This document shows positions 1 through 40,530 of a DNA stretch of 40,530 nucleotides, piece by piece; the stretch's first letter is position 1, and each line of letters begins with the position of its first letter. The translations under genes were made by a program, and so were the position numbers. The stretch is from a virus. The notes beneath the pieces are model-generated. The model did no database searches and had not been told where the DNA came from. It saw nothing but the letters and a program-made list of their open reading frames with translations. The stretch covers positions 1-40,530 of IMG/VR virus record IMGVR_UViG_3300021960_000182, one strand, 5' to 3'.

Positions 1-73
1 ACGCCTGATATAAGCCACGCTCTTTGCGTGTGGGCTTCCTGCGAGGTTGCATTTCGCTCCAATCAATCTGCAT
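1..73 (-). CDS. Small basic early protein, 5' part only
   Basis: These are the first 24 codons of a 56-residue protein whose complete identical-starting copy lies at 38120-38290; the rest runs off the left edge. The ATG at 73 is preceded by AGGAGA at a six-base spacing. The visible part contains a basic stretch (PRRKPTRKER). It lies wholly inside the 127-bp exact repeat. Function unknown. If bases 1 and 38217 are adjacent in a circular genome, this fragment and the right-hand copy are the same gene. Confidence 0.6.
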   Translation of the reverse strand, partial: MQIDWSEMQPRRKPTRKERGLYQA

Positions 74-127
74 CGCTATTCTCCTGCTCAAATGCTGTAA
101 CGGCTTCGCGCAGTTTATCGTGTGTGT
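1..127. repeat. 127-bp exact direct repeat, left copy
   Basis: Bases 1-127 are identical to 38218-38344, in the same orientation. After two mismatches (128-129 versus 38345-38346) identity resumes for 19 more bases (130-148 versus 38347-38365) and then ends. The exact part begins at the first base of the window and is 127 bases long, which equals a common largest k-mer size of de Bruijn assemblers. It may mark a circular closure or a branch in the assembly graph rather than two physical copies. Confidence 0.95.
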
Positions 128-134
128 CAGTCAT
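63..134 (-). CDS. 23-residue early micropeptide
   Basis: A 23-codon frame, MTDTHDKLREAVTAFEQENS then DAD, with a GGAGCAAGG ribosome site just upstream of the ATG at 134. It overlaps the stop of the gene before it (127-351) and the start of the gene after it (1-73), as in a translationally coupled operon. The other copy at 38280-38351 differs only at residue 3 (N for D). It is amphipathic and acidic, with no membrane segment. The strong ribosome site and coupling support it; its shortness and the fact that most of it lies in the repeat weaken the conservation argument. Confidence 0.45.
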   Translation of the reverse strand: MTDTHDKLREAVTAFEQENSDAD

Positions 135-351
135 TACCTTGCTCCTGCATCAGGCCGCGCGCTTTACAGGCGCGGCGCAGGTGGGTGGGTGAGACGCCCC
201 ACAGGCGCACAGCGTCGCCGTAGCGGCGGCACAGAGCGCGCAGCACGTCGTCGGATGCCTTCAGGGCCAAGCGGCGGCGCTCATGCTCCTGTAGGGCCTC
301 TGCGGCCTCACGTAGCAAGGCCATTTCGTCGGTTTTGGTATCGGTCGTCAT
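127..351 (-). CDS. Small conserved early protein (74 aa), paralogue at 38.7 kb
   Basis: A 74-residue protein beginning MTTDTKTDEMALLREAAEAL. The N-terminal half is charged helix (EHERRR) and the C-terminal half, from about residue 40, reads LCRRYGDAVRLWGVSP then HLRRAC, which resembles a small helix-turn-helix. The 38666-38887 product matches about 50 of 62 aligned residues by eye. AGGA lies 8 bases before the ATG. Its stop overlaps the start of the 23-residue peptide. A DNA-binding role is only a guess from the basic helical C-terminus. Confidence 0.75.
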   Translation of the reverse strand: MTTDTKTDEMALLREAAEALQEHERRRLALKASDDVLRALCRRYGDAVRLWGVSPTHLRRACKARGLMQEQGND

Positions 352-356
352 TGCGT

Positions 357-422
357 TTAGTCCTCTATGATAAAGGCCAGCACGATCACGCCTAGCGAAA
401 ACAGCGCGATGAATGCCAGCAT
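357..422 (-). CDS. 21-residue single-helix membrane micropeptide
   Basis: The product is MLAFIALFSLGVIVLAFIIE plus D: one hydrophobic helix of about 18 residues with an acidic end, so probably an inner-membrane peptide. Its ATG shares a base with the TGA of the 422-694 gene (TGATG), which suggests translational coupling. The next gene starts six bases after its stop. It is one of several one-helix micropeptides in this early arm. No function can be assigned. Confidence 0.5.
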   Translation of the reverse strand: MLAFIALFSLGVIVLAFIIED

Positions 423-694
423 CAGTCGCCCCCTGCGTCTAGGATAGCCCGCATGGCCCTGACGTCCTGTTCGCAATAGGCGATCAGTTCGGCGCGCAGA
501 TAGTCAACCAGTCGCGTTGCTTCGTCTAGTTGGTGCTCTGCCTCTGCCAGCAGGTCCGGCAGGTCGCGCATGTCTTCCAGACGCTCGCCAAGGACAATGG
601 CCAGTTCGTGCCCGCTCTCTCGGGCAGCCTCAGTCAGTTCGCGGTCGGTGTGGGTGCGCCAATCGGTGCGGTCGTGGTTCGGATTGTAGGTCAT
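422..694 (-). CDS. Early protein (90 aa) ending in a copy of the DNA polymerase Exo III segment
   Basis: Residues 1-65 are charged and helical, probably coiled coil (WRTHTDREL, then LAIVLGERLEDMRD). Residues 71-84 read IAYCEQDVRAMRAI, the same 14 residues as the Exo III segment of the phage polymerase at 31465-33438 (its residues 151-164). DNA agrees: 24 bases (462-485) are identical to the complement of 31914-31937, flanked by further matches. The tail therefore appears to be a copied piece of polymerase or the reverse. ATGA overlap with the gene upstream. No exonuclease activity is expected, since Exo I and II motifs are absent. The N-terminal part is unrecognised. Confidence 0.8.
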   Translation of the reverse strand: MTYNPNHDRTDWRTHTDRELTEAARESGHELAIVLGERLEDMRDLPDLLAEAEHQLDEATRLVDYLRAELIAYCEQDVRAMRAILDAGGD

Positions 695-909
695 GCTTCG
701 CTTTCCTCTTCGTAGTGGGTCTTGACCATGTCGAGCACGAGCCGGGCGCTTGCCTGCCCTTCGTAGGTGTCGAGCAGGTGCAAGAGGTCAGTCATTAGGT
801 CGGTGATGTCGTCTTCGGGCGCGTTGATCGTCCCTCGGGCGTTGCAGTAAGCGTTGAGCGCTTCCCCGGCGAGGTAGACGCGCGCGGCGGTGTAGGTTTT
901 AGCGTTCAT
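691..909 (-). CDS. Early protein of unknown function (72 aa)
   Basis: A 72-residue acidic, mostly helical protein (MNAKTYTAARVYLAGEALNA at the start; DDITDLMTDLLHLLDTYEG in the middle). It overlaps both neighbours by four bases (ATGA), so it is very likely translated as part of one operon with them. The ribosome site is AGGAGCC, seven bases upstream. No family recognised, no membrane segment. Confidence 0.7.
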   Translation of the reverse strand: MNAKTYTAARVYLAGEALNAYCNARGTINAPEDDITDLMTDLLHLLDTYEGQASARLVLDMVKTHYEEESEA

Positions 910-1133
910 TGGTTTGGCTCCTGTTTTGGTTCCGGTTTGATTGGATAGAGCGAAATTAGCCTATATTCGCCGCCGGAGCGGCGTATGAGCTCAAGCATGG
1001 GTTGCGCCTCGCTGAAGCCCCATGCCGCCCCATGCGCGCAGAAACGCCATTTTAGCTGGCCAGCGTCGCGTTGCAGTATCTGGAACATGGGCGGGTCGTC
1101 GTCGATCTGGTCGATGGTATCTTGATCGGTCAT
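906..1133 (-). CDS. Early protein of unknown function (75 aa)
   Basis: A 75-residue soluble protein with an acidic start (MTDQDTIDQIDDDPPMF) and a proline- and lysine-containing tail (PIKPEPKQEPNQ). The ATG lies three bases after the stop of the broken gene 1137-1415, and its own stop overlaps the next start (ATGA). No family recognised. Operon position and coupling are the main support. Confidence 0.65.
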   Translation of the reverse strand: MTDQDTIDQIDDDPPMFQILQRDAGQLKWRFCAHGAAWGFSEAQPMLELIRRSGGEYRLISLYPIKPEPKQEPNQ

Positions 1134-1136
1134 GGC

Positions 1137-1415
1137 TTATGCTTCCTCTTTTGCGTCGGCGTTAGCGCGATAGTTTTCGATCATGTGCTGGGCAATTTCA
1201 TACCAATTGACGTTGGCAAGGAATGCCTCGGCGTAATCGAGCGCAAGGCCAGTTGCTTCCGCGCCGATAGTCTCCAAAGCGATATCGCGCAGGCTTTGGC
1301 CTAGGTCGTAAGCGTCAAGGTCGTTATCGCTTGCGCCGTCGTATCAGTCGAACATTTCCAGATTAACGCGCCACGTTTCGTAATTGGTCCATCCGTTGTA
1401 TTTGCTGTCGGTCAT
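1137..1415 (-). pseudogene. YNGW-type small phage protein interrupted by an in-frame TGA
   Basis: The frame from the ATG at 1415 to the TAA at 1137-1139 would encode 92 residues but has a TGA at codon 24 (1344-1346). Before it: MTDSKYNGWTNYETWRVNLE, then MFD. After it the frame continues open with good protein-like sequence (YDGASDNDLDAYDLGQSL and onward to NADAKEEA). The start matches a small phage family opening with Y-N-G-W-x-N-Y-x-T-W (DUF7249 from memory). A single G-to-T change would turn GGA into TGA. A GGAGCAA ribosome site precedes the ATG. It could be a real nonsense mutation, a base error, or readthrough; TGA is an ordinary stop elsewhere in the window. Confidence 0.7.
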
Positions 1416-1482
1416 GTCGTTTGCTCCTTGTTGTTGGCACTAGCGCCAGCCTCGGCGCGGATTGCTCCGCGCTCCGGTCGCG

Positions 1483-2073
1483 TTAGATTGCGATTGCGTC
1501 GGACCATGCGCGCTCGGCGTCGGTGTGTTGCGTCCTAATAGGCATCAGCACAGCGTAGGCGGTCGCGCAGTAGGGGAAAGTCACACCGGCCGGTCCCTCG
1601 CCGTTGTGGTGCAGGTGCGCGGTCAAGCCGGCGCCACTTTTGCGCTTGCCTGTCAGCAACAGGCCAATCTTGCCCATGTCGGCGATATAGCCTGGCTGGA
1701 ATTGCGCGGTGACGCCGGACAATTCATCCGGAACGACGCGCCGCCAATCAGGATAAAAACCGTCGACGGGCTGGCAGGCAATATCACCGCAGCGCGTAGG
1801 GCTTATTTCGATCACGTCCGCCTTGTAGCCGGTCAAGGCGCGCTTGATTGCGTCGCGAGGGATAATCCAGCCGTCAAAGGCGCGCGCGCCGCTTAGGTCA
1901 ATCTTGCCGATAAATGCGCGGTGACCGTCGGTCGAGACAAGATAGCCTTTCGGGTCAACGTAAACGCCGTTTAGATAATAGCGGGCTTGTTCGGTCGATG
2001 CGCAGATAAGCGCGGCGCGCAGCATGGAGGCGGGGACGGGAAGCGCGAAAGCGGTGGTGGTGGTGTCGGGCAT
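1483..2073 (-). CDS. DNA polymerase III beta-clamp-like protein
   Basis: A 196-residue protein with features of a truncated bacterial sliding clamp. Residues 33-53 carry the Y-L-N-G-V then LVSTDGHRAF pattern typical of clamp domains, and a second conserved region, VDGFYPDWRRVVP, lies near residues 102-114. E. coli beta is 366 residues, so this has roughly half to two thirds of the usual length. The family normally encircles DNA and tethers replication proteins; a phage version could serve the polymerase at 31.5 kb or interfere with the host clamp. The clamp likeness is seen in the sequence; the role is inferred. It is the largest gene of this early arm and has its own upstream gap with a tandem repeat. 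Confidence 0.75.
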   Translation of the reverse strand: MPDTTTTAFALPVPASMLRAALICASTEQARYYLNGVYVDPKGYLVSTDGHRAFIGKIDLSGARAFDGWIIPRDAIKRALTGYKADVIEISPTRCGDIACQPVDGFYPDWRRVVPDELSGVTAQFQPGYIADMGKIGLLLTGKRKSGAGLTAHLHHNGEGPAGVTFPYCATAYAVLMPIRTQHTDAERAWSDAIAI

Positions 2074-2103
2074 GGTATCGTTTCCTTTCGTGTAGTGGAT
2101 TAT

Positions 2104-2157
2104 CGGATCCGGTCGATCGGTTAGCCGTCGCCCGGATCCGGTCGATCGGTTAGCCGT
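2104..2157. repeat. Two 25-bp tandem direct repeats upstream of the clamp-like gene
   Basis: Bases 2104-2128 and 2133-2157 are identical and have a 29-bp period. Each copy contains the palindromes CGGATCCG and CGATCG, so each has two GATC sites. The right-hand copy contains the stop codon of 2150-2362, and the left-hand copy lies in the short gap before the clamp-like gene. It looks like a duplicated gene end that may now act as an operator or processing site. Confidence 0.85.
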
Positions 2158-2362
2158 GGCTCCAGTTGTAATGCCCGGCCAACAGATTGTGACGGCCGTT
2201 CAAGATATGCTCGGGCGCTTTGCGCCCGGCGCGGTCATAGGCCGCAATCTTGTCGGTCAAGCGGTTGTAGGCGGCCGCCAGCGGCGCGGTGACGGTGACG
2301 CCGTTCCAGAGCCGTTCCCCGGCGGTGATGTAGTGCAGCATGTTTGCGCTATTGTCGGTCAT
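2150..2362 (-). CDS. Early protein of unknown function (70 aa)
   Basis: A 70-residue protein starting MTDNSANMLHYITAGERLWN. The ribosome site CGGAGCAA lies seven bases before the ATG, the GGAGCAA form common to this arm. The middle (LAAAYNRLTDKIAAYDRAGR) is helical and the end is basic and aromatic (GRHNLLAGHYNWSHG). Its stop falls in the second 25-bp repeat. No family recognised. Confidence 0.65.
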   Translation of the reverse strand: MTDNSANMLHYITAGERLWNGVTVTAPLAAAYNRLTDKIAAYDRAGRKAPEHILNGRHNLLAGHYNWSHG

Positions 2363-2392
2363 GTCAGTTGCTCCGTGTTGTCGTGTGGTGTG

Positions 2393-2575
2393 TTAGCGAA
2401 CCCATCCGCCGCGCACAGAATAGTCCTCTAAGTCTGCAAGGGCCTCCGCTTTAGTGCGGTATATTGGGCCGACTTGCGCGTTTCGATTATCGGTCGTGTC
2501 AACATATTGCCAATGGTGCGGCGAAAAGCGTGCTAGTGCCAAAGGTGCAATTCGGGTGGGCGTATAGGTGGTCAT
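2393..2575 (-). CDS. Early protein of unknown function (60 aa)
   Basis: A 60-residue protein from the ATG at 2575, chosen because GGAGCAA lies upstream at normal spacing and an upstream in-frame extension has none. The sequence (MTTYTPTRIAPLALARFSPH, later GPIYRTKAEALADLEDYSV) suggests a small beta-alpha fold. It resembles the 3002-3154 product in general pattern (strand, then a TEAEA/TKAEA helix), but not closely. Function unknown. Confidence 0.65.
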   Translation of the reverse strand: MTTYTPTRIAPLALARFSPHHWQYVDTTDNRNAQVGPIYRTKAEALADLEDYSVRGGWVR

Positions 2576-2598
2576 GGTTGTTTGCTCCGGTTTGAGTG

Positions 2599-2715
2599 TT
2601 AGCGGTTGCGGTTGTTGTCGCGGTGTTCGCCCCATGCGGCGATCGCGCCCATGGCGACGATCACAAGCACGACGAATGCGTTGAAGGGCAGATACGGCTC
2701 AAGGTCGAAAAGCAT
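2599..2715 (-). CDS. 38-residue single-helix membrane peptide
   Basis: A 38-codon frame with one strongly hydrophobic segment (residues about 9-27, PFNAFVVLVIVAMGAIAAW) and a basic end (EHRDNNRNR), so predicted to be a one-pass membrane peptide with the C-terminus in the cytoplasm. The ATG follows the stop of 2718-2900 by two bases, which suggests coupling. No function can be assigned. Confidence 0.5.
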   Translation of the reverse strand: MLFDLEPYLPFNAFVVLVIVAMGAIAAWGEHRDNNRNR

Positions 2716-2717
2716 GG

Positions 2718-2900
2718 TCACAAGCCCCTATCCTGCATCGCCGCATTGACGGCGGCCCATGCCGCCATATCGCGCGGCGGCGCGCTTTCTTCGCTATCGC
2801 GGCCATATAGCCACCAGTAGCCTTTAAGGGCGTCATTAGATATGCGCGCAAATTTGTCGGCGTAAAAGTCCAGCCAGCGATTAAAATCGGTCATGTTCAT
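2718..2900 (-). CDS. Early protein of unknown function (60 aa)
   Basis: The product begins MNMTDFNRWLDFYADKFARI and is rich in aromatic residues (GYWWLYGRD at the centre). AAGGAGCA lies just before the two possible starts, ATG 2900 and ATG 2894; spacing favours the second slightly, and the longer form is reported. No membrane segment. Family not recognised. Confidence 0.65.
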   Translation of the reverse strand: MNMTDFNRWLDFYADKFARISNDALKGYWWLYGRDSEESAPPRDMAAWAAVNAAMQDRGL

Positions 2901-2906
2901 TGCTCC

Positions 2907-3005
2907 TTAGTTTCCAATGATGATTAGCGCCGCGATTGCGGCCGCTATGGCCGCGACGAGCGGCCATAGCGATTGCGTGGGGTGTTTGGGTTGCGGGTAA
3001 TTCAT
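2907..3005 (-). CDS. 32-residue single-helix membrane peptide
   Basis: A short polar, proline-rich start (MNYPQPKHPTQS) is followed by one hydrophobic helix (LWPLVAAIAAAIAALIIIG). It overlaps the end of 3002-3154 by four bases (ATGA) and ends just before the ribosome site of the next gene. A membrane location is predicted. It is the third one-helix micropeptide in this arm. Function unknown. Confidence 0.5.
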   Translation of the reverse strand: MNYPQPKHPTQSLWPLVAAIAAAIAALIIIGN

Positions 3006-3154
3006 GCGGCGTAACGGTGGGTAGCAGGCTTGTTGCTTTGCGTGATCGCGACGACAACACCCTTACGGTTGAAAATATCGTTAGCGGCGGCGCGCGCTTC
3101 GGCCTCTGTGGCAAAGCGCCAAGGCTTGCGGTTAGCGTGGACTTCGTATGTCAT
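3002..3154 (-). CDS. First gene of the leftward early operon (50 aa)
   Basis: A 50-residue protein, MTYEVHANRKPWRFATEAEA onward, with a predicted strand, then an alanine-rich helix, then a strand (KGVVVAITQS): a small alpha-beta fold of the kind common in phage early proteins. AGGAGCAA precedes the ATG at 3154. The first octamer of the control-region array lies at 3173-3180, in the untranslated leader between the promoter and this gene. Function unknown. Confidence 0.7.
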   Translation of the reverse strand: MTYEVHANRKPWRFATEAEARAAANDIFNRKGVVVAITQSNKPATHRYAA

Positions 3155-3192
3155 GGCAGTTGCTCCTATGTTGTGGGTCATTTGCACTCTTT

Positions 3193-3221
3193 CCCTAGTC
3201 TACTTTGTAGGTAGGTGTCAA
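3193..3221 (-). promoter_or_regulatory. Candidate leftward early promoter
   Basis: On the minus strand a perfect TTGACA (-35, 3221-3216) is followed after 17 bases by CTAGGG, a poor -10. The position, just ahead of the whole leftward operon, makes it the best candidate. TACTTTGT (3201-3208) and TTCCCTA (3191-3197) also occur, in the same order, at the right-hand early promoter (40107-40128), which suggests a shared regulator. Seen: the motifs. Inferred: promoter activity. Confidence 0.35.
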
Positions 3222-3463
3222 ACAAAAAATGTTTCGTAAAAGTGTGGGTCATGGTGGCGGAAAAAATGACCCACGACGTGACCCACAACATGACCACGCT
3301 TAAACTGGCGGGAAAAATAACTGACAGCAGTGTAAACATGATCGGCGTTGTGGGTCATGTTGTGGGTATCTGTGGGTCATGTTTTTGGGGGTGGATGACC
3401 CACGCTGAAACCGGCGGCCAGCGCGGCTTAGAGCGGTGTGTGGGTCTTGTGGGTCATCTGTTT

Positions 3464-3487
3464 ATAGTATCCTAGGTCTGATACTAT
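3464..3487. promoter_or_regulatory. Perfect 8-bp inverted repeat, candidate operator
   Basis: ATAGTATC (3464-3471) and GATACTAT (3480-3487) are perfect complements separated by eight bases (CTAGGTCT). It sits in the middle of the octamer array, where the array is interrupted by about 85 bases. AT-rich arms and no T-run argue for protein binding rather than termination. Confidence 0.4.
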
Positions 3488-3803
3488 CTAGTTAAGAATG
3501 GTTCGCAATAAGACTGTATTTTATAGATGGGTACGAAATTGATGACCCACATTGCCCACAGCCCCTCTCGCCACCGGTCCCACGCATTTTGCCCGCGCGT
3601 CTTGTGGGTCATGTGGGTCATCGAAAACAAAGTCGAAAACCGATTGCTTAATTGATGACCCACATTGCCCACAAGTCCACGCGATCGGGCGGCGCTGATG
3701 GCGTTGTGTTTTCCAGCCGCGCGTCGATGTGTTTTTGCGTGACCCACAATGCCCACGCAGCAAAAGGCCATTTCTATGTTGCAGTGCAGCATTTTTTGCG
3801 TCA

Positions 3804-3834
3804 GGGGGTGGGCTGGGGGTGGGGGGGTAGAGGG
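3804..3834 (+). other. G-quadruplex motif in the control region
   Basis: On the plus strand runs of 5, 3, 5 and 7 G (3804-3827) are separated by loops of 1, 2 and 1 bases, and another GGG lies at 3832-3834. Short loops and long runs make this a very strong intramolecular G-quadruplex candidate. It lies between the octamer array and the AT-rich tract. Such motifs near origins or packaging sites can affect polymerase passage or protein binding; no role is shown here. Confidence 0.7.
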
Positions 3835-3873
3835 CCGTGAGGCGCGTGACTGTGACTGGCACCCATCGCAGAC

Positions 3874-3923
3874 AATTTTTTGTAAAAATTTTTCTGAAAA
3901 TTTTTTATTGCAAATTATTTTTG
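3874..3923. other. AT-rich tract, candidate unwinding element
   Basis: Fifty bases with six G or C by count (12 percent), in a window that is mostly well above 50 percent GC. Long A and T runs alternate. It directly follows the octamer array and G-quadruplex motif and precedes the candidate late promoter. It could be a duplex-unwinding element of an origin, an UP-element-like promoter region, or both. Confidence 0.6.
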
Positions 3924-3930
3924 TCCCATC

Positions 3931-3960
3931 CCGACACATCGCATGGCTTTTCGGTATAGG
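3931..3960 (+). promoter_or_regulatory. Candidate late leader promoter
   Basis: CCGACA (3931-3936) and TATAGG (3955-3960) are separated by 18 bases, each matching four of six consensus positions. Transcription would start near 3967 and meet a strong terminator at 3989-4030 about 60 bases later, before the terminase small subunit. No protein-coding gene lies on the plus strand upstream of that terminator, so some short transcript must be what it ends. Confidence 0.3.
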
Positions 3961-3988
3961 AACAGCATGGCAAGTCCATGTCGAGGGG

Positions 3989-4030
3989 GCGGCGGCGTAT
4001 TCGGGGATACGCCGCCGCTTTTTTATTTTT
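3989..4030 (+). terminator. Rho-independent terminator ahead of the late genes
   Basis: A perfect 12-bp stem (GCGGCGGCGTAT, 3989-4000, with ATACGCCGCCGC, 4007-4018), a six-base loop, then TTTTTT and a further T-rich run. The T-run is only on the plus strand, so it stops rightward transcripts. It lies 35 bases before the terminase start, which fits a leader terminator needing antitermination for late expression. Confidence 0.85.
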
Positions 4031-4064
4031 TGCAAAATCGAACTGCATCACTTATTGTGCCAGC

Positions 4065-4568
4065 ATGACTTTCTACTCCCTGCCGTTCACGCCGGAGCGC
4101 GTCGAAGCGACCGAGGCGCGTCTGGAAGCAATTTACGAAGCCGCACGCTGCGGTCTCAAGGGCGACAGTCTGGCGCTGGCCGCCGGATTGACCCCCGCGC
4201 AGTATCGCAAGCTGCACGAGTTCGACCCGCTGGTGGAAATCGCCGAGATGAAGGGGCGTGCCGACGGCGAGATCACCGCCGCGCGGACGCTGTACAACGC
4301 CGCCGCCGCTGGCGACGCCAAAGCCGCGCTCGACATCCTCAAGCATCAGCACGGCTGGGTAGCCAAGCAACAGATTGATGTTAATGTCGACCAGCAGATC
4401 AGCGTCATCACCGCGCTGGAGCGCGCGCAGTCGCGCGTCATCGAAGGCACCTACCGGGACGTACCCCAACTGACACAGGACAACCACAGCAATGCAGCAG
4501 CCGATCTACAGCGCGCAGGACGAGATGGAGTTGATGACGCGGCTATGGACGCCCGCGATCAAGGATGA
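4065..4568 (+). CDS. terS: Terminase small subunit
   Basis: A 167-residue protein directly before the terminase large subunit; P22 gp3 is 162 residues. It begins MTFYSLPFTPERVEATEARL, followed by a helix-turn-helix-like region (residues about 28-62: GDSLALAAGLTPAQYRKLHE) expected to bind the packaging site, then a helical oligomerisation region and a polar tail. The family forms rings that recognise phage DNA and hand it to the large subunit. The ATG at 4065 was chosen although no good ribosome site is visible; an earlier in-frame start would extend into the terminator. The last 77 bases overlap the next gene. Confidence 0.8.
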   Translation: MTFYSLPFTPERVEATEARLEAIYEAARCGLKGDSLALAAGLTPAQYRKLHEFDPLVEIAEMKGRADGEITAARTLYNAAAAGDAKAALDILKHQHGWVAKQQIDVNVDQQISVITALERAQSRVIEGTYRDVPQLTQDNHSNAAADLQRAGRDGVDDAAMDARDQG

Positions 4569-6018
4569 CCCGCTTGCGTTCGTCTTGCTGCTGTTTCCTT
4601 GGCAGGAAAAAGGCACGCCGCTCGAACATTTCGCCGGGCCACGCCGGTGGCAGCGCGACATCCTCACCGACATCCGTGACCACATCAAGGCAAATAGCGG
4701 CCGTCTGGATTATGACACACTGCGCGAAGCGGTGGCGTCTGGACGCGGTATCGGCAAGTCCGCCCTAGTCAGTTGGCTGGTGATCTGGATGCTGTCGACG
4801 CGCATCGGCTCGACAACCATCGTGTCGGCGAACAGTGAGGCGCAGCTACGCTCGGTGACATGGGCGGAGATTACCAAGTGGCTGGCAATGGCGCTCAATA
4901 GCCACTGGTTCGAGGTAGCCGCGACGCGCATCATGCCGGCCAAGTGGCTGACGGAGATCGTCGAGCGCGACCTGAAGAAAGGCACGCGCTACTGGTCGGT
5001 CGAAGGGCGGCTGTGGTCCGAAGAAAACCCCGACGCCTACGCGGGCGTGCACAACTTCGATGGTGTGATGCTGGTGTTCGACGAAGCCAGCGGTATTCCC
5101 GACAGCATCTGGTCGGTCGCGGATGGTTTCTTCACGGAGAATACACCCAACCGCTTCCATCTGGCCTTCTCCAACCCGCGACGCAACACAGGGTATTTCT
5201 ACGAGACGTTCCACTCCAAGCGTGCGTTCTGGCGCACGCGCAATATCGACGCGCGCGAGGTCGAGGGGACCGACAAGAACCTGTACCAGCGCATCATCGA
5301 CGAGTACGGCGCGGACAGCTACCAAGCCAATGTCGAGGTCTACGGCCAGTTCCCGTCGGAAGGCGACGATCAGTTCATCCCGGTCAATCTGGTCGACGAC
5401 GCGATGGCGCGGCCGCGCTACAAGGACGAGACAGCCCCCATCGCTATCGGCGTCGACCCGGCGCGCTTTGGGTCGGACGCGACCGTCATCGCCGTGCGGC
5501 AGGGCCGCGACATCATCGACATCAAGCGCCTGCGTGGGGCTGACACGATGGAAGTGGTCGGGCACGTCATCGACGCCATAGAGGAATACAAGCCCGCGCT
5601 GACCGTCATCGACGAGGGCGGGCTGGGCGCAGGCATCGTCGACAGGCTCAAGGAACAGCGCTACAAGATCAGGGGCGTCAACTTCGGGAACAAGGCGCAG
5701 AAGCAACTCATGTACGGCAACAAGCGTGCGGAGATGTGGGGAGCCATGCGCGAGTGGCTCAAGACAGCCAGCATACCCAACGACCGCTTTCTAAAGACTG
5801 ACCTGATCGGGCCGCGCGTCAAGCCGGACAGCAAGGGGACGATTTTCCTAGAGAGCAAGAAGGACATGAAAGCGCGCGGGCTGGCCTCGCCAGACGCCGC
5901 TGACGCCATAGCGGTGACGTTCGCGTACCCGCTCGGAAAACGCGAAGCGCGCGTTGACAAGCAACGCCCCAGAGGTTACTCTCCGCACGGAATTTCTACA
6001 TCTTGGATGGGTTCTTGA
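4492..6018 (+). CDS. terL: Terminase large subunit (ATPase and nuclease)
   Basis: A 508-residue packaging motor (P22 gp2 is 499). ATPase domain: Walker A GRGIGKS at residues 84-90 and Walker B VMLVFDEA with D197-E198. Nuclease domain: D322 in GVDPARFGSDATV, D374-E375 in VIDEGGLGAG, and D468/D471 in SPDAADAIAV. It docks on the portal, drives DNA into the head with ATP and cuts the concatemer. The start at 4492 overlaps terS by 77 bases; ATG 4525 is an alternative. Its TGA directly abuts the next ATG at 6019. Confidence 0.97.
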   Translation: MQQPIYSAQDEMELMTRLWTPAIKDDPLAFVLLLFPWQEKGTPLEHFAGPRRWQRDILTDIRDHIKANSGRLDYDTLREAVASGRGIGKSALVSWLVIWMLSTRIGSTTIVSANSEAQLRSVTWAEITKWLAMALNSHWFEVAATRIMPAKWLTEIVERDLKKGTRYWSVEGRLWSEENPDAYAGVHNFDGVMLVFDEASGIPDSIWSVADGFFTENTPNRFHLAFSNPRRNTGYFYETFHSKRAFWRTRNIDAREVEGTDKNLYQRIIDEYGADSYQANVEVYGQFPSEGDDQFIPVNLVDDAMARPRYKDETAPIAIGVDPARFGSDATVIAVRQGRDIIDIKRLRGADTMEVVGHVIDAIEEYKPALTVIDEGGLGAGIVDRLKEQRYKIRGVNFGNKAQKQLMYGNKRAEMWGAMREWLKTASIPNDRFLKTDLIGPRVKPDSKGTIFLESKKDMKARGLASPDAADAIAVTFAYPLGKREARVDKQRPRGYSPHGISTSWMGS

Positions 6019-6285
6019 ATGGCCGGTAAGAAAAAATCCGTATCGCTGGCTGTTGGACGCGGTGAAAAGCTGCCGGCTTCCAAGGGTGCGGGTCTGACTG
6101 CCAAGGGCCGGGCCAAGTACAACCGCGAAACAGGGTCGAACCTGAAGGCACCAGCGCCAAATCCGAAAACAAAGGCCGATCAGGGCCGCAAAAAGTCGTT
6201 CTGCGCCCGCATGGGCGCCGTTGCTGCCAAGGCAAAAGATGGCGAACGCGCTAAAGCCAGCCTAAGAAGGTGGAAATGCCCATGA
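6019..6285 (+). CDS. Small basic protein between terminase and portal (88 aa)
   Basis: Lysine-rich and glycine-rich (MAGKKKSVSLAVGRGEKLPA; end KASLRRWKCP). I recognise the pattern, including KSFCARM and a C-terminal RRWKC, as a small family recurring beside terminase in P22-like podoviruses, function unknown. The strong positive charge suggests nucleic acid binding. It starts on the base after the terL stop and overlaps the next gene (ATGA). Confidence 0.8.
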   Translation: MAGKKKSVSLAVGRGEKLPASKGAGLTAKGRAKYNRETGSNLKAPAPNPKTKADQGRKKSFCARMGAVAAKAKDGERAKASLRRWKCP

Positions 6286-6452
6286 AACCGGGTCTATACG
6301 CGAACATTCACGCAAAACGGGCGCGCATAGCGGCCGGTTCGGGCGAAAAAATGCGCAAACCGGGCACCAAAGGCGCACCGACGGCCAAAGCGTTCAAGGA
6401 AAGTGCCAAAACGGCTAAAAAACCCGCCAAATCGACCAAGAAAGGACGCTGA
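6282..6452 (+). CDS. Small basic protein (56 aa)
   Basis: Starts MKPGLYANIHAKRARIAAGS and ends in a lysine-rich tail. The start at 6282 overlaps the stop of the gene before it and is preceded by AGAAGG; an in-frame GTG further upstream was not used. A recurrent small phage family by appearance; function unknown, nucleic acid binding plausible from charge. Confidence 0.75.
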   Translation: MKPGLYANIHAKRARIAAGSGEKMRKPGTKGAPTAKAFKESAKTAKKPAKSTKKGR

Positions 6453-6453
6453 A

Positions 6454-6666
6454 ATGCCGTCTGGCAAGAAAAACATCTACGGAACCCCCAGCAAAAGCCT
6501 GTATCAGGCAGGTACAGTCCGGTCGGCAATGGCGGCCAAGGCCAACCAAGACCCTGAACGCGCGCGCAAGGCGATGCAGATGGTAGCAAAAGAAGGCATT
6601 ACGCGCCGCCCGGAGGTCATCACGACCACTGTGCGTATGCGCGAGACGCCCATGAAGAAGAAATAA
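6454..6666 (+). CDS. Small basic protein (70 aa)
   Basis: A 70-residue protein beginning MPSGKKNIYGTPSKSLYQAG. The ATG at 6454 follows AAAGGA and the previous stop by one base; upstream in-frame sequence overlaps the previous gene and lacks a ribosome site. Third of four consecutive lysine- and arginine-rich small genes. Function unknown. Confidence 0.75.
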   Translation: MPSGKKNIYGTPSKSLYQAGTVRSAMAAKANQDPERARKAMQMVAKEGITRRPEVITTTVRMRETPMKKK

Positions 6667-6667
6667 C

Positions 6668-6811
6668 ATGCCTCTCGTCAAGTCGACCAGCAAATCTGCG
6701 TTCCGCAAGAACATCAAGGCTGAAATTGCGGCTGGAAAGCCGCAAAAACAGGCCGTGGCTATCGCGTACAGTGTGAAGCGCGAAGCGGCCAAGAAGGGCA
6801 AGAAAAAATAA
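6668..6811 (+). CDS. Small basic protein (47 aa)
   Basis: A 47-residue protein (MPLVKSTSKSAFRKNIKAEI, later KPQKQAVAIAYSVKREAAKK). The segment A-G-K-P-Q-K-Q-A-V-A-I-A recurs in many phage genomes between terminase and portal, which supports it as a real gene despite its size. It starts one base after the previous stop and ends one base before the portal ATG. Function unknown; charge suggests nucleic acid binding. Confidence 0.8.
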   Translation: MPLVKSTSKSAFRKNIKAEIAAGKPQKQAVAIAYSVKREAAKKGKKK

Positions 6812-6812
6812 C

Positions 6813-9092
6813 ATGGCTGACCCTACGGGCATCAATACGGCAGGTTCGGTGGCGAATGTAGGCTCTAATCCGCCCAAATCGTCACGCGATCATAGCGACA
6901 AGATGGCGACTATGCGCCAGCGCCTGCAAATGGCGCAGGCAGCGTACTCGGACAGCCGCGAGGACGAATTGGACGACCTGCGCTTCATGGCGGGCAGTCC
7001 CGACAACCAGTGGCAATGGCCAGCCGACGTGCTGGCAACGCGCGGTGCGGTGCAGGGCCAGACAATCAACGCCCGCCCGTGCCTCACGATCAACAAGCTG
7101 CCGCAGCACGTCCGGCAAGTCACCAACGAGCAGCGCCAGAACCGCCCCAGCGGCAAAGTCATCCCGGCCGACGACAACGCCGACATCGAGGTGGCTGAAA
7201 TCTATAACGGCGTGGTGCGTCATATCGAGTATATGTCGGATGCTGACGTCGCCTACGACACGGCCTGCGACAACCAAGTGACATACGGTGAGGGCTACAT
7301 CCGCCTGCTGACCGAGTATTGCAACGACGAGACGTTCGATCAGGACATCCGCATCGGGCGCGTGCGCAACGCCTTCAGCGTCTACATGGACCCCACCATC
7401 CAAGACCCGTGCGGTGCTGACGCCGAGTGGTGCTTCATCTCCGAAGACATCCTCAAAAGCGAATATGAGCGCATGTTCCCTGACGCATCGCCCATCAGCA
7501 CGCTCTACAACCAAGGCGTCGGCGATCAGGGGCTGTCATCATGGCTTCAGGAAGACACCATCCGCATCGCGGAGTATTTCTATTACACCTATGAACCGGC
7601 TACGCTAAACCTGTATCCGGGCAATCAAACTGCATTTGACCGCACGCCGCAAGACGCGATGCTGCGCGGCCAATTTACCAAACCTATTCGTAGCCGCCGG
7701 GTCGAGCGTCGAAAAGTCATGTGGATGAAAACCAACGGCTTCGACGTGCTGGATGAACGCGAATGGCCGGGCAAATGGATACCGGTCGTTCGCGTCATCG
7801 GCAACGAATGGGAAGTTGACGGCAAACTGCACATCTCTGGCCTTGTCCGCAACGCCAAGGACGCGCAGCGCATGTACAACTACTGGACCAGCCAAGAAGC
7901 GGAAATGCTCGCGCTGGCCCCGAAAGCGCCCTTCATTGGCTATGGTGGCCAGTTCGAGGGCTACGAAATGCAGTGGAAGACTGCCAATACGACCAACTGG
8001 CCGTATCTGGAAGTCAACCCTGACGTCACAGACGGCGCTGGCAACGTCCTGCCGCTGCCGCAGCGCGCAGCCCCGCCGCTGCCCCAGACAGGGCTTATTC
8101 AGGCCAAAATGGGGGCTTCTGAAGACATCAAGGCCACCACAGGCCAGTACGACGCCAGCTTGGGCGCGCAGGGCAATGAGCGCTCTGCCAAGGCCATTGT
8201 GGCGCGTGAAAAGCAGGGCGACGTCGGCACCTACCATTATGTCGACAATCTGGCCCGCGCTATCCGCTACATCACACGCCAGATCGTCGATCTGATACCG
8301 AAAATCTACGACACGCAGCGTATCGCGCGCATTATTGGCGTCGATGGCGAAGTCGGCATGGTCAAGTTCAATCCCGACCAGCCGGAACCCGTGAAAGAGG
8401 TCAAAGACCCGATCACCGGGGCTACAATCGAGAAAATCTACAACCCCGGCATCGGCACCTACGACGTCATGGTCACAACTGGCCCCGGCTATATGACGAA
8501 GCGTCAGGAAGCGCTCGACGCTATGGGGCAGATTTTGCAGACCAACCCACAGCTATGGGCTGTCGCAGGCGACCTGTTCGTCAAGAATATGGACTGGCCG
8601 GGCGCGCAGGAAATGGCCGCACGGTTCAAGAAAATTCTCGACCCGAAGGTGTTGGCGGAAGGCGATCAGTCGCCCGAAATGATGGCTGCGCAGCAGCAGA
8701 TCGAAGCGATGACGCAGGAACTGAACCGCGTCACCGACATCATCCAAAACATCCAAGACAGCGTCGAGCAGCAGAAGGTGGAGATCGACCGTTACGAGGC
8801 GGAAATTCGCGCCTACGACGCCGAAACCAAGCGTATCAGCGCTGTGCAGAACAGCATGACGCCAGAGCAAATCCAAGACATCGTTATGGGTACGCTGGCG
8901 GCGGCTATGGACACTGGCGACATCATCCCCGGCAGCCCTGAAATGCGCGAAATGCCCGACCTAGAGGACATCGTCGAGCAAGGCGCACAAGAAATGCCGC
9001 CTGAAATGCCTGCTGAAATGCCGCAGGAGCCTATGGAAGCCCCTGAAATGATGGAAATGCCTGAAGGAATGGAACCCAATGAGCAAATGTAA
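6813..9092 (+). CDS. Portal protein, P22 gp1-like
   Basis: A 759-residue portal (P22 gp1 is 725). The N-terminal part has the P22-portal pattern: a helix with DDLRFMAGS, then W, TINKLPQHVRQVTNEQRQNR (about residues 88-107), VIPADDNAD and DTACDNQVTYGEGYIRLLTE. The central region holds ASLGAQGNERSAKAIVAREK near residue 450. The C-terminal third is a long helical barrel (residues about 620-695) ending in a methionine-, proline- and glutamate-rich tail. Twelve copies are expected to form the DNA channel at one head vertex and bind terminase and the gp4-like adaptor. The last 14 bases overlap the next gene. Confidence 0.95.
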   Translation: MADPTGINTAGSVANVGSNPPKSSRDHSDKMATMRQRLQMAQAAYSDSREDELDDLRFMAGSPDNQWQWPADVLATRGAVQGQTINARPCLTINKLPQHVRQVTNEQRQNRPSGKVIPADDNADIEVAEIYNGVVRHIEYMSDADVAYDTACDNQVTYGEGYIRLLTEYCNDETFDQDIRIGRVRNAFSVYMDPTIQDPCGADAEWCFISEDILKSEYERMFPDASPISTLYNQGVGDQGLSSWLQEDTIRIAEYFYYTYEPATLNLYPGNQTAFDRTPQDAMLRGQFTKPIRSRRVERRKVMWMKTNGFDVLDEREWPGKWIPVVRVIGNEWEVDGKLHISGLVRNAKDAQRMYNYWTSQEAEMLALAPKAPFIGYGGQFEGYEMQWKTANTTNWPYLEVNPDVTDGAGNVLPLPQRAAPPLPQTGLIQAKMGASEDIKATTGQYDASLGAQGNERSAKAIVAREKQGDVGTYHYVDNLARAIRYITRQIVDLIPKIYDTQRIARIIGVDGEVGMVKFNPDQPEPVKEVKDPITGATIEKIYNPGIGTYDVMVTTGPGYMTKRQEALDAMGQILQTNPQLWAVAGDLFVKNMDWPGAQEMAARFKKILDPKVLAEGDQSPEMMAAQQQIEAMTQELNRVTDIIQNIQDSVEQQKVEIDRYEAEIRAYDAETKRISAVQNSMTPEQIQDIVMGTLAAAMDTGDIIPGSPEMREMPDLEDIVEQGAQEMPPEMPAEMPQEPMEAPEMMEMPEGMEPNEQM

Positions 9093-9444
9093 CGACTTCA
9101 TAGGTATGCTGTTTCTAGCGCGCGATGTCACCCATTCGACGCACTTGAACACGCGCAGCTATGCCAAGCATGTCGCGCTCAATGAGTTTTACGACGGCAT
9201 TATCGATTTGGCGGACAAGTTTGCCGAGGCGTATCAGGGAAAATACGGCTTAATCGGTCCGATTTCACTGATGTCGGCCAAAAAGACCGGCAACGTCGTG
9301 GAGTTTCTCGAAGATCAGGTAGAAGAACTTATGGAAATGCGCTATAAGGTCGTCGAGAAGGAGTGCACGCCGCTGCAAAACATCATCGACGAGATTTTCG
9401 GGCTGTATTATAGCACGCTGTACAAACTCAAATTTTTGGCATGA
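9079..9444 (+). CDS. Helical protein, possibly DUF5856/Dps-like (121 aa)
   Basis: An all-helical protein. Residues 19-57 read THSTHLNTRSYAKHVALNEF, then YDGIIDLADKFAEAYQGKYG: the H-x(3)-N-T-x-S-Y-A-x-H-x-A-L and F-Y-D-x-I-x-D-L-x-D pattern of a phage family I recall as DUF5856 and whose helix pattern recalls ferritin/Dps proteins. The family name is from memory. It overlaps the portal end by 14 bases and sits among virion genes, so it may be a minor head protein. Metal binding is a guess. Confidence 0.75.
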   Translation: MSKCNDFIGMLFLARDVTHSTHLNTRSYAKHVALNEFYDGIIDLADKFAEAYQGKYGLIGPISLMSAKKTGNVVEFLEDQVEELMEMRYKVVEKECTPLQNIIDEIFGLYYSTLYKLKFLA

Positions 9445-9452
9445 GGTAAGTC

Positions 9453-9758
9453 ATGGAACTTTTGCAACCCCTAAGTAAGACCGACTACCCGGCCTATTCG
9501 GTGGCGTATACCGGCACGGCCGGCAACACGACTGCATGGCTGCCCGGCCCGCAGGGCGTTGTTGTCTGGTCTGACCAAGCCTGCTACGTCGAAGTTGGCG
9601 TCGGCGCGGTCGCGACTACCGCCAGCACACCTATCCCGCCTTTCACACCCATCCCGTTTGCGGTCCCGCTGGACAGCACCGGCGCTCCGTGGCGCGTGAG
9701 CGCCATTCAGGTGTCGACTGGCGGTACGATCTACTGCAAGCCTATCAACAAGAACTGA
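9453..9758 (+). CDS. Probable virion protein (101 aa)
   Basis: A 101-residue beta-rich protein with many G, T, P and V residues and few charges (LSKTDYPAYSVAYTGTAGNT at the start). AGGTAAG precedes the ATG. Composition and place between portal and spike genes suggest a structural or decoration role. No family recognised. Confidence 0.7.
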   Translation: MELLQPLSKTDYPAYSVAYTGTAGNTTAWLPGPQGVVVWSDQACYVEVGVGAVATTASTPIPPFTPIPFAVPLDSTGAPWRVSAIQVSTGGTIYCKPINKN

Positions 9759-9761
9759 TAG

Positions 9762-9923
9762 ATGGGATTTGGAAGCGCCCTTCGTAACGGTGTGGCTCTG
9801 GGTCTGGGGGGCATTATTGCGCTTTTTTCGGGCTATGGGCCTGATCAAGCGCAAGGCAATCTCGAAACTGAAAATGGTGACAACCTCGTCCAAGAAGACG
9901 GCGGATTGTTGCTCTTGGAGTAA
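9762..9923 (+). CDS. Small membrane-segment protein before the spike (53 aa)
   Basis: A 53-residue frame: a glycine-rich hydrophobic helix (ALRNGVALGLGGIIALFSG) followed by a polar acidic tail containing NLETENGDNLVQEDGG and ending LLLLE. The tail pattern N-L-x-T-E-x-G-D-N-L-V-Q-E-D-G recurs in short phage genes next to tail fibres, which is why this frame is preferred over an overlapping in-frame extension of the spike gene. It ends four bases before the spike start. Function unknown. Confidence 0.65.
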   Translation: MGFGSALRNGVALGLGGIIALFSGYGPDQAQGNLETENGDNLVQEDGGLLLLE

Positions 9924-9927
9924 ATTG

Positions 9928-11772
9928 ATGTCGGTCACACCATCACCCATTGGCGGGTTTGCCGCACAATTTTTTGATAATAACGGCGTCATCCTGTCGG
10001 GCGGCAAGATTTACACTTATGCAGCCGGCACGACCACACCGCAGGCGACCTACACGAGCGCTGCGGGTGTTACGCCGCACGCTAACCCCATCGTGCTGGA
10101 CAGCGCCGGCCGCGTGCCGGGCGGCGAAATTTGGCTGACTGACAGCCTGATCTACAAATTCGTCATCGAGACGTCGACCGCAATCCTGATCGGCACTTAC
10201 GACAACATCACCGGCGTCAACTCCAACTTCGTCAACTACACGGTGCAGGAAGAAGTGCAGACCGCCACTGCCGGCCAGACCGTGTTCAACCTGTCGACGA
10301 TCAACTACACACCCAATACCAACTCGCTGTCGGTTTACATTGATGGCGTCAACCAGTATGTCGGCGATAGCTATCTGGAAACCGACAGCAATACCGTTAC
10401 GTTTACGTCGGGGCTGCATGTCGGCGCGGAAGTTAAATTTACCACTGCGGTGCAGACCACGACTGGTGCTGTAGATGCGTCGATTGTTAGCTACAACCCA
10501 CCGTTTATCGGCGGCGTTGCTACGACGGCCGAAGATAAACTAGCGCAATACGTCTCGGTCAAGGACTTCGGCGCTGTCGGTGACGGTGTGGCGGACGATA
10601 CGGCGGCTATTCAAGCGGCAATTGACAACGGCGCGCCTTTTTATATTCCTGCGGGGACATACCGATACTCGGTTTTGACCGGAATGGATGTAGCAAATTT
10701 CACGATGCGTGGCGACGGGTCGGGGAGCACAATTTTAAAGTTCACAGGAACGGGTGTAGCATTTGACGTAGGCACTTCTGCTGCGTTTCGACAGGGAATG
10801 GACCTTTCTGGCTTCACCATTGAAGGGAATGCCAACACAACAGTTTTGTTTCGTGGCACAGCACTAGCGCGTTGCCAAATCACTGATATTAATGTTCGTG
10901 AAGCTAACAGCACGACAGGCATCGGCTTTGTATTGCGCGGCTGTCAGTTGAGCCGCTTTACCTCGCTTATGTGTTCGCAAGACCGTCAAGCAATGACGAA
11001 CGCGCCCACAGAAGGACTGAACATTGAGGCGCTTGCACCGTTTGGCAACTCATCAAATAACGTGTTTACGCATTGTTATTTTGAAGGAGCAGGCACGGTC
11101 GAGCCGACGATTGACATTGGCGTCCGCATTTCTGGCGGCGATCAGAATACTTTTATCGGCGGCTCCCCAGAAAGCTGTAAAACTTACGGGATGTTAGTAG
11201 GCGCTAGCTGCCGATATAACACTTTTATTGGTGTTGGTTTTGAAAATTTAAACGCTACTGCGGATGTAGCAGACGCAGGTATTTCCTCGCGGTATATCAA
11301 CTGCTATTCGTCACAATCGTTCATCATACAGGATCGCTCTTGCGTTGTGCAGGGCGGATATTTTGAACGTATCCAGATTGACAATACAGCTTCACGCGCA
11401 AGGGTGCAGGACGTTACCGTTAACAATTGGGCTACTGGAAGCGGTGGGTTTTTTGATCTTGGAACAGCATCTTTTTACAGCAACATTTATGATATAGACG
11501 CTGGCGATTTTATTTACCCAGAACAGTCTCGCACCGGCATCACTATCGGCGCAAGCCCAGCTACATGGACAAATGATACCGGCTTAGTAGTGAATGTGGT
11601 CGCACAAACTGGCACGCTAACACAAGTCCGTATAATTCGCGGCACTGATTTTTGGTTGCAGCCAATTTCTACACCTAGCAACTATTTGCTCAACCCAAAT
11701 GATCAGATCGAGTTTAGCTATTCTGTAGCGCCGTTGGTAAGCTACGTTCCTTATAATGGCTTTCAGGGTTAA
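9928..11772 (+). CDS. Tailspike with pectate-lyase-type beta-helix
   Basis: A 614-residue spike. Residues 1-96 match the head-binding type N-terminus (SPIGGFAAQFFDNNG, GGKIYTYAAGTTTPQATYTS, VLDSAGRVPGGEIWL). Residues about 97-190 form a second beta domain often found in phage fibres (TATAGQTVFNLS, VYIDGVNQYVGD). From about residue 210, VKDFGAVGDGVADDTAAIQA and PFYIPAGTYRYS mark a pectate-lyase-3 beta-helix, which in the family binds or cleaves surface polysaccharide. The start at 9928 was chosen because an upstream extension overlaps the small gene 9762-9923. GC falls in the beta-helix part, suggesting separate origin. Confidence 0.9.
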   Translation: MSVTPSPIGGFAAQFFDNNGVILSGGKIYTYAAGTTTPQATYTSAAGVTPHANPIVLDSAGRVPGGEIWLTDSLIYKFVIETSTAILIGTYDNITGVNSNFVNYTVQEEVQTATAGQTVFNLSTINYTPNTNSLSVYIDGVNQYVGDSYLETDSNTVTFTSGLHVGAEVKFTTAVQTTTGAVDASIVSYNPPFIGGVATTAEDKLAQYVSVKDFGAVGDGVADDTAAIQAAIDNGAPFYIPAGTYRYSVLTGMDVANFTMRGDGSGSTILKFTGTGVAFDVGTSAAFRQGMDLSGFTIEGNANTTVLFRGTALARCQITDINVREANSTTGIGFVLRGCQLSRFTSLMCSQDRQAMTNAPTEGLNIEALAPFGNSSNNVFTHCYFEGAGTVEPTIDIGVRISGGDQNTFIGGSPESCKTYGMLVGASCRYNTFIGVGFENLNATADVADAGISSRYINCYSSQSFIIQDRSCVVQGGYFERIQIDNTASRARVQDVTVNNWATGSGGFFDLGTASFYSNIYDIDAGDFIYPEQSRTGITIGASPATWTNDTGLVVNVVAQTGTLTQVRIIRGTDFWLQPISTPSNYLLNPNDQIEFSYSVAPLVSYVPYNGFQG

Positions 11773-11783
11773 CGGAGAATATC

Positions 11784-12572
11784 ATGGCCGATAAAAAAAT
11801 CTCAGCATTAACCGGGGCAACAACGCCGCTTGCGGGTTCCGAAGTTTTGCCGATTGTTCAAAGCGGTTCTACGGTTAAGGTTTCGGTAGACAATCTTACA
11901 GCAGGAAAAACCGTCAATACTGGCGATGTCATTTCTGTTAAAACATCCGCTGGCGCGGTAACAGATGTTGTTACTGTTCAAAATTTGAGCAGCAGTGCTG
12001 GCACAGAAGCGGGTATCTTTTTTTCACCCACAGCAGCTACAGGAAATATCCGTGGCGCACGGATTACGGGTATCAATGACGGAAACAACGTTGTTGGATT
12101 GAAGTTTTATACCGGAACTGGCGCTGCTATTACATCAAAGTTTGAGATGACAGCAGATGGCAACCTCGTCGTCGGCACCGCTGGCAAGGGTATCGACTTC
12201 AGCGCGAACGCCAACGCGCCGGGCATGACCAGCGAATTGCTGACTTGGTATGAGGAAGGCACTTGGACGCCAACTTTTTCGGGTTGGGTTTCCAATCCAA
12301 CAGTTGTGTCTGCACAATATACTCGCATTGGACGCCAAGTCACTCTTACAGCAAAGTTTTTTAGCGGCGCATCTGCTAACGGATCATTAATTTTTGGCCT
12401 TCCGTTTACTTCAAACGCTACCGGCGGCGGCGCAATTAATGCTTCTACTGAGACAGACCCGACCGTAGCGATTTTAGGTCTTATAGGTGGCGGCGCCACT
12501 TATGTGCAAAACATTAATGCAGCTACCTTAACATCAACTTACTGGTTTTTTTCCGCAACATATTTTGTCTAA
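11784..12572 (+). CDS. Tail-associated structural protein (262 aa)
   Basis: The N-terminus, MADKKISALTGATTPLAGSE then VLPIVQSGSTVKVSVDNLTA, is a short domain I recognise from many phage tail and fibre genes. The rest is beta-rich with many G, T and N residues (for example GTAGKGIDFSANANAPGMTS, and EEGTWTPTFSG near residue 155). Location between two spike genes supports a tail or spike-accessory role. The end overlaps an upstream alternative start of the next gene. Lower GC than the head genes. Confidence 0.75.
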   Translation: MADKKISALTGATTPLAGSEVLPIVQSGSTVKVSVDNLTAGKTVNTGDVISVKTSAGAVTDVVTVQNLSSSAGTEAGIFFSPTAATGNIRGARITGINDGNNVVGLKFYTGTGAAITSKFEMTADGNLVVGTAGKGIDFSANANAPGMTSELLTWYEEGTWTPTFSGWVSNPTVVSAQYTRIGRQVTLTAKFFSGASANGSLIFGLPFTSNATGGGAINASTETDPTVAILGLIGGGATYVQNINAATLTSTYWFFSATYFV

Positions 12573-12582
12573 AGGCCGCATT

Positions 12583-13863
12583 ATGACTTTGACCAAAGCA
12601 ACCTATTCAATGATTGACGGCGCTCCGGTCAATATCCTTGACTTTGGAGCAGACCCCACTGGTGTTGCAGACAGCACCGCAGCCATTCAAGCTGCTTTGG
12701 ATAGCGGCAAGCACGACATTTACGTTCCTGAAGGGACTTATTTGTTTTCAACGCTGACAGTAAATCAGAACACCCGCGTACATGGCGCAAGCACGCGCAC
12801 TTCAATCTTGAAGCATACTGGCGCTGGCGTCGCCATAACTTGCGTTCATTCTGGCGCGGTAGAGCCTGACGGTACTTCCGCGTATATTGAAAGCGGTTGG
12901 TTTGTTTTTGAAGACATAGAACTGTTCGCTAACGGGACTGTCGGTTTTGATGTAGGAAATACGCGTTCTAGCTACACAAACTGGAACCGCGTCTATATTC
13001 GGCATCGGCAAGACGGCGGAACTTATTTCCCCGGCTCCATAGCCATTCAATGCGACAACAATCCCGCAGGGCCAAATGACGCTACTTTTGTCGAAAAGCT
13101 GGATAAAGTTTTTATCCGTGGGTTTGAAACCGGGGTATTGTTAAACGCTACCGTCAATGCTTGGGAACTTAACCGAGTTTGGATGGTTGAGGTTAAAGAT
13201 CAAATTTCAATCAACTCCATGACAGGATTAAATGTCATAGGTTGCTATTTTGAAAGCGGTCTTGCCGGCGCGCGCGGAATTGTTTTTGGCGCTAACGGCG
13301 GCAACGGGGTAACGCTTCTCGGTTCTACGATTGAATTGACCAACTTGGGCGCAACCCAATACGCCTATGACTTTACGGCGGGTGGAACTTGGGAGCAGAT
13401 AACCGCGGTATCAGTGAAATATCTTATTGCTGGCGACGGTAACGGCGTAAATGCAAGGCGCATTAATGGCACCGCACCAGACACATTTATAGAACTTAAC
13501 CGTTCATATACTAGTGCAACCTATGGAACGGTTCCGATGCTTTGGGGTCCGGGCGTCGATGCGTCGATGCCGTTCCAGCTTCCGAATACAATCCGCGCCG
13601 GCGGCTTTCAACAAGGCCAAGGTAAAATTTTGTTGGGGCGCAACGACACTGACAGCGCCGATCTTGCTTTTGCGTATGATGCTACGTCAAACTGGAGCAT
13701 TACGAACAGCAATGATGTTAAATGGCTAACAGGTTCAGGTTCTCCGCAAAACGTTGTCACGGCGGCCCCCGGATCACTATACACAAATACTCAAGGCGGT
13801 TCGACCGTGACGCTTTGGGTAAAAGAAAGCGGCACGGGTAACACTGGCTGGGTTCAAAAGTAA
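12583..13863 (+). CDS. Second pectate-lyase-fold tailspike
   Basis: A 426-residue protein. A short N-terminal tag (MTLTKATYSMIDGAPVNILD) leads directly into F-G-A-D-P-T-G-V-A-D-S-T-A-A-I-Q-A-A-L and IYVPEGTYLFSTL, the pectate-lyase-3 signature, then a long beta-helix. It lacks the long head-binding domain of the first spike, so it may attach through that spike or the 262-aa protein. ATG 12583 is preferred over an in-frame TTG at 12565 inside the previous gene. Low GC throughout. A receptor-binding or depolymerase role is inferred from the fold. Confidence 0.85.
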   Translation: MTLTKATYSMIDGAPVNILDFGADPTGVADSTAAIQAALDSGKHDIYVPEGTYLFSTLTVNQNTRVHGASTRTSILKHTGAGVAITCVHSGAVEPDGTSAYIESGWFVFEDIELFANGTVGFDVGNTRSSYTNWNRVYIRHRQDGGTYFPGSIAIQCDNNPAGPNDATFVEKLDKVFIRGFETGVLLNATVNAWELNRVWMVEVKDQISINSMTGLNVIGCYFESGLAGARGIVFGANGGNGVTLLGSTIELTNLGATQYAYDFTAGGTWEQITAVSVKYLIAGDGNGVNARRINGTAPDTFIELNRSYTSATYGTVPMLWGPGVDASMPFQLPNTIRAGGFQQGQGKILLGRNDTDSADLAFAYDATSNWSITNSNDVKWLTGSGSPQNVVTAAPGSLYTNTQGGSTVTLWVKESGTGNTGWVQK

Positions 13864-13951
13864 CGATATTGCCAGTCTGCAACAAATGATGTAGTCTGGC
13901 CTTTAACCGTACTGATGCGGCACATCAGGTGACTTGAAAGGGTCAAAACAC

Positions 13952-14743
13952 ATGGACGAAAACGTCCCCATCGAAGCGGAAGTACCCGCGCCGGAACTGG
14001 ACACTACGGCGGCTCCAGAACCCGTTGAAACCGAAACGCCGGAAACGCCTGCCGAGCAGGAAGCGGCCAAAACCTTCACTCAAGAAGAACTGGACGCAAT
14101 TGTAGGCAAGCGACTTGCGAGAGAACAGCGCAAGTGGGAACGAGAGCAAGCCCAGCGGGCTGCGGAGATGGAGGCTAGGCAGGCGGCACAGCCGTCTTAC
14201 GATCTTTCACCCGAACAGTTTAACACCTACGAGGATTACGCCGAGGCTCTGGCCGAACGCAAAGCCGAAGAGTTGTTAGCTAAACGGGAAACCGCGCAGC
14301 AAGTGCAGGCGCTCCAAGAGCAGTATTACGAACGTGAAGAGACAGCGCGGGACAAGTACGACGATTTCGATCAGGTTGCTTATAACCCCAACCTTCCCGT
14401 CACGGAAATAATGGCTCAAAGCATACAGGCATCTGATGTTGGCCCCGACGTCCTTTATTGGCTAGGTTCCAACCCCAAAGAAGCCACACGCATTTCCCGC
14501 TTGAACCCGATCTTGCAGGCAAAAGAAATCGGAAAAATCGAAGCATCACTGTCTTCGGCACCGCCGGTTAGAAAATCTTCAACCGCCCCGGCACCGATTG
14601 CTCCTGTCACCCCCCGCGCATCTGGCGGGGCTGTGTACGATACTACCGACCCTCGCTCTGTGAAGAGCATGAGTACGTCGGAATGGATTGAAGCAGAAAG
14701 GCAGCGGCAAATTAAACGGTACGAGGCAATGCGTAACCGCTAA
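13952..14743 (+). CDS. Scaffolding protein
   Basis: A 263-residue protein (P22 gp8 is 303) directly before the coat gene. Very acidic, proline-rich start (residues 1-45), then a long charged helix or coiled coil (FTQEELDAIVGKRLAREQRK at about 44-63, continuing with many E, Q, A and R), and a basic C-terminus (WIEAERQRQIKRYEAMRNR). This arrangement is that of internal scaffolds whose basic C-terminal helix binds coat protein. ATG 13952 is preferred over an in-frame TTG at 13934. It would be lost from the head before DNA entry. Confidence 0.85.
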   Translation: MDENVPIEAEVPAPELDTTAAPEPVETETPETPAEQEAAKTFTQEELDAIVGKRLAREQRKWEREQAQRAAEMEARQAAQPSYDLSPEQFNTYEDYAEALAERKAEELLAKRETAQQVQALQEQYYEREETARDKYDDFDQVAYNPNLPVTEIMAQSIQASDVGPDVLYWLGSNPKEATRISRLNPILQAKEIGKIEASLSSAPPVRKSSTAPAPIAPVTPRASGGAVYDTTDPRSVKSMSTSEWIEAERQRQIKRYEAMRNR

Positions 14744-14758
14744 TTTGGGAACATTACC

Positions 14759-15967
14759 ATGTCTAACTCAATTCTTACTATCGACATGATCACGCGGAAG
14801 GCTCTCGAAATTCTTGAGAACAACCTCGTGCTCACCCGCAACGTAAACCGCCAGTACGACGACAGCTTTGCCGTCGAAGGTGCCAAGATCGGCTCGACCC
14901 TGCGTATCCGTCTGCCTGACCGTGCGCTCGTCACCGACGGCGCTGCGCTTCAGGTGCAGGATGACAACGAGCAGTACACCACACTGACCGTTGCCAGCCA
15001 GAAGCACATTGGCGTCAACTTCACCACTGCTGAATTGACCATGCAGTTGGACGACTTCGCCGAGCGCGTTCTCAAGCCGCGTATTTCGCAGCTTGCATCG
15101 AGCATCGACGCGGACGTCGCAAATGCGTTCAAGACCGTCGGTAACTCGGTCGGCACCCCCGGCACCACTCCTTCGACTTCGGCCGTGCTGCTTGCAGCCC
15201 AGCAGAAGCTGAACGAGAACGCCGCTGTGATGTCGCCGCGCTATGCGACCGTCAACCCGGCCGCTAACGCCGGTCTGGTCGAAGGCATGAAGGGTCTGTT
15301 CAATCCGACTGACACCATCAGCAAGCAGTTCAAAAACGGCCTGATGGGCACTGGCGTGCTTGGTTTTGAAGAAATCAACATGTCGCAGTCGATCAAGCAG
15401 TTCACCTGCGGTACCCGCGACGCCACCGGCGGTTCGACTTCGGCGGCTGTCACCACTGAAGGTGCTACCACCATCGCTATCACCGGCGCTGGTAACAACG
15501 ACACCATCAAGGCTGGCGACGTATTCACCGTTGCCGACTGCTATGCTGTCAACCCGCAGACCCGTGAAAGCACTGGTTCACTGTTCCAGTTCGTCGCGCT
15601 TGCTGACGTCACGCTGAACGGCTCTGGTGCCGGTAACGTCACTGTGGCTCCGATTTATTCGGCAGGCCACGCGCTTGCTACTGTCGACGCTCTTCCGGGC
15701 AACAGCAAAGCAGTCGTGTTCGTCGGCGCTTCGGGCAGCCAGTATCCGCAGAACCTCGTGTACCACAAGGACGCGATCACTTTCGCCACCGCCGACCTTC
15801 TGCTTCCGCAGGGCGTCGACATGGCGTCGCGTCAGGTCCACAATGGCATCAGCCTGCGCGTTGTTCGTCAGTACGACATCAACAACGACCGTATGCCCTG
15901 CCGTATCGACGTTCTGTACGGTTACAGCACCATCCGTCCGCAGATGGCTTGCCGTCTCTGGGGCTAA
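14759..15967 (+). CDS. Major capsid protein, P22 coat (gp5)-like
   Basis: A 402-residue coat protein (P22 gp5 is 430). The N-terminus (LTIDMITRKALEILENNLVL, VNRQYDDSFA, KIGSTLRIRLP) and HIGVNFTTAELTMQLDDFAE followed by RVLKPRISQLASSIDADVAN match the P22 coat family. The HK97-type fold with an inserted Ig-like domain is expected; the region around 215-300, rich in T, G and A, may be that insertion. Codon use is GC-rich and regular, as for a highly expressed gene. A UUCG hairpin follows. Confidence 0.95.
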   Translation: MSNSILTIDMITRKALEILENNLVLTRNVNRQYDDSFAVEGAKIGSTLRIRLPDRALVTDGAALQVQDDNEQYTTLTVASQKHIGVNFTTAELTMQLDDFAERVLKPRISQLASSIDADVANAFKTVGNSVGTPGTTPSTSAVLLAAQQKLNENAAVMSPRYATVNPAANAGLVEGMKGLFNPTDTISKQFKNGLMGTGVLGFEEINMSQSIKQFTCGTRDATGGSTSAAVTTEGATTIAITGAGNNDTIKAGDVFTVADCYAVNPQTRESTGSLFQFVALADVTLNGSGAGNVTVAPIYSAGHALATVDALPGNSKAVVFVGASGSQYPQNLVYHKDAITFATADLLLPQGVDMASRQVHNGISLRVVRQYDINNDRMPCRIDVLYGYSTIRPQMACRLWG

Positions 15968-15976
15968 TCCAATCAC

Positions 15977-16006
15977 GGCTCCCGGTTCGCCGGGGGCCAA
16001 GTTTTT
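15977..16006 (+). terminator. UUCG-capped hairpin with T-run after the coat gene
   Basis: GGCTCCCGG (15977-15985) pairs with CCGGGGGCC (15990-15998) with one G-U pair, across a TTCG loop; AAGTTTTT follows. It can act as a partial terminator and as a 3' stabiliser for coat mRNA. First of three such hairpins. Confidence 0.75.
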
Positions 16007-16020
16007 GAAAGGTTATTATC

Positions 16021-16428
16021 ATGGCTCTTCCTAATGGTGCTGGTGGATACCAGCTTGGCGACGGCAACCTCACAGAAGCCGTTCTTGGCGTGCAGTCAAT
16101 CCCCACTTCGCTGACTGCCGACACTACACTGACCGCAGCCCAGATGGCTGTTGGTCTGGTTGTTTGCGCAAAAGCAAGCGACGCGACGCTGACCGTCACG
16201 ACCGCTACGGGCGCACAGCTTGATGCTGCTATCCCGTCGGCCAAGGTCGGTTCGTCGTTTAACTTGACGATCTGCAACAACAACAACTCCGGTTCGTCTT
16301 CGACCGTCCCGGTTACTGCCGGTACGGGCATCACGGTTTACGGCTCTGTCACGGTGCCGCGCTTCGGTGCGTACACCTACAAGTTTGTCAAAACCGGCGA
16401 TGCAACTTGGTCGGCGTTCCTGATGTAA
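16021..16428 (+). CDS. Probable minor capsid or decoration protein (135 aa)
   Basis: A 135-residue beta-rich, low-charge protein (MALPNGAGGYQLGDGNLTEA at the start; VPRFGAYTYKFVKTGDATWS near the end). AAAGG precedes the ATG. Position directly after the coat gene and between two hairpins, with regular GC-rich codons, suggests abundant synthesis, as for a decoration protein. No specific family recognised. Confidence 0.75.
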   Translation: MALPNGAGGYQLGDGNLTEAVLGVQSIPTSLTADTTLTAAQMAVGLVVCAKASDATLTVTTATGAQLDAAIPSAKVGSSFNLTICNNNNSGSSSTVPVTAGTGITVYGSVTVPRFGAYTYKFVKTGDATWSAFLM

Positions 16429-16435
16429 TAGGTCT

Positions 16436-16457
16436 TGCGCCAGCTTCGGCTGGCGCA
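16436..16457 (+). terminator. Second UUCG-capped hairpin
   Basis: TGCGCCAGC (16436-16444) and GCTGGCGCA (16449-16457) form a perfect 9-bp stem with a TTCG loop, followed by GCCTTTTAAGG. The T-run is short and overlaps the ribosome site region of the next gene, so it is more likely a partial terminator or mRNA-end stabiliser than a full stop. Confidence 0.6.
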
Positions 16458-16478
16458 GCCTTTTAAGGAGTTTTTTCT

Positions 16479-16772
16479 ATGGCTAATAGCAAACCAATCG
16501 GCGTTGCATATGAGGATCAGTACCTCGACGGTGCTACCATCGCCAATCCGGTCTACACCGCCAAGGGTGCTGCGCTCACCGCGCAGCTTACGTCGATCAC
16601 TTCCACCGCGCCCGGCACGCCGGATTACGCAATTCAGGATTTGGTTAACACAAGCGCCTACGGCTTCGTAACCAAAGACGAAGGCAACACTGTTCTGTCA
16701 GTTATCGCCAACCTTCAAACCCGCGTTGCGCAGCTTGAAAGCCGCCTGCAAGCCCTTGGCTTGATCGCGTAA
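16479..16772 (+). CDS. Probable virion protein (97 aa)
   Basis: A 97-residue protein starting MANSKPIGVAYEDQYLDGAT. Residues 70-95 form a likely coiled-coil helix (VLSVIANLQTRVAQLESRLQ). AAGGAG precedes the ATG. Placement among coat-proximal genes suggests a structural role. Family not recognised. Confidence 0.75.
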   Translation: MANSKPIGVAYEDQYLDGATIANPVYTAKGAALTAQLTSITSTAPGTPDYAIQDLVNTSAYGFVTKDEGNTVLSVIANLQTRVAQLESRLQALGLIA

Positions 16773-16776
16773 TAGT

Positions 16777-16796
16777 GGGCGGCCTTCGGGCCGTCC
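16777..16796 (+). terminator. Third UUCG-capped hairpin
   Basis: GGGCGGCC (16777-16784) pairs with GGCCGTCC (16789-16796) through one G-U pair, across a TTCG loop, then CATTTCAGGAG. There is almost no T-run, so transcript stabilisation or processing is more likely than termination. Confidence 0.5.
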
Positions 16797-16811
16797 ATTT
16801 CAGGAGATTTT

Positions 16812-17027
16812 ATGGCTGTTATCTATCTTGTGCACCCACGGCACGGCGCAAAAGTCGCTATTTCGGAAGAAGAAGCGAATTATGATGAAATGTTTGGCTG
16901 GGAGCGTTATGATCCTACCACGCCGCAAGCAGTGGTGGAGACAAGCGAAGACGAGGATGAAAGCCCCGTCAACGTGATGGTGGAGCCTAAGCGCCGGGGA
17001 CGCCGCCGCGCACCGCAGGAAGACTAA
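16812..17027 (+). CDS. Small acidic-then-basic protein (71 aa)
   Basis: Residues 1-40 form a small fold (MAVIYLVHPRHGAKVAISEE, YDEMFGWERYDP); an acidic linker (ETSEDEDES) follows, then a basic tail (EPKRRGRRRAPQED). CAGGAG precedes the ATG. The N-terminal pattern (HP.HG.K.A...EA..D...GW) recurs in small phage genes beside the coat gene. Function unknown. Confidence 0.75.
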   Translation: MAVIYLVHPRHGAKVAISEEEANYDEMFGWERYDPTTPQAVVETSEDEDESPVNVMVEPKRRGRRRAPQED

Positions 17028-17030
17028 GCG

Positions 17031-17741
17031 ATGGCAACCGCCGGCGACATCATAAACGGTTCTCTACGGCTTCTGGGCGTTCTGGCTGAAGGCGAAGTGC
17101 CGTCGGCGGAAACGTCGCAAGACGCCTTGAACGCCATGAACCAGATGATTGATAGCTGGAACACAGAGCGGCTGTCAGTCTTCTCCACACAGGACCAAGT
17201 GTTTATTTGGCCGGCGGGGCAACTTAACCGCACGCTTGGCCCTACCGGCGACTTCGTCGGCAACCGCCCCGTCCTGCTGGACGACGCTACCTATTTCAAA
17301 GACCCCGGCACCGGTGTCAGCTACGGCATCAAGTTCATTAACCAGCAGCAGTATGACGGCATCGCGGTCAAGACCGTGACGTCTACATACCCGCAGGTGA
17401 TCTTCGTCAACAACACATTCCCTGACGTCGATATGTTCATCTACCCGCGCCCTACGCGCGATCTGGAATGGCATTTCATCTCTGTCGAAGAGTTGACGAA
17501 GCCCGCGACGCTGGCGACCACGCTGGCTTTTCCGCCGGGCTATCTGCGCGCCTTCCGCTACAATCTGGCTTGCGAGATGGCACCGGAGTTTGGCATCGAG
17601 CCTTCGCCGCAGGTGCGCCGCATAGCCATGTCGGCCAAGCGCAACATCAAGCGCATCAATAACCCCGACGACATCATGTCCATGCCCTACAGCCTTGTGG
17701 CCACCCGCCAGAGGTTTAACGTCTACGCGGGTAACTACTAA
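17031..17741 (+). CDS. Head-to-tail adaptor, P22 gp4-like
   Basis: A 236-residue protein; P22 gp4 is 166. The N-terminus, ATAGDIINGSLRLLGVLAEG then SAETSQDALNAMNQMIDSWN, is typical of the gp4/tail-accessory family, and the C-terminal helix region contains FPPGYLRAFRYNLACEMAPE. Twelve copies are expected beneath the portal, closing the channel after packaging and receiving the gp10-like protein. The extra length is a middle beta-rich insertion (residues 65-140). Ends one base into the next gene. Confidence 0.9.
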   Translation: MATAGDIINGSLRLLGVLAEGEVPSAETSQDALNAMNQMIDSWNTERLSVFSTQDQVFIWPAGQLNRTLGPTGDFVGNRPVLLDDATYFKDPGTGVSYGIKFINQQQYDGIAVKTVTSTYPQVIFVNNTFPDVDMFIYPRPTRDLEWHFISVEELTKPATLATTLAFPPGYLRAFRYNLACEMAPEFGIEPSPQVRRIAMSAKRNIKRINNPDDIMSMPYSLVATRQRFNVYAGNY

Positions 17742-19171
17742 TGAAAACGCCGATCTTAGGGTCGGCGTATGTCGCTCGAAGCGTCAACGCCGCCGACAAC
17801 CGCATGGTCAACCTGTTCCCGGAAATCGTGCCGGAAGGCGGCAAAGAGCCTGCCTTCTTGCAGCGCGCTCCCGGCCTGACACGGCTGGCGACGGTCGGCA
17901 TCGGCCCTATTCGCGGCGAATGGCAGTTTGGCAATTACGGCTATGTCGTGTCCGGCCCGACGCTCTTCCAGATCGACAGCAACTGGAACGCCGTTGCTAA
18001 AGGCACTGTAGCGGGCACCGGGCCTGTCAGCATGGCTGACAACGGCACGCAGCTATTCATCGCCGCTAACCCGCAGGGTTATATCTACAACGTCAACACT
18101 GACGTGTTTCAGCAGATCACCGACCCCGACTTCCCCGGCGCGGTGACGGTCGGCTACATCGACGGCTATTTTGTATTCAACGAGCCTAACAGCCAGAAAA
18201 TCTGGGTGACGCAGTTGCTGGACGGCACCAGCGTCGACCCGCTGGATTTTGCCAGCGCCGAAGGCAACCCTGACAACGTCGTCGCTATCTTTGTCGATCA
18301 CCGCGAGGTCTGGGTGTACGGCACCAACTCGACCGAAGTCTGGTATAACGCTGGACTGCTCGACTTCCCGCTGGCGCGCATCCAAGGTGCGTTTAACGAA
18401 CTAGGCTGCGCAGCACCCTACAGCATTGCCAAGATGGATAACCAGATTTACTGGCTGGGTAAAGACGCTCGTGGTCAGGGTATGGTTTACCGGGCCGCCG
18501 GATATATCGGCCAGCGCATCTCGACGCACGCTATTGAATGGCAGTTGCAGGAATATGCCGATCTGTCGGATGCTGTGGGCTACACCTACCAGCAAGACGG
18601 CCATAGCTTCTACGTACTTAATTTCCCGACTGCTAACACGACATGGGTATTCGATGTCGCCACCGGCGCATGGCACGAACGCGCGTCGTTCGAGAACGGC
18701 CAGTTCAACCGTCATCGTGGCAACTGCCAGATGTTCTTCAACGGTCAGAACGTTATCGGCGACTACCAGAACGGCAAAATCTACAAGTTTGACCTTGAGA
18801 CATATTCCGACGACGGTCAGGCGCAAAAGTGGCTACGCTCGTGGCGCGCGCTACCGACCGGCGCAAACAACCTAGCCCGTACCATCCAACACTCGATGCA
18901 GCTTGACTGCGAGACGGGCGTCGGCCTCAACACGGGGCAGGGCAGCAATCCGCAGGTCATGCTGCGCTGGTCCGACGATGGCGGCCATACATGGTCGAAC
19001 GAGCATTGGAAGTCGATGGGTCGCATCGGCCGGTCCGGCTACCGCACGATCTGGCGTCGCCTTGGCGCGACAATGAAAATCCGTGACCGCGTTTACGAAG
19101 TGTCCGGCACAGACCCCGTCCGTATCTACATCATGGGTGCTGAACTGCTTCTTGGTGGGACGAACGCCTGA
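17741..19171 (+). CDS. Packaged DNA stabilisation protein, P22 gp10-like
   Basis: A 476-residue protein (P22 gp10 is 472). The N-terminus, GSAYVARSVNAADNRMVNLF then PEIVPEGGKEPAFLQRAPGL, is the hallmark of the family. The rest is a beta-rich propeller-like fold with repeats such as DGYFVFNEPNSQKIWVT. Six copies are expected to form the hub holding spikes and needle. It begins on the last base of the gp4-like gene and ends on the first base of the next (ATGATGG-type overlaps). Confidence 0.95.
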   Translation: MKTPILGSAYVARSVNAADNRMVNLFPEIVPEGGKEPAFLQRAPGLTRLATVGIGPIRGEWQFGNYGYVVSGPTLFQIDSNWNAVAKGTVAGTGPVSMADNGTQLFIAANPQGYIYNVNTDVFQQITDPDFPGAVTVGYIDGYFVFNEPNSQKIWVTQLLDGTSVDPLDFASAEGNPDNVVAIFVDHREVWVYGTNSTEVWYNAGLLDFPLARIQGAFNELGCAAPYSIAKMDNQIYWLGKDARGQGMVYRAAGYIGQRISTHAIEWQLQEYADLSDAVGYTYQQDGHSFYVLNFPTANTTWVFDVATGAWHERASFENGQFNRHRGNCQMFFNGQNVIGDYQNGKIYKFDLETYSDDGQAQKWLRSWRALPTGANNLARTIQHSMQLDCETGVGLNTGQGSNPQVMLRWSDDGGHTWSNEHWKSMGRIGRSGYRTIWRRLGATMKIRDRVYEVSGTDPVRIYIMGAELLLGGTNA

Positions 19172-20010
19172 TGGTTGCGATTACCAACCCTACACAGCTA
19201 ACGCCGCCGCGCGTTGACCTTCTCGACCCGCGTACCGGCGCGATTAGCCGTGAATGGTATCGGTTCTTCCTGTCGCTGCTGACGGCGACGCAGACCACGC
19301 AGGCCGAGACGGAACTGTCGCCGGACGTCAACGCGCTGTTGGCGTCTTATGACGCGGTGTTCGCTGACGCTGTGCAGGGTCTGGAAAGCGCACCAGACAG
19401 CGGTGCGGCCGAAGTGGACGCTAAGGTTGACGCACTGGCGCAGGCGGCTGGCGTCACACCGACGGCCGCCAGCGAGAGCGAGATTGCTGACATCCAGACG
19501 CAGCTACAGGCGCTGGCGCTGTCGCCGCCACCCAAGGAATTTATCGTACCCCGCTACGGATCGTTCTACGACACGACCGACCAGACAGCCGCTGTCATCA
19601 ACACGGCCTACGGGATGACGTTTAACACGACCGATCTGTCTTTCGGCGTGACTATCGGCTCTCCGACGTCGCGGGTCTACGTCGACCGCGCTAATACCTA
19701 CAACATTCAGTTCTCCGCGCAGTTCATCAACACCGGCGGCGGCGCAAACCGCGTCTGGATTTGGCTTCGCAAAAACGGCACGGACATCGCCCAGAGCGCG
19801 ACGGTCATCCGCATACAAGGCAACAACACAGAGAATGTCGCAGCATGGAATTTTCTGCTACAGATGAACGCAGGCGATTATTTTGAATTGATGTGGGAAG
19901 TGGATAGTACCAACATTTCGCTGCACGCAGACCCAGCGACGGCTGTCCATCCGGCTGTCCCATCAATCATTTTGACCGTGACTGATAATGTGAGTTCTTT
20001 GGAGGTTTAA
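19171..20010 (+). CDS. Tail needle protein with C-terminal knob (gp26 position)
   Basis: A 279-residue protein in the P22 gp26 slot (gp26 is 233). Residues 1-32 are a conserved start (PTQLTPPRVDLLDPRTGAIS, REWYRFFLSLL), residues about 48-118 are helical and coiled-coil-like, and residues 125-279 form a beta-rich domain (YGSFYDTTDQTA, YNIQFSAQFIN, WIWLRKNGTDI, GDYFELMWEV) resembling a TNF/C1q-like jelly-roll knob, as in the Sf6 needle tip. It would plug the channel and touch the cell envelope first. Fold assignment is by eye. Confidence 0.75.
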   Translation: MVAITNPTQLTPPRVDLLDPRTGAISREWYRFFLSLLTATQTTQAETELSPDVNALLASYDAVFADAVQGLESAPDSGAAEVDAKVDALAQAAGVTPTAASESEIADIQTQLQALALSPPPKEFIVPRYGSFYDTTDQTAAVINTAYGMTFNTTDLSFGVTIGSPTSRVYVDRANTYNIQFSAQFINTGGGANRVWIWLRKNGTDIAQSATVIRIQGNNTENVAAWNFLLQMNAGDYFELMWEVDSTNISLHADPATAVHPAVPSIILTVTDNVSSLEV

Positions 20011-20011
20011 C

Positions 20012-20347
20012 ATGGCCGTAAATATCAGCAACATCATTCCGGCGAAGACCGCCGAGAACAGCCAGACCACGCAGTACACGTCGGCTGGCGTGCAGACGAT
20101 CATCGACAAGTTTACGGCGACCAATTACAGCGCAAGCGCCGCGACGATCAGCGTCAACCTTGTCACGGCGGCGGGCAGCGCTGGCAACGATAACCTGATC
20201 GTTAAGACAAAGACGCTTCAGCCGTCCGAGACATATACCTTCCCCGAACTGGTCGGCCACGTCATTCCGAATAACGGCTTTATCTCGACCATCGCCGGTA
20301 CGGCGTCTGCGATTAACATCCGCGCGTCAGGCCGACTGGTCAGCTAA
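20012..20347 (+). CDS. Probable virion protein (111 aa)
   Basis: A 111-residue beta-rich protein (MAVNISNIIPAKTAENSQTT, ITVNL-like strands, KTLQPSETYTFPELVGHVIP). AGGTTTAAC lies just upstream. The layout resembles small trimer-forming tail proteins, and the G-H-V-I-P-N-N-G-F segment looks conserved. It lies between needle and gp14-like genes. Exact role unknown. Confidence 0.75.
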   Translation: MAVNISNIIPAKTAENSQTTQYTSAGVQTIIDKFTATNYSASAATISVNLVTAAGSAGNDNLIVKTKTLQPSETYTFPELVGHVIPNNGFISTIAGTASAINIRASGRLVS

Positions 20348-20781
20348 TGCTAGAGCGGTGCTTCGATGTGGAGCGCATAAACGCGGTGGGTAACCATCCG
20401 GACGTGCGTCCCTTCATCGGCCCCGCATCGCTTGGCGAACTGGACTTCACCGACGCTATCGCCGACGAGAAGAACTGGTTTTTAATGGGGGAGCATGGCG
20501 GGTATGTGCTGGCTTGGTCAGCGCCCGCCGTGCACGAGGTTCACGTTATGGTATTGCCGGAAGGGCGCGGCGCATGGGCCGCCCAAGCCCGACAATTTAC
20601 CATAGACTACGCGATAGATAAAGGTGTAGAAATGCTTTGGGCGCGCATTTCGCCTGCCGCGCGTAGCGTAGCACTTTATGCACGCCGAGGGGGTATGCAA
20701 CCGACGGGCGAAATGATATACACTTTAGGGACCGCATACGACCTGTATAGGATGGAGTTGCCAAAATGCCGCCAGCAATAG
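20347..20781 (+). CDS. GNAT-fold-like protein in the P22 gp14 position (144 aa)
   Basis: A 144-residue protein with an acetyltransferase-like order: hydrophobic strands (WFLMGEHGGYVLAWS, VHEVHVMVLPEGRGAWAAQA), a helix (DYAIDKGVEMLWARI) and S-V-A-L-Y-A-R-R-G-G-M, the end of many GNAT folds. P22 gp14 (172 residues, DUF2824) occupies the same slot just before the ejection genes and is needed for particle assembly. The acetyl-CoA loop looks degenerate (PEGRGAWAA), so enzyme activity is uncertain. Confidence 0.75.
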   Translation: MLERCFDVERINAVGNHPDVRPFIGPASLGELDFTDAIADEKNWFLMGEHGGYVLAWSAPAVHEVHVMVLPEGRGAWAAQARQFTIDYAIDKGVEMLWARISPAARSVALYARRGGMQPTGEMIYTLGTAYDLYRMELPKCRQQ

Positions 20782-21587
20782 TCGCAGCAGGAATTGGAGC
20801 CGCCGGCGCAATAGGCGGCGGTATGATCGCCAAGAGCGGGGCCAAGAAGGCAGGCCGCGCGCAAGAACGCGCAGCGGAGAGCGCTGCTGCGCAGCAGGAG
20901 CGGATGTTCCAGAAGCAGATCGAACTGCAAGAGCCGTTCCGCCAAGGCGGCCTGACGGCGCAGCAAGAGATTATGAAGTTGCTGGGGCTGGGTGGCGACG
21001 CTACCGCCGCCGGCTACGGCAGCCTAGCCAAGCCGTTTGGCATGAGCGACTTCCAGCAAGACCCCGGCTATGCTTTCCGCCAAGCGGAAGGCATGAAGGC
21101 GCTGGAACGGTCGGCGGCTGCACGCGGCAGCCTGCTGTCGGGCAGCACACTGAAGGGCATCCAGCGCTTCGGGCAGGACTTGGCCAGCCAAGAGTATCAG
21201 AACGCCTTTAACCGCTACCAGATCGAGCGCGCCGCGCGCCTTAACCCGCTTCAGTCGCTGATGGGGTCAGGCCAGTCGTCAGCGAATGTGCTGACGAGCG
21301 CTGCGGGCAATCTTGGTCAGGGTCTGGCAAACGCCGAATTAGCCGCCGGGCAGGCCCGCGCATCTGGCTATGTTGGCAGCGCGAATGCGCTGGCAGGTGC
21401 GCTGCAAGGCGTCGGCCAGACCGCCGCCATGTTCCCGATGTATCAGGCGCAGATTAAATATCTTAACACTATGAGCAATCCGCCCACGACATCACCACCC
21501 TTCATTCCTACCGGCCCCGGCAGCCCCGGCGGTAACAATGTCGGCGCAGCGTTGAGCGGTTTTAACGTGGGGAGTTACCGACCGTAA
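20766..21587 (+). CDS. DNA ejection protein, P22 gp7-like
   Basis: A 273-residue protein (P22 gp7 is 229). It starts with a glycine-alanine hydrophobic segment (AGIGAAGAIGGGMIAKSGAK) and a Q/E-rich helix (QQERMFQKQIELQEPFRQGG), then DFQQDPGYAFRQAEGMKALE and SAAARGSLLSGSTLKGIQRF, a signature seen in many phage DNA-transfer proteins. It should be inside the virion and enter the envelope during ejection. Overlaps the gp14-like gene by 16 bases. Confidence 0.88.
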   Translation: MPPAIVAAGIGAAGAIGGGMIAKSGAKKAGRAQERAAESAAAQQERMFQKQIELQEPFRQGGLTAQQEIMKLLGLGGDATAAGYGSLAKPFGMSDFQQDPGYAFRQAEGMKALERSAAARGSLLSGSTLKGIQRFGQDLASQEYQNAFNRYQIERAARLNPLQSLMGSGQSSANVLTSAAGNLGQGLANAELAAGQARASGYVGSANALAGALQGVGQTAAMFPMYQAQIKYLNTMSNPPTTSPPFIPTGPGSPGGNNVGAALSGFNVGSYRP

Positions 21588-23209
21588 TGGCTAATCAGGC
21601 AATCGCACTTCAGGCGCGCGCACCGCAAGGCGGCGGTCTAGGCACTGCTATCCAGCAGGGCGCGCAGATGGTCAACATGATGACGCAGCAGCGCGCGGCG
21701 GAACGTCAAGCCGCGCAGGCGCAACAGGCCATGCAGATCGCAGCCGCCGAAGAAGCGCGCGCTGCGGCCAAGGCTGTGCCTGAATTTCAGAAAGCCGAAG
21801 CGGAAGCCGGTAAGGCCCGCGTCGCTTATGTCATGGACTTCTTCGACGCATCCGAACTGGCGATTGCCAATGTGCGCGACCCGCAGCAGGCGCGCGCTGT
21901 CGGAACGCGGCTGAAGCAGCTATTTAAAGAGCCAGAGTTTCACGAAGCTATCGACGAGACGCTGGGTTCGCTGCCGCAAGACCCGTCACAGTTTGAGGCT
22001 TGGCGCGAACAGGCGTTATTCCTGACAATGGACGCCAAAGACCAACTGTCGCGCGAATTTCAGCGTCAGACCACAGGCGAAGAAGAGCGCATTCTTTCCA
22101 TGCCGAAATACGGCACCGGCCCTGCTATCGAGGTGCCGGGGTCGCGTATCAAGGCGGCCGAAGGCATACAGTTTATCAAACTCCCTGACGGGTCTGTTGT
22201 TCCGCAGCCCAAGATCATGCCGGGCACGGGCGGATTTGGCACGACCGGCGGTGGTGCTGGCGGCGGTGGTGGCGGTTCTGTTGCGTCGGCGCTCAAAACC
22301 AACCCCGGCGCAATCAAGGACGGTCCGTTCGCGCGGTCGCAGCCCGGCTACACCGGCGCAAGCGGCGGTTTTGCTACGTTTGACAGCCTGCAATCTGGCA
22401 TCGCGGCGCAGGAACGCCTGCTGTCCAACGCCTATGTCGGTAAGGGCTTCAACACCATCGACAAGATCGTTAACCGCTACGCACCGCAAGGGCCCGAAAA
22501 CAGCGCAGCGTCGGTCGCCAACTATAAGAAGTACATCTCACAGCGCACCGGCATCGACATTAACGCACCGATTGCGCCGGGGCAGGTTCCGGCAGTCGCC
22601 GCTGCCATGCGCGAGTTTGAGACAGGCCAGACTAAGGGCGGCACCGGCGGACTTAAAATGGGGCAGCCTCTTACCACTGGCCCCACCAAGGAACAGCGTC
22701 AGGTTTCTAAAGGGCAAGCTAACGTCTCCAAGACAGTCGACACGCTTCGCAACTTGTACGCCGAACTGCGCGAACGCGGCGGTGCGGTCGAAAGCGGTGG
22801 TGGTATTCTCGACACCGCTGGCAATATCGGCAACTACATCGCGGGCACGCCGGTCGGTCGGCCCTTCGGTCGCGCGCTGGGCACCAAAGAACAGGCGACA
22901 CGCGACAAGATCATCAACGTGCGCCGTATGCTGGTCACGCAGATCGCCGACGCGGCGGGTCTGTCGGCGCAGGAAATGAACTCGAACGTCGAATTGCAGG
23001 GGCTGCTCGACGCCGCCACCGACCCGACACAGTCAATCGAAACCGTCGAAGCTACGCTTAACGAAATCGAAAAGCTGTACGGTCTGCCGGGCAGCACCGC
23101 CAAGCGCATCCCGCGCAAAACGTCGCGCCCCGCCAAGGGTTCATCTAAAACCAAGACACCAACACGAAGCGGTATTCCCAAAGACGTCGCCGATAAATAT
23201 GGGTTGTAA
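21587..23209 (+). CDS. DNA ejection protein with a lysozyme-like domain (gp20 position)
   Basis: A 540-residue protein in the P22 gp20 slot (471). The N-terminus is Q/A/R-rich helix (residues 20-75). After a glycine-rich linker (residues 218-229), residues about 236-345 match the phage murein-hydrolase-like domain: NPGAIKDGPF, GFATFDSLQSGIAAQERLLS, FNTIDKIVNRYAPQGPENSA and YISQRTGID. The C-terminal third is helical and basic. It is expected to be packed in the head and to open peptidoglycan as DNA enters. A clear catalytic glutamate is not evident by eye. Confidence 0.85.
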   Translation: MANQAIALQARAPQGGGLGTAIQQGAQMVNMMTQQRAAERQAAQAQQAMQIAAAEEARAAAKAVPEFQKAEAEAGKARVAYVMDFFDASELAIANVRDPQQARAVGTRLKQLFKEPEFHEAIDETLGSLPQDPSQFEAWREQALFLTMDAKDQLSREFQRQTTGEEERILSMPKYGTGPAIEVPGSRIKAAEGIQFIKLPDGSVVPQPKIMPGTGGFGTTGGGAGGGGGGSVASALKTNPGAIKDGPFARSQPGYTGASGGFATFDSLQSGIAAQERLLSNAYVGKGFNTIDKIVNRYAPQGPENSAASVANYKKYISQRTGIDINAPIAPGQVPAVAAAMREFETGQTKGGTGGLKMGQPLTTGPTKEQRQVSKGQANVSKTVDTLRNLYAELRERGGAVESGGGILDTAGNIGNYIAGTPVGRPFGRALGTKEQATRDKIINVRRMLVTQIADAAGLSAQEMNSNVELQGLLDAATDPTQSIETVEATLNEIEKLYGLPGSTAKRIPRKTSRPAKGSSKTKTPTRSGIPKDVADKYGL

Positions 23210-23211
23210 GC

Positions 23212-25620
23212 ATGACACGTATGCAGCAATTGGAAGCCGCTCTCGTTAAAGCAGACCGGGCAGGTGATACGCGGGCGGCGCAAGCAATTGCTGCTGAAAT
23301 TAAACGTCTGCGGGCCGCGCCCACTGTGGCCCCCAAGGCGAAAGTCAAACCCAAGAAGACATTTCTGCAAAAGGCTGGTGAGTACGGCGAAGCGGCGCTG
23401 ACCGGCGTCGCCGAAGGTATGCGCCCGGTCGCCGAGTTTGCTGAAAAGCTGAACCCGATAGACGCGCTGGGCGACATTATCGAAGAAAAGATCGCACCGG
23501 GTCGTCAGGCCAAGGTCAAGAAACAGAAGGCACAGCAAGCCGCCCGAATGGCGCAGCGCAACCCTAACGTGTTTACTGGTGGCAAGATCGTCGGCGAGAT
23601 CGCAGCGACCGCGCCGCTGATCGCGCTGGGCGGCACCGCCGTAAGCGCTATGGGCGCAGCGCCGCGAGTAGTTGCAGCCGCACCGCGCACCGCGCAAGCC
23701 GTGCAGCGTCTTGGCCGCGCTATCACGACAGGTGGTATCGGCACAGGCCGTACGGCAGCCCAGACCGCCGCAATGACCACAGGACAGCGTGCGCTGCAAG
23801 CTGGCGAACGTGTCGTCGGTGGTGCTATTTCAGGCGCGACTGGCGCAGCGCTAACCGATCAGGATGTGGTCGAAGGCGCGGCTTTTGGTGCTGCGCTGCC
23901 TATCGCCGCGACGCTGCTGAAACGTCTTGGCGGCCGCGTTGTCGACCTCGCGCGTATGCCCAAGCTGAAGGCCGCCGAAATTCTCCGCGAAGCCCTTGGC
24001 AAAGACATCGACGAGACGCGCCGCGTGTTGAACCAGCTATCGCCGGACGATCAGCGGCTTGCCCGGCAGGTGCTGATCGACGCTGGCGTCGAGCCTGACA
24101 CCTTCATGGGTGTCGGTGCTGACGTCGAGCGTCTGCGCCCGCAGCAGGTGCGGCAGGTGCTGGAAGGACAGGCCGCAGCGCGCGAAGCCCGCATGGCTGG
24201 CGTCGCTGGTGGTGCAACGGCTACGCAAATGCGCAGCGCTGCCGAGACAGGCCGCCGCGCGGTGTCCGAAGCTACTGGCGACATCCGCGACGAAGCACTG
24301 CGCCGTGCTAACGTCGCGGGGCGCGTTGTCCCGCAAGCCGAAACGCTGGCCAGCGCCGCCCGCCAGCGCGCGGATGAAATCACGGCGTCCAAGTTCGTGC
24401 CGCGTATGCGCGGGCTGGAAGAGCGCGCTGCGCAGCAGGCCGCGATCATGGGTGACATGCCCGCAATCTTTCCTGACATGCCGCTCATCCAGCAGACGCG
24501 CGGTATCGCTGGCGCTGCCGGAACGCGCGCCAACCAAGCCATGCAAGCGCAGATCGGTCTGCGCGGTGTGGCGCAGGACATGGAAGACCTTGTCGCCGAT
24601 CTGGCCGCCGAGGGTATGCAGCCGCTACAGGTCGCACCTATCGTCGCCGAAATTCGGCGCATGGCTGCGCAGCCGGCAACGCGCGCCGACAAGCTGCAAC
24701 GCTCGACCTTAACCCGGCTGGCGTCGGAACTGGAAAATCTGGCCGACGTTAACGGCGTGATCGACGCCCGCGACCTGTATCAAATCCGCAAGACCGGCCT
24801 CAACGACATCGTCGATCGGCTGCTTGGTGCACGGGCGCAACCGTCGTCCGGCACTAAGGAGCGCGCCGCGTCGCTGCTAACCAGCATCCGCCCGCTGTTC
24901 GACGACGCTATCGAGAGCGCCGGCGGCGTAGGGTTCAAGGACTATCTGACCCGCACGCGCCAAGGCTTTGAGGCGGTCAACCGTCAGGAACTGGCGGCCA
25001 AGGGCGCGCAACTGGCCAAGGAAAAGCCGGATGAGTTTATCGCGCTCATGGCTGGCGAACGTCCGCAGATGGTTGAAGACATCATGGGTAAAGGCACCCG
25101 CCAGTACGACATTGGCGGCTTGGCGCTGGCCGACCCGCAGCGCTTTAATGCTATGATGAAGACCGCGCAGGAGTTGAACACCGTCAATCGTATGCGCGAA
25201 CTGGGCCAGTCTGGCGCGCAGGCAGCTACCGAACTGATCGGCCGCGAACGCCCCTTCCTCGCCCGCAGTCTGACCCGCATGGGCCTTGCGCCTTTCCCGC
25301 CCGCACGTATCGCGACTGAAGGTGGCGAGGCAGCACTGGCGGCGGTCCTTCGCCCGCGCATCCGTGAGCGCTTGGCGAACGCCTTTGTTAGCGGCGGTGC
25401 TATGCGCGAAGCTATGGAGCAATACCCGACGGCGATGAACGTATCGCAAGCCATTAGCGGTATGCGCCCGATCACGCGCAACGTCATGGCGCAGGCACCG
25501 GCGCGCATTATGCAGCAGTTTCCGGCGGTCGACCCCGAAACGGGGGAAACGCTGATCGAAATAGCGTATAATGAGGATGGTAGTCCGTACCCGATCTATG
25601 GTAGAATATCAGCACGTTAA
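23212..25620 (+). CDS. Large internal ejection protein (gp16 position)
   Basis: An 802-residue, alanine- and arginine-rich, mostly helical protein; P22 gp16 is 609. The N-terminus is a charged helix (MTRMQQLEAALVKADRAGDT). Hydrophobic glycine- and alanine-rich segments at residues about 125-165 (GEIAATAPLIALGGTAVSAM) and 200-240 (GGAISGATGAALTDQDVVEG) could insert in membranes. The rest is long helices without a recognised enzyme motif. Third of three head-internal proteins expected to form the trans-envelope conduit. Confidence 0.85.
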   Translation: MTRMQQLEAALVKADRAGDTRAAQAIAAEIKRLRAAPTVAPKAKVKPKKTFLQKAGEYGEAALTGVAEGMRPVAEFAEKLNPIDALGDIIEEKIAPGRQAKVKKQKAQQAARMAQRNPNVFTGGKIVGEIAATAPLIALGGTAVSAMGAAPRVVAAAPRTAQAVQRLGRAITTGGIGTGRTAAQTAAMTTGQRALQAGERVVGGAISGATGAALTDQDVVEGAAFGAALPIAATLLKRLGGRVVDLARMPKLKAAEILREALGKDIDETRRVLNQLSPDDQRLARQVLIDAGVEPDTFMGVGADVERLRPQQVRQVLEGQAAAREARMAGVAGGATATQMRSAAETGRRAVSEATGDIRDEALRRANVAGRVVPQAETLASAARQRADEITASKFVPRMRGLEERAAQQAAIMGDMPAIFPDMPLIQQTRGIAGAAGTRANQAMQAQIGLRGVAQDMEDLVADLAAEGMQPLQVAPIVAEIRRMAAQPATRADKLQRSTLTRLASELENLADVNGVIDARDLYQIRKTGLNDIVDRLLGARAQPSSGTKERAASLLTSIRPLFDDAIESAGGVGFKDYLTRTRQGFEAVNRQELAAKGAQLAKEKPDEFIALMAGERPQMVEDIMGKGTRQYDIGGLALADPQRFNAMMKTAQELNTVNRMRELGQSGAQAATELIGRERPFLARSLTRMGLAPFPPARIATEGGEAALAAVLRPRIRERLANAFVSGGAMREAMEQYPTAMNVSQAISGMRPITRNVMAQAPARIMQQFPAVDPETGETLIEIAYNEDGSPYPIYGRISAR

Positions 25621-25639
25621 CCTAAGTCGGAGGCATACT

Positions 25640-25810
25640 GTGACGTCTATTGATAATACCGAAGCACGGCTGAACACGCATGAGCAAGTTTGCGAACTTC
25701 GCTACGACAGCATTTGCGCCCGGTTGAAAAGGCTAGAGACTATTGGATTGGCCGCCGCCGGCACCATCATAACGTTGCTGGTCGGCATTGTTACGGAGTT
25801 AAGCCGGTGA
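25640..25810 (+). CDS. Coiled-coil plus membrane helix lysis-associated protein (56 aa)
   Basis: From a GTG start with CGGAGG seven bases upstream. Residues 3-33 are a charged helix (DNTEARLNTHEQVCELRYDS) and residues 34-52 a hydrophobic helix (ETIGLAAAGTIITLLVGIVT). This layout, R-L-K-R-L-E followed by a transmembrane helix, is that of XhlA-type or holin-accessory proteins. Its stop overlaps the endolysin GTG. An earlier in-frame start inside the previous gene has no ribosome site. Confidence 0.75.
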   Translation: MTSIDNTEARLNTHEQVCELRYDSICARLKRLETIGLAAAGTIITLLVGIVTELSR

Positions 25811-26199
25811 GCATTACACTAGGTTCGCGTTCACTCATGCGGCTGGAAGGCGTGCACCCTGATCTGGTGCGCGTCGTCAAGCGTGCCGCCGCGTCGTCGG
25901 ATCTCGACTTCACCGTGCTGGAAGGGCTGCGCACCGAAGCGCGTCAGCGCCAGCTAATGAAGCAGGGGGCAACCAAGACGCTCAACTCTCGTCACCTGAC
26001 AGGTCATGCCGTTGATCTGGCACCGATGCTAGACGGTAAGGTATCTTGGGACTGGCCGCTTTATCACCGGCTGGCCAAGATCGTGAAGGCTGCTGCGGCA
26101 GCCGAAAAAGTCCCGCTCCAATGGGGCGGTGATTGGCGAACTTTCAAGGACGGCCCGCACTGGGAACTGCCTTGGAAGCAATACCCGAAAGGAAAATGA
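25807..26199 (+). CDS. Endolysin, M15-family L-Ala-D-Glu-type peptidase
   Basis: A 130-residue endolysin. Zinc-site motif S61-R62-H63 with G66-H67-A68-V69-D70, then WGGDW at 106-110 and H118-W-E120: the M15C pattern with H63, D70 and H118 as likely zinc ligands. It would cut peptide stems of peptidoglycan. No signal peptide, so release should need the holin at 26201. The GTG at 25807 overlaps the stop of the previous gene and gives the expected N-terminus (SITLGSRSLMRLEGVHPDLV). Confidence 0.93.
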   Translation: MSITLGSRSLMRLEGVHPDLVRVVKRAAASSDLDFTVLEGLRTEARQRQLMKQGATKTLNSRHLTGHAVDLAPMLDGKVSWDWPLYHRLAKIVKAAAAAEKVPLQWGGDWRTFKDGPHWELPWKQYPKGK

Positions 26200-26200
26200 C

Positions 26201-26380
26201 ATGAACTTTGTACATTGGCTTCTAGGTCGGCTGAAAGAGCCGAGTACTTACGCAGGCTTCTCCGCCCTTGCGCTGGCGGTTGGCCTGTCTGACGTGCAGT
26301 GGGCGGCCATCTCCACGGCGGTCGCTGGTCTGGCAGGCGTCGCCGCTGTGTTTCTTTCGGAACAAAAGCCCGAAGCATGA
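26201..26380 (+). CDS. Holin (59 aa)
   Basis: A 59-residue protein with two hydrophobic segments (TYAGFSALALAVGL and WAAISTAVAGLAGVAAVFLS) and a short charged tail (EQKPEA). AAAGGAAA lies before the ATG, one base after the endolysin stop. Size, topology and place between endolysin and spanins match small two-helix holins that open the inner membrane. Confidence 0.85.
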   Translation: MNFVHWLLGRLKEPSTYAGFSALALAVGLSDVQWAAISTAVAGLAGVAAVFLSEQKPEA

Positions 26381-26592
26381 TTAAGCTATTGTCGTCCCTG
26401 CTGTCGCTGCTTGACCGCCTTTGGGCGGCGTGGTCCGATAACAAGCTGCGGCAGCAAGGGCGGCAAGAGGCTATGAAAGAGGCAGCCGATGAAGTACAAC
26501 GACAAGTCGATCTGGCGGAGTATGTCGACACTACTCCTGACAGTGAGCGCGACGAGCGCCTGCGTACACGGTTCGACGCCGCCGCCCGTTAA
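26377..26592 (+). CDS. Rz-like inner-membrane spanin candidate (71 aa)
   Basis: A 71-residue protein whose first 18 residues are a moderately hydrophobic helix (MIKLLSSLLSLLDRLWAAW), followed by a charged coiled coil (RQQGRQEAMKEAADEVQRQV). It overlaps the holin stop (ATGA) and contains the start of the Rz1-like gene in another frame. Shorter than lambda Rz (153 residues), so the call rests on topology and on the nested partner. Confidence 0.7.
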   Translation: MIKLLSSLLSLLDRLWAAWSDNKLRQQGRQEAMKEAADEVQRQVDLAEYVDTTPDSERDERLRTRFDAAAR

Positions 26593-26746
26593 TTCCTACT
26601 GCGCCGTTGCGCAGCCCATCCGCTACAACAGCAAGCTGGATAGCCCGGACACCGTCAAGCAGATCGAGGCGCACAACTCGCGCTTCGTATGCTTGTGCGA
26701 GAACGACTGCCCGTCAGGTGCGTCTAGCCATCAGCCGACCGATTAG
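26489..26746 (+). CDS. Rz1-like outer-membrane spanin lipoprotein candidate
   Basis: An 85-residue frame starting inside the Rz-like gene in another frame. The start is basic, followed by a hydrophobic stretch ending in a lipobox-like site (MSTLLLTVSATSAC, Cys at about 25), then a proline-bearing region (STPPPVNSYC) and IEAHNSRFVCLCE, a pattern seen in small Rz1-like phage proteins. Lipidation at that cysteine would anchor it in the outer membrane to pair with Rz. ATG 26522 is an alternative start. Confidence 0.7.
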   Translation: MKYNDKSIWRSMSTLLLTVSATSACVHGSTPPPVNSYCAVAQPIRYNSKLDSPDTVKQIEAHNSRFVCLCENDCPSGASSHQPTD

Positions 26747-26845
26747 GACAACCAGCGGCCCCAAGTCTTCGGGCGAATAGCCGGCGCGCAGCCCCTCGAT
26801 AATCTGCTCAAGCATTTCCACGGCCGCTTCTGCATGGTCTGTCAT
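26714..26845 (-). CDS. Small protein at the end of the helicase operon (43 aa)
   Basis: A 43-residue frame, MTDHAEAAVEMLEQIIEGLR then AGYSPEDLGPLVVLIGRLMA and RRT. It overlaps the upstream gene by four bases (ATGA), converges with the Rz1-like gene and overlaps its end by about 30 bases. Helical, acidic start and basic end. Function unknown; coupling is the main support. Confidence 0.5.
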   Translation of the reverse strand: MTDHAEAAVEMLEQIIEGLRAGYSPEDLGPLVVLIGRLMARRT

Positions 26846-27036
26846 TTCTTTATCCTCGCCATGATTTCTCTACGCTCCCGCATGGAGCGCAGCTTGCACA
26901 GTCTTTGATGCAGCCGCCGCGCGATAGCGCTGCGCTTGTGCGTCTTGATCTCGTCGGTGAGCATGGCTTCGATCTCGTCTTCGCTGTACTTGGACAGGTC
27001 GACAGCCAGCTTCTGCCATAATACTTTAGCCGTCAT
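26842..27036 (-). CDS. Small basic protein coupled to the helicase gene (64 aa)
   Basis: A 64-residue helical, strongly basic protein (MTAKVLWQKLAVDLSKYSED; then RSAIARRLHQRLCKLRSMRE). It overlaps the helicase end by 11 bases. Could bind nucleic acid or the helicase; not recognised as a named family. Confidence 0.65.
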   Translation of the reverse strand: MTAKVLWQKLAVDLSKYSEDEIEAMLTDEIKTHKRSAIARRLHQRLCKLRSMRERREIMARIKK

Positions 27037-28342
27037 CTTTCAGTTCCTCTAATGCTATATCCGACACCGCGCGCTTGTCATGGAGCGCGGCCCAGATACG
27101 TTCGTCGATAGTCTTCTCCGTCATCAGGACGTACACCCAAACATCGTGCCGCTGCCCGCTGCGGTGCAGCCGCCCGACGGTTTGTTCGTATAATTCTAGG
27201 CTCCACGGCAGCGACAGGAACACCATGTGGCAGCCGCCATGCTGAAGGTTGAGGCCGTGCCCGGCCGACTTCGGGTGGACCAGCAGCAGTTCGACCTGTC
27301 CGGCGTTCCAGCGCTCGATGACGTTGTTGTCGTCGATGGTCTGCGCGTGCGGGAAGCGCCGCTTCAGTTCCGCCAGTTCTTCCTGATAGTTGTACACGAC
27401 AATGGTGTTTGCCCGCTGGTTTTCTTCCAGCAGTTCCGCCAGCCGGTCAAACTTGTGCGTGCTAAACCAGATCGACGGCGTGCCGCCGGTACGGTTGTAG
27501 ACGAAACCGGACGCCATCTGTTGCAGCTTGGTCGTGACCGACGCTGCGTTCTGCGCGACGATCTGGTCTGCTCCGAAGCGCACGACATACTCCGCTTTCA
27601 TTTTCTTGTACGGCGCGGGGTCGTCTAACTGCACCGTCACGATGTTGGTGTGGCACGGCGGCAGCTTGTCCTTATAATCGCCGGGGTCCAGCACGAACGT
27701 CGCCGGGCGAATACGCGCCATGACCTGTTCGAGCGCGCCAGCCGCCGGTGTCCACTGGCCAAAGTCGCGGTTGATGCAGATGAAATACTGTTGCAGGAAC
27801 GCGCCTTTCGACCGGCCCAGCAGCGACTGGTCGACGATCTTGCACTGGCCGAAGACGTCCTCTAGGCCGTTCGACGTGAACGAGCCGGTCAAACCCCAGC
27901 GCACCGGCATGTCCTTCAGCAGCTTTTCGAGCGCCTTGAAGCGTTTGCCCGACGGGTTTTTGAGCCGCGTCAGTTCATCAAACACAATTCCGTCGAAGCC
28001 CGACAAATCATCTAGCTTATCAAGGTTGTCATAGTTAATGACGACCACACTGGCGTCGCTTCGTAACGCGTCGGCGCGCTGACCCGGCGACCCCACAGCC
28101 AACGCAGGGGCGATGCCAGACCATTTCGGGGCTTCGATAGGCCACACGTCGGTGCACACGCGCTTGGGTGCGACGACCAGCCAACGCTTGACATAGTCGT
28201 CATCCAACATCGCCTGCATCGCAGTCAGCGTGATCGCGGTCTTGCCTGCGCCGACGGGTGCCAAGATCATCGCCCGGTCCCGCTCGTACAGGAAGTCGGC
28301 AGCCTGCTTCTGATACGGCCTTAGTTGAAGCGGTTGCACCAC
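27026..28342 (-). CDS. SNF2-like (DEAD/DEAH superfamily 2) helicase
   Basis: A protein of about 438 residues from GTG 28342 (or GTG 28339), chosen because AGAGGA lies nine bases upstream and because upstream in-frame sequence overlaps the nuclease gene and is not protein-like. LQLRPYQKQAADFL begins the helicase; Walker A is APVGAGKT at 28-35; motif II is FDELTRLKN; motif III is LTGSF; motif VI is QTVGRLHRSGQR. Family members unwind or remodel DNA and occur in phage replication modules beside VRR-NUC, DUF2800 and family A polymerase genes, as here. It overlaps the nuclease gene by 22 bases. Confidence 0.9.
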   Translation of the reverse strand: MVQPLQLRPYQKQAADFLYERDRAMILAPVGAGKTAITLTAMQAMLDDDYVKRWLVVAPKRVCTDVWPIEAPKWSGIAPALAVGSPGQRADALRSDASVVVINYDNLDKLDDLSGFDGIVFDELTRLKNPSGKRFKALEKLLKDMPVRWGLTGSFTSNGLEDVFGQCKIVDQSLLGRSKGAFLQQYFICINRDFGQWTPAAGALEQVMARIRPATFVLDPGDYKDKLPPCHTNIVTVQLDDPAPYKKMKAEYVVRFGADQIVAQNAASVTTKLQQMASGFVYNRTGGTPSIWFSTHKFDRLAELLEENQRANTIVVYNYQEELAELKRRFPHAQTIDDNNVIERWNAGQVELLLVHPKSAGHGLNLQHGGCHMVFLSLPWSLELYEQTVGRLHRSGQRHDVWVYVLMTEKTIDERIWAALHDKRAVSDIALEELKDDG

Positions 28343-28596
28343 TGATCGACATCCTCTCTGGACCACAGGCAGGCATAATGCTGCTTGGTGTTGCGCATCT
28401 CGTCGGCGAATATCTCTTGCAGCGCCGACAGCCGGCCGCCGGGTTTCTTCAACTCGACGAACCACGCTTCGCCGTTTGGCATACAGGCTATGCGGTCGGC
28501 GACGCCGCGCTGCGTCACACTGCGGAATTTGTACGCGTAACCGCCCAGCGCCTTCACGCGCTTTACGAAATACGCCTCTATTTCTTTCTCTGTCAT
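28321..28596 (-). CDS. VRR-NUC nuclease (91 aa)
   Basis: A compact single-domain PD-(D/E)xK nuclease: MTEKEIEAYFVKRVKALGGY at the start, then GVADRIACMPNGEAWFVELK with D34, E48 and K50 as the likely catalytic set, and GRLSALQ. VRR-NUC proteins cut branched DNA or flaps and are common in phage replication modules. First gene of the leftward helicase operon, starting just inside the bidirectional control region. ATG 28596 was chosen because the in-frame upstream part lies antisense to the DUF2800 gene. Confidence 0.9.
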   Translation of the reverse strand: MTEKEIEAYFVKRVKALGGYAYKFRSVTQRGVADRIACMPNGEAWFVELKKPGGRLSALQEIFADEMRNTKQHYACLWSREDVDQWCNRFN

Positions 28597-28609
28597 GCGC
28601 AGATGCCTT

Positions 28610-28653
28610 ACACAAAATTTTTTACGTTTCAAGTCTTGCATCAAATTTTGTGT
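28610..28653. promoter_or_regulatory. 11-bp perfect inverted repeat between divergent operons
   Basis: ACACAAAATTT (28610-28620) and AAATTTTGTGT (28643-28653) are perfect complements separated by 22 bases, in the 97-bp gap between divergent nuclease/helicase and replication operons. A weak rightward promoter overlaps the right arm (TTGCAT, 16 bases, TATGCT). No T-run or GC stem, so a protein-binding operator is more likely than a terminator. Confidence 0.6.
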
Positions 28654-28693
28654 CGTGTATGCTGACGGCTCAACAACGGTAAAGTGAGGTAAT

Positions 28694-29812
28694 ATGCAGC
28701 ATAGTCGCATAGTCGGCGGTTCGACCGCCAAACGTGTCATCGCCTGTCCGGGCAGCGTCGCGCTGGTGGACAAGATGCCGGAACAGCCCAGCAGCAAGTA
28801 CGCCGACGAAGGCACCCTGCTGCATGACGCTATCGCCAAGGTTCTCGAAAGTGACGTCGACCCGTATTCGCTGGTAGGCACCAAGCTGAACGACGTGGTG
28901 CTGACCGAAGACCTGATCGAAAACAAACTGCTGGTTGCGCTGGCGGCGCTGGACGAGATAGACCCGAAAGGTGAGGTGGAATATGAAGTCGAAAGCCGGG
29001 TTGGCTTTGGCAGCCTTCTTCCTGATGTGTTTGGTTCTACCGATTTCATTGGCCGCATTGGCGACCGCGCTATTGTTCTGGATTGGAAATTCGGCGACGG
29101 CGTCGCCGTCAGCGCGGAAGAGAACTATCAGCTTCTCTTCTATGCTGCGGCTTCTCTCCGCACGCCGGAAACGGCATGGGCGTTTCAGGGCGCAAAAGAA
29201 GTCGAACTGATCATCGTGCAGCCACCCAGCATCAAGCGCTGGTTGACGACGCTCGACCGTGTCGCTGCGTTTGAAGGCGAACTGATCGGTGCCGTGCAGG
29301 CCGCGATGAAGCCGAACGCACCACTGGCCGCTGGCGACCACTGCCGCTGGTGCACAGCAAAGCCGATCTGCCCCGTGATGACGGGCGCAGTAGACCGCGC
29401 GCTCAAGGAAAAGCTGGATGTCATGCCGGTCGAACAGATCGCGCACTATCTCGATCAAGTGCCGATGGTGGAAGCCTTTATCAAGGACTTGCAGCAGTTG
29501 GCGCACGGTCTGCTTGAGGAAGGCGGCGAAATCCCCGGTTGGAAGCTGGTCGGCAAGCGCGCGACGCGCCAGTGGGCCGACGAAGAAAAGGCGGCCAAAT
29601 TCATGGAAGATAACGGCGTCATCGTGCACGAGTTGAAGATCAAGTCGCCGGCTGCCGTCGAGAAAGAATTGAAGAAAGCCAAAATCGAATTGCCGGACAA
29701 CCTAGTGGTGTCCGTCTCCACAGGCACAACCCTAGCACCGGAGAAAGACCCCCGGCCTGCGGTTCTGCAAATCGGCCGGACGCTGTCAAAAGCAATGGCT
29801 AAAATCCAGTAA
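28694..29812 (+). CDS. DUF2800 protein, Cas4/RecB-type nuclease fold
   Basis: A 372-residue protein of the DUF2800 family. Typical start: SRIVGGSTAKRVIACPGSVA then DEGTLLHDAIAKVLE. The PD-(D/E)xK core includes GSTDFIGRIGDRAIVLDWKF (D and D-W-K), and HCRWCTAKPICP near residue 215 is the cysteine motif, with C-x2-C and C, of RecB/Cas4-type proteins that can hold an iron-sulphur cluster. Likely a recombination or replication nuclease. GTGAGG precedes the ATG. First gene of the rightward replication operon. Confidence 0.88.
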   Translation: MQHSRIVGGSTAKRVIACPGSVALVDKMPEQPSSKYADEGTLLHDAIAKVLESDVDPYSLVGTKLNDVVLTEDLIENKLLVALAALDEIDPKGEVEYEVESRVGFGSLLPDVFGSTDFIGRIGDRAIVLDWKFGDGVAVSAEENYQLLFYAAASLRTPETAWAFQGAKEVELIIVQPPSIKRWLTTLDRVAAFEGELIGAVQAAMKPNAPLAAGDHCRWCTAKPICPVMTGAVDRALKEKLDVMPVEQIAHYLDQVPMVEAFIKDLQQLAHGLLEEGGEIPGWKLVGKRATRQWADEEKAAKFMEDNGVIVHELKIKSPAAVEKELKKAKIELPDNLVVSVSTGTTLAPEKDPRPAVLQIGRTLSKAMAKIQ

Positions 29813-29828
29813 AGTGAAAGGTAAAGTT

Positions 29829-30488
29829 ATGAGTAATCTTACTGCGTTCAAGAATGCCGGCCTTCCGTCGGTCCAGTCACTGTCGTCGGCGTTGCGCAGC
29901 ATCCAGTCGGATGTGGGCAGCGAAGGCAACGTCATCCTGAAAATGGATAAGACTGGCCATTGGGTTTTCGGCGCTGATCAGACCGAGGTCGAGGACGACA
30001 GCATCTGGGCGGTCAATCCCTTTTCCTTCGTTCACGGCTATATTGCGTGGGGCGACGGTGAAGTGCTTGCCGAAAAGATGGCTAGTGTCGCCGAGCCTCT
30101 GCCTGAATTGGACCCGGCACCGCCTGCCGCGAAGCGGGGGTGGGAGATGCAGGTCGGCATGACGCTGGCTTGCACCAATGGTGAAGACGAAGGTATGCAG
30201 GCCCGCTATTCCACAACGTCTGTCGGTGGCAAGCGCGCCGTGCAGGCTTTGGCGGTGGCGATTGCCGAGCAAGTCGACAAAGATCAGTCGAAACCGGTGC
30301 CTCTGGTGCGTCTGAAGAAAGAGCAATACCAGCACAAATCCTATGGGCGCATCTACACTCCTGTATTCGAGGTCATCGAATGGGTTGCAATGGATGGTGA
30401 TACGTCCGAGGAAGCAGAGTTGGAAGTCGCTGCTGACGAAGGCGAAGCACCGGCCGCTGGCCGCCGTCGCCGTCGCGCAGTCGGCTAA
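29829..30488 (+). CDS. Replication-module protein of unknown function (219 aa)
   Basis: A 219-residue protein starting MSNLTAFKNAGLPSVQSLSS. The middle is beta-rich (GHWVFGADQTEVEDDSIWAV, GYIAWGDGEVLAEKM, WEMQVGMTLACTNGEDEGMQ) and the tail is acidic then very basic (GRRRRRAVG). Its position next to DUF2800 and polymerase, and its beta content, suggest a single-strand DNA-binding-like role, but I see no proven OB fold. AAAGGTAAAG precedes ATG 29829; an upstream in-frame start is less well placed. Confidence 0.8.
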   Translation: MSNLTAFKNAGLPSVQSLSSALRSIQSDVGSEGNVILKMDKTGHWVFGADQTEVEDDSIWAVNPFSFVHGYIAWGDGEVLAEKMASVAEPLPELDPAPPAAKRGWEMQVGMTLACTNGEDEGMQARYSTTSVGGKRAVQALAVAIAEQVDKDQSKPVPLVRLKKEQYQHKSYGRIYTPVFEVIEWVAMDGDTSEEAELEVAADEGEAPAAGRRRRRAVG

Positions 30489-30557
30489 CAGGGGCGCGAA
30501 AGCCGGGCGGTGCAACGCATCCGCCGCCCGGCGAGTAGCGGATGAGTGAGGCATCCG

Positions 30558-31490
30558 ATGGATTATGATTTTGTGGATTTCGGCGACTGCCGAGCAATCA
30601 TGCGCGATTGGGCGCATGAGGGTATCAAGGCGCAGACGTGCGTCACCAGCCCCCCGTATTTCGGTTTGCGCGACTACGGCGTAGACGGCCAGATCGGTCT
30701 TGAGCAAACACCCGAAGAATATGTCGCCGCAATGGTAGAAGTGTTCCAGTGCGTGCGTGATGTGCTGGCTGATGACGGCACGCTATGGTTAAACATAGGC
30801 GATAGTTATGCTGGCGCTGGTTACAGCAACCACAAAGGTACAGGCGGCACTCAGCGCACGGACGGCGGCAAACAGCGCCATCTATCCGGCACGGGCCGCA
30901 AAAATAAAGATTTGATCGGCATTCCGTGGATGCTGGCGTTCGCACTGCGCGCCGATGGATGGTATCTGCGGCAGGACATCATCTGGCACAAGCCGAACCC
31001 CATGCCAGAGAGCGTGCGCGACCGCTGCACTAAGGCGCACGAATACATCTTTCTGCTGTCCAAGTCTGACCGTTATTTCTTCGACAGCGAGGCAATGCGC
31101 GAGCCGTGTAGCAAGGATACGCAGCGCCGCGCCGCCAAAGGGCACACGCGCGGTGCAGGAGGGAAGATTGACGCATCGCGGCAGGACGCCGACACGCTAC
31201 GCGGGGGGCACGCCAAGGTCATCGACGTGAGCCGTGGCCGCAACCGCCGCAGCGTGTGGTCTGTGCCAGTTCGCCCATACAAGGGCGCGCACTTTGCTAC
31301 ATTCCCGCCCGCGCTGATTGAGCCGTGCGTCCTCGCTGGAAGCAGGGCGGGCGATGTTGTGCTTGACCCTTTTATGGGGAGCGGGACTACGGCGGGCGTA
31401 GCACGGAAGCTAGGCCGCAAATACATCGGTTGCGAACTGAACGAAGCCTATGGGGACTTGCAAGATGAGCGCATCCGTTCTCTGGCTTGA
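30558..31490 (+). CDS. DNA methyltransferase (N4-cytosine or N6-adenine type)
   Basis: A 310-residue beta-class methyltransferase: catalytic motif TSPPYFGLRDYG comes first (S31-P-P-Y34) and the AdoMet motif last (D270-P-F-M-G-S-G-T-T). SPPY favours N4-cytosine, though N6-adenine is possible. The middle holds the likely target-recognition region (RYFFDSEAMREPC and a basic stretch near 200-225). No partner restriction gene is present, so it is probably an orphan enzyme protecting phage DNA. AGTGAGG lies before ATG 30558. Overlaps the polymerase gene by 26 bases. Confidence 0.92.
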   Translation: MDYDFVDFGDCRAIMRDWAHEGIKAQTCVTSPPYFGLRDYGVDGQIGLEQTPEEYVAAMVEVFQCVRDVLADDGTLWLNIGDSYAGAGYSNHKGTGGTQRTDGGKQRHLSGTGRKNKDLIGIPWMLAFALRADGWYLRQDIIWHKPNPMPESVRDRCTKAHEYIFLLSKSDRYFFDSEAMREPCSKDTQRRAAKGHTRGAGGKIDASRQDADTLRGGHAKVIDVSRGRNRRSVWSVPVRPYKGAHFATFPPALIEPCVLAGSRAGDVVLDPFMGSGTTAGVARKLGRKYIGCELNEAYGDLQDERIRSLA

Positions 31491-33438
31491 TTTCGAGACG
31501 CGGTCGCGTTGCGACCTGAAGGCGTGCGGCGTTTACAATTACGCGCAGGACATCAGCACCGAAGTGCTGTGCATGTCCTACGCCTTCGACGACGAGGACG
31601 TGCGGACGTGGCTGCCAGACCAGCCTTTCCCGCAAGCCATCGCCAACCATCGCGGCCAGATACGCGCGCACAACGCAGCGTTCGAGCGCTTGATCTTCTG
31701 GTACGTCCTACAGATCGATTTTGACCTAGAACAATTCTACTGCACCGCAGCACAAGCCCGCGCCAACTGCGCGCCGGGCAGCCTTGAAGACGTCGGACGG
31801 TTTGCCGGTGCCAGCATGAAGAAAGACCATCGCGGCAGCCAGCTTATCCGGCTGTTGTCGATACCGCAGTCTGATGGTAGCTTTCGCGAAGACGCCGACC
31901 TGATGGCGGAAATGATCGCCTATTGCGAACAGGACGTTCGCGCTATGCGGGCTATCAGCAAGGCGCAGCGGGAGTTGTCCGATGACGAGTTGCGCGATTA
32001 TCACGTTAACGAGCGTATTAACGACCGTGGTGTCCTGCTCGATAAACCTTTGGCTTTGGCGGCGGTACGTTACGCAGAAGCAGAAGCTGACGACATACAG
32101 GCAGTCGTTTGTGAAGTTACTCAAGGTGCAGTTACGTCAGTCCGCAGCCCGCGTATGCGGGAGTGGGTTCTCTCGCGTGTCGGCGAAGAAGCGTTAAAGC
32201 TGGCGACTGTCTACAAGGATGGCGAAAAGAAACTGTCCATCGACAAGAACGTGCGCACGAACCTTTTGATATTGGCAGAGGAGAACCCCGATGAAGTGCC
32301 GTCCGAAGTTGCCGAAGTCATCCAGTGCGCGGACGATCTGTGGGCATCGTCCGTGGCGAAGTTCAGTCGTGCGGCGTCGCTGGCAGACGCAGAGGATAAT
32401 CGTGTTAGAGGAGCGTTTGTCTTTTCAGGAGGAAGCGCTACTGGCCGCGCTTCGTCTTATGGGCTTCAAGTTCATAACTTTCCGCGAAAGTGCGCAGATC
32501 AGCCTGCACTGATACGCGACGCTATGGTGCGCGGGCACCAGATCGTACCGAAATACGGCCGGCGCGTCACCGACGTGCTGAAGTCGATGCTGCGCCCGGC
32601 GCTGATGGCCGCCAAGGATAAGCACCTGATCGTTGCCGACTGGGCAGCTATCGAGGCGCGGGTGACGCCGTGGGCGTCGAACAGCAACAGCGGTGCGGCC
32701 AAGCTGGCGATATTCGAGCGCGGCGAGGACGTGTACAAGCACAACGCCGCCGCGACGTTCGCAGTTAGCTATGGTGACGTCGACAAGGACCAGCGCCAGA
32801 TCGGCAAGGTGCAGGAGTTGGCGTGCGGCTTTGCTGGCGGCGTCGGTGCCTTCGCGGCGATGGGCCGTATCTACAACATCCTGCTGCCGGAATATGAGGC
32901 GCGGCGCATGGTCGACGCATGGCGCAGGGCTAACCTGTGGTCGGTGCCCTACTGGTCGAAGCTGGAACAAGCCTACATGGCGGCCATGCGCAACCGTGGG
33001 CAGGAGTTCAACGCCGGGCGGGTCACATATTTATTCGATGGCCAGCATCTTTGGTATGCCCTGCCGAGCGGTCGTGTGCTATGCTATCCGTTCGCCCGTT
33101 TCGATGAGGAAGGCAACATCACCTATGCTAAGGCGTCTTGGAAGCCTGCTGCGGATGCAAAGGAATGGCCGCGCGCGCGGCTATGGAAAGGGCTGGCCTG
33201 CGAGAACATCACGCAGGCTATCGCCAACGACCTGCTGCGCCATTCGCTGCGACGGTTGGACGAGGAAGGGTTGGATTGCGTGCTGCATGTCCATGACGAA
33301 ATCGTGCTGGAAGTCGCCGACGCTGACGTGGAGACGGCGCAGGCGTCGCTACTGCGCGTGATGACACAAGGGCCAGCATGGGCGCGCGGTCTGCCTCTCG
33401 ACGCCGAGGTGGCCGTGATGCAAAGATATGGGAAGTAA
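31465..33438 (+). CDS. Family A DNA polymerase with 3'-5' exonuclease
   Basis: A 657-residue replicative polymerase. Exonuclease: D9-F-E11 (Exo I), H69-N70-x2-F73-E74 (Exo II-like), Y153-C-E-Q-D157 (Exo III). Polymerase: motif A ADWAAIEAR with D392 and E397; motif B RQIGKVQELACGFAGG (R444, K448, L452, F456); motif C HVHDEIVLEV with H610, D611, E612. By alignment to E. coli Pol I, L452 occupies position 762 and F456 position 766 (normally Tyr). ATG 31465 follows GGGGA at seven bases. It overlaps the methyltransferase end and shares its Exo III DNA with the early gene at 422-694. Confidence 0.95.
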   Translation: MSASVLWLDFETRSRCDLKACGVYNYAQDISTEVLCMSYAFDDEDVRTWLPDQPFPQAIANHRGQIRAHNAAFERLIFWYVLQIDFDLEQFYCTAAQARANCAPGSLEDVGRFAGASMKKDHRGSQLIRLLSIPQSDGSFREDADLMAEMIAYCEQDVRAMRAISKAQRELSDDELRDYHVNERINDRGVLLDKPLALAAVRYAEAEADDIQAVVCEVTQGAVTSVRSPRMREWVLSRVGEEALKLATVYKDGEKKLSIDKNVRTNLLILAEENPDEVPSEVAEVIQCADDLWASSVAKFSRAASLADAEDNRVRGAFVFSGGSATGRASSYGLQVHNFPRKCADQPALIRDAMVRGHQIVPKYGRRVTDVLKSMLRPALMAAKDKHLIVADWAAIEARVTPWASNSNSGAAKLAIFERGEDVYKHNAAATFAVSYGDVDKDQRQIGKVQELACGFAGGVGAFAAMGRIYNILLPEYEARRMVDAWRRANLWSVPYWSKLEQAYMAAMRNRGQEFNAGRVTYLFDGQHLWYALPSGRVLCYPFARFDEEGNITYAKASWKPAADAKEWPRARLWKGLACENITQAIANDLLRHSLRRLDEEGLDCVLHVHDEIVLEVADADVETAQASLLRVMTQGPAWARGLPLDAEVAVMQRYGK

Positions 33439-33451
33439 ACAGGAGCCAAAA

Positions 33452-35800
33452 ATGAGTGAGGAACGCGAAGAATTTATCAAGTTTGTAACAGGGCTGGCCT
33501 TCACCGAAGGCGAGACTGCGTTGCTGCTGCGCCAGAAGCCGGTGCTGAAGGACGGCGAGATCGTCTATCATGGCGACGGCGTGCCTAAGGCGACATTCCC
33601 CGCCTTCCTGCCTGACAAGGCCAAGATCAAGGAAGGCGAGGCGTGGTATGTCAACACAGGCTCGTTCATCGTCGACCGCTTCGAGAACGGCAAGCCTAGC
33701 GCTAAGTCGGCTAACACTGAATATGTGCTGTTCATGATGCTGGACGACGTCGGCACCAAGTCGAAGGTGCCGCCGATTGAGCCGACATGGATTATGGAAA
33801 CCAGCGAAGGTTCGTTCCAGTGGGGCTTCGCCTTTAGCGAACAGCCGACCAAGCAGGAGTTCACCGCCGCCATTCGCGCGATTGCGGATGCTGGCTATAC
33901 CGACCCCGGCGCGACAAACGCCGTGCGCAACTGCCGCATACCGGGCAGCGTCAACCTGAAGCAGGGGCGCAACAACTTCCCCGCGCGGCTGGTCGAGTTT
34001 CACCCCAAGCGCGAATACACGCTGGACGAGATTTGCGCGGCGTTAGGCGTCACGCCAGCCGAGGCCGATACGGCCGACTATAAAGTGATCAACATCCGCG
34101 ACACCGGCGGCGACACAGTCCTGAAGTGGCTTGCCGACAAGGGGTTGGTCCTGTCACAGGTCAATCATGATGGCTGGTGTGCTATCGTCTGCCCTAACCA
34201 TGCCGAGCATACGGACGGCAACATCGAGGCGCGCTACAAGCCGCTTGATCGTTCGTTCTGCTGCTATCACGGCCATTGCCAGCATCTCGACAGCCGGACG
34301 TTCTTAAGCTGGGTTGGCGAGAACGGCGGCCCCATAGTCATGCCGGGGCTACGCGATGAACTGATCGTCGAGCATATGCGCCAGATGGCCGACAAAATAC
34401 AGCCGACCGAGAAATACCCTGACGAGGCCGCCGCGCGCGTCAAGGAAGTCGAGCGCAAGGAAGCCGGACGGCTGGAAAAGGCCGAATGGTTCGAGCGCTT
34501 CGCCTACATCCAGTCGGATGACAGCTATTTTGACATGGTGACGCGCCGCGAAGTGCCGCGCAACGTCTTTAACGCGCTATTCCGTCACGTCGACTGCCGG
34601 TCAATTCACAAGGCCAAGCAGCGGGTGCAGGCGTCGATCTATTTTGACGAGCGCCGGCAGGAATATGGCGCGACGGCATTGGTCGGCGTCACCTATGCGC
34701 CGGGCGAGGATGTGCTGGTTGCACGCGACGGGCTGGTCTACGGCAATACATGGATTAATCACCGGCCGGACGTGGCGCAGAGCGACACAATGGCCGACAG
34801 CGACATCAAGCCGTGGTTGGACCATTGCCGCCTGCTGGTGCCAGAAGAAGCCGAATTAGAGCATGTGCTAGACGTCATGGCGTTCAAGGTGCAGGCGCCC
34901 AACGTCAAGATCAATCATGCTGTGCTGCATGGCGGCGCTGAAGGCTGCGGTAAGGACAGCATGTGGGCACCGTTCCTGTGGGCGATTGGCGGCGACCATC
35001 AGCACAACCGCTCGATCATCGAAAACAAGGCGCTGGAAAGCCAATGGGGCTACGGCCTGCAAGCTGAAGTCGTCATCTTGAACGAGTTGAAGGAACCAGA
35101 GGCACGCGAACGCCGCGCGCTGGCCAACCGGCTGAAGCCGGTGATCGCAGCACCGCCTGAAACGCTCACCATTAACCGCAAGGGGCTGCATCCATACGAA
35201 ATGCTCAACCGTCTGCTGGTGGTGGCGTTCACGAACGATCTGGTGCCTATCTCTATCCCGTCGCAGGACCGGCGCTGGTGCTGCATCTGGTCCGATGCAC
35301 CGCGCATGGACCCCAAAGACGCCGACAAGCTGTGGCGCTGGTATAAGAAGGGCGGCTTTCAGAAAATCGCTGCGTGGCTGTGGCAGCGCGACGTGTCGGC
35401 GTTCAATCCGTCTGCTGCGCCGCCCATGACGGACTGGAAGCTAAACATGGTTGAGCAGGGGATGAGCGTCACCGAAAGCCACATCGTCGACATGATCAAG
35501 CGTCGGTCCGGTCCGTTCTCCAAAGGTATTATTGCTGGTCCGTTCCACCGTGTCTGCGATGCTGTGGCGCTGATGATGAACGTGCCGCCGTCGAAGGTGC
35601 CTCAAGCGGTGCTGCTGCACGCGCTCACAGAAGCGGAATGGGTTAACGTCGGGCGAATGCACAGTCGCGAGTTTCCAACCAAAAAACAGATTTATGCCGA
35701 CCGTGCAGTGTTCGAGAAACACAACAAGAGCGAACTGCGCCGGATGGTAGAGGAAGACGGGGTTGCAATTGCTGGCGAAAAGGTGGTAAGTATACGCTGA
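33452..35800 (+). CDS. Primase-helicase (RepB-like primase plus DUF5906-type helicase)
   Basis: A 782-residue two-domain protein. The N-terminal part has an archaeo-eukaryotic/RepB-type primase core (FMMLDDVGTKSK near residue 90; WGFAFSEQPTKQEF; NCRIPGSVNLK). A CHC-like segment (CPNHAEHTDGN, CCYHGHCQHLD) lies near residues 245-280. The C-terminal part is an SF3-like helicase with Walker A HGGAEGCGKDSMW near residue 495, VVILNELKEP as motif B region and an arginine-rich DRRWC. It would unwind DNA and prime synthesis for the family A polymerase. AGGAG lies before ATG 33452. Last gene of the operon, followed by a terminator. Confidence 0.9.
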   Translation: MSEEREEFIKFVTGLAFTEGETALLLRQKPVLKDGEIVYHGDGVPKATFPAFLPDKAKIKEGEAWYVNTGSFIVDRFENGKPSAKSANTEYVLFMMLDDVGTKSKVPPIEPTWIMETSEGSFQWGFAFSEQPTKQEFTAAIRAIADAGYTDPGATNAVRNCRIPGSVNLKQGRNNFPARLVEFHPKREYTLDEICAALGVTPAEADTADYKVINIRDTGGDTVLKWLADKGLVLSQVNHDGWCAIVCPNHAEHTDGNIEARYKPLDRSFCCYHGHCQHLDSRTFLSWVGENGGPIVMPGLRDELIVEHMRQMADKIQPTEKYPDEAAARVKEVERKEAGRLEKAEWFERFAYIQSDDSYFDMVTRREVPRNVFNALFRHVDCRSIHKAKQRVQASIYFDERRQEYGATALVGVTYAPGEDVLVARDGLVYGNTWINHRPDVAQSDTMADSDIKPWLDHCRLLVPEEAELEHVLDVMAFKVQAPNVKINHAVLHGGAEGCGKDSMWAPFLWAIGGDHQHNRSIIENKALESQWGYGLQAEVVILNELKEPEARERRALANRLKPVIAAPPETLTINRKGLHPYEMLNRLLVVAFTNDLVPISIPSQDRRWCCIWSDAPRMDPKDADKLWRWYKKGGFQKIAAWLWQRDVSAFNPSAAPPMTDWKLNMVEQGMSVTESHIVDMIKRRSGPFSKGIIAGPFHRVCDAVALMMNVPPSKVPQAVLLHALTEAEWVNVGRMHSREFPTKKQIYADRAVFEKHNKSELRRMVEEDGVAIAGEKVVSIR

Positions 35801-35830
35801 CTGGTCGAGGCTCCTTCTGGTCATTGCGTT

Positions 35831-35874
35831 AACCGCCGCCTGTGTCCCTCACTGCACAGGCGGCGGTTTTTTAT
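35831..35874 (+). terminator. Strong rho-independent terminator after the replication operon
   Basis: A perfect 12-bp stem (CCGCCGCCTGTG, 35833-35844, with CACAGGCGGCGG, 35855-35866), a ten-base loop and TTTTTTATTT. It ends rightward transcription just before the convergent early operon. The A-rich left flank (AA before the stem) gives only a weak minus-strand terminator. Confidence 0.9.
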
Positions 35875-36087
35875 TTAAAACAGCCGAGTGATCGTCATCA
35901 CGCCAGTTTGGCGGTCGGTGCGGCACATATAGCGCCGATTGTGCCTCATGCCGTATTGGCTGACGTTGCGCGCGATACGCTTGACGTCGGCGGGTGTGGG
36001 CGCGGGCATGGTCGCCTTGTCGCCCACAGCCAGATCGGCCAGCGGATAGGTGCGCGGCCGGCCGAATGCTTTAGAAACGGATGTCAT
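35875..36087 (-). CDS. Small basic protein, last gene of the right early arm (70 aa)
   Basis: A 70-residue basic protein (MTSVSKAFGRPRTYPLADLA, then PAPTPADVKRIARNVSQYGM and NRRYMCRTDRQTGVMTITRL). The pattern G-R-P-R-x-Y-P-L and R-I-A-R-N-V-x-Q-Y-G is familiar from small phage genes and resembles a DNA-binding protein. ATG 36087 follows GGGGTGA; GTG 36093 is an alternative. It overlaps the 25-residue frame upstream by 17 bases. Confidence 0.75.
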   Translation of the reverse strand: MTSVSKAFGRPRTYPLADLAVGDKATMPAPTPADVKRIARNVSQYGMRHNRRYMCRTDRQTGVMTITRLF

Positions 36088-36148
36088 CTTCACCCCATTC
36101 GTATAAATCCCATCCGAAATTCACTTGAAGGAATTGGCGTAAGGTCAT
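36071..36148 (-). CDS. 25-residue early micropeptide
   Basis: A 25-codon frame (MTLRQFLQVNFGWDLYEWGE then DDIRF) whose ATG overlaps the stop of the 26-residue gene (TGATGA) and whose end overlaps the next start. GAGGAAC lies upstream at normal spacing. Acidic and aromatic. Operon coupling on both sides is the support; function unknown. Confidence 0.4.
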   Translation of the reverse strand: MTLRQFLQVNFGWDLYEWGEDDIRF

Positions 36149-36228
36149 CACTTCTGTTCCTCAATGAGTGCGCGGATGCCTTTGGCTACATTCCTATCCC
36201 TCTCGGCCTTTGCTGCTTCACTGCTCAT
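36148..36228 (-). CDS. 26-residue early micropeptide
   Basis: A 26-codon charged helix (MSSEAAKAERDRNVAKGIRA then LIEEQK). AAGGAG lies nine bases before the ATG, and the start overlaps the end of the 36218-36409 gene. The strong ribosome site makes translation likely. Function unknown. Confidence 0.5.
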   Translation of the reverse strand: MSSEAAKAERDRNVAKGIRALIEEQK

Positions 36229-36409
36229 CTTCTGTCTCCTTGATGTGATCACCGCTCTCGATGGCGTCTGCTAAATTGGCAAGGACATCGCTGCGCTCTT
36301 CATGCTGTGCCGCGTTGCGAAAGCCCCAAGCCAGCAACAGCGCACCAATGGACGTTGCAAAGAACAGTGCGGTCACACAGGCGATCTGGACGGGTGATAG
36401 TTGGGTCAT
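36218..36409 (-). CDS. One-helix membrane protein (63 aa)
   Basis: Polar start (MTQLSPVQI), one transmembrane helix (ACVTALFFATSIGALLLAWG) and an acidic cytoplasmic tail (RNAAQHEERSDVLANLADAI, KETEDEQ). The ATG at 36409 overlaps the stop of the previous gene (ATGA), which favours it over ATG 36421. The tail segment I-A-D-A-I-E is echoed in the 113-residue protein at 38.5 kb (SIADAIENGE). Function unknown. Confidence 0.65.
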   Translation of the reverse strand: MTQLSPVQIACVTALFFATSIGALLLAWGFRNAAQHEERSDVLANLADAIESGDHIKETEDEQ

Positions 36410-36840
36410 CGACGCAGCCAATCTATCGTTTCTTTTTGCTTGGCGACTTCGGCTTCAAGATCGGCAATCCGGCGCATCAACAACTCATCGCCACCATGCT
36501 GCGCAACAGCTTTGCGGATTTCCTCGCCGCGTGAATAGTCTGCATAGGGATAGCGTTGCATCGCCCATTCCTTGCCCGTAAGCAGGGCATCAACAGTCTG
36601 ATTGACCATATCGCGGACCGCGCCTTGCACGTTGGTTTCCGTGTCCTGCAAAAGCCAATCGCGCGCGACATCCCAAAGTTTGTCTTGCACCTGATCTGCG
36701 ACCATCTTGATAATGGGCTGCAAATGCTCTTCTTGGAATTCGGCCATCACGCCTTCGGCAAAACGCTGGCTGGCGCGATATTCAGGGCCAAGAACGGGGC
36801 CGATTGCAATATCTTCATCTGTAAAAGTCAGATCAGCCAT
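36406..36840 (-). CDS. Early helical protein (144 aa)
   Basis: A 144-residue acidic, helical protein. The C-terminal 30 residues form a coiled coil (ELLMRRIADLEAEVAKQKET). The middle contains WLLQDTETNVQGAVRDMVNQ. AAGGAG lies seven bases before ATG 36840; ATG 36843 directly upstream is the alternative. Family not recognised. Coupled to the membrane protein downstream. Confidence 0.75.
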   Translation of the reverse strand: MADLTFTDEDIAIGPVLGPEYRASQRFAEGVMAEFQEEHLQPIIKMVADQVQDKLWDVARDWLLQDTETNVQGAVRDMVNQTVDALLTGKEWAMQRYPYADYSRGEEIRKAVAQHGGDELLMRRIADLEAEVAKQKETIDWLRR

Positions 36841-36880
36841 CATTCATCTCCTTCATGTGATAGGCCAAAGGTGAAGCGGG

Positions 36881-37069
36881 TCATGGGTATGCCTGCTTGA
36901 TTAGCCCATAATGCTCGGCAAAGGCGTCCAGCGGGATTTCACCACTTCGCACTTGCGCAATATGGTCAGCAACTTCCTCCCCGATCATATAGGCATAAGC
37001 TCCCTTGTCCTTTTTCGGGTCGATGCAAGTTGCAGCTTGGCGCAACAGGTTTTCAAGGTTTACTGGCAC
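36881..37069 (-). CDS. Early protein of unknown function (62 aa)
   Basis: From GTG 37069, with GGAGGA seven to eight bases upstream, inside the end of the zinc protein gene. Sequence: PVNLENLLRQAATCIDPKKD, KGAYAYMIGEEVADHIAQVR and a C-terminal helix. No in-frame ATG of reasonable placement exists. Family not recognised. Confidence 0.65.
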   Translation of the reverse strand: MPVNLENLLRQAATCIDPKKDKGAYAYMIGEEVADHIAQVRSGEIPLDAFAEHYGLIKQAYP

Positions 37070-37320
37070 TGTCCACTTCCTCCACAATCGGGGCAAATAA
37101 TATCCTCGCCACTGTTTGGTCCGTATGTTTGGCCGTTGCCGCAGCATCGCTCACACTCCCGGCGCTCATATTCACGATCTGCTTGCGCAAGGTTGGTCTG
37201 GTGCTCCATACATGGCCAGCAAAGTCCCCAATCAGGGTCGCCGCCGCTGGCATGGATATTTTGTCCGCACTGATAGCAGGGCGTTTCTGTCCACTCTGGA
37301 CGCAGCCAATAGAGGCTCAT
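37060..37320 (-). CDS. Zinc-binding protein with DnaJ-type CxxCxGxG motifs (86 aa)
   Basis: An 86-residue protein with three cysteine clusters: CYQCG and CWPC in the first half, then CERCCGNGQTYG and CPDCGGSGQCQ in the second. C-x2-C-x-G-x-G repeats are those of the DnaJ zinc domain, so two zinc sites are likely. Without a J domain it is not a chaperone partner in itself; small phage proteins of this kind may bind nucleic acid or protein. ATG 37320 overlaps the Lar-like stop (ATGA). Confidence 0.75.
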   Translation of the reverse strand: MSLYWLRPEWTETPCYQCGQNIHASGGDPDWGLCWPCMEHQTNLAQADREYERRECERCCGNGQTYGPNSGEDIICPDCGGSGQCQ

Positions 37321-37517
37321 CGCCTTAAGTTCCATGCGCGGATGCAAACTTCATCCGGCTCATCTGTGTTGTAAAATCGAACGGTAGGCCCTTGAGCATG
37401 GCAATCGTCACAAAAGACGCGCCATTCCGAATTCCCTAGCGATGGCGGCACGGGGTAAACATTCTTGCATCCGCAAAATGAGCATGGTGCTGCCTCAATT
37501 GGAATATCCTGTATCAT
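37317..37517 (-). CDS. Lar-like restriction alleviation protein
   Basis: A 66-residue zinc-ribbon protein: APCSFCGCKNV near the start, WRVFCDDCHAQGPTVRF in the middle and EVCIRAWNLR at the end. This C-x2-C-G, C-x2-C-x-A-x-G-P and A-x-W-N-x-R pattern is that of the Lar/restriction-alleviation family (PF14354). Family members reduce cutting of phage DNA by host type I systems. ATG 37517 has AAGGA six bases upstream; ATG 37526 has none. An early gene beside other small unknowns, a sensible place for counter-defence. Confidence 0.8.
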   Translation of the reverse strand: MIQDIPIEAAPCSFCGCKNVYPVPPSLGNSEWRVFCDDCHAQGPTVRFYNTDEPDEVCIRAWNLRR

Positions 37518-37518
37518 A

Positions 37519-37737
37519 TCAATCATCCTTCGCAGGGGAGTGTTGGCGAGCAAAATCAGCGCCAGCCCGATAGGCTTCCTCATAGCAATCAATGACAGCA
37601 GCAAGAATGCGCTCCCGCGATCCGTTCAGCGTGTAATTGCCAAGCGATAAACCAGCGGCGCGCAGGATGCGTTCGGCATGGTCGCGAACTGCATCTGCAA
37701 TTTTATCTGAATTTGTGATAATGGGCTTGTCAGCCAT
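37519..37737 (-). CDS. Early protein of unknown function (72 aa)
   Basis: A 72-residue helical protein (MADKPIITNSDKIADAVRDH, RILRAAGLSLGNYTLNGSRE, AVIDCYEEAYRAGADFARQH). GGAG lies six to seven bases before ATG 37737, which decides against the longer in-frame reading to 37788. Family not recognised. Confidence 0.7.
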   Translation of the reverse strand: MADKPIITNSDKIADAVRDHAERILRAAGLSLGNYTLNGSRERILAAVIDCYEEAYRAGADFARQHSPAKDD

Positions 37738-37784
37738 AGGACGCTCCAATCGTCTTGCGGTTAGGGCCGGGTGAGGTTGCCGCC

Positions 37785-38096
37785 TCATTTCCGGCCCGAA
37801 TAGTTTTCCAAGGTAACGCTATTCTCCTGCGCAAGGATTTTGAAAATTGAAATTCTTGGCGTTGCGTCCATTTTCTCGCGCCATTGAGTAGAATGCGACT
37901 TCTGCCCGAAGTGCTTCACGCAAAACTTGTCAGCCTTTTCGATAAAATCATCACATGACTTCATCACCGCTCGCGCCTCATCCGTTATGTCGCCGTGTGA
38001 CGGAGTGCAACACTCTCGAAAAGACTCGCGCTCATCTATGGCGTGGCTCATGGCCTCCCATATCAATTGCCATTCAGCTTTAGTTATCCGTGGCAT
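37785..38096 (-). CDS. Early protein of unknown function (103 aa)
   Basis: A 103-residue helical protein, MPRITKAEWQLIWEAMSHAI, then DERESFRECCTPSHGDITDE and a basic tail. Its initiation region, CAGGAGAATAGCGATG, is identical to that of the 56-residue gene upstream. Family not recognised. Confidence 0.7.
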   Translation of the reverse strand: MPRITKAEWQLIWEAMSHAIDERESFRECCTPSHGDITDEARAVMKSCDDFIEKADKFCVKHFGQKSHSTQWREKMDATPRISIFKILAQENSVTLENYSGRK

Positions 38097-38119
38097 CGCT
38101 ATTCTCCTGTTGGCCTACC

Positions 38120-38290
38120 TCAATCATTGGGCACGGCCTTTTTGCGTTCGGCGTTTTCGGCTGCGCGTTTGTGTATCTCGCTTGCGTCAAGGCGGCTGTC
38201 CTTGAGGTATTTAACCCACGCCTGATATAAGCCACGCTCTTTGCGTGTGGGCTTCCTGCGAGGTTGCATTTCGCTCCAATCAATCTGCAT
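38120..38290 (-). CDS. Small basic early protein (56 aa), complete copy
   Basis: Starts MQIDWSEMQPRRKPTRKERG and continues LYQAWVKYLKDSRLDASEIH, then a lysine-rich end. AGGAGA lies six bases before ATG 38290. Its first 24 codons are identical to those at 1-73 because they lie in the 127-bp repeat. The final segment (KRAAENAERKKAVPND) is basic and helical. Function unknown. Confidence 0.7.
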   Translation of the reverse strand: MQIDWSEMQPRRKPTRKERGLYQAWVKYLKDSRLDASEIHKRAAENAERKKAVPND

Positions 38291-38344
38291 CGCTATTCTC
38301 CTGCTCAAATGCTGTAACGGCTTCGCGCAGTTTATCGTGTGTGT
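38218..38344. repeat. 127-bp exact direct repeat, right copy
   Basis: Identical to bases 1-127, same orientation. Left of this copy the sequence continues into the complete 56-residue gene; right of it the sequence differs from the left copy after a further 21 bases. The dinucleotide change just after the exact repeat turns the TGA that ends the 74-residue gene at the left into sense codons at the right. Confidence 0.95.
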
Positions 38345-38351
38345 TTGTCAT
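38280..38351 (-). CDS. 23-residue early micropeptide, second copy
   Basis: MTNTHDKLREAVTAFEQENS then DAD, with GGAGCAAGG before the ATG. Differs from the 63-134 copy only at residue 3. It overlaps the end of the 113-residue gene and the start of the 56-residue gene. Confidence 0.45.
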   Translation of the reverse strand: MTNTHDKLREAVTAFEQENSDAD

Positions 38352-38673
38352 TACCTTGCTCCTGCTTATATTCACCGTTCTCGATAGCGTCGGCAATAGA
38401 CCTGTGCATGAAGCACGCTTGGCAGGAGCAGTCGCCATCTACGTTGTCGCGTAGCCAAGCCACAATCTGGCTCTCTACCTCAGCCTTTATCGCATCCTCC
38501 TCCTTTGGTAGGAACACCGCCTCACGGGGGACGTAATATGTCGTGCCTGAAATCCACGCCCAGTTTGACTGGCGGACAAAGTTCTTACCGTCTAGGCTAG
38601 TAGGCATATCAGGCGTCCAGTAGGGCGGCTTGCGCCCATGCGCCTTCGGGTTGTATTCGACATATTCAGACAT
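38332..38673 (-). CDS. Early protein of unknown function (113 aa)
   Basis: A 113-residue protein from ATG 38673 (GAGGAGCAA upstream). The first half is aromatic and polar (MSEYVEYNPKAHGRKPPYWT, WISGTTYYVPREAVFLP); the second has CSCQACFMHRSIADAIENGE, a possible zinc cluster with few cysteines. Its tail, QEQGNDKHTR, extends the QEQGND that ends the 74-residue gene on the left arm, so the two genes share a recombined 3' end. Confidence 0.7.
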   Translation of the reverse strand: MSEYVEYNPKAHGRKPPYWTPDMPTSLDGKNFVRQSNWAWISGTTYYVPREAVFLPKEEDAIKAEVESQIVAWLRDNVDGDCSCQACFMHRSIADAIENGEYKQEQGNDKHTR

Positions 38674-38887
38674 TGATTTGCTCCTCAACCATCAGCCCTC
38701 GTGCTTCACACGCACGGCGTAGGTGCACAGGCGACACGCCCCACAACCGCACGGCATCACCGTAGCGGCGGCACAACACGCGCAGGGCTTCCTCACTTAC
38801 TTTCAACTCCTGTCGGCGGCGCTCATGTTCGCGCAGGGCTTCGGCAGCCTCGCGTAGTATTGCTATCTCGTCGGTTACATCTGGCAT
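38666..38887 (-). CDS. Small conserved early protein (73 aa), paralogue of 127-351
   Basis: MPDVTDEIAILREAAEALRE onward, with the same C-terminal block (LCRRYGDAVRLWGVSP, HLRRAC) as the 74-residue protein at 127-351; about 50 of 62 aligned residues agree. DNA is clearly diverged, so it is an allele or an old duplicate, not part of the exact repeat. It overlaps the next gene by eight bases and its upstream neighbour by 13. Function unknown, DNA binding possible. Confidence 0.75.
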   Translation of the reverse strand: MPDVTDEIAILREAAEALREHERRRQELKVSEEALRVLCRRYGDAVRLWGVSPVHLRRACEARGLMVEEQINV

Positions 38888-39762
38888 ATGCCATCTCCTT
38901 CCACTCGATAGTCTTTATGGACAAACCCATCTGTCTCCCCCTTGACCATGCAAGGTTGAACCCAGTGGCGCACACCATTCTTGCTGGTGCGATAGTAGCC
39001 GCGCCTCAGGTGACTGCGGGGTGATGCATGTGTGCCACCTAGGTGCGCGGATTTCCGTTTCTTCTTGCCTATGGTTAGCACCTTATAGGTAAACAGAGGT
39101 GCCTTACCTCGCGCACGACGCATGCGGTTCTTAGATGTATCCGGCTCTACCTCGTCAAACGACACCTGCATGTCGTGCACAGTCCTACAAAAGTCTAGGT
39201 AGGCCCATAGCTCATCCCCGAAGTCGGAAGCCATTACATTGAAGAATTTATTCATATCACCATCACAATGCATCAGCATACTGGCGCATGTGTGAAGAAG
39301 GTAAGGCACAATCAGGCATGTGGACGACAAACCTGTTTCGGGGTGGAGTTGGAAGATATCCTTCTGGTCATACGCTATACGGAAGCTAACAGGGGGAGCC
39401 ATCCATCGCCCGTCTATATCCCTATGTGCGATAGCCATTAACTCTGCGTAGTCACCCCTATCAAACACCACAACGATACGTTTAGACGACCTGTGGGGTT
39501 GGATTACTTCAGGTTTGTGGTCACCTACGAACTCAAACACACAGACAGGGTAAGGCGGACGTAACATCTCGCCACCAAAACATAGCGACTTCTTTATCTT
39601 ACGGTCCGTCATGATAGCCCCGTAGGGGAGAGCAAATAAGATACCCTCTCGCCGTGCGGCGGCGTTAAAATCTTCGGCTCTCTCTAGGTCATCACGAGGA
39701 ATGCTACGCTTAGTCTTTGGCCAAGCATCGAGATATTCAGTGAAAAATTGCCCCGGTTGCAT
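38875..39762 (-). CDS. Early protein of unknown function (295 aa)
   Basis: The largest unknown of the right arm. The N-terminal two thirds are mixed alpha-beta (PYGAIMTDRKIKKSLCFGGE, IVVVFDRGDYAELMAIAHRD). The C-terminal 65 residues are basic: THASPRSHLRRGYYRTSKNG then VRHWVQPCMVKGETDGFVHK. The block H-x-S-P-x-x-H-x-R-R-G-x-x-R-T with a following H/R-W-V-x-P recurs at the ends of phage hypothetical proteins, where its role is unknown. Codon use is less GC-biased than in the left arm. It overlaps the nuclease stop by one base. Confidence 0.8.
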   Translation of the reverse strand: MQPGQFFTEYLDAWPKTKRSIPRDDLERAEDFNAAARREGILFALPYGAIMTDRKIKKSLCFGGEMLRPPYPVCVFEFVGDHKPEVIQPHRSSKRIVVVFDRGDYAELMAIAHRDIDGRWMAPPVSFRIAYDQKDIFQLHPETGLSSTCLIVPYLLHTCASMLMHCDGDMNKFFNVMASDFGDELWAYLDFCRTVHDMQVSFDEVEPDTSKNRMRRARGKAPLFTYKVLTIGKKKRKSAHLGGTHASPRSHLRRGYYRTSKNGVRHWVQPCMVKGETDGFVHKDYRVEGDGICQM

Positions 39763-40082
39763 CAGCCTAACCTTTCCATGACAGTTCCCGACTTGAGCCT
39801 ACGCACAAGGTCGCGCACAATGTCCCAGTTAGTCTCATCGACCACTACAGCTACGCCGTTACTACGACGTATATCCTCCAGCTCCTTCAGTTGCAGGGCG
39901 GTGGGTTTGTTGCCCCCCGCCTTACACTCGATGCCAAGGAAGTGGCCATTTACACATGCCACGATATCAGGGACGCCGCTGCGTCCATATCCATGCGTCG
40001 CCGGAAAGAAGTAATATGCGCCCTCGGATTTAAGGACGGACACGACTTTGTCCTTGACGACCTTCTCAGGGGTCTTCGCCAT
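39762..40082 (-). CDS. Second VRR-NUC nuclease (106 aa)
   Basis: A 106-residue PD-(D/E)xK nuclease: MAKTPEKVVKDKVVSVLKSE, then GVPDIVACVNGHFLGIECKA with D39, E52 and K54, then KPTALQ. It is a different protein from the 28321-28596 nuclease, with which it shares only the core motif. AAGGAGCAA precedes ATG 40082. It is the first gene after the right-hand early promoter. Probable role in DNA repair, replication intermediates or host DNA breakdown. Confidence 0.88.
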   Translation of the reverse strand: MAKTPEKVVKDKVVSVLKSEGAYYFFPATHGYGRSGVPDIVACVNGHFLGIECKAGGNKPTALQLKELEDIRRSNGVAVVVDETNWDIVRDLVRRLKSGTVMERLG

Positions 40083-40100
40083 GATGTTTGCTCCTTGATG

Positions 40101-40143
40101 AATATATTCCCTAACCAATTTACTTTGTCAATAGTTTAGGGAA
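40101..40143 (-). promoter_or_regulatory. Right early promoter with flanking 8-bp inverted repeat
   Basis: On the minus strand TTGACA (40131-40126) and TATATT (40106-40101) lie 19 bases apart. TTCCCTAA (40107-40114) and TTAGGGAA (40136-40143) are perfect complements bracketing the -35 box, as expected for a repressor operator. TTCCCTA and TACTTTGT (40121-40128) also occur at the left early promoter (3191-3208). The right arm overlaps the end of the upstream gene. Confidence 0.5.
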
Positions 40144-40530
40144 GCAAGTAGAATGTAGTCTGGCTGATGCGTACACCGAAGCCATCAATCACCTCTTCGT
40201 CTTCCACCAGCTTGAGCACACCCAGCTTGGTGCGTGTATCCTCGTCCAGCTGCGATGCGGTGAGCATCTCTGTAGTGCCATTGCGCTGCACAATGTAGCG
40301 GTCCTTGTAGAGGATGACCAACGCGCCCTTCTCGTCATGGTGTGCAGTAGCTATGCTTCGTATAGTTTTGATACGTTCGTTAAGCGGTATCAATTCATCT
40401 ATGCTAGCAGCAGGAGCACCATAGCCCTCAAGTATAGGTTTCATACGGTCCATGTTGAGCGCGATGTATGTCAGCATGGCAGGTGTGACCTTACCCCACA
40501 CATCGTTGAACTCACGGTCGGTGCGCCACT
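40136..40530 (-). CDS. Early protein, 5' end beyond the window
   Basis: The frame is open to the right edge (about 131 codons visible) and ends at the TAA in 40136-40138. Upstream of a possible GTG at 40501 it reads WRTDREFNDV, which looks coding, so the true start is probably outside. Visible sequence: MLTYIALNMDRMKPILEGYG, SIDELIPLNERIKTIRSIAT, LVILYKDRYIVQRNG, ending GVRISQTTFYLLP. A mixed alpha-beta protein of unknown family. Confidence 0.7.
   Translation of the reverse strand, partial: WRTDREFNDVWGKVTPAMLTYIALNMDRMKPILEGYGAPAASIDELIPLNERIKTIRSIATAHHDEKGALVILYKDRYIVQRNGTTEMLTASQLDEDTRTKLGVLKLVEDEEVIDGFGVRISQTTFYLLP

Follow-up and report, generated by a model that had tools for sequence, protein, structure and literature searches.

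What does a dense array of short repeats do when it fills the border between the early and the late genes of a phage, and which protein would read it? The question is raised by a window of 40,530 nucleotides of viral DNA (positions 1-40,530 of the IMG/VR record IMGVR_UViG_3300021960_000182), in which most of the space between the leftward early genes and the small terminase gene (terS) is taken up by such an array; the genes of the large terminase (terL), the portal and the major head protein lie downstream. An original prediction, made from the letters of this DNA, had seen in it either a replication origin or a packaging site.

The array and its surroundings

That 13 octamer copies could not have accumulated by chance was confirmed by exact counting and by two shuffle controls. 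Seven copies of GTGGGTCA and six of TGACCCAC lie within positions 3173-3747 (Table 1) and there are none in the rest of the window; dinucleotide shuffles of the whole window gave a mean of 0.97 and a maximum of 4 octamers, while local mononucleotide shuffles (n = 2000) never gave more than 1. The three predicted composites with fixed spacing were also found: TGACCCACAnTGCCCAC, at 3543, 3656 and 3740, consists of the half-sites TGTGGGCAA and TGTGGGTCA spaced 9 bp apart. Further pairs with this spacing are present at 3439/3448 and 3603/3612, and in several of the head-to-tail copies 9 bp apart the degenerate partner is TGTGGGCAA or TGTGGGTCT. The sequence TGTGGGTCA(T) is a better unit than the octamer. 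Described in such units, the array consists of two sets separated by an AT-rich gap. The last two units of the left set form a 9-bp tandem oriented toward this gap, so that the order is ++ at 3439/3448, the gap, and - at 3543. The gap is a candidate melting site, and counts for more than the AT tract situated closer to terS.

Table 1. Coordinates of the array, of neighbouring features and of the proposed initiator gene (positions in the window)
Feature	Position	Strand	Remarks
GTGGGTCA, exact copies	3173, 3244, 3350, 3372, 3449, 3604, 3613	+	exact word count
TGACCCAC, exact copies	3267, 3279, 3396, 3543, 3656, 3740	-	exact word count
Left iteron set	3172-3456	both	TGTGGGTCA units 3172+, 3243+, 3267-, 3279-, 3349+, 3361+ (degenerate), 3371+, 3396-, 3439+/3448+
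AT-rich gap between converging iteron sets	3457-3542		86 bp, ~33% GC; lowest 40-bp window 28% GC
Right iteron set	3543-3757	both	9-bp tandem composites 3543-3560 (-), 3603-3620 (+), 3656-3673 (-), 3740-3757 (-)
G-rich run with G4 potential	~3804-3834	+	probably outside the origin core
AT tract	3874-3923		12% GC; between array and terS
Small terminase (terS)	4065-4568	+	position before terL and conserved co-occurrence
Large terminase (terL)	4492-6018	+	phrog_2, E 8e-44; flank marker
Primase-helicase, proposed initiator	33428-35800	+	790 aa; RepB/AEP-like N-terminus, SF3-type helicase, C-terminal winged helix (predicted)
Predicted winged helix	35543-35698	+	residues 706-757: helix 706-717, helix 726-735, strand 739-744, wing, strand 753-757
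Wing residues 745-752 (HSREFPTK)	35660-35683	+	745 and 747 covary with array word

The G-quadruplex motif and the AT tract named in the original prediction are both present, but the former is no conserved component of the locus and was rejected as such, the scanned upstream region of 37 of the 47 compared phages containing no G4 motif. An AT minimum is found approximately 480-610 bp upstream of terL in some relatives too. No Rfam element was found, and the terS product gave no Pfam or PHROG match. GC skew was set aside as origin evidence, because it tracks the direction of transcription.

The ends of the window are repeated (positions 1-~127 equal 38218-~38344, with divergence afterwards), an indication that the map is circular and that the assembly contains a variant branch; homologous small genes are located at 127-351 and 38666-38887. 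The window also contains a tandem duplication of CGGATCCGGTCGATCGGTTAGCCGT (~2103-2155), immediately upstream of the gene at 2073 (-), and an N6/N4 DNA methyltransferase gene (30546-31490, PF01555). A host-assignment search returned one fragment, in an uncultured bacterium bin.

Arrays in related phages

The relatives compared were 80 IMG/VR contigs returned by a TerL search, and the de novo word search was useful only for those with enough upstream sequence. In most of the latter, the same intergenic place holds an array composed of another word, namely TTTGGGTCAT, TCTGGGTCAT, TGTG[AG]GTCAT, TGTGGACAAT, CGGACGTCAT or TTTAGGCnAT. The search of related genomes advised in the original prediction thus showed that this phage is not alone in having an array: close relatives have one at the same place, composed of a different word, and the absence from relatives that was named there as a refutation was not observed. 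Its general layout is that of 9-bp head-to-tail iterons in two converging sets, with an AT-rich gap of ~90-110 bp between them. Across 47 arrays, neighbours on the same strand are mostly 9 bp (99 cases) or 10 bp (34 cases) apart; the converging orientation (left set +, right set -, both facing the gap) is seen in only 33 of the 47, and the median gap is 98 bp. The 40 bp of lowest GC content in the upstream region fall inside the array in 27 of the 47, versus 10.7 expected. Outside the arrays, each searched sequence has 0 or 1 exact copy of its word.

Two complete circular relatives carry an array beside terS. In MW202483 (L203) the word is GTTTACGTAAAC and the primase-helicase has a different loop, MCFAPEL. 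In phage DSL-LC05 (OR003940, L204) the word is CCAGTGGGTCAG (array at 33448-33970), the terminase is related and the primase-polymerase is different; judging from these sequences, initiator and array appear to have been exchanged together. MW202483 also contains, at 2145-2591 and 5924-6220, a homing endonuclease beside a small terminase-like gene, close to the array, and a gene whose annotation is dnaA helix-turn-helix.

Repeats of other kinds were encountered as well. Three other viral contigs (L328, L336, L351) have 32-54 near-copies of TCTGGGTCA in the locus, where no primase of this family was found. Dense GCCGTAGCCGT repeats, separate from the terS array, lie downstream of the primase in L128 and L162 (~+1040 and ~+2146 from the primase end, respectively).

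The primase-helicase and its predicted wing

The proposed initiator gives a weak N-terminal match to RepB_primase (AEP), slightly below the Pfam cut-off; its helicase part corresponds to DUF5906 and matches the NrS-1 helicase in a PDB sequence search (6k9c, E 3.3e-10). Two AlphaFold models concur in placing a winged helix at residues 706-757 and the covarying residues in its wing or loop (745-752), the packing of the domains in the full-length model being uncertain (pTM 0.38). The matches obtained in a fold search were largely winged-helix regulators, all of them weak (best E 0.018), and no meaningful match was obtained when only the C-terminal domain was searched by sequence against the PDB. 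In relatives, the array adjoins terS a few kb downstream of the primase-helicase gene; in the window the distance is ~5.6 kb if the map is circular, as inferred.

Covariation of wing and word

Changes of the array word go along with a few residues that lie in the wing predicted for the primase-helicase (HSRE at 745-748 in the window). HSR(E) goes with GTGGGTCA, KSRE with GTGGACAA and sometimes GTGGGTCA, KSRA with GTG[AG]GTCA, ASGD with TTGGGTCA, HSVE with CTGGGTCA, NSK with GGACGTCA or GTTGTCA, and GS with TAGGC. A column-by-column association scan, which ignores ancestry, ranked primase columns highest among comparable core families, with 745 and 747 in the top three; four early, head and beta-clamp-like families had too few genomes for a score, and several of the small early genes were likewise too thinly represented. 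Further high-scoring columns lie in the C-terminus and elsewhere in the same primase-helicase.

The association was then examined in a held-out set of 80 contigs fetched by primase alignment, from which already-used contigs and duplicates had been dropped, leaving 17 loci in which a known word occurred at least 4 times. For 16 of these 17 the best word was the one expected from the wing, whereas shuffled assignments (20,000 shuffles) gave a mean of 5.0 and a maximum of 12. An unsupervised scan yielded new wings with new words, e.g. KSSE with GGGGTCATT and DSGE with TTTCGGCAGT. For the reverse test, IMG/VR was scanned for tandem words by DNA alone, no protein being used to find the loci, and the result could be read where the C-terminus of the primase shared a contig with the tandem word. 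Loci with tandem TGTGGGTC or TGTGGGTCnTGTGGGTCA had R747 in 41 of 42 distinct readable primases (Q in the remaining one), compared with 7 of 67 in the set examined earlier. Tandem GGACGTCA led to NSK in 8 of 8 cases, and tandem CTGGGTCA to the wings HST, HSV and AST. The covariation was thus observed in both directions.

On a tree of 50 primase-helicase proteins, built with the C-terminal part left out, the word classes require 22 changes. Simple counts are inflated by shared ancestry, and the numbers of independent pairs are too small for significance alone: approximately 4 same and 0 opposite for R747 against GTG (median p 0.125), and 5 same, 0 opposite and 1 without difference for G745 against AGGC (median p 0.0625). 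The closest comparison is that of the window (HSREF with GTGGGTCA) and its nearest relative, L122 (ASGEF with TTTGGGT), which are 85% identical over the tree columns.

The code is incomplete, because KSRE wings occur with TGTGGACAAT as well as with GTGGGTCA, and because a subgroup of seven relatives with L[GA]S[AS]DF wings (L005, L009, L138, L139, L144, L145, L157) had no clear array in the scans made. In this subgroup the word may be overly degenerate, or the origin may be located elsewhere. L061 and L071 have identical C-termini and slightly different best words; other residues or drift must therefore matter.

Proposed mechanism

The origin part of the original prediction is supported by the conserved layout and by the covariation with the C-terminal domain of the primase-helicase. 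We estimate the probability that the array is an iteron replication origin read by this phage protein at roughly 0.88. The C-terminal winged helix would bind every TGTGGGTCA(T) unit, in double-stranded form, as an iteron. Two helicase rings would be loaded by the tandem units, which are spaced by 9 bp and belong to two sets directed toward the 86-bp gap; the rings would melt the gap so that bidirectional replication could start; the N-terminal primase would then provide primers for extension by the phage family A polymerase. In the loop, positions 745 (H in the window) and 747 (R) would help to set the word that is read, with R747 probably matched to the first G of GTG.

Alternative explanations

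The prediction had linked the array to pac or cos recognition by the adjacent small terminase, and in the window as well as in relatives it does lie directly upstream of terS and terL. This part of the prediction was not supported. TerS is a poor candidate for the reader, because phages with arrays of TTTGGGTCA, TGTGGACAA, TGTGGGTCA or TGTG[AG]GTCA have the same 75 residues at its N-terminus, and it was rejected in this role; TerS columns are also less associated with the motif than primase columns. We consider a packaging site very improbable. It is slightly less improbable, though still unlikely, that the repeats are operators of a transcription regulator serving the divergent early (-) and late (+) operons, the link with the primase-helicase being coincidental or autoregulatory. 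Multiple sites on both strands between these operons would suit such a function, but the word follows the wing in both test directions, the converging sets around an AT-rich gap are better suited to an origin, and no dedicated repressor was identified, the small early genes being only partly covered. The array may nevertheless have a secondary regulatory role.

The least credible explanation is that the repeats are bound by a host factor, for example DnaA. It is prompted by one class of relatives, whose word TGTGGACAA equals TTGTCCACA, a sequence that we take to resemble a DnaA box; the remaining word classes are not DnaA boxes, and phages with close TerL differ in their word, which follows the loop of a phage protein. 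The word TGTGGACAA forms the arrays of L049, L052, L053, L061, L066 and L079, and arrays of this class could attract host DnaA as well. Hardly more credible is a cluster of single-stranded recognition sites for the AEP primase domain, comparable with the GTG or TTTGGTTA sites of the NrS-1 and pRN1 enzymes. The templates recognised by NrS-1 PrimPol are GTG(G) and TTTGGTTA (PMC8718748), the sequence of the helicase domain matches that of NrS-1, and the word of the window includes GTGG. However, GTG is missing from such words as CGGACGTCAT, TTTAGGCnAT and TCTGGGTCAT, the residues associated with the word belong to the C-terminal wing and not to the helix-bundle domain, and the layout converges on two strands.

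Comparison with known systems

By analogy, the array most likely works like the origins of phage P4 and of SaPI/PICI elements. In PICI origins two iteron sets flank an AT-rich region (PMC6092414), as the short iterons do here, and the C-terminus of the SaPI Rep helicase binds iterons, apparently as two hexamers (PMC7581432), a mode of reading suggested here by covariation. In contrast to the SaPI origin, situated immediately downstream of rep, the array lies beside terS, ~5.6 kb from the initiator gene; moreover, its bearer is not a satellite but a tailed phage that encodes a terminase, a portal and a major head protein of its own, and between close relatives the 9-bp-spaced words change together with a few residues of the wing. 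The alpha protein of P4 is likewise a primase-helicase fusion with a C-terminal winged helix, which binds origin repeats according to the statements in PMC4234260 that cite Yeo 2002 and Ziegelin & Lanka 1995. In our protein the winged helix is predicted from models, and the primase match is to RepB_primase (AEP), whereas that of P4 is of the Toprim type; PDB searches gave no sequence match to the P4 domain.

In the PLE of Vibrio cholerae, RepA and ori covary between variants and origin swaps show cognate specificity (PMC8263062), which parallels the covariation of DNA-binding domain and origin in our phages. PLE differs in that its RepA_N initiator has no predicted helicase or primase, and in that whole modules are exchanged rather than a few loop residues. 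NrS-1 has a recognisably related helicase region (6k9c), but what is known of its specificity concerns priming sites on single strands, for which the helix-bundle domain is the reader (PMC8718748).

Conclusions

Phage origins are rarely known, even in abundant uncultured groups, and no description of the present ones was found in the literature searched, the coverage of which was partial. Here a probable origin could be read from sequence alone, with wing residues predicting the word and the word predicting the residue in independent scans. We lean towards the view that origin specificity across a large group of aquatic podophage-like viruses is set by a very small recognition code, namely wing positions 745 and 747, in a primase-helicase that is otherwise conserved. 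Such a code would create many origin types, which may not cross-activate and for which coinfection, satellites or nucleases directed at origins perhaps select. The phages provide a large natural collection of matched protein-DNA pairs, in which it can be followed how a winged helix changes its specificity. They also give a way to ask why phages keep switching the address of their origin, each virus probably having its own lock and key.
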